Virus record (IMG/VR): IMGVR_UViG_3300030430_004196
Location: 1-31,465 of that record
Source: a virus
DNA: 31,465 bases
Direction: 5' to 3' (one strand)
A program made the position numbers and the translations under genes. Under the pieces are notes generated by a model. The model was given only the letters and a program-made list of their open reading frames with translations, was not told the origin of the DNA and searched no databases. Of the stretch, positions 1 to 31,465 are shown piece by piece (position 1 is the first letter of the stretch; the number at the start of each line of letters is the position of its first letter).

Positions 1-367
1 ACTGTTCGAAAAGCAAGTGAATTGTTTTTTCAAAAGGGTAATCAAAACAATGCAACACTTGAACACAATGTCAAACTCAAAGGACTAACAGTTGTTGAAA
101 GCTGGATTGTCGAGGGTGAAAATGACAAGAGCAAAAATTATGGCCTTGATATGCCACAAGGAACATGGATGATTTCCATGAAAGTGGATGATGATAAAAT
201 ATGGCAAGAATTTGTAAAAAGCAAAAAAGTTCTTGGATTTAGCATTGAGGGTTATTTTGCAGACAGATTTGAAAGGCCACAAGACAGGTCCATCAAAGAT
301 AAGTTGAGTGAACTAGACAGTGAATACTTACTTGAGGAACTCAAAGAAATGCTTTCCACAAGAGTGA
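1..367. repeat. Left copy of 367-bp terminal redundancy
   Basis: Bases 1-367 match 31099-31465 with no gaps and six substitutions (left positions 3, 249, 252, 327, 342, 357). All six are at third codon positions and are synonymous in the protease frame. This shows the contig closes on itself into a circle of about 31,098 bp. It is not an insertion element: there are no inverted ends, and the repeat lies inside one open reading frame that runs through both copies. Confidence 0.95.
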
Positions 368-1335
368 CTTTGGAATCCTATAATGATTATCCTGATTCCG
401 CTGTCAACAATGCACAAAAAGCTATTGACTTAAACAAGTCGATTGACAATAAATGTATGACACAAGTGGGCAAAATAAGAGCAAGACAAATCAGTCAAAA
501 GAAAAAACTTTCAGAACAAGTTCTTGTTCGTGTGCGGTCATACCTTGAAAGAGCTGAAACTTACTATGATGAAAGTAACATGAAGGCTTGTGGAACAATT
601 GCCTTTTTGGCTTGGGGTGGTAAATCAATGAAAAGATATGTGAATGCAAAACTAAAGACACTTGGTTATGAAAGTCTTGAGGAACATACTACAAAAGTCA
701 TTGATGAAAATTATGCAATAATTGATGACAGACTTGCTTACAGTAGTTTGCAAAAAGCAGTTGACATTTCAAAAGACTTGGGATGCCAGGGTTTCCACAT
801 CCATGAGCTAGATGGTAAAAAGTGGTATATGCCTTGTGAACAGCATAGTGTCAATATGCGATACAAATGTCCAAAAGGTTTTAGGAAAGATTACAAAAAA
901 CACAAATGTGTTAAAATGGCCGAAGTAGGTCCAAGAGGTGGAATTCGAAAAAGTCCAAAAGCACCAAAGTCAGGCACACCAAACCCAAGACCAAAAGGCC
1001 AAGGAACTGCAAAAGGTGATGCATCAACAACTAGGGGTGCAAAAGTTTCTGCAAAAGATTTGGCAGCATTACAAAAAAAAAGTGATGATTTTAATGAGAG
1101 ATACAAAGACAAACTTGGATATGGTGCAACTATTGGTCAATTGAAAGCAGTATTTCAAAGAGGCCTTGGAGCTTTTAACACTTCACACTCACCAAGAATA
1201 AAATCACCAACAGCCTGGGCACAAGCAAGGGTCAATGCATATCTTTATTTGTTAAAGAATGGCAGACCACAAAATCCCAAATACACAGGTGACTTTGACT
1301 TATTACCAAAAAAACATCCAAAAAGTCCAAAATGA
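1..1335 (+). CDS. Prohead protease, XkdF/S78-type, C-terminal part (5' truncated by contig end)
   Basis: The frame is open from base 1 (no start codon needed) to the stop at 1333-1335, 444 residues. Joined to the N-terminal part at 30856 it gives a 525-residue protein. Residues 1-95 hold the protease core: His22 in 'LEHN', the 'VVESWIVE' strand, and Ser81 in 'GFSIEG', the likely catalytic His and Ser of the XkdF-like (Peptidase S78) fold; these become His103 and Ser162 in the joined protein. Family members are usually near 200 residues, so more than 300 residues are extra. The extension has a segment around residues 178-225 with 'ACGTIAFLAWGG', a basic linker, and a C-terminal block 'RGLGAFNTSHSP ... 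WAQARVNAYLYLL ... DFDLLPKKHP' resembling DUF5824. It should process scaffold and capsid during head maturation, which fits the scaffold and capsid genes that follow. The role of the extension is unknown. Confidence 0.85.
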   Translation, partial: TVRKASELFFQKGNQNNATLEHNVKLKGLTVVESWIVEGENDKSKNYGLDMPQGTWMISMKVDDDKIWQEFVKSKKVLGFSIEGYFADRFERPQDRSIKDKLSELDSEYLLEELKEMLSTRVTLESYNDYPDSAVNNAQKAIDLNKSIDNKCMTQVGKIRARQISQKKKLSEQVLVRVRSYLERAETYYDESNMKACGTIAFLAWGGKSMKRYVNAKLKTLGYESLEEHTTKVIDENYAIIDDRLAYSSLQKAVDISKDLGCQGFHIHELDGKKWYMPCEQHSVNMRYKCPKGFRKDYKKHKCVKMAEVGPRGGIRKSPKAPKSGTPNPRPKGQGTAKGDASTTRGAKVSAKDLAALQKKSDDFNERYKDKLGYGATIGQLKAVFQRGLGAFNTSHSPRIKSPTAWAQARVNAYLYLLKNGRPQNPKYTGDFDLLPKKHPKSPK

Positions 1336-1490
1336 AAAGATTTATAAAAAAGATTTACAATTATTATAGGACAACAAGTCCACAGGATGACACAAGAGCT
1401 TGTTTGTGTGAGGACAATACATATTCAAGAAAGTGTTGTGATGGTTCTTTGAGAGCCCAAGGCATTGGTTCAGTCACAGGCACATCCTAA
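1332..1490 (+). CDS. Small Cys-rich phage protein (52 aa)
   Basis: The start overlaps the protease stop as ATGA, so translation is probably coupled. The N-terminus is basic (MKRFIKKIYNYYR), followed by 'ACLCEDNTYSRKCCDG' and 'AQGIGSVTGTS'. The four cysteines are arranged CxC and CC and could bind a metal or form disulfides. From memory, similar short Cys-rich proteins ending in QGIG occur next to capsid genes of Bacteroidota phages; the function is not known. The gap to the next gene (1491-1540) is AT-rich and carries the TTGTA-type element. Confidence 0.7.
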   Translation: MKRFIKKIYNYYRTTSPQDDTRACLCEDNTYSRKCCDGSLRAQGIGSVTGTS

Positions 1491-1517
1491 ATATACAACA
1501 AAAATTAACAAATATTA

Positions 1518-1528
1518 TTGTAATAATA
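1518..1528 (+). promoter_or_regulatory. TTGTAATAATA element upstream of scaffold gene
   Basis: TTGTAATAATA ends 12 bases before the ATG at 1541. The same 11-mer occurs at 6892, with close variants at 4180, 21792 and 30846, always before a structural gene. The preceding bases (TATTATTG) are one mismatch from TAnnTTTG. It could be a promoter or a translation-start element; the sequence alone does not decide. Confidence 0.35.
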
Positions 1529-1540
1529 AACCCTTATTTT

Positions 1541-2128
1541 ATGAAAGCATTAGAAATGTTAAACAAAGTCAAGGAGCTTGTGGGTGTTGAGCTTGAAACA
1601 GAGGTCACACTTGCTCAAGCTACTTTAAAAAACGGAACAGTGATTGAATCTGAAAACTTTTCAAAGGGTTCAGAGGTTTTCATTGTTACTGAAGATGAGA
1701 AGGTTGCCCTTCCTGTTGGCAACTATGAGCTTGAAGATGGTGAGATGTTATCTGTCAAAGAGGAGGGCATCATTGACACTATTGGAAAAGCTGAACAAGA
1801 AACTGAACAAAAAGAAGAAGAACTCACAGAGGAAGTCGAGGAGGTTGAGGCTGCTGAACATGATGACAAAGAAAAAGAAATGAAAGAGCATTATGCAACT
1901 AAAACTGAACTAGAGGAGGTCAAGAAACTTGTTGAGGAGGTTAAAGATATGGTCAAGGCTATGGACCATGGAAAAGAGAAGGAGGAAATGTCAGCTGTTG
2001 CTGAACCACCACAGAGAATAAAACATAGTCCTGAAAAAGTAAACAAGGTCAATGTTCAGATGCCACAAAGGCAACCTGCAACAACTTATGACAGAGTTTT
2101 ACAGAGAATCGCAAATATTAATAAATAA
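1541..2128 (+). CDS. Scaffold-like acidic head assembly protein
   Basis: A 195-residue, very acidic protein between the head protease and the capsid gene, the usual place for a scaffold. Residues 20-80 form a small beta-rich domain ('ATLKNGTVIESENF', 'VFIVTEDEKVALPVG', 'EEGIIDTIG'). Residues 83-150 are rich in Glu and Lys and read as a coiled coil ('TKTELEEVKKLVEEVKDMV'). The tail (about 160-195) is basic and proline-containing and may contact the capsid protein. Scaffolds with a long charged helix are cleaved by the head protease, consistent with the neighbour at 1-1335. I know of similar proteins with the N-terminal beta domain in Bacteroidota phages. No Shine-Dalgarno is visible. Confidence 0.65.
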   Translation: MKALEMLNKVKELVGVELETEVTLAQATLKNGTVIESENFSKGSEVFIVTEDEKVALPVGNYELEDGEMLSVKEEGIIDTIGKAEQETEQKEEELTEEVEEVEAAEHDDKEKEMKEHYATKTELEEVKKLVEEVKDMVKAMDHGKEKEEMSAVAEPPQRIKHSPEKVNKVNVQMPQRQPATTYDRVLQRIANINK

Positions 2129-2132
2129 TAAT

Positions 2133-3080
2133 ATGAAAAGGAAAATTGATTTAAGTACGACCACATCAATCACCACAACTTATGAGGGTGAATACAAAGG
2201 TCAGATAATTTCTGCTGCTTTACTTTCAGGTAAAACTTTGGCAGAGGAAAACCTTACAATTAAACCGAATATCAATTTTAAAGAAGTAATTCAAAAAATT
2301 GCTACGGATGACATTGTAAAAAATGCTTCCTGTGACTTTTCACCACAAAGCACTTTGACGTTGAGTGAGAGGGTGTTACAGGTTGAGGAGTTTCAGGTGA
2401 ATTTACAACTTTGTAAAAAAGATTTTGTCAGTTCATATCTAGGTATGGAAATGCTCCCATCTGCAATGGGTCGCCAATTGCCTGATAGTTTTGCTGACTT
2501 TTTAATGGCTCATGTTGCAGACAAAGTTTCACAAAGAATTGAAACAACAATTTGGAATGGAACAAATGCAACAAGCGGTCAATTCGATGGATTTAAAACA
2601 ACACTACTTGCTGACAGCGATGTTGTTGATGTTGCAGGAACTACATCGACCACAGCAAATGTTATTGATGAAATTCAAAAAGTTTTTGCAGCAATTCCAA
2701 GTGCAGTGTTTGGTGAGGAGGACCTGTTGATTTACTTACCATCTAATATGTATAGAAACTATATTTCTGCACTAGGTGGATTTGGTTCAAGTGGCCTTGG
2801 TGCTGCTGGTACAGATAACAAAGGGCCACAATGGTATGGTGGCGGACCTTTGAGCTTTTCAGGTGTTAAGATTGCTCATGCACCTGGACTTGCAAGTGAC
2901 ACAGCAGTTGCAGCACAGAAATCAAACTTGTTCTTTGGATGTTCTCTTTTATCAGATACATCAGAGGCAAAATTGATTGACATGACTGACATTGATGGCA
3001 GTAACAATGTACGAGTAATTTTAAGATATGCAGCTGGAATCCAGCATGGTATTGGTTCAGACATTGTTTTATATTCATAA
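2133..3080 (+). CDS. Major capsid protein (HK97-fold, Bacteroidota phage type)
   Basis: A 315-residue protein just after the scaffold-like gene, spaced by four bases. The frame is open upstream to 2052, but ATG 2133 was chosen because it leaves the scaffold gene intact and is preceded by an AT-rich leader (AATAATAAT). Features fitting a capsid subunit are a long central region with 'MLPSAMGRQLPDSFADFLMAHVADKVSQ' split here as a helix rich in acidic and hydrophobic residues, the 'WNGTNATSGQFDGF' loop typical of HK97-fold proteins of this group, a P-domain-like 'LLIYLPSNMYRNYISALGG', and a C-terminal 'VRVILRYAAGIQHGIGSDIV' that is the best preserved part in related capsids. Size, position and motifs agree; the fold assignment is from recognition, not alignment. 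Confidence 0.85.
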   Translation: MKRKIDLSTTTSITTTYEGEYKGQIISAALLSGKTLAEENLTIKPNINFKEVIQKIATDDIVKNASCDFSPQSTLTLSERVLQVEEFQVNLQLCKKDFVSSYLGMEMLPSAMGRQLPDSFADFLMAHVADKVSQRIETTIWNGTNATSGQFDGFKTTLLADSDVVDVAGTTSTTANVIDEIQKVFAAIPSAVFGEEDLLIYLPSNMYRNYISALGGFGSSGLGAAGTDNKGPQWYGGGPLSFSGVKIAHAPGLASDTAVAAQKSNLFFGCSLLSDTSEAKLIDMTDIDGSNNVRVILRYAAGIQHGIGSDIVLYS

Positions 3081-3099
3081 TATTAAAAATTAGAAAGAT

Positions 3100-3510
3100 A
3101 TGGGAACAACAATAACATTCAGTAACGATGTTGAAAGAATCAAAGATGTTACAGAGGCAATCAGCGTAGGTGGCACACTTACAATGGCAGATTCAGGGAA
3201 AATTATCCTTGTTTCAGGAACAGGTGGCACTGTAACACTTCCAGCTCCAACTGCTGGTTTTAACATTCGATTTGTAACAAGTGGTGGCCTTACAACTGCA
3301 AACACTGTCATCGCAGGTGGCACAGCAGATGTGATGGAGGGTTCAATCATTGTTGCAGGTGCAGTGGTTGATGTAGATGCAGCCGACCAATTAAATTTTG
3401 TACATACAGCAGACAATGTTGGGGATTTCGTTGACATTTGGAGTGATGGCACTTCATACTTTGTCTTTGGAAATGCTTTAAACAGTGGAGGCATTACAGC
3501 AACAGGTTAA
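3100..3510 (+). CDS. Putative capsid decoration protein
   Basis: A 136-residue protein rich in Gly, Thr, Ala and Val, with alternating short beta strands ('GTLTMADSGKIILVSGTGG', 'VTLPAPTAGFNIRFV', 'VDIWSDGTSYFVFG'). This pattern is common in small phage proteins that coat the capsid or trimerise on it, and the gene sits directly after the capsid gene where decoration proteins are usual. There are no cysteines and no membrane segment. The 19-base gap upstream has an A-rich leader without a Shine-Dalgarno. A trimeric neck or fibre protein is an alternative. Confidence 0.5.
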   Translation: MGTTITFSNDVERIKDVTEAISVGGTLTMADSGKIILVSGTGGTVTLPAPTAGFNIRFVTSGGLTTANTVIAGGTADVMEGSIIVAGAVVDVDAADQLNFVHTADNVGDFVDIWSDGTSYFVFGNALNSGGITATG

Positions 3511-3517
3511 TAATAAC

Positions 3518-3538
3518 AGGTGGCTGAAATTGCTACCT
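3518..3538 (+). other. Hairpin between decoration and tail-tube genes
   Basis: AGGTGGC and GCTACCT pair over seven bases (one G-U) around a seven-base loop, just after the stop at 3508-3510. No U-tract follows, so it is not a classical terminator. It may slow RNA decay or mark a processing site that lets capsid-side and tail-tube transcripts differ in level. Confidence 0.4.
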
Positions 3539-3555
3539 AACTAAAAAAATTAATT

Positions 3556-4104
3556 ATGGCTTGTACATTATCAATTGGAAGGAAAGTACCATGCAAAGAT
3601 GTAGTTGGTGGAATCAAAGATGTATTCTTTTTTGACTTTGGTTCAATCACTGCTGGTTTTGATGGCGTTGACACAGATGTGATAGATGATTTAGGAACAG
3701 TTACTTGTTTTAATTATGAAGTAAAAGGAAATTCTAGCTTTGAGCAAACAATCACAAGCTCAAGAGAAAATGGAACAACTTTCTTTGAACAAACTTTGAA
3801 TTTGACTTTGACTAAATTGACTGTTCAGGACCACAAAGAGTTGAAACTTTTATCATTTGCAAGACCCCATGTGGTTATTGCAGATTATAATGGTAATGCT
3901 TTTATGATGGGCCTAGAGCATGGAGCTGATGTTTCAGGCGGAACGATTGTGACAGGTGCTAGTATGGGTGATTTGAGTGGCTATACACTAACACTAACTG
4001 CACAAGAGCTTAAACCAGCAAACTTCTTGGAAGGTGCAACAGCAGCTAATCCATTTGCAGGTTTATCGAACACTGTAACAGTTACAGAGGGAACTAACAG
4101 CTAA
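3556..4104 (+). CDS. Putative major tail (tube) protein
   Basis: A 182-residue protein. The N-terminus 'CTLSIGRKVPCKDVVGGIKDV' (positions 3-23, two cysteines) is a signature I recognise from Bacteroidota phage structural genes. The middle ('TFFEQTLNLTLTKLTVQDHKEL') and the end ('GYTLTLTAQELKPA') are strand-rich, and 'HVVIADYNGNAFMMGLEHG' is typical of this set. Such proteins look like tail-tube subunits: compact, beta-rich, 150-200 residues, highly expressed. A strong terminator follows immediately, so the capsid-to-tube block probably forms one transcript. A second decoration protein is the alternative. ATG 3556 follows the common AATTAATTATGGC context. Confidence 0.55.
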   Translation: MACTLSIGRKVPCKDVVGGIKDVFFFDFGSITAGFDGVDTDVIDDLGTVTCFNYEVKGNSSFEQTITSSRENGTTFFEQTLNLTLTKLTVQDHKELKLLSFARPHVVIADYNGNAFMMGLEHGADVSGGTIVTGASMGDLSGYTLTLTAQELKPANFLEGATAANPFAGLSNTVTVTEGTNS

Positions 4105-4126
4105 AATAGATTTGTTTACTATTCAT

Positions 4127-4157
4127 AAAGGGTGACTTTACAGTTGCCCTTTTTTTA
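4127..4157 (+). terminator. Intrinsic terminator after tail-tube gene
   Basis: AAAGGGTGAC pairs with GTTGCCCTTT (ten pairs including two G-U) around a six-base loop, followed by a T-run. It lies 22 bases after the stop of the 3556 gene and closes the capsid block. Confidence 0.85.
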
Positions 4158-4177
4158 TAACAAAATTTGATTTATTT

Positions 4178-4189
4178 GGTTGTATATAT
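4178..4189 (+). promoter_or_regulatory. GGTTGTATATAT element before 4190 gene
   Basis: The stretch running into the start codon (GGTTGTATATATATG) matches the one at 21791 (GGTTGTATTATTATG) at 13 of 15 positions. Both follow a terminator and begin a structural unit. Because it abuts the ATG it would give an almost leaderless mRNA if it marks a promoter. Confidence 0.35.
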
Positions 4190-4534
4190 ATGATTATATT
4201 GCAAGAAAGCGGTTCATCACAAAACATTGACTTTATTCCAAGAAGTTTTACAAGTGGGCGGAGTTACAGTGTTTCAATTGTCAATGAAGTTTCAAACAAA
4301 GAAATACACAGTGCAACAACAACAGGAATAACAAGCAACTTATATTTCAACAGATATTCCGCAATCTTTGCAACTAAACAAGATATATTTTACAACATCA
4401 CAATCAAAGATGGGTCAACTGTAATTTTTAAAGACAAGATATTTTGCACAAACCAAACAGACTTGACAAATTACAGCGTGAACAATGGTGTTTACAGGAC
4501 CAACAGTGATGCAAATGAATTTATTACAGTATAA
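4190..4534 (+). CDS. Small beta-rich structural protein, conserved in Bacteroidota phages
   Basis: A 114-residue protein with no membrane segment, rich in Ser, Thr, Asn and aromatic residues. It reads as a small beta sandwich: 'YSVSIVNEVSNKEI', 'IFYNITIKDGSTVIFKDKI', then 'IFCTNQTDLTNYSVNNGVY', a pattern that I recall from short proteins encoded just before Bacteroidota phage portals. Its stop overlaps the portal start (TAATG at 4532-4536), suggesting coupled translation. The job is unknown; a head or neck accessory protein is likely from position. It is the first gene after the 4127 terminator. Confidence 0.5.
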   Translation: MIILQESGSSQNIDFIPRSFTSGRSYSVSIVNEVSNKEIHSATTTGITSNLYFNRYSAIFATKQDIFYNITIKDGSTVIFKDKIFCTNQTDLTNYSVNNGVYRTNSDANEFITV

Positions 4535-6294
4535 TGGACAACCTACACATTGTAAACCTAGCATCTTATAACAGGCCACAAATAAAAGAGGACAAAAAAC
4601 TCGATTATGTCAAAATTGGTGAGGACAATGATTATTACACCTATTTAATTGACCTGTTCACAAATTCAACAACAAATCATGCAATCATTACATCAGTTGC
4701 AAATATGATTTATGGAAAAGGAATTGATGCACTTGACAGTGCAACAAAGACTGATGAGTATGCAGCACTGAAATCTATATTCAACAATGAATGTTTGAGA
4801 AAGATTTGTTTGGATTTAAAACTTCTAGGTGAGGCAAGTTTCCAGGTAATTTATCAAAATGGCAGAGTTCACAAAGCAGAACACTTTCCAAGGCAAACAC
4901 TACGACCTGAAAAGATGGATGATGAGGGTGAAATCAAAGCCTATTATTATTCAGCAGATTGGGCCAAAGTTAAACAAGGTGAGGAGCTGAAAAGAATTGC
5001 TGCATTTGGATATGGCAACAAAGTTGAACCTGAAATCAAAGTCATAAGAAAATATGTTTCAGGGTTTGATTATACGAGTTTGCCAGATTATATTGGAGGG
5101 ACTGCCTATGCAGAAATGGAAAGCGACATTTCAGATTATCTTATCAATGACATTCAGTGTGGTTTTTCAGGAACTAAAGTAATTAATTTCAACAATGGTG
5201 TGCCTGACAGAGAAAAACAACTCCAAGTCAAGCAAGACATCATGAACAAATTAAGTGGTTCACTTGGTGAAAAGATAATTGTTGCATTTAATAACAATGC
5301 AGAAAGTAAAACAACTGTTGATGATTTACCACTGAATGATGCACCAGCACACTATGAATATTTGGCAAGAGAATGTGCAAACAAACTTATTGTGGCCCAT
5401 AAAGTCACAAGTCCACTTTTGTTGGGTATTAGAACAGAAAACCAAGGACTAGGTTCAAATGCAGATGAGATTAAAACAGCAGCATTGCTTTTTGACAACA
5501 TTACAATAAAACCATATCAGGAATTAATTATTGATAGTATGGACCAAATACTTGCTGTTAATGATATTAGTTTAAAACTTTACTTTAAAACATTACAGCC
5601 TTTGAGCTTTATTGAAACAGACAATGCAGTCACAGATGAGGCAAGAGAGGAGGAAACAGGTGTTAAACTATCTGAAAACAATTTAAATGATGCAGAGGCC
5701 TTTGATTTGATAAAAGATTTAGGCGAGGATGAACAAGACCTTTTTGAACAAGGATATGTGATTATTGATGAAAGGCCTGTTGATTTAGAGGAGGAGGATT
5801 TCCTTGACCAACAACTTGAACTTGCAAGAGTTCCAGGAGCAGGGAATGCAACAAAAAAAAGCAGCTTGGATGATGTGACAGACAGTGGCCGAAGATACAT
5901 TGTACGCTATCAATACAGTCCATTATCTGTGAGCAACAATTCAAGAGAGTTTTGCAGAAAAATGGTTGCTGCCAAAAAAGTATATAGAAAAGAGGATTTG
6001 GATAAACAAAGCGGTGCAAATAGTGAACTTGCAGCAAAAGGTGAATCAACATATAATTTGTTTTTGTTCAAGGGCGGAGCTAATTGTAAACACATTTTTT
6101 TACGAAAAACATACTACTTTGAATCTGATGGTGTCAAGACAGACCCCAACAATCCAAATGCCAAGAACAGACTAATTTACAGAAGTAAAAGAAGTCAAGA
6201 GGGTATCACAGCACCAAGTGCGGACCAAGAATCACCACTTGTTAGCACAAGGCCAATTGATATGCCAAATAAAGGATATAAAAACCCCAGATAA
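4534..6294 (+). CDS. Portal protein with C-terminal extension
   Basis: 586 residues. The first 420 or so read as a portal: 'DYYTYLIDLFTNSTTNHAIITSVANMIYGKG', split here as an entry helix and clip, then 'LLGEASFQVIYQNGRVH', 'HFPRQTLRPEKMDDEGEIKA' and a late helical part with 'LLLGIRTENQGLGSNADEIK' and 'QELIIDSMDQILAVNDI'. The portal forms the dodecameric DNA gate of the head. A linker (about 415-445) rich in Glu and Asp leads to a separate C-terminal domain of about 140 residues ('GRRYIVRYQYSPL', 'SREFCRKMVAAKKVYRKEDL', 'CKHIFLRKTYYF', 'RPIDMPNKGY') with conserved Cys and His; I recall this domain on Bacteroidota portals or MuF-like head proteins. So the gene looks like a portal fused to a head-morphogenesis module. 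Confidence 0.8.
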   Translation: MDNLHIVNLASYNRPQIKEDKKLDYVKIGEDNDYYTYLIDLFTNSTTNHAIITSVANMIYGKGIDALDSATKTDEYAALKSIFNNECLRKICLDLKLLGEASFQVIYQNGRVHKAEHFPRQTLRPEKMDDEGEIKAYYYSADWAKVKQGEELKRIAAFGYGNKVEPEIKVIRKYVSGFDYTSLPDYIGGTAYAEMESDISDYLINDIQCGFSGTKVINFNNGVPDREKQLQVKQDIMNKLSGSLGEKIIVAFNNNAESKTTVDDLPLNDAPAHYEYLARECANKLIVAHKVTSPLLLGIRTENQGLGSNADEIKTAALLFDNITIKPYQELIIDSMDQILAVNDISLKLYFKTLQPLSFIETDNAVTDEAREEETGVKLSENNLNDAEAFDLIKDLGEDEQDLFEQGYVIIDERPVDLEEEDFLDQQLELARVPGAGNATKKSSLDDVTDSGRRYIVRYQYSPLSVSNNSREFCRKMVAAKKVYRKEDLDKQSGANSELAAKGESTYNLFLFKGGANCKHIFLRKTYYFESDGVKTDPNNPNAKNRLIYRSKRSQEGITAPSADQESPLVSTRPIDMPNKGYKNPR

Positions 6295-6296
6295 TT

Positions 6297-6812
6297 ATGG
6301 CAGATTTTGCACTTTTTGTTACAAGGGCGGATGTTGTAAAATTCACATCAGCCAACGGAAATATCGACACAGACAGCTTTATCCAATATCTGAAAGAGGC
6401 CCAAGATATTCACATACAAAACTATCTTGGAACAAAGTTATATGAAAAGCTCCAAGCGGATGTGATAGCTAATCCATCAACACTAACAGGAAATTATCAA
6501 ACACTTGTCAATACACACATAAAACCTTGTCTAGTTCATTGGGCAATGGTTCGTGCTTTGCCTTTTTTGACTTACACAGTTTCAAACAAAGGTGTGTTCA
6601 AAGGAACAAGTGAAAATGCAGAAAGCATTACAAAAGAGGAGCTTGACTATTTAGTTGAGAAAGAAAGGGAAACTGCACAATATTACACAGACAGGTTGAT
6701 TGATTTTTTAGTTTTCAATTCACCATCAATGTTTCCTGAATACTATACAAACAACAATGATGACAGACACCCACTGAAAGGTGGCACTGATTTCGAGGGT
6801 TGGGTTCTATGA
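6297..6812 (+). CDS. Head-tail connector (DUF6712-like)
   Basis: A mostly helical protein of 171 residues directly after the portal, two bases apart. 'IQYLKEAQDIHIQNYLGTKL' followed by 'YEKLQADVI' and the helix 'LVNTHIKPCLVHWAMVRALPFL' are the pattern of the DUF6712 family, thought to be the first head-tail connector. It should form a ring under the portal that joins head and tail. The late helix 'YTDRLIDFLV' and a flexible polar C-terminus follow. The start is ATG 6297 in the TAATTATGGC context. Confidence 0.7.
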   Translation: MADFALFVTRADVVKFTSANGNIDTDSFIQYLKEAQDIHIQNYLGTKLYEKLQADVIANPSTLTGNYQTLVNTHIKPCLVHWAMVRALPFLTYTVSNKGVFKGTSENAESITKEELDYLVEKERETAQYYTDRLIDFLVFNSPSMFPEYYTNNNDDRHPLKGGTDFEGWVL

Positions 6813-6928
6813 GAAAATATAAACCAAAGCAAGAAAATGTTACAAAGCTCAAAAAGTATTTGGCTTATATAACAAAAAACAAAAAAAAAGATTGTAATAA
6901 TATAAATAATTATGGCAAACACAGTTAA
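6809..6928 (+). CDS. Small basic protein (39 aa)
   Basis: Starts with an ATGA overlap on the connector stop. The sequence begins MRKYKPKQENVTKLKKYLAY and is strongly basic through 'KNKKKD'. The last six codons overlap the next gene, which starts at 6912 in another frame. Lys-rich tiny proteins here could bind DNA in the head or be nonfunctional; support is the coupled start and the absence of another gene in the stretch. Confidence 0.45.
   Translation: MRKYKPKQENVTKLKKYLAYITKNKKKDCNNINNYGKHS
6892..6902 (+). promoter_or_regulatory. TTGTAATAATA element before 6912 gene
   Basis: Identical over 11 bases to 1518-1528 and nine bases before the ATG at 6912. It sits inside the end of the small basic ORF. 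The shared flank AAAAAAAGATTGTA also occurs at 30846. Confidence 0.35.
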
Positions 6929-7112
6929 TTGGGGAAAGGTTTATTGTAACATGGTAACCAATAACAGTTGGGGAGTTGACATTGCATATACAACAAATGC
7001 AATCAATGACCTTTCAACACCAACTTGTTGGACCACATTTACAATAAGTGCTGATTCAACAGAGTTCACAGCTGACACAACAACAATAACTGCGGATGTT
7101 CACTTTATATAA
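6912..7112 (+). CDS. Small structural protein with [TS]AD heptad repeats (66 aa)
   Basis: Residues 1-42 hold 'MANTVNWGKVYCNMVTNNSW' and 'TPTCWTTF', with conserved-looking Trp and Cys. Residues 45-66 form three seven-residue repeats beginning with Ala-Asp: SADSTEF, TADTTTI, TADVHFI. The same repeat type occurs in the large tail protein at 25957. Repeats like this could form a beta-solenoid or a trimer interface. The gene sits between the connector and the fibre genes and is likely a tail or fibre accessory protein. The function is inferred only. Confidence 0.55.
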   Translation: MANTVNWGKVYCNMVTNNSWGVDIAYTTNAINDLSTPTCWTTFTISADSTEFTADTTTITADVHFI

Positions 7113-7124
7113 AAAAAATAAGAT

Positions 7125-7769
7125 ATGGCAAAACAAACTGTAAATATTGGAACTGTTGCAAATGATGGCACAGGTGACAATTTAAGAGCAGCCTATGACA
7201 AGCTCAATGACAATAATGATGAACTTTATGCACTTTTGGGAAATGGCACAAACTTATCCATAACAGGTGATGTTAGTGTCAGTGCTGGTGCAGTAACAAT
7301 TGCAAATGATGCAGTTGAACAGGCCATGATTGCCGATGATGCAGTCGGAGCTGACCAACTAGCAAGTAATGCTGTTGTCACTGCAAGTATTGTTGATGAC
7401 AATGTAACATTTGACAAACTAGAAAACAGATTCACAGCAAGTCAATTAATAACAAACACATCAGGTGCAACAAGTGTTGATTGGTCAGCAGCAACAGTTT
7501 TTAAAATGAATGCAGATTGTACAGGAGCAAAAGAATTTGATTTTACAAACTATAAAGTTGGACAAGTTATTACAATACATGGATTAAAAGGTGCATACAC
7601 CATAACACTTGATTCTGATGCAGCAACAAGTGAAACATTTAACAAGTTAGGTGGTAATGATTATGATGGTTCAACTTTCAATGCACTAATGGTAGAATGT
7701 ATTGATGATTCAGCAAATGCAATTTTTAATTATTCTATACTAACTTATACAGCAGATACAACACCATAA
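7125..7769 (+). CDS. Tail fibre / stalk-like protein
   Basis: 214 residues. The N-terminus 'VNIGTVANDGTGDNLRAAYD' is a hallmark of phage neck or fibre attachment modules. Residues 55-105 contain an IAxDAV-type repeat ('IANDAVEQAMIADDAVGADQ', 'LASNAVVTASIVDDNV'), a low-complexity register typical of trimeric fibre stalks. The C-terminal part is a beta-rich head. It likely forms a fibre or collar element and may join to the assembly-like protein and the large fibre that follow. Start ATG 7125 is 12 bases after the previous stop. Confidence 0.65.
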   Translation: MAKQTVNIGTVANDGTGDNLRAAYDKLNDNNDELYALLGNGTNLSITGDVSVSAGAVTIANDAVEQAMIADDAVGADQLASNAVVTASIVDDNVTFDKLENRFTASQLITNTSGATSVDWSAATVFKMNADCTGAKEFDFTNYKVGQVITIHGLKGAYTITLDSDAATSETFNKLGGNDYDGSTFNALMVECIDDSANAIFNYSILTYTADTTP

Positions 7770-7773
7770 TATT

Positions 7774-8229
7774 ATGAAAGCAATAAACGAAAAAGGTACA
7801 ATTAAAACATTCAGCACTTTGAAATCCTATGGGGGAATGATAGGTTTACAGTATGCAAGTGATGCAGAACTCAAGGAAAAAGGTTTTCATGATGTTGTGA
7901 CACCTGCAACAAAAGCAAGTGAGGAACTTGGACAAATAAAATGGGACTCTAAAAATGGTGTTTTCACATATCCTGTAAAAAATAAAACTTATTCAGCCAC
8001 ACTTGCAGAAATGAAAGATGTTGCCATACAAAATTTAAAATCATTAGCTAAAAGTGAACTTGCTATAACAGATTGGTATGTTGTAAGGAAGGCAGATACA
8101 GGTGCAGAAATACCACAAGACATAATAGATGCAAGAGCAGCCATAAGAGCAGCAGTTGAAACAAAAGAAGCAGAAATAAAAAAACTAACATCAAAAGCAA
8201 AAGTTGTAGAGTACGATTTAAGTTTATAA
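7774..8229 (+). CDS. Tail fibre assembly-like protein
   Basis: 151 residues. 'SDAELKEKGFHDVVTPA' and 'LGQIKWDSKNGVFTYPV' followed by 'DVAIQNLKSLAKSELAITDW' and 'YVVRKADTGAEIP' resemble the DUF4376/tail-fibre-assembly group, where an N-terminal 'what to expect' domain precedes a helical stalk of the form L-x2-TDWYVxR. In this group the protein chaperones or caps a fibre and lies next to it, exactly as here (the large fibre starts one base after the stop codon). The late segment 'ARAAIRAAVETKEAEIKKLT' reads as a coiled coil. Confidence 0.55.
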   Translation: MKAINEKGTIKTFSTLKSYGGMIGLQYASDAELKEKGFHDVVTPATKASEELGQIKWDSKNGVFTYPVKNKTYSATLAEMKDVAIQNLKSLAKSELAITDWYVVRKADTGAEIPQDIIDARAAIRAAVETKEAEIKKLTSKAKVVEYDLSL

Positions 8230-8230
8230 T

Positions 8231-11200
8231 ATGTCTATAAATAAAAAGTTATTTCACAAAGCAGCAAGTGCTACTGACACATTTGAGCCTACTAAAAATT
8301 TTAATACTGTTTTATATACAGGTAATGGTGCAACACAAAAAGTTGGTGCATATATAAATCAAGGTGCAGCGTTCAATGGAACGAGTAGCAAAATCGTGTT
8401 TCCAAGTGGTGAACCTTTTGGTGATACTAACACAATTAAATCAATAAGCTGTTGGTTTAAATTGACAGACACTACAAGCAACACAACTGACAATGCTTGG
8501 ATTTATTCAGTTTCAAGTTCAGCAGATGCATTTAATTGGTTTTATGTCGCTGCAAGACCAACAACAAGCACGATTGAAGTATTTAGAAGAAAAACATCCT
8601 CAAGTCATAGTGCCTTTACTTCAGCGAGTTTTACACCTGACACAAATTGGCATCACATTGTTGCACAATTAAGTAGTTCAGAAGTTGAAATATTTTTAGA
8701 TGGTACTAAATTATCAACAACAAACACTAATGCAGGTGATGGAACAAATACATCTTGGATAGATTTTGGTGCATTTTCAGGAACAGTTGTTAGTCAGGCA
8801 GGTAAATCAAGGGAAAACACAGCTAAATATTTTGATGGACAACTTGACCAACAAAGGTTCTTCAATAGAGAGTTAACAGATAGTGAGGTCACACAATTAT
8901 CAAATGAAACCTTTGAATCAGCAACAAAATCCACAACAGATATATTTGGTGATAGGTCAGGACTTGCATTGTATCAATATGAAAACAATGCTAATGATAC
9001 AGGTGGTGCATCAGGTTATTTAAATGAGGGTGCAATTTTTAATGGTAGCAGTAGCAAAGTGCAATTACCATCTTTAGGTAATACTTTTCAAAACAATTTT
9101 TCTGTTGGGTTTTGGTTTTATATAAATAAAATACCATCAAGTGGACTCGTTTCTTTTGTAACAGGATTTGATGATTTCTATTTTTATGTACTTTTAAGAG
9201 ATAGTGATAAAAAAATTGAAACAAGAGTTGAAATAGGAAGCACAGGTTATGTTTTAAAAAGCACAAGCACCTTTACTGACAATGATGGATGGCATCATGC
9301 ATCAGTTACAAAGTCAAGTTCAGATGGTTTAAAATTATATATTGATGGCAGTTTAGAAAATAGTTCATCAGGTGCAACAGGTAATTTAGATACAGCAAGT
9401 GGTACAAACTTGCTTGGTGCATACAATTCAAGTGGTTCAACAGTACAATATTATTTGGATGGAAAACTTGATGAAGTCAGAATTTATGGTGATGTATTGA
9501 CAGCAACAGAAGTAGGACACATAGCAAGTAACACGACTGCATCTATACCAACAGACAACCTTGAAGCATATTACAAATTTAATGGCACATTTCAAGATGA
9601 ACAACAAACACACGATGGTGTTGGAAGTAATGTAATATTCAGATATGATGGAACTGCAAGTAATGTAACTTTTCAAGGTTCTTTAAGATTTAAACCTGAT
9701 TGGGTTTGGATAAAATCAAGGACAGAGGGTACATCAAATTATACAGGAAACCATTTTTTATATGATTCTGTAAGAGGTGTTTTAAAAAGAATTAAATCAA
9801 ATAGTAATGATGCAGAAAGCACATTTAGTGATTCACTTACTGCGTTTAATACTAACGGATTTTCAGTTGGCTCTGCTATTCATGTGAACAAGAGCACCGA
9901 TGATTATGTTGGGTGGTGTTGGAAAGGTGGAGGAGAACCTACTGCAACTAATTCGCAAAGTTCAGGTGCAATGACTGCAAACAGTGTATCAATTGATGGT
10001 TCTTTACAATCTGCATATACTCCAAGTGGTTCACCTGATATTTACCCAAAAAAAATGAGTATAAACACTCAAGCAGGTTTTAGTATTGTGCATTATCAAA
10101 ATGCAGGTAGTGCATCGAAAAGAGTGCCACACGGACTTAGTGCTACCCCTAAAGTTTGCTTAATTAAAAAGTTCTCAACAAGTGGAGCTTGGCATTGGCA
10201 CACAACAGCTATTGATGGAAGTTTTGATGATTTAATATTAAACGACACGAGTATTAAAACTAATTTATCTTTAAGTGCTTTTGATGCTAATACGTTTGCA
10301 GCAGAATCAGGTGCAACAGGACAAGATATGATTGCCTATTGTTTTGATGATACAGTACAATCAGGTGCTTATCATAAGTTTGGTTCGTTCACAGGTAATG
10401 ATGATACGAGTGGTGTAATTGTAGAAACAGGATTTGAAGTTGCTTGGCTACTTATAAAAAATGCAACTACTAATGGTAATAGTTGGGCAATAATAGATAA
10501 CAAAAGAAGCACATCAAACCCAAGAACTACTGTTTTATTTCCAAATGATTCAGCACAAGATACCACATCAACAGGTGGTGTTAATTTTTTAACTAATGGT
10601 TTTCAAGTAGTAAGTACAGATAATTATCTTAATGGTAATGGTGACACAATGTTATATTGGGCAATTGCTGCAGACCCATCTACTGCATCAACACCTGTAG
10701 TAACAGATGCTTTTGATGTTGTAACTTATACAGGCACAGGTGCAGCACAAGATATACTTACAGATTGTAATGCTGATTTTGCTTGGATAAAATCTACAAG
10801 TCACAGCACAAGTTGGGAAATGCACGACACAGTTAGAGGTGAACCAAGCAGGATTTCATCAGATACAAATAGTGCTGACCCTGGGACTGCTAATGGTTTT
10901 GTGAATTTTATAGACAAAGGATTTAGTGTTGATGACACAGGTGGTGGTGGTGAAGTAAATGCAAGTGGTAGAACATACCAAGCATTACTTTGGAGTGCAG
11001 GTTCACACGAGGACAATTTACCAACTATAAACACACAAGGCACAATAAATAGTACAGTAAGTGTGAATGATTTAGCAGGATTTAGTATTGTAAAATATAC
11101 AGGTAATGGCACAGATGGTGCAACTGTCGGACATGGACAGTCAGCAAGGCCAGATTTAATTTTTACAAAAAACATTGATGAAACTAAAGATTGGAATGTA

Positions 11201-11686
11201 AAAGAATTTACATCTATGACTAACGACAATGACAGGTTAGAATTAAACGATGACGCTGCAATTGTTACAGCAGGGTCAACTTCTTTTATAAAATCAACTT
11301 CAAATGCAAATACAATTACTTTAGGAAATAGCACAAGAGTTAATGAAAATGGCAAAGTACATATCATGTATTGTTTCAGGTCAATTACAGGCTATAGTTC
11401 TGTAGGAACATACACAGGTCAAACAAGTGGTGTGACAATTACAACAGGTTTTAGACCTAGATTTATTTTAGTGAAATCTACAAACAATGTAGAAAATTGG
11501 GTAATATTAACAAGTGATTTAGGTAGTGGTAATGCACTTAAAGCAAACACAAATTCAGATAATGATGTAAGTTCAAGAAATACGTTTACATTATCAGATA
11601 CAGGATTTTCATTCCCAAATCAATCTACTGCAGATGCAGCACTTAACGAAAATGGTTATGAATATCTTTATTTTGCAATTAAATAA
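8231..11686 (+). CDS. Large tail fibre with two LamG-like domains and marine fibre repeats
   Basis: 1151 residues, the largest gene. Residues about 25-235 and 255-450 are two concanavalin/LamG-like domains, each with 'AFNGTSSKIVFPSG' or 'IFNGSSSKVQLPSLG' near the start, a 'WHHI/WHHA' strand, an 'IFLDGTKL/LYIDGSLE' strand and a closing 'DGQLDQQRFF/DGKLDEVRIY'. Such domains bind sugars. From about 460 to the end there are five or six copies of a repeat with 'FxIVxYTGNG', a 'PDWVWIKSR' or 'ARPDLIFTKN' strand, a 'DSVRG' or 'DTVRG' loop and a 'NGFSVG' end; I know this pattern from fibres of marine phages (DUF7483-like). It should recognise the host surface. The gene is notably repetitive and AT-rich. 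It has no signal peptide. Confidence 0.75.
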   Translation: MSINKKLFHKAASATDTFEPTKNFNTVLYTGNGATQKVGAYINQGAAFNGTSSKIVFPSGEPFGDTNTIKSISCWFKLTDTTSNTTDNAWIYSVSSSADAFNWFYVAARPTTSTIEVFRRKTSSSHSAFTSASFTPDTNWHHIVAQLSSSEVEIFLDGTKLSTTNTNAGDGTNTSWIDFGAFSGTVVSQAGKSRENTAKYFDGQLDQQRFFNRELTDSEVTQLSNETFESATKSTTDIFGDRSGLALYQYENNANDTGGASGYLNEGAIFNGSSSKVQLPSLGNTFQNNFSVGFWFYINKIPSSGLVSFVTGFDDFYFYVLLRDSDKKIETRVEIGSTGYVLKSTSTFTDNDGWHHASVTKSSSDGLKLYIDGSLENSSSGATGNLDTASGTNLLGAYNSSGSTVQYYLDGKLDEVRIYGDVLTATEVGHIASNTTASIPTDNLEAYYKFNGTFQDEQQTHDGVGSNVIFRYDGTASNVTFQGSLRFKPDWVWIKSRTEGTSNYTGNHFLYDSVRGVLKRIKSNSNDAESTFSDSLTAFNTNGFSVGSAIHVNKSTDDYVGWCWKGGGEPTATNSQSSGAMTANSVSIDGSLQSAYTPSGSPDIYPKKMSINTQAGFSIVHYQNAGSASKRVPHGLSATPKVCLIKKFSTSGAWHWHTTAIDGSFDDLILNDTSIKTNLSLSAFDANTFAAESGATGQDMIAYCFDDTVQSGAYHKFGSFTGNDDTSGVIVETGFEVAWLLIKNATTNGNSWAIIDNKRSTSNPRTTVLFPNDSAQDTTSTGGVNFLTNGFQVVSTDNYLNGNGDTMLYWAIAADPSTASTPVVTDAFDVVTYTGTGAAQDILTDCNADFAWIKSTSHSTSWEMHDTVRGEPSRISSDTNSADPGTANGFVNFIDKGFSVDDTGGGGEVNASGRTYQALLWSAGSHEDNLPTINTQGTINSTVSVNDLAGFSIVKYTGNGTDGATVGHGQSARPDLIFTKNIDETKDWNVKEFTSMTNDNDRLELNDDAAIVTAGSTSFIKSTSNANTITLGNSTRVNENGKVHIMYCFRSITGYSSVGTYTGQTSGVTITTGFRPRFILVKSTNNVENWVILTSDLGSGNALKANTNSDNDVSSRNTFTLSDTGFSFPNQSTADAALNENGYEYLYFAIK

Positions 11687-11826
11687 TGGACAATTTTAAA
11701 ATTTATATATTCAACGGAACAGCCTTGGCATTGAGCATTACTGACATCAACCCACTGTTGCAAGGGATTGCACTACTGCTCACAATAGCATATACAATAA
11801 TACAAATAGCAAACAAGATAAAATGA
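11686..11826 (+). CDS. Small membrane protein, holin-like (46 aa)
   Basis: Begins at the TAATG overlap with the fibre gene. After 'MDNFKIYIFNGTALALSI' it has one membrane segment (about residues 24-42, 'LLQGIALLLTIAYTIIQIA') and a Lys-rich end. The next gene starts inside its stop (ATGA). Position at the head of the lysis cassette and one membrane helix with a charged tail suggest a holin accessory or antiholin. I recall similar short proteins starting MDNF in Bacteroidota phages. Confidence 0.55.
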   Translation: MDNFKIYIFNGTALALSITDINPLLQGIALLLTIAYTIIQIANKIK

Positions 11827-12233
11827 AACTTCCATCAAATGGTACAGCTCGAGATATTAGACACTTCGCAGGAAGCCTCACTGTGTTTTTCCTGGTTGTT
11901 GTCATATTATACTATTTGTCAAAATATACCATCCCACAAGAAAATGCACAAATCATAAACACACTGATTGGTATGATTGCAGCAAGTATTGCAATGGTCA
12001 TCAGTTCAATTACAGGCCAAAAACCTGACACAGAAAGAAATTTAAAAGAACAACTAGAAAAAAAAGAACAGCAAATTGATTTTTTAGTCAGAGAAAAAGA
12101 CAGATTAGAAAGCATGATAATTGATTTGCAAAAACAGATATTAATTAATTATGACAATACACTTGACAGGATTTTGATTTCCAAGAGTATTGATTATGAC
12201 ATGAAAAAAAACCCCCCAAAAAATGAGAAATAG
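11823..12233 (+). CDS. Two-segment membrane protein with coiled coil (holin or spanin-like)
   Basis: 136 residues. Segment one is about 18-34 ('LTVFFLVVVILYYLSKY') and segment two about 42-64 ('AQIINTLIGMIAASIAMVIS'). Residues about 70-110 form a charged coiled coil ('ERNLKEQLEKKEQQIDFLV'). The C-terminal end is basic and contains a run of homopolymers (A8, C6, A6) just before the next start. The layout fits a membrane-disrupting lysis protein, either a class II holin or a spanin-like protein. It is fourth-codon-overlapped with the gene before and sits upstream of the endolysin. Confidence 0.55.
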   Translation: MKLPSNGTARDIRHFAGSLTVFFLVVVILYYLSKYTIPQENAQIINTLIGMIAASIAMVISSITGQKPDTERNLKEQLEKKEQQIDFLVREKDRLESMIIDLQKQILINYDNTLDRILISKSIDYDMKKNPPKNEK

Positions 12234-12306
12234 ACCAAAATGCGAGTGCGGTTGCACTCTTAACCCTGATGGCTTTTGTGATGGAAGCCACATAAATAAT
12301 TCATAA
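12223..12306 (+). CDS. Tiny CDGSH-type peptide (27 aa)
   Basis: The whole product is short: MRNRPKCECGCTLNPDGF then CDGSHINNS. It holds the CDGSH ending plus an upstream CxC, so the three Cys and one His that bind a 2Fe-2S cluster in mitoNEET-type proteins are all present. Spacing between CxC and Cys-Asp-Gly differs slightly from the textbook pattern (two residues between Thr and Pro rather than three, and three rather than one before the last Cys). A fourth cysteine sits in the loop. The start overlaps the gene before (10 bases, different frame), and the next start follows by one base. It is too short for a full CDGSH domain; a small metal-binding peptide is the safest call. Coding support is the tidy fit between neighbours. 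Confidence 0.55.
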   Translation: MRNRPKCECGCTLNPDGFCDGSHINNS

Positions 12307-12307
12307 T

Positions 12308-12487
12308 ATGCAAACATTTATTATAATTTTATCAGTGCTTTTATTTATTAGTGTTGTGATTGTTGCCTTAACAGTTTATGGCCTGTTCACAGACAAAGAC
12401 AAAGATGGAATCCCTGATGCACTAGAAAATAAATTCAATGATGTTGTTAGTGACATCAAAACCGAAATATCAAAACTTAAAAAATAG
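12308..12487 (+). CDS. Small membrane protein with Asp-rich calcium-type loop (59 aa)
   Basis: One membrane segment at about 3-25 ('FIIILSVLLFISVVIVALTV'), followed by 'DKDKDGIPDALE' at about 29-40, the DxDxDG calcium loop of thrombospondin-type-3 or EF-hand-like repeats, and an amphipathic helix 'NDVVSDIKTEISKLKK'. It is part of the lysis cassette and may be a membrane-anchored regulator of lysis. I do not recognise a family. Confidence 0.55.
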   Translation: MQTFIIILSVLLFISVVIVALTVYGLFTDKDKDGIPDALENKFNDVVSDIKTEISKLKK

Positions 12488-12492
12488 TAACA

Positions 12493-12576
12493 TTGGACCA
12501 CATAGCTTTTTACATTGCTTGTAGGCTTGTCGAGTTTTTATTAATTTCATGGTGGTATAACATGAACAATAAATGA
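12493..12576 (+). CDS. Tiny hydrophobic ORF with TTG start (27 aa)
   Basis: The product reads MDHIAFYIACRLVEFLLISW and ends WYNMNNK. It starts at TTG 12493 and its stop overlaps the next start (ATGA at 12573). It exactly fills the only gap in the lysis cassette, and is a single amphipathic membrane-type helix. Real coding is likely but not proven because of the TTG start and short length. Confidence 0.4.
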   Translation: MDHIAFYIACRLVEFLLISWWYNMNNK

Positions 12577-13034
12577 AAAGTATAAGCAAACACATAAGTT
12601 TCAAAGAGGCTATAAAATCAAACACAGCTTTAAGACTAGACATTGACAACACACCTAGTGATTATCATATCACAAACATGGTTGGTGTTGCAAAGAATAT
12701 TTTTGAACCCTTACGAGAATTTGTTGGTGGTCCAATAAAAATCACATCATTTTACAGGTGTGAAAATTTAAACAAGGCTATCGGTGGGAGTTCTATGTCA
12801 CAGCACTGTGAAGGCAGAGCAATGGACCTGGATGATACATTTGGCCATAAAACAAATGCTCAAATGTTTTTTTACATAAAAAAGAACTTGAACTTTGACA
12901 CATTGATTTGGGAGTTTGGCGATGATGACAACCCTGATTGGATTCATGTTTCTTGGGTTTCAAATGATGAAAACAGAACAAGATGTTTAAGAGCAGAAAA
13001 ATTTAATGGTCGGACTTCATACAGAATGATATAA
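12573..13034 (+). CDS. Endolysin, peptidase M15-type (D,D/L,D-peptidase)
   Basis: 153 residues. The zinc site is visible: His78 and Asp85 in 'SSMSQHCEGRAMDLDD' (the SxHxxGxAxD motif) and His125 in 'DWIHVSW', with a likely catalytic Glu114 in 'LIWEFGDD'. 'GPIKITSFYRCENLNKAIGG' precedes them as usual. M15 enzymes cut peptide cross-links in peptidoglycan, so this should lyse the host from inside. No signal peptide, so access depends on the holin genes on either side. Starts by ATGA overlap with the tiny hydrophobic ORF, and its stop overlaps the holin start (TAATG). Confidence 0.88.
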   Translation: MKSISKHISFKEAIKSNTALRLDIDNTPSDYHITNMVGVAKNIFEPLREFVGGPIKITSFYRCENLNKAIGGSSMSQHCEGRAMDLDDTFGHKTNAQMFFYIKKNLNFDTLIWEFGDDDNPDWIHVSWVSNDENRTRCLRAEKFNGRTSYRMI

Positions 13035-13411
13035 TGCTTAAAATACTTTTAGGTTTACTTGGCAAAAATAAATCAGGCAAGTCACCACTTGGTGGACTAG
13101 CTCTTGATATTAGAGAGGCCATTAAAGGAAAAGAACTTGACCCACAAAGACTGATTGAGCTGCAATCAGAAATCAACAAACTAGAAGCACAACACAGGAG
13201 TCTTTTTGTTTCAGGCTGGAGGCCTAGTCTTGGCTGGGTTTGCAGTCTTGCTTTTGCTTATCACTTTGTTGCCTTTCCTATAATTAAAACAATATATCCA
13301 CATATTGATTTTCCTGTTTTAGAAACTGAACCCTTATTTACTGTGCTGCTTGGAATGCTAGGACTAGGAGGAATGAGAACATTTGAAAAGCTAAAAGACA
13401 AAACAAGATAA
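13034..13411 (+). CDS. Holin of the three-segment type (PF11351-like)
   Basis: 125 residues. An N-terminal hydrophobic stretch is followed by a soluble helix (about 37-57, 'DPQRLIELQSEINKLEAQHR'), then 'SGWRPSLGWVCSLAFAYHFV' at about 60-79, the 'GWRPxxGW' signature of the three-membrane-segment holin family also found in gene transfer agents. A last membrane segment is near 97-115. It should open the inner membrane for the endolysin encoded just upstream, with which it overlaps (TAATG). Confidence 0.8.
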   Translation: MLKILLGLLGKNKSGKSPLGGLALDIREAIKGKELDPQRLIELQSEINKLEAQHRSLFVSGWRPSLGWVCSLAFAYHFVAFPIIKTIYPHIDFPVLETEPLFTVLLGMLGLGGMRTFEKLKDKTR

Positions 13412-13548
13412 TGGCAAGGCAAATAATAAGCAACTACAAAAGAAAAACCAAAGTAAAAAGAAAAGGCATTCATGCAAAAACAAAAAGTTCAAAACTAAAA
13501 AGTTCAAAAAATTACACCAAGGCTTACAAGGGCCAAGGCAGATGTTAA
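13411..13548 (+). CDS. Small very basic protein (45 aa)
   Basis: Overlaps the holin stop (TAATG). The sequence is almost entirely Lys, Arg, Ser and Thr: MARQIISNYKRKTKVKRKGI then 'HAKTKSSKLKSSKNYTKAYK' and 'GQGRC'. I recognise this as a short protein widespread in Bacteroidota phages. Function is not established; binding to nucleic acid (packaging, ribosome or RNA) is plausible from composition. Confidence 0.7.
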   Translation: MARQIISNYKRKTKVKRKGIHAKTKSSKLKSSKNYTKAYKGQGRC

Positions 13549-13585
13549 CAAGATACTAACAAAAGAAGTTGACTTTTTGAAAAAA

Positions 13586-13879
13586 ATGTTCGAACTTTGG
13601 TGGGTTAGTGGTTCAATAATTTTAAAATGCAATACTAAAATGGAGGATACTACAATCAGAAAACTAGCAGAAACAATTATCAAAGATTTTAAACTCACAG
13701 TTCGTGACAGAGTTGACAATGTTTTGGAACTCGATGCCATAAGCTATCAGAATTTGGGCATTGATTCAACGAAAGCTGAAAAAAAAAAGGTGAAGTCTGA
13801 CAGTATGTATTTATACAAATTGATTGCAAGTATTGACAAGGAAACAGGTAAACAACTGATTTACACTTTGGATAAGTAA
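13586..13879 (+). CDS. Uncharacterised small phage protein
   Basis: 97 residues from ATG 13586; TTG 13577 and ATG 13640 are alternative starts, and the frame stays open upstream to 13499. I prefer 13586 because 'MFELWWVSGSIILKCN' already looks conserved-like, while a later start would discard it. The core 'IRKLAETIIKDFKLTVRDRV' and 'SDSMYLYKLIASIDKETGKQ' suggests a helical protein. Its stop overlaps the NinG-like start (TAATG). I do not recognise a family; the position hints at nucleic-acid metabolism. Confidence 0.55.
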   Translation: MFELWWVSGSIILKCNTKMEDTTIRKLAETIIKDFKLTVRDRVDNVLELDAISYQNLGIDSTKAEKKKVKSDSMYLYKLIASIDKETGKQLIYTLDK

Positions 13880-14268
13880 TGCCAAAAAAACCAAGTAGAA
13901 AAACACTTGTAAGAAAACTTGACACAGTATTCAGCAAATACATAAGGCAAAGAGGTGCTGACAAATATGGGATTTGTACTTGTGTGACTTGCGGAAAAAA
14001 ACTTCACATAAGTGACAAAAACTTACATTGTGGCCATTTTATTTCTCGCAAACATTATTCAACAAGGTGGGATGAGAACAATGCAGCTTGTCAGTGCGGT
14101 TACTGCAATACTTACAGATATGGTGAGCAGTACAAATTTTCACTTTATCTTGGCAAAGATTTGTCAGAATCATTACATTTGCAAAGTAAACTAGCAGTCA
14201 AATTTTCCAACACAGACCTGGTTAATATGATTGATGACTTCAATGAAAAGTTGGAAAAGCTAACTTGA
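13879..14268 (+). CDS. ninG: NinG-like recombination protein (HNH-type zinc protein)
   Basis: 129 residues. 'LDTVFSKYIRQRGADKYG' is the lambda NinG/Rap opening, followed by a zinc-type array: Cys33, Cys35, Cys38 (CTCVTC), His50, Cys51, His53 ('LHCGHFISRKHY'), and Cys71, Cys73, Cys76 with Asn77 ('CQCGYCN'). NinG proteins bind branched DNA and have an HNH-like nuclease fold. It should help process recombination intermediates and may link to replication. A strong terminator lies 35 bases after the stop, so it ends the lysis-side transcript. Confidence 0.75.
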   Translation: MPKKPSRKTLVRKLDTVFSKYIRQRGADKYGICTCVTCGKKLHISDKNLHCGHFISRKHYSTRWDENNAACQCGYCNTYRYGEQYKFSLYLGKDLSESLHLQSKLAVKFSNTDLVNMIDDFNEKLEKLT

Positions 14269-14302
14269 TTGCAACTTTAGTTTTTAATTGTTTTTGTTTT
14301 GA

Positions 14303-14332
14303 GGGTGGTGATTTTTTTCACTGCCCTTTTTT
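14303..14332 (+). terminator. Intrinsic terminator after NinG-like gene
   Basis: GGGTGGTG pairs with CACTGCCC (eight pairs with two G-U) around an eight-base A/T loop, followed by six T. It separates the lysis block from the replication block. Confidence 0.85.
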
Positions 14333-14349
14333 ATTTAATAATTTTTTAA

Positions 14350-14357
14350 TAACTTTA
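14350..14357 (+). promoter_or_regulatory. TAACTTTA box, putative -7 element
   Basis: Differs from flavobacterial TAnnTTTG only at the last base. It lies just after the terminator and five bases before the ATG at 14362. No clear TTG was found at the usual upstream distance, so confidence is moderate. Confidence 0.4.
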
Positions 14358-14361
14358 TAAA

Positions 14362-14487
14362 ATGAAAACAAAAACAAGAGCAGAACTTTGGGGTGAGAAT
14401 CAGGAACTCAAAGAACAAAACAAACTGCTTAAACATCAATTAACAATCCTGATTAACAAAAACTTTTATCTAACTAAAAACAAATAA
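14362..14487 (+). CDS. Small coiled-coil protein (41 aa)
   Basis: MKTKTRAELWGENQELKEQN continues as a leucine-zipper-like helix ('KLLKHQLTILINKNF'). First gene after the 14303 terminator and the TAACTTTA box. One base separates it from the next gene. Probably a small DNA-associated or regulatory helix; no family recognised. Confidence 0.5.
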   Translation: MKTKTRAELWGENQELKEQNKLLKHQLTILINKNFYLTKNK

Positions 14488-14488
14488 C

Positions 14489-14848
14489 ATGACTTTTGAA
14501 GAAAAAAAACAACTATACATTATTAAACAATCTTGTTTGAACAGAGCTTGTGATATGCACAGCAAAGATGACAATTGGAATGAGGACCAAATTCTAAAAC
14601 TAGCAGACACATTTGTCGAATGGGTTTATGGAGGGGAAAGCAACAAGGTTTCAAATTCATTACCTGATTTGACACCAATATCAGACTTGAAAAAAGTTTG
14701 GTGCAATGAAGGCTCAAAAGAATTTTTTGAAGTTCTTGAACTTATGTCAAAAGGTTACAGTGTTGCAGAATGTCGCAAACAATACAAAATTTCTAACGAC
14801 ATGAAAAAAACACTTGAGGATGAGTTGCAAAGTAAAAAGAACATATAA
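14489..14848 (+). CDS. Uncharacterised phage protein
   Basis: 119 residues. 'KKQLYIIKQSCLNRACDMHS' and 'QILKLADTFVEWVYGG' match, by memory, an N-terminal element common to short proteins in Bacteroidota phage replication regions (often seen before an OB-fold protein). The C-terminal half, 'KEFFEVLELMSKGYSVAECR', reads as helices. It is followed closely by the DUF3127 gene, so a role in single-stranded DNA handling is a guess. Confidence 0.5.
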   Translation: MTFEEKKQLYIIKQSCLNRACDMHSKDDNWNEDQILKLADTFVEWVYGGESNKVSNSLPDLTPISDLKKVWCNEGSKEFFEVLELMSKGYSVAECRKQYKISNDMKKTLEDELQSKKNI

Positions 14849-14877
14849 ATTTATAGATAATCAAAAAATTTACATAA

Positions 14878-15177
14878 ATGGAACTACAAGGAAAAGTGGC
14901 TCAAATTCTCAACCAAGAGGAAATCAACACAGGCAAAATGCAAAAAATAATATTCACAACTCGTGAAAACTATCCACAAACACATGAAATTGAGTTTTGG
15001 AATAAAGCAATACATGAGTTGAGTGGTGTGAGAGAAGGACAAGAAATTACAGTTCATATTAATTTAAGGTCCAACAAATCACAGAACGGAAAATATTATT
15101 CAAAGATTGTTGGCTGGAAAGTAAACAAACATCCACAGGAGGTTGATAATATGTCACAGCTGCCATTAAGAGGCTAA
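14878..15177 (+). CDS. DUF3127 OB-fold protein (likely ssDNA-binding)
   Basis: 99 residues. It matches DUF3127: 'MELQGKVAQILNQEE' at the start, 'KIIFTTRENYPQTHEIEFW', 'GVREGQEITVHINLRS', and 'YYSKIVGWKV' at the end. DUF3127 proteins are found mostly in Bacteroidota and their phages and have an OB fold, so single-stranded DNA binding during replication is the likely role. It sits directly before the helicase gene, with a terminator in between. A separate SSB gene was not seen. Confidence 0.75.
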   Translation: MELQGKVAQILNQEEINTGKMQKIIFTTRENYPQTHEIEFWNKAIHELSGVREGQEITVHINLRSNKSQNGKYYSKIVGWKVNKHPQEVDNMSQLPLRG

Positions 15178-15184
15178 CAAAAAC

Positions 15185-15209
15185 AAAGGGGTCATTGACC
15201 CTTTTTTTT
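15185..15209 (+). terminator. Intrinsic terminator after DUF3127 gene
   Basis: GGGTC and GACCC pair around a three-base loop, flanked by AAAGG on the left and a T-run on the right. It is nine bases after the DUF3127 stop. Confidence 0.8.
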
Positions 15210-15210
15210 A

Positions 15211-15218
15211 TACCTTTA
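15211..15218 (+). promoter_or_regulatory. TACCTTTA box, putative -7 element
   Basis: Right after the 15185 terminator and five bases before the ATG of the helicase. It matches TAnnTTTG except at the last base. A TTG is present 13 bases upstream, closer than usual. Confidence 0.4.
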
Positions 15219-15222
15219 TACT

Positions 15223-16134
15223 ATGATTGCAGACAAAAACATAATACAACAAAAAATTCTTGACATAAAACATGGTCGAGTAAAGGAAGGACTAAAAATG
15301 GACATTCCTGAAATTGATGAGCATTTAAGGCTGAAACTTGATGGAACTTTAAATCTAGCGATTGGCCATGCAAATGTGGGAAAGACATCATTACTTATTT
15401 ATCTATTCACATTGTGGGCAAAAAAACATGATTTGCGGTTTGTGATATTTTCATCTGAAAACACAGCACAAAGTGTTGCAAGGAAAATTGTTGAGTTTAG
15501 ACTTGGAAAAACAATTCAAGAATCTACTGATGCAGTAATTTCCAAAGCAATGGATTGGTGTTATAATCATTTCAAAATCATTGATGCTGAAAAAATATAC
15601 ACATACAAAACTTTGCTTGATGAGGTTCAGGCCATAAAAGATGTTTGGGATTTTCATGGCATATTAATTGACCCTTATAATTCACTGTCAAAAGACTATG
15701 CATTGTATAAATCTTATGGCGGTTATGAATACAATTATTATTGTTTGACAGAGTTCAGAATGTTTGCAAAGAAAAACAATATTGCTGTGTGGGTCAATTG
15801 TCATGGTGTCACAGATGCCTTGAGAAAATCTTGGGGTGCAAATCATGAATATGCTGGACTTCCTAGAGCATTGCAACTTGCAGATGTTGAGGGTGGTGGT
15901 GCTTTTGGAAACAGAGCAGATGATGTGATTTGCATACATAGACAAACAACACACAGTCAAGATTGGATGTTCACACAAATGTATGTGCTAAAAATTAAAG
16001 AAATTGAAACAGGAGGCCGACCCACAAGTCATGATGAACCCATAAAGCTGCGAATGAAAATTAACAATGTAGGTTATGAGTTTTTGGGCCAAGACTTGTT
16101 TTTTAATAAATCAATTAAAGCATTGCAATTATAA
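15223..16134 (+). CDS. Replicative DnaB/RecA-like helicase
   Basis: 303 residues, a single ATPase core. Walker A is 'GHANVGKTS' (about 48-56), 'FSSEN' at about 76-80 gives the catalytic-type Glu79, and Walker B is 'GILIDPYNS' ending in Asp150. 'GGGAFGNRADDVICIHRQTT' and 'MYVLKIKEIETGGRPT' follow, as in the DnaB/T7 gp4 group. There is no primase domain. No phage polymerase gene was found, so this enzyme probably unwinds DNA for the host polymerase. It is the first gene after a terminator and a TACCTTTA box. Confidence 0.8.
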   Translation: MIADKNIIQQKILDIKHGRVKEGLKMDIPEIDEHLRLKLDGTLNLAIGHANVGKTSLLIYLFTLWAKKHDLRFVIFSSENTAQSVARKIVEFRLGKTIQESTDAVISKAMDWCYNHFKIIDAEKIYTYKTLLDEVQAIKDVWDFHGILIDPYNSLSKDYALYKSYGGYEYNYYCLTEFRMFAKKNNIAVWVNCHGVTDALRKSWGANHEYAGLPRALQLADVEGGGAFGNRADDVICIHRQTTHSQDWMFTQMYVLKIKEIETGGRPTSHDEPIKLRMKINNVGYEFLGQDLFFNKSIKALQL

Positions 16135-16137
16135 CAA

Positions 16138-16275
16138 ATGGAAAAAGAATGGGAATTTACAATCGGTTTTTACTTTGGTTTGGTGTTTGGATTCAGACAT
16201 TACAATCAAAAGAACTGCACAGACTATGTGCTGTATTTTCCTTTTATTGATTTTTGTTTAACTGTATATGATTAA
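16138..16275 (+). CDS. Small conserved phage protein (45 aa)
   Basis: MEKEWEFTIGFYFGLVFGFR followed by 'HYNQKNCTDYVLYFPFIDFC' and 'LTVYD'. I recognise the pattern (E-F-T-I-G-F-Y, later VLYxPFIDxxLT) from Bacteroidota phages and prophages, usually near replication genes. It is aromatic-rich but not a clear membrane helix. The end overlaps the next gene by eight bases in another frame. Function unknown. Confidence 0.7.
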   Translation: MEKEWEFTIGFYFGLVFGFRHYNQKNCTDYVLYFPFIDFCLTVYD

Positions 16276-16819
16276 AAGATTGAATGATTGGTTGAGAAAG
16301 GTTGCGGAAAGACATAATGAATGGGTGAGCATTGCAAAGAGTTTTAATTTAAAAGATTATAGCGAGGACATTATCCAAGAATTATATTTGAGATTGTGGA
16401 AATATGCAAACGAAAAAAAAGTGATAAAAAATGGAGTGGTCAGTCGTGGCTATATGTATTTTTGCATCAGGTCACTAGCTTATCAATACCACAATACAAA
16501 AAACAAAGTGCAGAAAACATCAATTGACAATACTGATTATCATTTGCAGATTCCTGACAAAAGCAATTTGGATGAGCAAGAGGCCTTTCATAAAATATGC
16601 ACAATGATTGACAACCATATTGAGGGATGGCATTGGTATGACAGAAAACTTTTTCAGATGTATAGAGATACAAACAAAAGCATTAGAGGCATTGCAACAC
16701 AGAGCCATATTAGCTGGGTCAGTATTTTCAACACATTGAAATTTTTAAAAAAAGAAATCAAAGAGGAGTTCCAGGAGGATTGGGAGGACTACAAAAATAA
16801 AGATTATAACAGATTATGA
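16268..16819 (+). CDS. Sigma-70-like RNA polymerase factor
   Basis: 183 residues. Region 2-like 'DYSEDIIQELYLRLWKYANE' (about 30-49) and 'GYMYFCIRSLAYQYHN' are typical of sigma-70 family region 2. Residues about 137-165 form a region 4-like helix-turn-helix ('KSIRGIATQSHISWVSIFNT'), with 'WHWYDRKLFQMYR' just before. The C-terminal 'EDWEDYKNKDY' is a feature I recall from sigma-like proteins in Bacteroidota phages. It should redirect host RNA polymerase to phage promoters. It overlaps the next gene start by ATGA. Confidence 0.7.
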   Translation: MIKRLNDWLRKVAERHNEWVSIAKSFNLKDYSEDIIQELYLRLWKYANEKKVIKNGVVSRGYMYFCIRSLAYQYHNTKNKVQKTSIDNTDYHLQIPDKSNLDEQEAFHKICTMIDNHIEGWHWYDRKLFQMYRDTNKSIRGIATQSHISWVSIFNTLKFLKKEIKEEFQEDWEDYKNKDYNRL

Positions 16820-17208
16820 CAAAAGATTACGACAACTATAAAAAGAATCACAACAAAGCTAGTGAAGGCTTTGGGGATAGTGTTAAAAAATTCACAGATG
16901 CAACAGGCATTTCAAAACTTGTTGACAAAACATTTGATGCATTGGGCAAAGACTGTGGATGTAAAAAAAGGCAAGAGCTTTGGAACAAAAAATTTAGCTA
17001 CAAAAAGCCAAAATGTTTCACAAAAGATGAATACAAACTTGTCCAAGCTGCTGTTGAAACAAAAAAAAGTACATTTACAGGGGATGAAATAAAAATTTAT
17101 TCAGAAATATTTGAAAGGATATTTGAAAAAAAAGTACATTGTCAACCTTGCTCATTTCCAAAGGAAGTGTGGTCACAATTAAAAAACGTTTACGAACTTT
17201 ATAATTAA
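16816..17208 (+). CDS. Uncharacterised Cys-containing phage protein
   Basis: 130 residues. 'GFGDSVKKFTDATGISKLVD' and 'DCGCKKRQELWNKKFSYKKP' then 'EIFERIFEKKVHCQPCSFP' give a CxC pair and a CxxC pair that could bind a metal ion. I know the pattern as a common companion of sigma-like genes in Bacteroidota phages. Starts with an ATGA overlap after the sigma-like gene, so the two may act together. No function is established. Confidence 0.6.
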   Translation: MTKDYDNYKKNHNKASEGFGDSVKKFTDATGISKLVDKTFDALGKDCGCKKRQELWNKKFSYKKPKCFTKDEYKLVQAAVETKKSTFTGDEIKIYSEIFERIFEKKVHCQPCSFPKEVWSQLKNVYELYN

Positions 17209-17212
17209 AAGC

Positions 17213-17524
17213 ATGATACAAAACAAAAAAATACAAAACTTAAAGGAACTTGAATATTATACAAACTCAAATTTAGTTGGTGAGTTGATACTTCAATTGC
17301 AAAAAAAAGAACCTACAAATCAGACATACAGAGATATGACACACACTTATGCACAGGTTTGTTTATTTGTGAATGAACTTATTACAAATCAAAGATTCTA
17401 TGAGCAATCAATGGAGGAGTATAGAGGTGACAAAAATAGGGCAATAGTCAGAGCGAGAAAGGCAGAGGATAAACTTCAACTGCTAGAGGCCCAAGTTGAA
17501 AAATATAAAAAGGTTTATGGATGA
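17213..17524 (+). CDS. Coiled-coil phage protein
   Basis: 103 residues. A helical N-terminal half ('LKELEYYTNSNLVGELILQL', 'TYAQVCLFVNELITNQRFYE') leads to a heptad-rich C-terminus ('RKAEDKLQLLEAQVEKYKKV'). The gene ends overlapping the nuclease start at 17521. It probably binds a partner; function unknown. Confidence 0.55.
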   Translation: MIQNKKIQNLKELEYYTNSNLVGELILQLQKKEPTNQTYRDMTHTYAQVCLFVNELITNQRFYEQSMEEYRGDKNRAIVRARKAEDKLQLLEAQVEKYKKVYG

Positions 17525-18291
17525 TGACACTATTGAATGGTGAGCAGTTTCAGGAGAAAGAACTTCTTGAAAAAATGCGAGATGACACATTTTATTACGG
17601 ACATCTTGGAAAAAATGCTTTGAGCAAGTCAGCTTTTTCAGACCTTTTAAAATCGCCAAGAACTTACAGAAACAAAATTTTTAAAGAAACAAAACCATCC
17701 ACTGACCTGGAAATCGGAAAACTATTGCATTGGGCCATCCTTGAACCTGATAAATTTCAAGCAATTCATGTTGTGGATGCAACAACAAAAAACACAAACA
17801 AATACAAAGAGGCTGTTCAAAAATATGGTGAGGTTTATTTGAAACAGCAAGTGAAACAAGTTGAAAGACTTGCAGATTCGTTATTATCAAACGAGGCCAT
17901 TATTCAAGAATTAAACAAATCAGACTTTGAAATTCCTGCTTGTTCTATGATTGAAGGGTTGCCATTTCGTGCAAAAGCGGATATTGTTAAAAAAGACAAA
18001 AGTTTAATACTTGATTTGAAAACTACAAAAACAGACCTTGAACATTTTCACTTTGATGCACACAAGTACAAATATCATTTACAAGCATACTTGTACAAAA
18101 GGATGTTTAAAAAAGATGACTTTAAATTTATTGTAATAAACAAAGTAAGCACAGACACAGCAATATTTGAAACATCTGATGAGTTTATTGAGAAAGGTGA
18201 AAAAGAATTTTACAAAGCTGTAAAGACATTCAAGTATTGGCAAAAGAGAGATTGGGAACTTGATTCATATATATTTAGAGGCACACTGTGA
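17521..18291 (+). CDS. PD-(D/E)XK exonuclease (RecE-like, DUF3799)
   Basis: 256 residues; ATG 17524 is an alternative start three bases in. The nuclease core is visible: 'LSKSAFSDLLKSPRTYR', His70 in 'GKLLHWAILEP', Asp154 in 'FRAKADIV', and Asp165-Leu-Lys167 in 'LILDLKTT', followed by 'KYKYHLQAYLY'. This matches the RecE-like/Cas4-like PD-(D/E)XK fold. In phages it degrades one strand to start single-strand annealing recombination, usually with an SSB or annealing protein. No annealase was recognised here; the DUF3127 protein might serve. Confidence 0.75.
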   Translation: MMTLLNGEQFQEKELLEKMRDDTFYYGHLGKNALSKSAFSDLLKSPRTYRNKIFKETKPSTDLEIGKLLHWAILEPDKFQAIHVVDATTKNTNKYKEAVQKYGEVYLKQQVKQVERLADSLLSNEAIIQELNKSDFEIPACSMIEGLPFRAKADIVKKDKSLILDLKTTKTDLEHFHFDAHKYKYHLQAYLYKRMFKKDDFKFIVINKVSTDTAIFETSDEFIEKGEKEFYKAVKTFKYWQKRDWELDSYIFRGTL

Positions 18292-18779
18292 TGGGAATGA
18301 CAAAGAGGTTGATTGATGGGAAGTGGGTTTTTTTTGATGGAGTGAAACAAATATCTGCTGCTCAATACTATAACATTACAAAAGAAACATCACTTATTAA
18401 AAACAGAAATCTTGTCAAACAAGTTCTTGACTTTACAGGATTGCAAAACAAAAAAATACATCCTAGTGACATTGACTTTGTGCTTGAGTTTGATGATGAG
18501 GTTTTAATTCTTGGTGAGGTCAAACACAAATACAATAAGATTCCAACAGGCCAAAGGCTTATATTGGAAAGAATCATTGACAAATGGGGTCATGGTGGTA
18601 TTGCTATCAAAGTGGAACATAATTTTGAAAATGAAAACCAAAACATCCCTTTGCATTTGTGTTTTGTGACTTCCAGGTATTACAGCGGACATTGGAAATA
18701 TTTTAAAAAGCCACCAAACATTGTGGACTATTTGAATGAAATCGGTAAACATTTCAACTGTGAAAAGTGCAAATTCTAG
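18291..18779 (+). CDS. Second PD-(D/E)XK nuclease-like protein
   Basis: 162 residues from ATG 18291; GTG 18288 and ATG 18297 are alternatives. The motif is Asp62 ('IDFVLEF'), Glu76-Val-Lys78 ('LILGEVKHK'), followed by 'TGQRLILERIID', the Gly-Gln helix that follows the core in VRR-NUC and Holliday-type nucleases. A resolvase-like role during recombination or packaging is likely. It follows the exonuclease with a four-base overlap, so the two nucleases are probably co-translated. Confidence 0.6.
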   Translation: MGMTKRLIDGKWVFFDGVKQISAAQYYNITKETSLIKNRNLVKQVLDFTGLQNKKIHPSDIDFVLEFDDEVLILGEVKHKYNKIPTGQRLILERIIDKWGHGGIAIKVEHNFENENQNIPLHLCFVTSRYYSGHWKYFKKPPNIVDYLNEIGKHFNCEKCKF

Positions 18780-19008
18780 GAATAAACTTTCATATCATGA
18801 AATATATTTACTAGCTTTGATTGATATTGTCAAAGGGGTAACACTCAATGAGATAGAAAAAATATTAAAACAATATGAACAACAAGAGGACTATTTAACC
18901 TGTGCAGCAATACACAAAGCACTCAAACAAGCAGAAAAACACACAATTAAAGAACTAAAAGACATATTAGATGACCAATATAAAACACATCGAGGAGCTG
19001 GTGAATAA
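18736..19008 (+). CDS. Uncharacterised helical protein
   Basis: 90 residues, starting inside the previous gene in another frame (44-base overlap). 'SYHEIYLLALIDIVKGVTLN' and 'EDYLTCAAIHKALKQAEKHT' are helical and charged. It ends inside the DnaA-like gene. I do not recognise a family; position suggests replication control. Confidence 0.5.
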   Translation: MKSVNISTVKSANSRNKLSYHEIYLLALIDIVKGVTLNEIEKILKQYEQQEDYLTCAAIHKALKQAEKHTIKELKDILDDQYKTHRGAGE

Positions 19009-19411
19009 CTATTTCCAGCTAGACATTACAAGAAAAACAAGACAAAGAAAATACATTGAAGCAAGATTCATATATTTCAAACTAGCAAAAAAGTTTACAA
19101 AAATGAGCTTGGCACAGATTGCAAAAACAACAAAACACAATCATGCCACTGTGCTACATGGAATAAAAACACTAGAGAATCTAATGGAAAATGACAAAAG
19201 GTTAAAATTCAATTACAAGTTACTTGAAAACAAATCTGCTGACTTTGACCAAAGAGAAATAAACTTGAATGAATTTACAGAGGGCCTGGTCCAAAAATAT
19301 ATGACACTCAAACAGCTCAACAAAGAATTGACAGAACAAGTCAACAAACTCACAGAGGAAAACAAAAATTTAAAATTCTATAAAAACAGAAATCCAAAAA
19401 TCTATAACTAA
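18971..19411 (+). CDS. DnaA domain IV-like DNA-binding protein with coiled coil
   Basis: 146 residues. Residues 15-70 resemble DnaA domain IV: 'LDITRKTRQRKYIEARFIYF', 'KLAKKFTKMSLAQIAKTTK' and the signature helix 'HNHATVLHGIKTLEN' (HATVLH at 58-63, compare DHATVLH in DnaA). The ATPase domain of DnaA is missing. Residues about 100-135 are a coiled coil ('LTEQVNKLTEENKNLKF'), perhaps for dimerisation. It could mark the phage origin, mimic a DnaA-box binder or repress host DnaA. The gene overlaps the previous one by 38 bases. Confidence 0.7.
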   Translation: MTNIKHIEELVNNYFQLDITRKTRQRKYIEARFIYFKLAKKFTKMSLAQIAKTTKHNHATVLHGIKTLENLMENDKRLKFNYKLLENKSADFDQREINLNEFTEGLVQKYMTLKQLNKELTEQVNKLTEENKNLKFYKNRNPKIYN

Positions 19412-19422
19412 AATTAACTAAA

Positions 19423-19629
19423 ATGAAAACACAAGAAAACAACAAAATTATTTACCCATCACAAAAACTAAAAAAAGGTGTTTATCGAACATCAAAAAAT
19501 TGGTTTATTATGTATTCAAATTCAAAAAATAAAGGTTGGCATATTACCAAAAAATTCAAAACAAAAAAAGATGCATTGCAGTTTATTACAGGTTTGTGTG
19601 AAAGAGGTGAGCCAAATATTAATTTTTGA
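19423..19629 (+). CDS. Small AP2-like DNA-binding protein
   Basis: 68 residues. 'KGVYRTSKNWFIMYSNSKNK' and 'GWHITKKFKTKKDALQFITG' have the strand-strand-helix layout of AP2-like domains (GVY, W, then KF-TK-DA). Such domains also occur at the N-terminus of phage integrases and homing endonucleases. Alone it may be a DNA-binding regulator. It follows the DnaA-like gene and precedes the terminase promoter. Confidence 0.5.
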   Translation: MKTQENNKIIYPSQKLKKGVYRTSKNWFIMYSNSKNKGWHITKKFKTKKDALQFITGLCERGEPNINF

Positions 19630-19664
19630 AAAATCTAATTAACAAAAATGACTTTTTTTTATTA

Positions 19665-19672
19665 TATCTTTG
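19665..19672 (+). promoter_or_regulatory. TATCTTTG box, putative -7 element of terminase unit
   Basis: Exact match to flavobacterial TAnnTTTG, 21 bases before the ATG of the small terminase gene, following a T-rich stretch. No TTG was found at the usual -33 spacing. Confidence 0.5.
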
Positions 19673-19693
19673 ATTAATCAAATTTTTTCAAAA

Positions 19694-19927
19694 ATGGCAA
19701 GAGGTGGAAAAAGATTGGGAGCTGGTAGAAAATCAAAAGTTGATGAGGTTGAACTTATTGAAAAACTCACACCACTAGAACCAGCTGCACTCGAAGCATT
19801 GGCAAATGGAGTTAAGAAAGGTGATTTCAAATTCGTGCAACTATACTTTAATTATTACCTTGGCAAACCTATGGAAAATAAAAACATAAATGTCAATGAG
19901 GATGTTCCACTTTTCATTACAGATTGA
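19694..19927 (+). CDS. terS: Terminase small subunit-like protein
   Basis: 77 residues from ATG 19694 (an upstream TTG at 19670 lies on the promoter-like box and was not chosen). 'MARGGKRLGAGRKSKVDEVE' is the Gly-Arg-rich N-terminus common in small terminase subunits and phage DNA-packaging proteins. The rest has 'LTPLEPAALEALANGVKKGD' and 'FKFVQLYFNYYLGKP', short for TerS but typical for this group. It should recognise phage DNA and guide the large subunit, whose gene overlaps this stop. Confidence 0.65.
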   Translation: MARGGKRLGAGRKSKVDEVELIEKLTPLEPAALEALANGVKKGDFKFVQLYFNYYLGKPMENKNINVNEDVPLFITD

Positions 19928-21093
19928 TTGAACCAAAAAACACAACAGCACTCAAAAAATTACAGGCACTTAAATCTAGGGTCAAAATAATTCGTGGCGG
20001 TTCATCTGCTGGGAAAACAGTTGGCATTCTTTGTTTGCTTATTAATGAGGCCATAGAAAACAGTGGCAAAGTTATTTCAGTTGTCACAGCCACAGTTCCA
20101 GCTTTGAGGAGGGGTTGCCTTCAAGATTTCTTGCAAATCATGAAATCACTAAACAGATTTGATGAAAACAAATTTAACAGAACACTTTTAAAGTACACTT
20201 TTTCAAATGGCAGTTATATTGAATTTTTTAGCACTGATGACAGTTCAAAATTAAGAGGTGCGAGAAGGACCACATTGTTTTGCAATGAGGCCAACACAAT
20301 AACATTCTCTGCATATCAAGAACTAGCAATCAGGACCACAGAAAGCATTTGGCTTGATTACAACCCTGTCACAAGGTTTTGGGTTGACAAAGAATTGATT
20401 GGCCAAGATGATACAGATTTTATCACATTGACTTATAAAGACAACAACAAGTTGAGTGAAAACATTGTCAAAGAACTTGAGAAAGCAAGGGAAAAAGCAA
20501 AGACATCAACATATTGGTCCAATTGGGTTAGAGTTTACCTGGATGGGATGACAGGCAGTCTTGAAGGAGCAGTCATTCCCAATTGGAAAGAGATTGACAC
20601 AATACCAAATGAAACTAGGTTGCTAGGTTATGGCATGGACTTTGGATATTCTATTGACCCAACAACACTAATTGCATTGTATAAGTGGAATAATGCTTTT
20701 ATATTTGATGAGGTTTTATATAAAACAAATATGCTTAATAGAGATATAAGTATTTTCTTAACACAAAACAATATTACACAAAACATTATTGCAGATTCAG
20801 CAGAACCGAAATCAATCAGCGAGTTGCAAAGATATGGCCACAGTGTTTTTGGAGTTACAAAAGGCAGGGATTCAGTTGTTTATGGATTGAACCTAATAAA
20901 CCAAAATGAAATATACATCACATCTAGGAGCTTGAATTTAAAAAGAGAGCTGCAAGGCTATGTGTGGGCAAGAGATAAAGAAGGCAATCAGATACAAAAA
21001 CCAAGTGGTGAGCATCCTGACTGCATAGATGCAATGAGGTATGTGTTTACAGACACACAACAAACAAACAGAGGTGAATATCACATTTGGTAA
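19924..21093 (+). CDS. terL: Terminase large subunit (PBSX/Terminase_3 type)
   Basis: 389 residues, starting at TTG 19924 inside the previous stop. The ATPase domain has Walker A 'GGSSAGKT' (25-32) and a Walker B with catalytic acid in 'TTLFCNEAN' (about 116-124). Later 'SIWLDYNPVTRFWVD' and 'LTYKDNNKL' are common in this family. The nuclease domain has 'GMDFGYSIDPTT' at about residue 240, 'IIADSAEPKSI', and 'DCIDAMRYVF' near the end, all acidic sites of an RNase H-like nuclease. It pumps DNA into heads and cuts it. The closely related length and motifs give high confidence. Confidence 0.9.
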   Translation: MIEPKNTTALKKLQALKSRVKIIRGGSSAGKTVGILCLLINEAIENSGKVISVVTATVPALRRGCLQDFLQIMKSLNRFDENKFNRTLLKYTFSNGSYIEFFSTDDSSKLRGARRTTLFCNEANTITFSAYQELAIRTTESIWLDYNPVTRFWVDKELIGQDDTDFITLTYKDNNKLSENIVKELEKAREKAKTSTYWSNWVRVYLDGMTGSLEGAVIPNWKEIDTIPNETRLLGYGMDFGYSIDPTTLIALYKWNNAFIFDEVLYKTNMLNRDISIFLTQNNITQNIIADSAEPKSISELQRYGHSVFGVTKGRDSVVYGLNLINQNEIYITSRSLNLKRELQGYVWARDKEGNQIQKPSGEHPDCIDAMRYVFTDTQQTNRGEYHIW

Positions 21094-21111
21094 AAAAAAA
21101 CACAAAAAAGT

Positions 21112-21141
21112 TTGGTATTTAATAAAATGTTTATATCTTTA
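21112..21141 (+). promoter_or_regulatory. Flavobacterial-type promoter for 21163 gene
   Basis: TTG at 21112-21114 and TATCTTTA at 21134-21141, spaced 19 bases, close to the flavobacterial -33/-7 layout (TTG, TAnnTTTG). It lies after the terL stop and 21 bases before the next start. Confidence 0.6.
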
Positions 21142-21162
21142 CAAAGTAAAACAAAAACAATC

Positions 21163-21303
21163 ATGGAACAAAATCAAATAGAAATATACTTCAGAACATC
21201 AAAAGCAAAAGAAATGAAAAAGCAAGAACTTGAAATTTTAGCAAACAACTTGTTCACTGCTTTAAAACAAACAAGAGCTTTGATTGAAGTGAAATCATTT
21301 TAA
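21163..21303 (+). CDS. Small helical protein (46 aa)
   Basis: Frame is open upstream, but ATG 21163 is chosen because the promoter lies just before it. 'MEQNQIEIYFRTSKAKEMKK' then a helix 'LEILANNLFTALKQTRALIE'. It sits alone between its own promoter and a terminator, so is likely separately expressed, perhaps early. No family recognised. Confidence 0.55.
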   Translation: MEQNQIEIYFRTSKAKEMKKQELEILANNLFTALKQTRALIEVKSF

Positions 21304-21313
21304 AACACCTAAC

Positions 21314-21338
21314 AAGCACCTTTATGGTGCTTTTTTTA
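21314..21338 (+). terminator. Intrinsic terminator after 21163 gene
   Basis: AAGCACC pairs with GGTGCTT around a five-base loop, then five or more T. Ten bases after the stop. Confidence 0.9.
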
Positions 21339-21356
21339 TTAATCAAACATTTATTT

Positions 21357-21515
21357 ATGAGAACAAATTATTTAGACACAATTAAACTTGCAATAGTTTT
21401 TGGAGCATCTGTGATTGCTTGGATTTATTTCTTGGCATATAATCACATATATTTGCGAAAACTTTTAAGTACAATAATTGAAATATACAGAGATGATGTT
21501 GGCTTGTTGGTATGA
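21357..21515 (+). CDS. Small membrane protein (52 aa)
   Basis: From ATG 21357. One membrane segment near 10-28 ('KLAIVFGASVIAWIYFLAY') and a polar C-terminus. Follows the 21314 terminator, and overlaps the next ORF by 23 bases in another frame. Function unknown; could alter the host membrane. Confidence 0.5.
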   Translation: MRTNYLDTIKLAIVFGASVIAWIYFLAYNHIYLRKLLSTIIEIYRDDVGLLV

Positions 21516-21711
21516 GAAAATCTATGTGGTCCAAAAACCTGTTGCTAGAGGCTACAAAAAGAAAGGCCATGATGTGACTTTATACATAGATTATAAAGGT
21601 GAAAACAAAATACAAGGCTCAAAGAGTTACAAACAAAATTCACAGGAGCTTGAAAATGCAATAAAAAATGCATACATTTATGCATACAAACGCCTTATCT
21701 TGAGGCGATAG
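21493..21711 (+). CDS. Uncharacterised basic protein (72 aa)
   Basis: ATG 21493 chosen; a TTG at 21478 would add five residues. 'CWYEKIYVVQKPVARGYKKK' then 'GHDVTLYIDYKGENKIQGSK', and a helical end 'NAIKNAYIYAYKRLILRR'. A terminator-like hairpin covers the last codons, and a second lies 30 bases on. Function unknown; the gene is the last before the tail operon. Confidence 0.5.
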   Translation: MMLACWYEKIYVVQKPVARGYKKKGHDVTLYIDYKGENKIQGSKSYKQNSQELENAIKNAYIYAYKRLILRR

Positions 21712-21718
21712 TTTTTTT
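21691..21718 (+). terminator. Terminator overlapping the 3' end of the 21493 gene
   Basis: CGCCT and AGGCG pair around a seven-base loop, followed by a short spacer and seven T. The stem is formed by the last codons and the stop. It is the first of two terminators in tandem. Confidence 0.65.
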
Positions 21719-21739
21719 CATTTGTTTTTGAATATTTAG

Positions 21740-21765
21740 AAAGGGGGTATTTTATCCCCTTTTTG
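21740..21765 (+). terminator. Second terminator before tail operon
   Basis: AAAGGGG and CCCCTTT pair, extended by GTA/TAT with one G-U, around a three-base loop, then more T. Insulates the tail operon from upstream transcription. Confidence 0.85.
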
Positions 21766-21790
21766 TTTTATACAAAATTTCAATAATCAG

Positions 21791-21801
21791 GTTGTATTAT
21801 T
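21791..21801 (+). promoter_or_regulatory. GGTTGTATTAT element before chaperone gene
   Basis: Runs into the ATG at 21802 as GGTTGTATTATTATG and matches the element before 4190 at 13 of 15 positions. It is the only recognisable signal between the tandem terminators and the tail operon. Confidence 0.35.
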
Positions 21802-22464
21802 ATGAAAGTTGAAATTTGGATTCCTGAACATTTGAGTGAGATAACCTTGGGCCAATATCAGAAGTTTGAAAAACTTAACACTGATGAAAACAAGGAATCT
21901 GCTTTCTTGTTACAAAAGATGGTTGAGATATTTTGCAAACTAAACTTGCAAGATGTTTTGCAAATAAAAGTCAAAAGTTTGAATGGTGTGGTTGCACATC
22001 TAAACAACATATTCGAGAAAGAATATCCACTTGTCAATAAATTCAGTTTGCATGGTGTTGAATATGGTTTTATCCCTGTACTTGATGATATGACCCTTGG
22101 TGAATATATTGACCTGGATTCTAGTTTGAATGATTGGCAAGATATGCACAAAGCCATGTCGATACTTTACAGGCCAATAAAATTCCAAAAGAGAAACAAA
22201 TATCAGGTCCAAGATTACAAGGGAATTGAAAATGCAGAGGTTTTCAAAGAGATGCCACTTGACATTACATTTGGAGCAATGGTTTTTTTTTGGAGTTTAA
22301 AAAACGAATTGTTAGTCAATATCCTGAACTATTTGCAGAAGGGAACAAGGAGCAAGTTGACCTATCACCAACAGGAAATTTTGGAACAAAGTGGGGTTGG
22401 TATCAGTCAATCTATGGACTTGCTAAAGGCGATGTTACCAAGTTTGATAAGGTTACCGAATTAA
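21802..22464 (+). CDS. Tail assembly chaperone, zero-frame product
   Basis: 220 residues. 'MKVEIWIPEHLSEITLGQYQ' and 'HGVEYGFIPVLDDMTLGEYI' then 'DLDSSLNDWQDMHKAMSILY' are a pattern I recall from Bacteroidota phage tail genes. After residue 168 the frame continues as 'ELLVNILNYLQKGTRSKLTY' to the stop at 22464. Slippery sequences just before this point (22284-22305) would give a longer -1 product, as in the lambda gpG/gpGT chaperones that assist tail-tube assembly around the tape measure. The zero-frame C-terminus also looks like a real coding region, so both products may be made. First gene of the tail operon after two terminators. Confidence 0.7.
   Translation: MKVEIWIPEHLSEITLGQYQKFEKLNTDENKESAFLLQKMVEIFCKLNLQDVLQIKVKSLNGVVAHLNNIFEKEYPLVNKFSLHGVEYGFIPVLDDMTLGEYIDLDSSLNDWQDMHKAMSILYRPIKFQKRNKYQVQDYKGIENAEVFKEMPLDITFGAMVFFWSLKNELLVNILNYLQKGTRSKLTYHQQEILEQSGVGISQSMDLLKAMLPSLIRLPN
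22284..22305 (+). other. Putative -1 programmed frameshift site
   Basis: In the zero frame the region reads T TTT TTT at 22284-22290 and T TTA AAA AAC at 22296-22305. Both are in-phase X XXY YYZ slippery patterns; A AAA AAC is one of the most efficient known in bacteria. The -1 frame is open from 22263 to 22544. A downstream stimulatory structure was not found by eye. Confidence 0.7.
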
Positions 22465-22544
22465 ATGTTCATCAATGTTTGTTATATCTAGCATTTGAAA
22501 AAGACAAACTTGAACTTGAAACTAAATTAATTAAAAAGAGATGA
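22305..22544 (+). CDS. Tail assembly chaperone, -1 frame extension
   Basis: Read in the -1 frame, codons from 22305 give 79 residues: 'RIVSQYPELFAEGNKEQVDL', then 'FGTKWGWYQSIYGLAKGDVT', 'KFDKVTELNVHQCLLYLAFE' and 'KDKLELETKLIKKR'. The 'KWGWYQSIYGLAKGD' block is the part best known from Bacteroidota phage tail chaperones. Joined to residues 1-168 of the upstream frame it makes a 247-residue protein, like gpGT. Separate start at TTG 22290 is possible but has no sensible leader. Its stop overlaps the next start (ATGA). Confidence 0.65.
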   Translation, partial: RIVSQYPELFAEGNKEQVDLSPTGNFGTKWGWYQSIYGLAKGDVTKFDKVTELNVHQCLLYLAFEKDKLELETKLIKKR

Positions 22545-22999
22545 GAGGCTTTTACAATGTTACAGACAAAATTAAAACTGCACTTGCAGCAGAACCATTT
22601 TGCAACACAGTGAGCTTTGGGAGCATTGATGATATAGATTTGAAAAAACAAACAATATTTCCATTAAGCCACATAATTGTAAACAATGCAACTATTAACA
22701 AACAAACAATTGTTTTCAATATTAGTATTTTATCAATGGACATTGTTGACATAAGCAAAGATGAGGTCACAGATTTGTTTGTCGGAAATGACAATGAACA
22801 AGATGTTTTAAACACACAACTTGCTCTGCAAACAAGAGTAATAAACAAACTTCAAAAAGGTGACCTTTATACTGACTTATTTCAGGTTGAGGCTGGTGTG
22901 ACTTGTGAACCTTTTGTGGATAGGTTTGAAAACAAACTTGCAGGATGGACCGCAACATTTGATGTAAACGTACAAAATGATATGACAATTTGTGATTGA
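22541..22999 (+). CDS. Tail completion/terminator-like protein
   Basis: 152 residues. 'SILSMDIVDISKDEVTDLFV' , 'GNDNEQDVLNTQLALQTRVI' and 'CEPFVDRFENKLAGWTATFD' are signatures of a structural protein conserved in Bacteroidota phages. Position between the chaperone and a gp10-like protein and the size fit a tail terminator that stops tube growth. Coupled to the upstream gene by an ATGA overlap. Confidence 0.65.
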   Translation: MRGFYNVTDKIKTALAAEPFCNTVSFGSIDDIDLKKQTIFPLSHIIVNNATINKQTIVFNISILSMDIVDISKDEVTDLFVGNDNEQDVLNTQLALQTRVINKLQKGDLYTDLFQVEAGVTCEPFVDRFENKLAGWTATFDVNVQNDMTICD

Positions 23000-23508
23000 T
23001 GGAATTAGCTAATTTAAATAATACATTAAGAAAGTTTGGGAAGTTTGTTGTTCAACAAGCAAGAACAAGGTTGACAAAAAACAGAACCAAAAAAGGAAAA
23101 GGCACAACAAGCTCCGTTGGTCAACTTTATAAAAGCATTGCATACATACTTGAGGAGGACAAAGGCAGATTGTATTTCGAGATGGAGGATTATGGAATGT
23201 ATCAAGACAGAGGTGTTAGCGGAACAAAAGTAAAATACAAAACACCTTTTAGTTACACATCAAAACAACCCCCAACTAAATCACTAGCCGATTGGGCATT
23301 TAAAAAAAGACTGTTAAGAGATGACCAGGGAAAATTCAAAAAAGGAAATTATCAGTCACTAGGTTTTGTGATTGCAAGAAGTATAAAAGAGAAAGGATTA
23401 AAACCAAGTTTATTTTTTACAAAACCATTTGAACAAGCATTTGCAAAATTACCTGATGACATTGCAAGAGCTTTCGCAGATGATATTGAAAACATAATAA
23501 TACAATGA
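22999..23508 (+). CDS. HK97 gp10-like minor tail/neck protein
   Basis: 169 residues from ATG 22999 (TGATG overlap; a TTG three bases earlier is less likely). 'LRKFGKFVVQQARTRLTKNR' starts it as in the gp10-like family, then 'GQLYKSIAYILEEDKGRLYF', 'EMEDYGMYQDRGVSG' and 'SLGFVIARSIKEKGLKPSLF'. HK97 gp10-like proteins join the tail to the head or complete the tail tube. Followed by an ATGA overlap to the next gene. Confidence 0.65.
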   Translation: MELANLNNTLRKFGKFVVQQARTRLTKNRTKKGKGTTSSVGQLYKSIAYILEEDKGRLYFEMEDYGMYQDRGVSGTKVKYKTPFSYTSKQPPTKSLADWAFKKRLLRDDQGKFKKGNYQSLGFVIARSIKEKGLKPSLFFTKPFEQAFAKLPDDIARAFADDIENIIIQ

Positions 23509-24974
23509 GTACATACACAAAAATAAATGTAAGAAGTCCATTTTATCTGAACCTTACAGAACCATCATTTCCTACACCTGAATACACTTGTAGTGTTGCA
23601 GACTTACAAGGTTTTGCAGTTGACAATCAAGGGGTCATCACATTACCTGAACCAGCTGTTGGAACAATAGACAGTTTCACAAGTAGTGACAGCGATTTTG
23701 CAAACAATAAATTTGCAGTTGAAACAGCAGACACATCAAGAACAATCACAGTCACACTTTTAATTCCACCAGGATTTTCAAACTCTAGTGATGTGTTTTT
23801 TGATTGTAATGTGTCGACAACACAACCTGGCACAAGTGGAACAGTTGCACCATGTACAGGTGGCCCAACAACATCTGGAACAATTAGCACACAAACACTT
23901 ACAAAAGGAGGTTCAAGTGTTGATATTGATTTGGCTGGTTTTTTTACAAGTGAAACAACTTATGCTTTTTCAAATCCAAATCCTAATTTAGTGACTGCTG
24001 CTTTGAGTGGTTCTGTTCTCACATTATCACCAAACAATATTGGTGGGTCAACAAAAATTCATGCACTTGGTAGAGATAACAGTTACCCAGCAACTTGTGA
24101 GGCTGTGCAATCATTTACAGTTACAGTGAATGTGACAGAGGCCTTTAGTTGTACAATAAACGGAAAGAATGTTTTGCAAGGTGGCTCAATAACCGCAGCT
24201 GGTGTAATAACAAAACCTAGTTCAATTGCTAATGTAGGAACTATAAGGACAGTTTCAGGTGACCCAAGCACAAACATAACGACATATCCTGCAAACACAG
24301 GAAGTGCATCAAGGACTGTCACTTTGTTTTTTGACTTGACAGCTCCATCATCTTATTCAAATGCAGGTGCAACTGTCGAATGTTCTGCGGATTTGACACA
24401 AGCTGGTACTGCACTTCCTGTTTTTACAGAGCAAATTGCTGGACTTACAGGACAAAGCATAGCAGCAAATGGTTCAGTAAATGCTGGACAAGCTGCACAA
24501 GGTGTTATTAAAACACCTGTAAGTGGCTCACAGTTTGACCCTGTTGCTGTTGACACTATAAGGGATGTGACTTTCCCTGTGACAATTCCTAGTGGTTTCC
24601 AAAATGCTGGAACAGATTTGAATATATCTGTGCGATTGATACAACCAGCATCACCAAATATATGCGGTTCAAATACCTTTTTTATTAGTTCAGGTGTGAC
24701 AACTTTTAAAGGCCATTGTGGTACATCATTCAGCACAACAAGAGCAGTAACATCCACAGGCTCAAGTTTAAACACATTAGACAACACACAGATATGTAGA
24801 AATGGAACACCTTTCGATGGAAAGAATTTATATTATGGAGTTGCACTAAATTCAAGCAATAGAAATGTTGGTGATGGTGCGAGTTCATATTATGTGATAC
24901 AAATTGACAACACAGGTCGTGTTCTACAACTAGGCATAGCATCTTGTGAAAGTGATGGAAATATTATTGTATAA
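23505..24974 (+). CDS. Tail structural protein with repeated Ig-like units
   Basis: 489 residues. The opening 'MSTYTKINVRSPFYLNLTEP' is one I recall from Bacteroidota tail proteins. Three similar units of about 95-110 residues are visible, starting near 28 ('YTCSVADLQGF'), 213 ('FSCTINGKNVL') and 305 ('PVFTEQIAGLTGQSI'), each with 'GVITLPEP'-like or 'GVITKPSS'-like turns and a 'SRTITVTLLIPPGFSNSSDV'-like strand ending. These look like small beta sandwiches. A tail-tube decoration or adhesin role is likely. The last 90 residues ('TTFKGHCGTSFSTTRAVTST') are different and may bind a receptor. Confidence 0.6.
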   Translation: MSTYTKINVRSPFYLNLTEPSFPTPEYTCSVADLQGFAVDNQGVITLPEPAVGTIDSFTSSDSDFANNKFAVETADTSRTITVTLLIPPGFSNSSDVFFDCNVSTTQPGTSGTVAPCTGGPTTSGTISTQTLTKGGSSVDIDLAGFFTSETTYAFSNPNPNLVTAALSGSVLTLSPNNIGGSTKIHALGRDNSYPATCEAVQSFTVTVNVTEAFSCTINGKNVLQGGSITAAGVITKPSSIANVGTIRTVSGDPSTNITTYPANTGSASRTVTLFFDLTAPSSYSNAGATVECSADLTQAGTALPVFTEQIAGLTGQSIAANGSVNAGQAAQGVIKTPVSGSQFDPVAVDTIRDVTFPVTIPSGFQNAGTDLNISVRLIQPASPNICGSNTFFISSGVTTFKGHCGTSFSTTRAVTSTGSSLNTLDNTQICRNGTPFDGKNLYYGVALNSSNRNVGDGASSYYVIQIDNTGRVLQLGIASCESDGNIIV

Positions 24975-24976
24975 TT

Positions 24977-25957
24977 ATGGCACTTAAAAGAATTGAATTA
25001 GATTTATTTATTTGGGATGGCCTAATCACAGACCGACCAACAACACCACAATACACAATCAAAAAAAGTGTAATTACAGGTGATTCAAATATCACACTTG
25101 AAATAGCTGAACTCATTAGAGATTATTTTACAATATCTTTTAATGATGATTATAGTTCAATTGCTAGATATGTGACAACAGCTGTCAATTCATTTAATGA
25201 TAATGATGAACCAGCAGAAACAAACCCTGTTGTGACAAACTTTGTTGCACTTGATGGCTATGGATATTTCCAAGAAGGAACAAATCCTGAACTTTCAAGA
25301 AATGCACTTTTTACATCCAACAACATTTATCTGCCTGAAAACACAGCTGGTAATTTTCCAATATTTGCAGAGGGTGTTGGAAAGGTTGTCATTGATTCAA
25401 CCACAACACAAATAACAGACAATGGAAATACAAATCAAAAAATACAATACATAACAATTCCTGCAAACAGTTCAACAATACAAATATTTGATACTGATGA
25501 CACAACACTAAAAAAGACAGTGACAGTGACAAATGTTTGTGAACCAAAATACACACCACTAAAAGTTACTTTTGTAAACAAGTTTGGTGCTTTTGAAAAC
25601 TTATACTTTTTTAAAGCAAATAGAGAAACAACAAATGTCACAGATGAGCTTTTTAAAAAGAATATAATTTCAAACACAACATCAACATATAACACTTATG
25701 ACAACCAAAGGCAAAGGATAAACGTAAATGCACAAACATCCTTGACACTGAATACAGGTTTCATCAAAGAAGAAATGAACCAAACAATCGAGGAGTTGTT
25801 TTTTAGTGAAAACGTTTACATAAGATTTGAAAGTCAAACACTTGCTGTCATACCAAAAACGAAAACACTAGAATACAAAACATCGTTAAATGACAAACTC
25901 ATAAACTACACAATACAATTTGATTTTGCTTTTGACAGGATAAACAACATACGATAA
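24977..25957 (+). CDS. Tail/baseplate structural protein
   Basis: 326 residues. 'LKRIELDLFIWDGLITDRPT' opens, and the best preserved part is 'CEPKYTPLKVTFVNKFGAFE' followed by 'NLYFFKANRETTNV', 'NTGFIKEEMNQTIEELFFSE' and 'LEYKTSLNDKLINYTIQFDF'. I recall this C-terminal pattern from Bacteroidota phage tails, where it lies just before the large tail-tip gene as here. It likely forms part of the distal tail or baseplate. Start in the TAATTATGGC context; stop overlaps the next start (TAATG). Confidence 0.65.
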   Translation: MALKRIELDLFIWDGLITDRPTTPQYTIKKSVITGDSNITLEIAELIRDYFTISFNDDYSSIARYVTTAVNSFNDNDEPAETNPVVTNFVALDGYGYFQEGTNPELSRNALFTSNNIYLPENTAGNFPIFAEGVGKVVIDSTTTQITDNGNTNQKIQYITIPANSSTIQIFDTDDTTLKKTVTVTNVCEPKYTPLKVTFVNKFGAFENLYFFKANRETTNVTDELFKKNIISNTTSTYNTYDNQRQRINVNAQTSLTLNTGFIKEEMNQTIEELFFSENVYIRFESQTLAVIPKTKTLEYKTSLNDKLINYTIQFDFAFDRINNIR

Positions 25958-28900
25958 TGGTACAAATACAAGTCTTTTTTGACAATCAAGAAGTTGAGTT
26001 GTTCAAGGATGAAAGCATTGTATTGACACAATCCATTCAAGACATCAGAGATATTCAAAAGGTGTTCTTGCCATTCACACAGACTTTTAATGTTCCTGCA
26101 TCAAAAAGTAATAACAAACTGTTCAAACACTTTTACAATTTTAACATTGAGGGGTTTGATGCTAGGACAAAAACTGATGCTGAACTTTATTTGAATTATA
26201 AACTTTTTAAAAAAGGAAAAATCAAACTTGAAGGTGTACAGCTAAAAAATAATGAACCATATACATACAAGCTGACATTTTTTGGAAACACTGTAAATTT
26301 AAAAGACCTAGTTGGCGAGGATAAACTCACAGGCCTTGACAATTTAAGGAATTACAAATTTGATTACAACACTACAAACTTGCAAACACTTATGACAAGT
26401 GGCCTTGATATAATAGGACCAGCAGGAAACATTCCTGATGCCCTTATTGTGCCACTTATTACACACACAGCAAGACTTATTTTTGATAGTAATTCAGCAG
26501 TCACAAACACAGATACTATTAAAAACATAAATACATCCGCAGGAACAAGCACAAGTTATGGTGTGCCACTATCAGAACTTAAACCAGCAATTAGAATTTA
26601 TGCAATCATTAAGGCCATAGAGCTGCAATATAATTTGACATTTAGCACTGATTTTTTTAACACAACAAATCTACCTTTTTTTAATCTGTATATGTGGATG
26701 CACAACAAAGAGGGTGCATTATTCCAAGACCAACAAGCACAAGCACAGTTTTCATCATTTAATATTGTACAAGAGGAGGATGATGCTGGATTATTTACAG
26801 GCATTGGAAACTCTAGCTTTGAAACAAAGATTGATGAGATATTGCAAACTGACACTTTTAGTAGGCTTAACATCAACCAAATACAAAGGCTTTTAGTTGT
26901 CGAGGTTGTTCCATCAGGTTCAGCAGTTTACAACCTTGTAATAAAAAGAGATGGTGAGGAGTTTAGAAGGTTTGAAGGACTTACAGGCACAACATCAAAT
27001 GGCCAATCAACAACTGTAAAAATAAAAGATGGTATTGAGATTGAGGATGGCACATATACGTTTTTTGTAGAATGTGAAACATCATCAACATATACTTGTA
27101 ATATTATAACAAGTGTAAATTCAACAAGACTGTTTGGTAAAAAAAGAGAAATACAATTTACAGGAAGTGCATCTGTAACAAGTGATGCAGAGGTCAAAGC
27201 AAATGAGTTGTTGCCTGAAATTCGTGTGATTGACTTTCTGACATCTATTTTTAAGATGTTTAATTTAACTGCATTCCAAGATGATGATGGAATCATCCAA
27301 GTCAAAACACTTGACAGCTTTTATGCTAGTAGCACAACAGTCCATGACATCACAAAATACATTGACAAATCAGAAATTGTCACTGATTCAATACTTCCTT
27401 TCAAAGAGGTTGATTTTAGATATGAAGGCACAGACACATTTTTGGCAAACAATCACAGACAGCTAGGAGCACATGAGTGGGGTGCATTATACTTCAAAGA
27501 AAACAAAGACCATGATGGCCAGGTTTATAATATCAACATCCCTTTTGAGCATTTCAAATATGAACATTTGTTTGTTTCAAATAATAATGTGGTAAGCTCT
27601 ACTGATTCAAATGTACAATATGGTTTTTCAGTTGATGAAAATCAAAGTGCATATCTTGGAAAACCTTTGCTTTTTTATGCTGTCAATTCATCTGCAAACA
27701 TTCGTGCAATCAATCTTGCAAACACATCAGGTGTAACTGTGAACACACCTTTTATTCCACTAAATTGTATTGAAACAGGAAGCACCGCACTAGCAGGTAA
27801 ACAAAGCATAAATTTCAATGCTGAATTTGATGAGTTTTCAAGGCAAGTAAACAACAAGAGTTTATTTGAAACATATTATAAAAATTACATCACAGATGCA
27901 TTTGACCCAAGGAAAAGAATAACAAGTTTGAAGGCATACTTGCCAATGAGTATTATTTACAATCTTGACTTGGCAGACAGATTTATTTACAATAATAACG
28001 AATATAGAATCAACAAAATTACAACAAACTTTGAAACAGAACAAAGTCAGCTTGAGTTGACAAATATATTTGAAGCACCACTATTTAGGAATGTGAGAGT
28101 TGTACAAAATAACTGTGAACTAACAGCCGACACTACAAACATTTCAGCAGACACACTTGACATAAAAGCAGATGCAGGTTGTGAAAATCAATTTACATTA
28201 CCAAGTATAAAAACAGCGATTCCACAAGATGTTGTCAATGACCCTGTGAGTGTTTTCCTTGACACTGATTTACCTGTGACAGCACCAACAATTGCTGAAT
28301 TGCAAATTCCTGTGGCCACAAATAACACTGTATTTTTTGCACATCAAATTACAAAAGCAGGAAAAGTTGGTGATAAAGACAGGGTTGATGAGTATGGCTT
28401 TTTATATGCAACATCAAACACAAACCTTAACTCAACAGATGACATAGATACATTAAAAACATTATCAGGAATTACAACAGTTCCTTTTATTCCAACACTT
28501 GCAATAGTTGAGTTACTTGGAACAAACAGCATCCCTATTGAAAGCATATACAAAAAAGAAGGACTTTCACACCCTGCAACTTTTTATTATAGATTTTATG
28601 CAAGGACAAACACAAAGCAAACAAATACAAAAGCCGATGCAATAAGCACAGCACAACTTATAACAACAAACGCATCAACACCAAATCAATACAACAATGG
28701 AAATGGTGAGGCAATGATTGGTGGTATAAATGGAGCAACAGGATTCTTGACACTATTGCCAAACCCACTTAATTTAAGAGCAAAAAACTTTAGTGATTTT
28801 GGTTATGAAAATCAAAATGGGTTTATTATGGGCAATGCACACACACCAATGTCAGGAAGTACAGCACAACAAATTATTAAGTGGTTAGCAAGTGTCAGTT

Positions 28901-29160
28901 CTGTCGATGTGGATACATATTATGATATTACGCACACATTTAAAGCAATCAATGCACAAGGTGCAGATGCAGCATCAACATTTGCAATGACAAACAAAAC
29001 AGGAGCAGCAGCAAAATATGTTCTGTATTTAGGAATTTATCCACTTGTATTTATAAAAGGAGGAACAACATCAGGCACACTTACAAGTTCAGGAACATTC
29101 AGCATGGGTCCTGGTCCTGGCTTTGGAAGTTCTGATGGGGATTTAATAAGCACATCATGA
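25957..29160 (+). CDS. Large tail-tip/baseplate hub-like protein
   Basis: 1067 residues. The N-terminal 130 residues are the most conserved looking: 'QSIQDIRDIQKVFLPFTQTF', 'NVPASKSNNKLFKHFYNFNI', 'YTYKLTFFGNTVNLKDLVGE'. Later 'EVDFRYEGTDTFLANNHRQL' and 'KYIDKSEIVTDSILPFKEVD' occur in related tail genes. Around residues 720-745 sits a repeat of seven-residue [TSK]AD units (TADTTNI, SADTLDI, KADAGCE), like that at 6912. The C-terminal third is different, ending in 'GTLTSSGTFSMGPGPGFGSS', and may be the receptor-binding part. The small gene after it starts by an ATGA overlap. Confidence 0.65.
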   Translation: MVQIQVFFDNQEVELFKDESIVLTQSIQDIRDIQKVFLPFTQTFNVPASKSNNKLFKHFYNFNIEGFDARTKTDAELYLNYKLFKKGKIKLEGVQLKNNEPYTYKLTFFGNTVNLKDLVGEDKLTGLDNLRNYKFDYNTTNLQTLMTSGLDIIGPAGNIPDALIVPLITHTARLIFDSNSAVTNTDTIKNINTSAGTSTSYGVPLSELKPAIRIYAIIKAIELQYNLTFSTDFFNTTNLPFFNLYMWMHNKEGALFQDQQAQAQFSSFNIVQEEDDAGLFTGIGNSSFETKIDEILQTDTFSRLNINQIQRLLVVEVVPSGSAVYNLVIKRDGEEFRRFEGLTGTTSNGQSTTVKIKDGIEIEDGTYTFFVECETSSTYTCNIITSVNSTRLFGKKREIQFTGSASVTSDAEVKANELLPEIRVIDFLTSIFKMFNLTAFQDDDGIIQVKTLDSFYASSTTVHDITKYIDKSEIVTDSILPFKEVDFRYEGTDTFLANNHRQLGAHEWGALYFKENKDHDGQVYNINIPFEHFKYEHLFVSNNNVVSSTDSNVQYGFSVDENQSAYLGKPLLFYAVNSSANIRAINLANTSGVTVNTPFIPLNCIETGSTALAGKQSINFNAEFDEFSRQVNNKSLFETYYKNYITDAFDPRKRITSLKAYLPMSIIYNLDLADRFIYNNNEYRINKITTNFETEQSQLELTNIFEAPLFRNVRVVQNNCELTADTTNISADTLDIKADAGCENQFTLPSIKTAIPQDVVNDPVSVFLDTDLPVTAPTIAELQIPVATNNTVFFAHQITKAGKVGDKDRVDEYGFLYATSNTNLNSTDDIDTLKTLSGITTVPFIPTLAIVELLGTNSIPIESIYKKEGLSHPATFYYRFYARTNTKQTNTKADAISTAQLITTNASTPNQYNNGNGEAMIGGINGATGFLTLLPNPLNLRAKNFSDFGYENQNGFIMGNAHTPMSGSTAQQIIKWLASVSSVDVDTYYDITHTFKAINAQGADAASTFAMTNKTGAAAKYVLYLGIYPLVFIKGGTTSGTLTSSGTFSMGPGPGFGSSDGDLISTS

Positions 29161-29306
29161 TAGAAAATATAATACAACTTTTAGAAATAGCAAAACAAGA
29201 AAAATGGAGTGGCAAACACATTGACATTGCACTCGGATTATTTAAATATCCTGAATCATTAAAAGAAGGTTTAAAACAACATAAAAGAGGATTATGGAAA
29301 AGGTAG
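29157..29306 (+). CDS. Small helical protein (49 aa)
   Basis: Begins inside the tail-tip stop (ATGA) and ends 13 bases inside the tape measure gene, in a different frame. 'MIENIIQLLEIAKQEKWSGK' then 'HIDIALGLFKYPESLKEGLK' and 'QHKRGLWKR'. Fully helical, basic end. Function unknown; perhaps a chaperone-like partner of the tape measure. Confidence 0.5.
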   Translation: MIENIIQLLEIAKQEKWSGKHIDIALGLFKYPESLKEGLKQHKRGLWKR

Positions 29307-30826
29307 TAATTGAAGTAGAAGCCAAAACAGGCAAAGCAATTGACAGCATTGAAGATGTACAAGAGTCGATTCAAGATGTAGGCAAAGAAGCAAAAAAAAC
29401 AAAAACCGATGTTTCTGAACTAGGTGGTCAACTTGATGCTGTATCTGGCGGTGCAATAACAAAGTTCAAAGGATTGACAGGCACACTAAAAGGGGTGACA
29501 AAAAGTTTTGGAACATTAAGGGGTGCAATTATAGCAACAGGAATCGGAGCTTTAATAATTGCAGTGACATCATTGACAACAGCATTCACATCTAGTGAGG
29601 AGGGCCAAAACAAATTTGCAAAAGCCTTGAAACAACTTGGAGTTATTGCTGGAAACATTAGTGATATATTTTCAAGTTTAGGAAAAATTTTAATATCTGT
29701 TTTTGTTGACAGGGATTTAAAAGCAGCAGGTGAAGCGTTTGATGAATTCAAAAATAGGATTGTAAACTTTGGTGAGGAAACACAAAAAGAGATTGCACTT
29801 GCTGGTAAACTAGCAGACCAAATTGCCGATGCAAACAAACAAGAAAGAGAACTTTTAGTTGAAAGAGCAAAGATTAATGTTGAGATAAACAAACTCAAAA
29901 CAAAAGCTGCGGAGGTTGATAAATTTACAACCGAACAAAGAATCAAGTTTTTAGAGGATGCAGCAGCACTTGAGGATGAAATCACAGGCAAAGAGGTTGA
30001 CCTTGCAAGAATAAGACTTGAAATTAAAACACAAGAGAACTCATTGAGTGAATCAACAAGAGAGGATTTAGACGAGGAGGCAAGACTTACAGAGGAGCTA
30101 ATTCGATTAGAAGAAGGAAGGCTTATCAGAAACAAAGAACTTTTGGGTGTTGCTGCTGGTTTAAGGAAAACAGAAAATGACAGAATTGCAGCGGAAAGAA
30201 AGGCTGAAATTGATGCATTTAAAAAACAACAAGAAACCATGTCTGACATTTTAAAAGATAGTGTCACAAAAAATGCAGACTTTGAATTGAAAGCAAACAC
30301 AAACTTAAATGCTGGACTTATTGATTTGCAAAAAAGAAAAGCAAAAGAGGAACAAGAAGTTGAGAAACTATCAACAGAGCAAAAGATGGCATTGGCATCA
30401 GGTGCACTTGGAAATCTTGCAACAATATTTGGTGAGGAAAGTAAAGTCGGAAAAGCAGCAGCCATTGCACAAACAACAATTGACACATTTGGAGCAGCAC
30501 AAGCATCATTCAAATCACTAGCAGGTATTGCGGTTGTTGGTCCTGCACTTGGAGCTATCGCAGCAGCAGCAGCCTTGGCAAGTGGTTTTGCTAGAATAAA
30601 ACAAATTCAAAGTATTGGACCACCTGTCAACACACCATCTGTGAGTGGCCCAAGAGGTGCAACAAGTCCAAGTTTCAATGTTGTGGGAACAAGTCCTGTG
30701 AATCAACTTGCTGAAACTATTAGTGAACAAACTGACCAACCTGTCAAAGCATTTGTTGTGTCAAACGAAGTCACCACAGCACAAGGACTTGAAAGAAATA
30801 TCATTGAAGGTGCGACAATTGGATAA
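29294..30826 (+). CDS. Tail tape measure protein
   Basis: 510 residues. The opening 'VVIEVEAKTGKAIDSIEDVQ' and the repeat of short helices fit a tape measure. There is a hydrophobic segment near 73-100 ('GAIIATGIGALIIAVTSLTT'), a long alpha-helical charged coiled coil from about 160 to 370, and a second hydrophobic Ala/Gly-rich segment near 400-440 ('SLAGIAVVGPALGAIAAAAA'). At about 1.5 angstrom per residue the tail would be some 75 nm. It sits last in the tail module, after the tip genes, which is unusual since tape measures normally precede the tip. A phage minor tail protein is the alternative. Confidence 0.7.
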   Translation: MEKVVIEVEAKTGKAIDSIEDVQESIQDVGKEAKKTKTDVSELGGQLDAVSGGAITKFKGLTGTLKGVTKSFGTLRGAIIATGIGALIIAVTSLTTAFTSSEEGQNKFAKALKQLGVIAGNISDIFSSLGKILISVFVDRDLKAAGEAFDEFKNRIVNFGEETQKEIALAGKLADQIADANKQERELLVERAKINVEINKLKTKAAEVDKFTTEQRIKFLEDAAALEDEITGKEVDLARIRLEIKTQENSLSESTREDLDEEARLTEELIRLEEGRLIRNKELLGVAAGLRKTENDRIAAERKAEIDAFKKQQETMSDILKDSVTKNADFELKANTNLNAGLIDLQKRKAKEEQEVEKLSTEQKMALASGALGNLATIFGEESKVGKAAAIAQTTIDTFGAAQASFKSLAGIAVVGPALGAIAAAAALASGFARIKQIQSIGPPVNTPSVSGPRGATSPSFNVVGTSPVNQLAETISEQTDQPVKAFVVSNEVTTAQGLERNIIEGATIG

Positions 30827-30845
30827 CAAATAATAATAAAAAAGA

Positions 30846-30855
30846 TTGTATAAAT
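30846..30855 (+). promoter_or_regulatory. TTGTATAAAT element before protease gene
   Basis: TTGTATAAAT directly precedes ATG 30856, in the context AAAAAAGATTGTATAAATATG. Its flank matches the element at 6892 (AAAAAAAGATTGTA). Confidence 0.35.
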
Positions 30856-31465
30856 ATGGACATAATTGAATTAATAATTGATGAGAATGACCAAACACTT
30901 GGCATTGAAGCAGTGAGCTTGGTTGAAGCACCAGCGATTGAGGAAAACTTTGTTGCACTAAAAAATCAAAAGATTGAATTTGCAGAGGTTGACAAGGAAA
31001 AAAGAATTTTGCTTGGACCTGCACTGATTCCAAACAAACCTATCTTTAGAAAAAAAGGGGATGATTCAGAGGGATTTTACATTTACTTTTCCAAAGACAC
31101 CGTTCGAAAAGCAAGTGAATTGTTTTTTCAAAAGGGTAATCAAAACAATGCAACACTTGAACACAATGTCAAACTCAAAGGACTAACAGTTGTTGAAAGC
31201 TGGATTGTCGAGGGTGAAAATGACAAGAGCAAAAATTATGGCCTTGATATGCCACAAGGAACATGGATGATTTCCATGAAAGTGGATGATGATAAAATAT
31301 GGCAAGAATTTGTAAAAAGCAAAAAAGTTCTTGGATTTAGCATTGAAGGATATTTTGCAGACAGATTTGAAAGGCCACAAGACAGGTCCATCAAAGATAA
31401 GTTGAGTGAACTAGACAGTGAATATTTACTTGAGGAACTTAAAGAAATGCTTTCTACAAGAGTGA
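30856..31465 (+). CDS. Prohead protease, XkdF/S78-type, N-terminal part (cut by contig end)
   Basis: 203 codons are present before the window ends. 'MDIIELIIDENDQTLGIEAV', 'SLVEAPAIEENFVAL', 'RILLGPALIPNKPIFRKK' and 'GFYIYFSKDTVRKASELFFQ' are the classic XkdF-like start. From residue 82 it overlaps the left repeat, where the same protein runs on to 1335. Here His103 and Ser162 complete the likely catalytic pair. The ATG follows the TTGTATAAAT element; the gap to the tape measure gene is 29 bases. Confidence 0.85.
   Translation, partial: MDIIELIIDENDQTLGIEAVSLVEAPAIEENFVALKNQKIEFAEVDKEKRILLGPALIPNKPIFRKKGDDSEGFYIYFSKDTVRKASELFFQKGNQNNATLEHNVKLKGLTVVESWIVEGENDKSKNYGLDMPQGTWMISMKVDDDKIWQEFVKSKKVLGFSIEGYFADRFERPQDRSIKDKLSELDSEYLLEELKEMLSTRV
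31099..31465. repeat. Right copy of 367-bp terminal redundancy
   Basis: Pairs with 1-367. The six differences (right positions 31101, 31347, 31350, 31425, 31440, 31455) are all synonymous third-base changes in the protease frame, so this is not random sequencing noise. They mean the contig ends derive from slightly different phage lineages or that the repeat copies have diverged. Confidence 0.95.

Follow-up and report, generated by a model that had tools for sequence, protein, structure and literature searches.

A CDGSH-like microprotein gene in the lysis region of an uncultured marine phage, with homologues in marine Flavobacteria

The locus and its gene cassette

The window, by which we mean the whole stretch of 31,465 nucleotides analysed here (IMG/VR virus record IMGVR_UViG_3300030430_004196, positions 1 to 31,465), carries a lysis cassette in which a very short gene stands between genes for small membrane proteins. 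We call the product of this gene mini-CDGSH. The genes and features concerned are the following, all on the plus strand.

11686-11826, +: membrane protein of 46 aa, holin-like at most (weak PHROG holin match, E=0.03), in an order kept in relatives
11823-12233, +: protein of 136 aa whose N-terminal part has TM segment(s) and whose charged tail looks coiled-coil; a homologue precedes the mini-CDGSH gene in relatives
12223-12306, +: mini-CDGSH microprotein gene, 27 aa, product MRNRPKCECGCTLNPDGFCDGSHINNS, recognised from homologues in many phages and Flavobacteria and from dN/dS
12241-12291, +: 17-residue metal-ligand core CECGCTLNPDGFCDGSH within that gene, with the putative ligands Cys7, Cys9, Cys19 and His23, from alignment to RsCISD (3tbm) and PMC3174974
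12308-12487, +: 59-aa single-TM protein with a DKDKDGIPDALE motif, starting 1 bp after the mini-CDGSH gene
12573-13034, +: Peptidase M15 endolysin (PF08291, E=7.6e-14; phrog_894)
13034-13411, +: 3-TM holin (GTA_holin_3TM; PF11351, E=6.7e-13; phrog_3427)

All four ligand positions of CDGSH proteins are present in the 27-mer (three Cys and one His, CxC ... C-x3-H, within CDG(S/T/A)H), and their spacing is CxC-x9-C-x3-H. The published consensus, C-X-C-X2-(S/T)-X3-P-X-C-D-G-(S/A/T)-H, places 8 residues between Cys2 and Cys3 (PMC5859297). The initial annotation, which had described a 27-residue ORF with the four CDGSH ligands at a slightly non-canonical spacing, was therefore correct for 12223-12306 (+), with x9 against the published x8. 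When back-translated, the motif has a single copy in the window and none in any of 100 dinucleotide shuffles.

The gene shares 11 bp with the upstream gene 11823-12233 and ends 1 bp ahead of gene 12308-12487, an overlap and a gap which together place it within a run of closely spaced late genes. Its location beside holin and endolysin genes, also pointed out at the outset, holds true, as the PF08291 match of the M15 endolysin and the PF11351 match of the 3-TM holin attest. The microprotein of the window has no TM segment, signal or lytic domain and no match to a lysis family in Pfam or PHROGs. Scans of Pfam, NCBIfam and PHROGs returned no match of any kind for this ORF, and the three small membrane-protein ORFs of the cassette belong to no family above cut-off.

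Two further features of the window deserve mention. At 13411-13548, a 45-aa strongly basic protein is encoded (net charge +16), and several phage groups have relatives of this protein close to the mini-CDGSH gene. The two ends, 1-367 and 31099-31465, share 367 bp at 98.4% identity, with 6 mismatches, and form a terminal repeat with small differences. These shared ends suggest that the record is a nearly complete genome of ~31 kb, terminally redundant or circular.

Conservation, synteny and selection in phages

Homologues were collected by DNA patterns, of which the one applied to viral contigs fixed NxDGxCDGxxH alone. It matched 79 viral-contig stretches, 71 of which also have CxC, absent from the pattern, at the predicted upstream place; the remaining 8 look like chance matches. 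The resulting family of 25-30 aa proteins (consensus CxCGx[ST]xNx[DE]GxCDG[ST]H) extends over several uncultured phage lineages and marine flavobacterial chromosomes. Its core, CxCG-x-[ST]-x-[ND]-x-x-G-x-CDG-[ST]-H, is invariant across 55 distinct cores, an invariance that the search pattern partly imposes and that is independent of it for CxC in 71 of 79 cases. The CxC-x9-CDG spacing, without Pro11, recurs in each of the 90 distinct proteins collected, the spacing of the right half being fixed by the pattern and the distance to CxC being free. The search for homologues in viral and metagenomic sets, proposed with the initial annotation, has thus found them in many phages. A tblastn search against cultured phages gave no match for the window ORF or for a 110-aa fusion form, and we found no report of the family in the open-access literature searched. 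ORFs of ~27 codons are readily overlooked by gene callers.

Further phage lineages, with contigs as long as 110 kb, have stand-alone versions of 22-33 aa, which often lie near holin-like or endolysin genes. The enrichment in such positions is weak: with related sequences counted separately, 18 of 50 phage copies lie at most 1.5 kb from a holin or endolysin gene, against ~10.6 expected at random positions. Extended phage forms reach ~110 aa (L005 group), 41-46 aa with a DLNEDVPFADK tail, or 57-73 aa directly ahead of an endolysin gene (L002 group). In contig L060 (6278-6607), the mini-CDGSH gene is fused to a gene with a MTFCASCKSCPAIDIS motif, and a separate small phage gene with this motif stands directly ahead of the mini-CDGSH gene in L011 (about 192-558), L030 and L044. 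In contig L013, a mini-CDGSH ORF of 22 aa directly follows a gene (about 8436-8792) for an exported protein that resembles thioredoxin, with a PF00085 match (E 7.8e-5) which narrowly misses the cut-off.

An unrelated gene of the window, 6297-6812, served as bait for finding cassettes independently of the mini-CDGSH ORF. Of the cassettes found in this way, eight have the ORF, always in the same slot, and about 20 are without it (locus counts in this study are not phylogenetically independent), and the phage relatives found by pattern keep it in that slot as well. Several phages without the mini gene have other small membrane-protein genes there, such as ORFs of 51 aa whose TM segment is C-terminal. 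A homologue of the TM gene 12308 occurs in all 8 bait-found cassettes with the mini gene and in 2 of the 20 without it. The mini gene comes before the small TM gene in the window and in L020, and after it in L031, L037 and L079. The idea of a strict pairing with TM gene 12308 was dropped, since the TM gene that accompanies the mini gene in L020 and L079 is another one, of 51 aa.

Because a set selected by pattern is biased by that pattern, dN/dS was redone without the fixed codons and on the set found by synteny. This codon-substitution test, also suggested by the initial annotation, indicates purifying selection instead of neutral evolution: dN/dS is 0.117 over four independent pairs from the bait-found cassettes, in which 10 changes are synonymous and 6 non-synonymous, a split with a binomial p=1e-4 under neutrality. 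In the larger sets, with pattern-fixed codons excluded, the values are 0.34 for phages and 0.15 for cells. The mini-CDGSH ORF is a selected protein gene, yet an accessory one.

Cellular copies and canonical-spacing relatives

Scanning 84,980 species genomes yielded 35 loci, nearly all of them in MAGs of marine Flavobacteriaceae or Cryomorphaceae, and several copies lie on contigs of 0.6-0.9 Mb, which identifies them as chromosomal. Among 299 sampled genomes of one flavobacterial family, 19 have a match at E <= 1e-3, in some cases a weak one; in a wider sample of the phylum, the single match at E <= 1e-6 among 395 genomes is the genome on which the sample was centred. Of 15 host genomes that encode the microprotein, 10 have a separate gene for a full-length PF09360 protein, which led us to reject the notion that the microprotein is a misread piece of a full CDGSH gene.

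The neighbourhood of the host genes is rich in functions linked to oxidative stress. A YceI gene ends 3-35 bp upstream of the microprotein start in 27 of 48 host loci (some genomes being counted twice); about half of the host loci are without YceI, which we count against a role in redox stress. Genes for MarR or HxlR regulators and for a rhodanese are also found upstream, and in L185 and L186 genes for an NADPH-dependent FMN reductase and a pirin lie downstream. MarR and HxlR proteins, FMN reductases and pirins are often part of oxidant and quinone responses. The host loci thus present a recurrent operon-like arrangement with redox-stress genes (YceI, MarR/HxlR, FMN_red, pirin). YceI lipocalins act as a conserved defence against lipid peroxyl radicals and in their detoxification (PMC9113575).

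The host peptide MPNRPKCGCGNTQNPDGFCDGSHAKK closely resembles that of the window, in a comparison over 26 residues, too few to fix the direction of transfer between phage and host. The best reading of these sequences is that the gene would be common to phage and host, or acquired from the host. Six of the 299 genomes of the sampled flavobacterial family contain remote, prophage-like relatives of the terminase, which would fit a flavobacterial host for the window phage.

In Verrucomicrobia, the module takes other forms. Tandem double mini-CDGSH proteins of 54-57 aa (L207, 1498-1671, minus strand; L208, 1480-1644, plus strand) fit with a module working in pairs. The verrucomicrobial ribosomal protein bS16 (L209, 1447-2097, and L210, 1441-2055, both on the minus strand) carries a mini-CDGSH module in a long Ala/Glu-rich C-terminal tail.

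Stand-alone CDGSH ORFs of canonical spacing, 24-51 aa long, are common in viral contigs (L213-L332), for example at L223 293-367, L226 5926-6030 and L275 8850-8924, and all three of those tested pass PF09360. Like mini-CDGSH, they contain little beyond the module; unlike it, they have the x8 spacing, Pro11 and other neighbours. Eight viral contigs have a gene for an AhpC-type peroxiredoxin and an AhpD-like (CMD) gene directly ahead of such an ORF, in an ahpC-ahpD-small CDGSH operon of constant 946-bp spacing (L258, 1863-2018, minus strand; L228, L244, L247, L264, L279, L292 and L311). This context is that of the canonical-spacing relatives, not of the mini-CDGSH subfamily, and is counted against a redox reading of the latter.

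Possible roles and relation to known systems

The YceI and regulator neighbourhoods of the hosts and the viral ahpC-ahpD contexts point to redox stress rather than to lysis as such. In the reading we prefer, and to which we would give an even chance, mini-CDGSH is a minimal 2Fe-2S stress factor for redox and iron buffering or electron relay, shared with the hosts, its phage copy lying in the late/lysis region. The bare 3Cys-1His module of NEET/CISD proteins, with a loop longer by one residue, would most likely hold a labile 2Fe-2S cluster, probably in a dimer or on a partner protein, and could act as a small redox or iron buffer or as an electron relay against peroxide, quinone and lipid-radical stress. 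Marine Flavobacteria would employ it next to YceI lipocalins, in operon-like units controlled by MarR/HxlR regulators. In the phage, whose copy belongs to a polycistronic late/lysis region, it would presumably sustain redox and Fe-S homeostasis in the oxidatively stressed, dying cell until lysis; late expression of this copy and gene exchange between phage and host are presumed here. Against a role in redox stress we count that no redox gene adjoins the mini-CDGSH gene in the window phage.

As for the metal, mini-CDGSH probably binds 2Fe-2S, with zinc, which would fit the sequence too, as the main rival. That a peptide of 25-30 residues, with its +1 loop and without a beta-sandwich, could constitute a complete 2Fe-2S protein and a stand-alone redox-stress factor of marine phages and Flavobacteria is a more tentative proposal, which we hold at somewhat less than an even chance. 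If true, this would be, to our knowledge, the smallest natural stand-alone iron-sulfur protein.

Alternatively, the module might be a structural zinc micro-module, that is, a CCCH zinc-knuckle-like adaptor for protein or membrane contacts, for instance with the neighbouring small TM protein. Such a role would accord with the loss of Pro11, the P motif and the beta-sandwich, with the C-terminal tail of bS16 (L209, L210), with the fusions to other phage proteins (L060 and the 110-aa L005 group) and with the co-occurrence of TM gene 12308 in relatives of the window phage. It would leave unaccounted for, however, the retention of all the cluster-holding residues of CISD proteins, D14 and S/T16 included, and the redox genes of the host neighbourhoods, and we deem it unlikely.

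The initial annotation had raised the possibility that redox sensing times lysis, in which case loss or oxidation of the cluster would alter the neighbouring small membrane proteins and trigger the holin and endolysin. Nothing beyond position bears this out. The fixed cassette slot in the group of the window phage, the translationally overlapping genes and the holin or endolysin genes nearby in other phage groups would suit a timer, but most cassettes of comparable phages are without the mini gene, which may stand on either side of the TM gene, flavobacterial chromosomes carry homologues without lysis genes, and the proximity to holin and endolysin genes is enriched weakly. Such a timer is improbable. 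We find it very doubtful, too, that the gene is an accessory moron without a specific phage role, be it a passenger host stress gene in a permissive late region of small ORFs or a minor virion component: its patchy presence and the small-ORF-rich surroundings in other phage groups would be expected, whereas purifying selection and the exact retention of the core across divergent phages would not. A chance ORF, suggested by a length of merely 27 codons, is practically out of the question, already refuted by conservation, synteny and selection.

Returning to the preferred reading of a redox-stress microprotein, one difficulty lies in the fold. In published accounts, CDGSH proteins form obligate dimers or pseudo-dimers on a beta-sandwich, CISDs are reported to require this beta-sandwich with an N-strand and a P motif (GP-phi-x-phi), and the smallest single-motif CISD solved has 53 residues (PMC3174974). 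The cluster-holding residues of CISD structures are C2, C4, S/T7, C13, D14, G15, S/T16 and H17 (PMC3174974); the mini-CDGSH family keeps all of them, including S/T7, D14, G15 and S/T16. Compared with the CDGSH/CISD consensus, the window protein has one extra residue between Cys2 and Cys3 (x9) and N-x-[D/E]-G in place of Pro11, and it is without the N-strand, the P motif and the beta-sandwich. At 27 residues it is too short to form a beta-sandwich, which counts against a CISD-like 2Fe-2S protein. AlphaFold models are of low confidence (pLDDT 66 and 62) and gave no PDB fold match; that of a 30-aa homologue, at this low confidence, has no predicted strand of at least 3 residues.

Against the Pfam gathering cut-off of 29.5 bits for zf-CDGSH (PF09360), 14 of 24 family members match weakly and below it (best E 6e-4), a 109-aa fusion scores 15.1 bits, and neither Pfam nor NCBIfam names the subfamily at cut-off. 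Since the rule of spacing and Pro11 is broken, parts of the fold are absent and the Pfam cut-off is not reached, the window protein would best be named a CDGSH-like variant and not a standard CISD.

Among known systems, the family profile has its best real PDB match in the bacterial type 4 CISD (RsCISD, PDB 3tbm), where one gap, next to Pro11, interrupts the alignment. RsCISD-like CISDs share CxC...CDGSH, S/T7, D14, G15 and S/T/A16 with the window protein, and have at least 53 residues against its 27. Type 6/class II tandem CDGSH proteins have two modules per chain, likewise L207 and L208, whereas the window protein has a single one; the modules of L207 and L208 are separated by ~7-9 residues, without room for a beta-sandwich, against ~20 in type 6. 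The conservation of so tiny a gene in other phages and beside oxidative-stress genes in marine Flavobacteria suggests that a bare micro-module may be enough for the function of the CDGSH family, which has been believed to require a larger, paired fold.

The viral auxiliary genes for the Fe-S proteins IscU and A-type carriers are likewise marine phage genes touching host Fe-S metabolism; their products are scaffold or carrier proteins, unrelated in sequence to the CDGSH module (PMC5332604). If our reading is true, mini-CDGSH would extend the viral Fe-S and redox genes to microproteins and would show how little protein suffices for a labile 2Fe-2S cluster, while a cluster-only family with an altered loop length would bear on the origin of the CDGSH domain.
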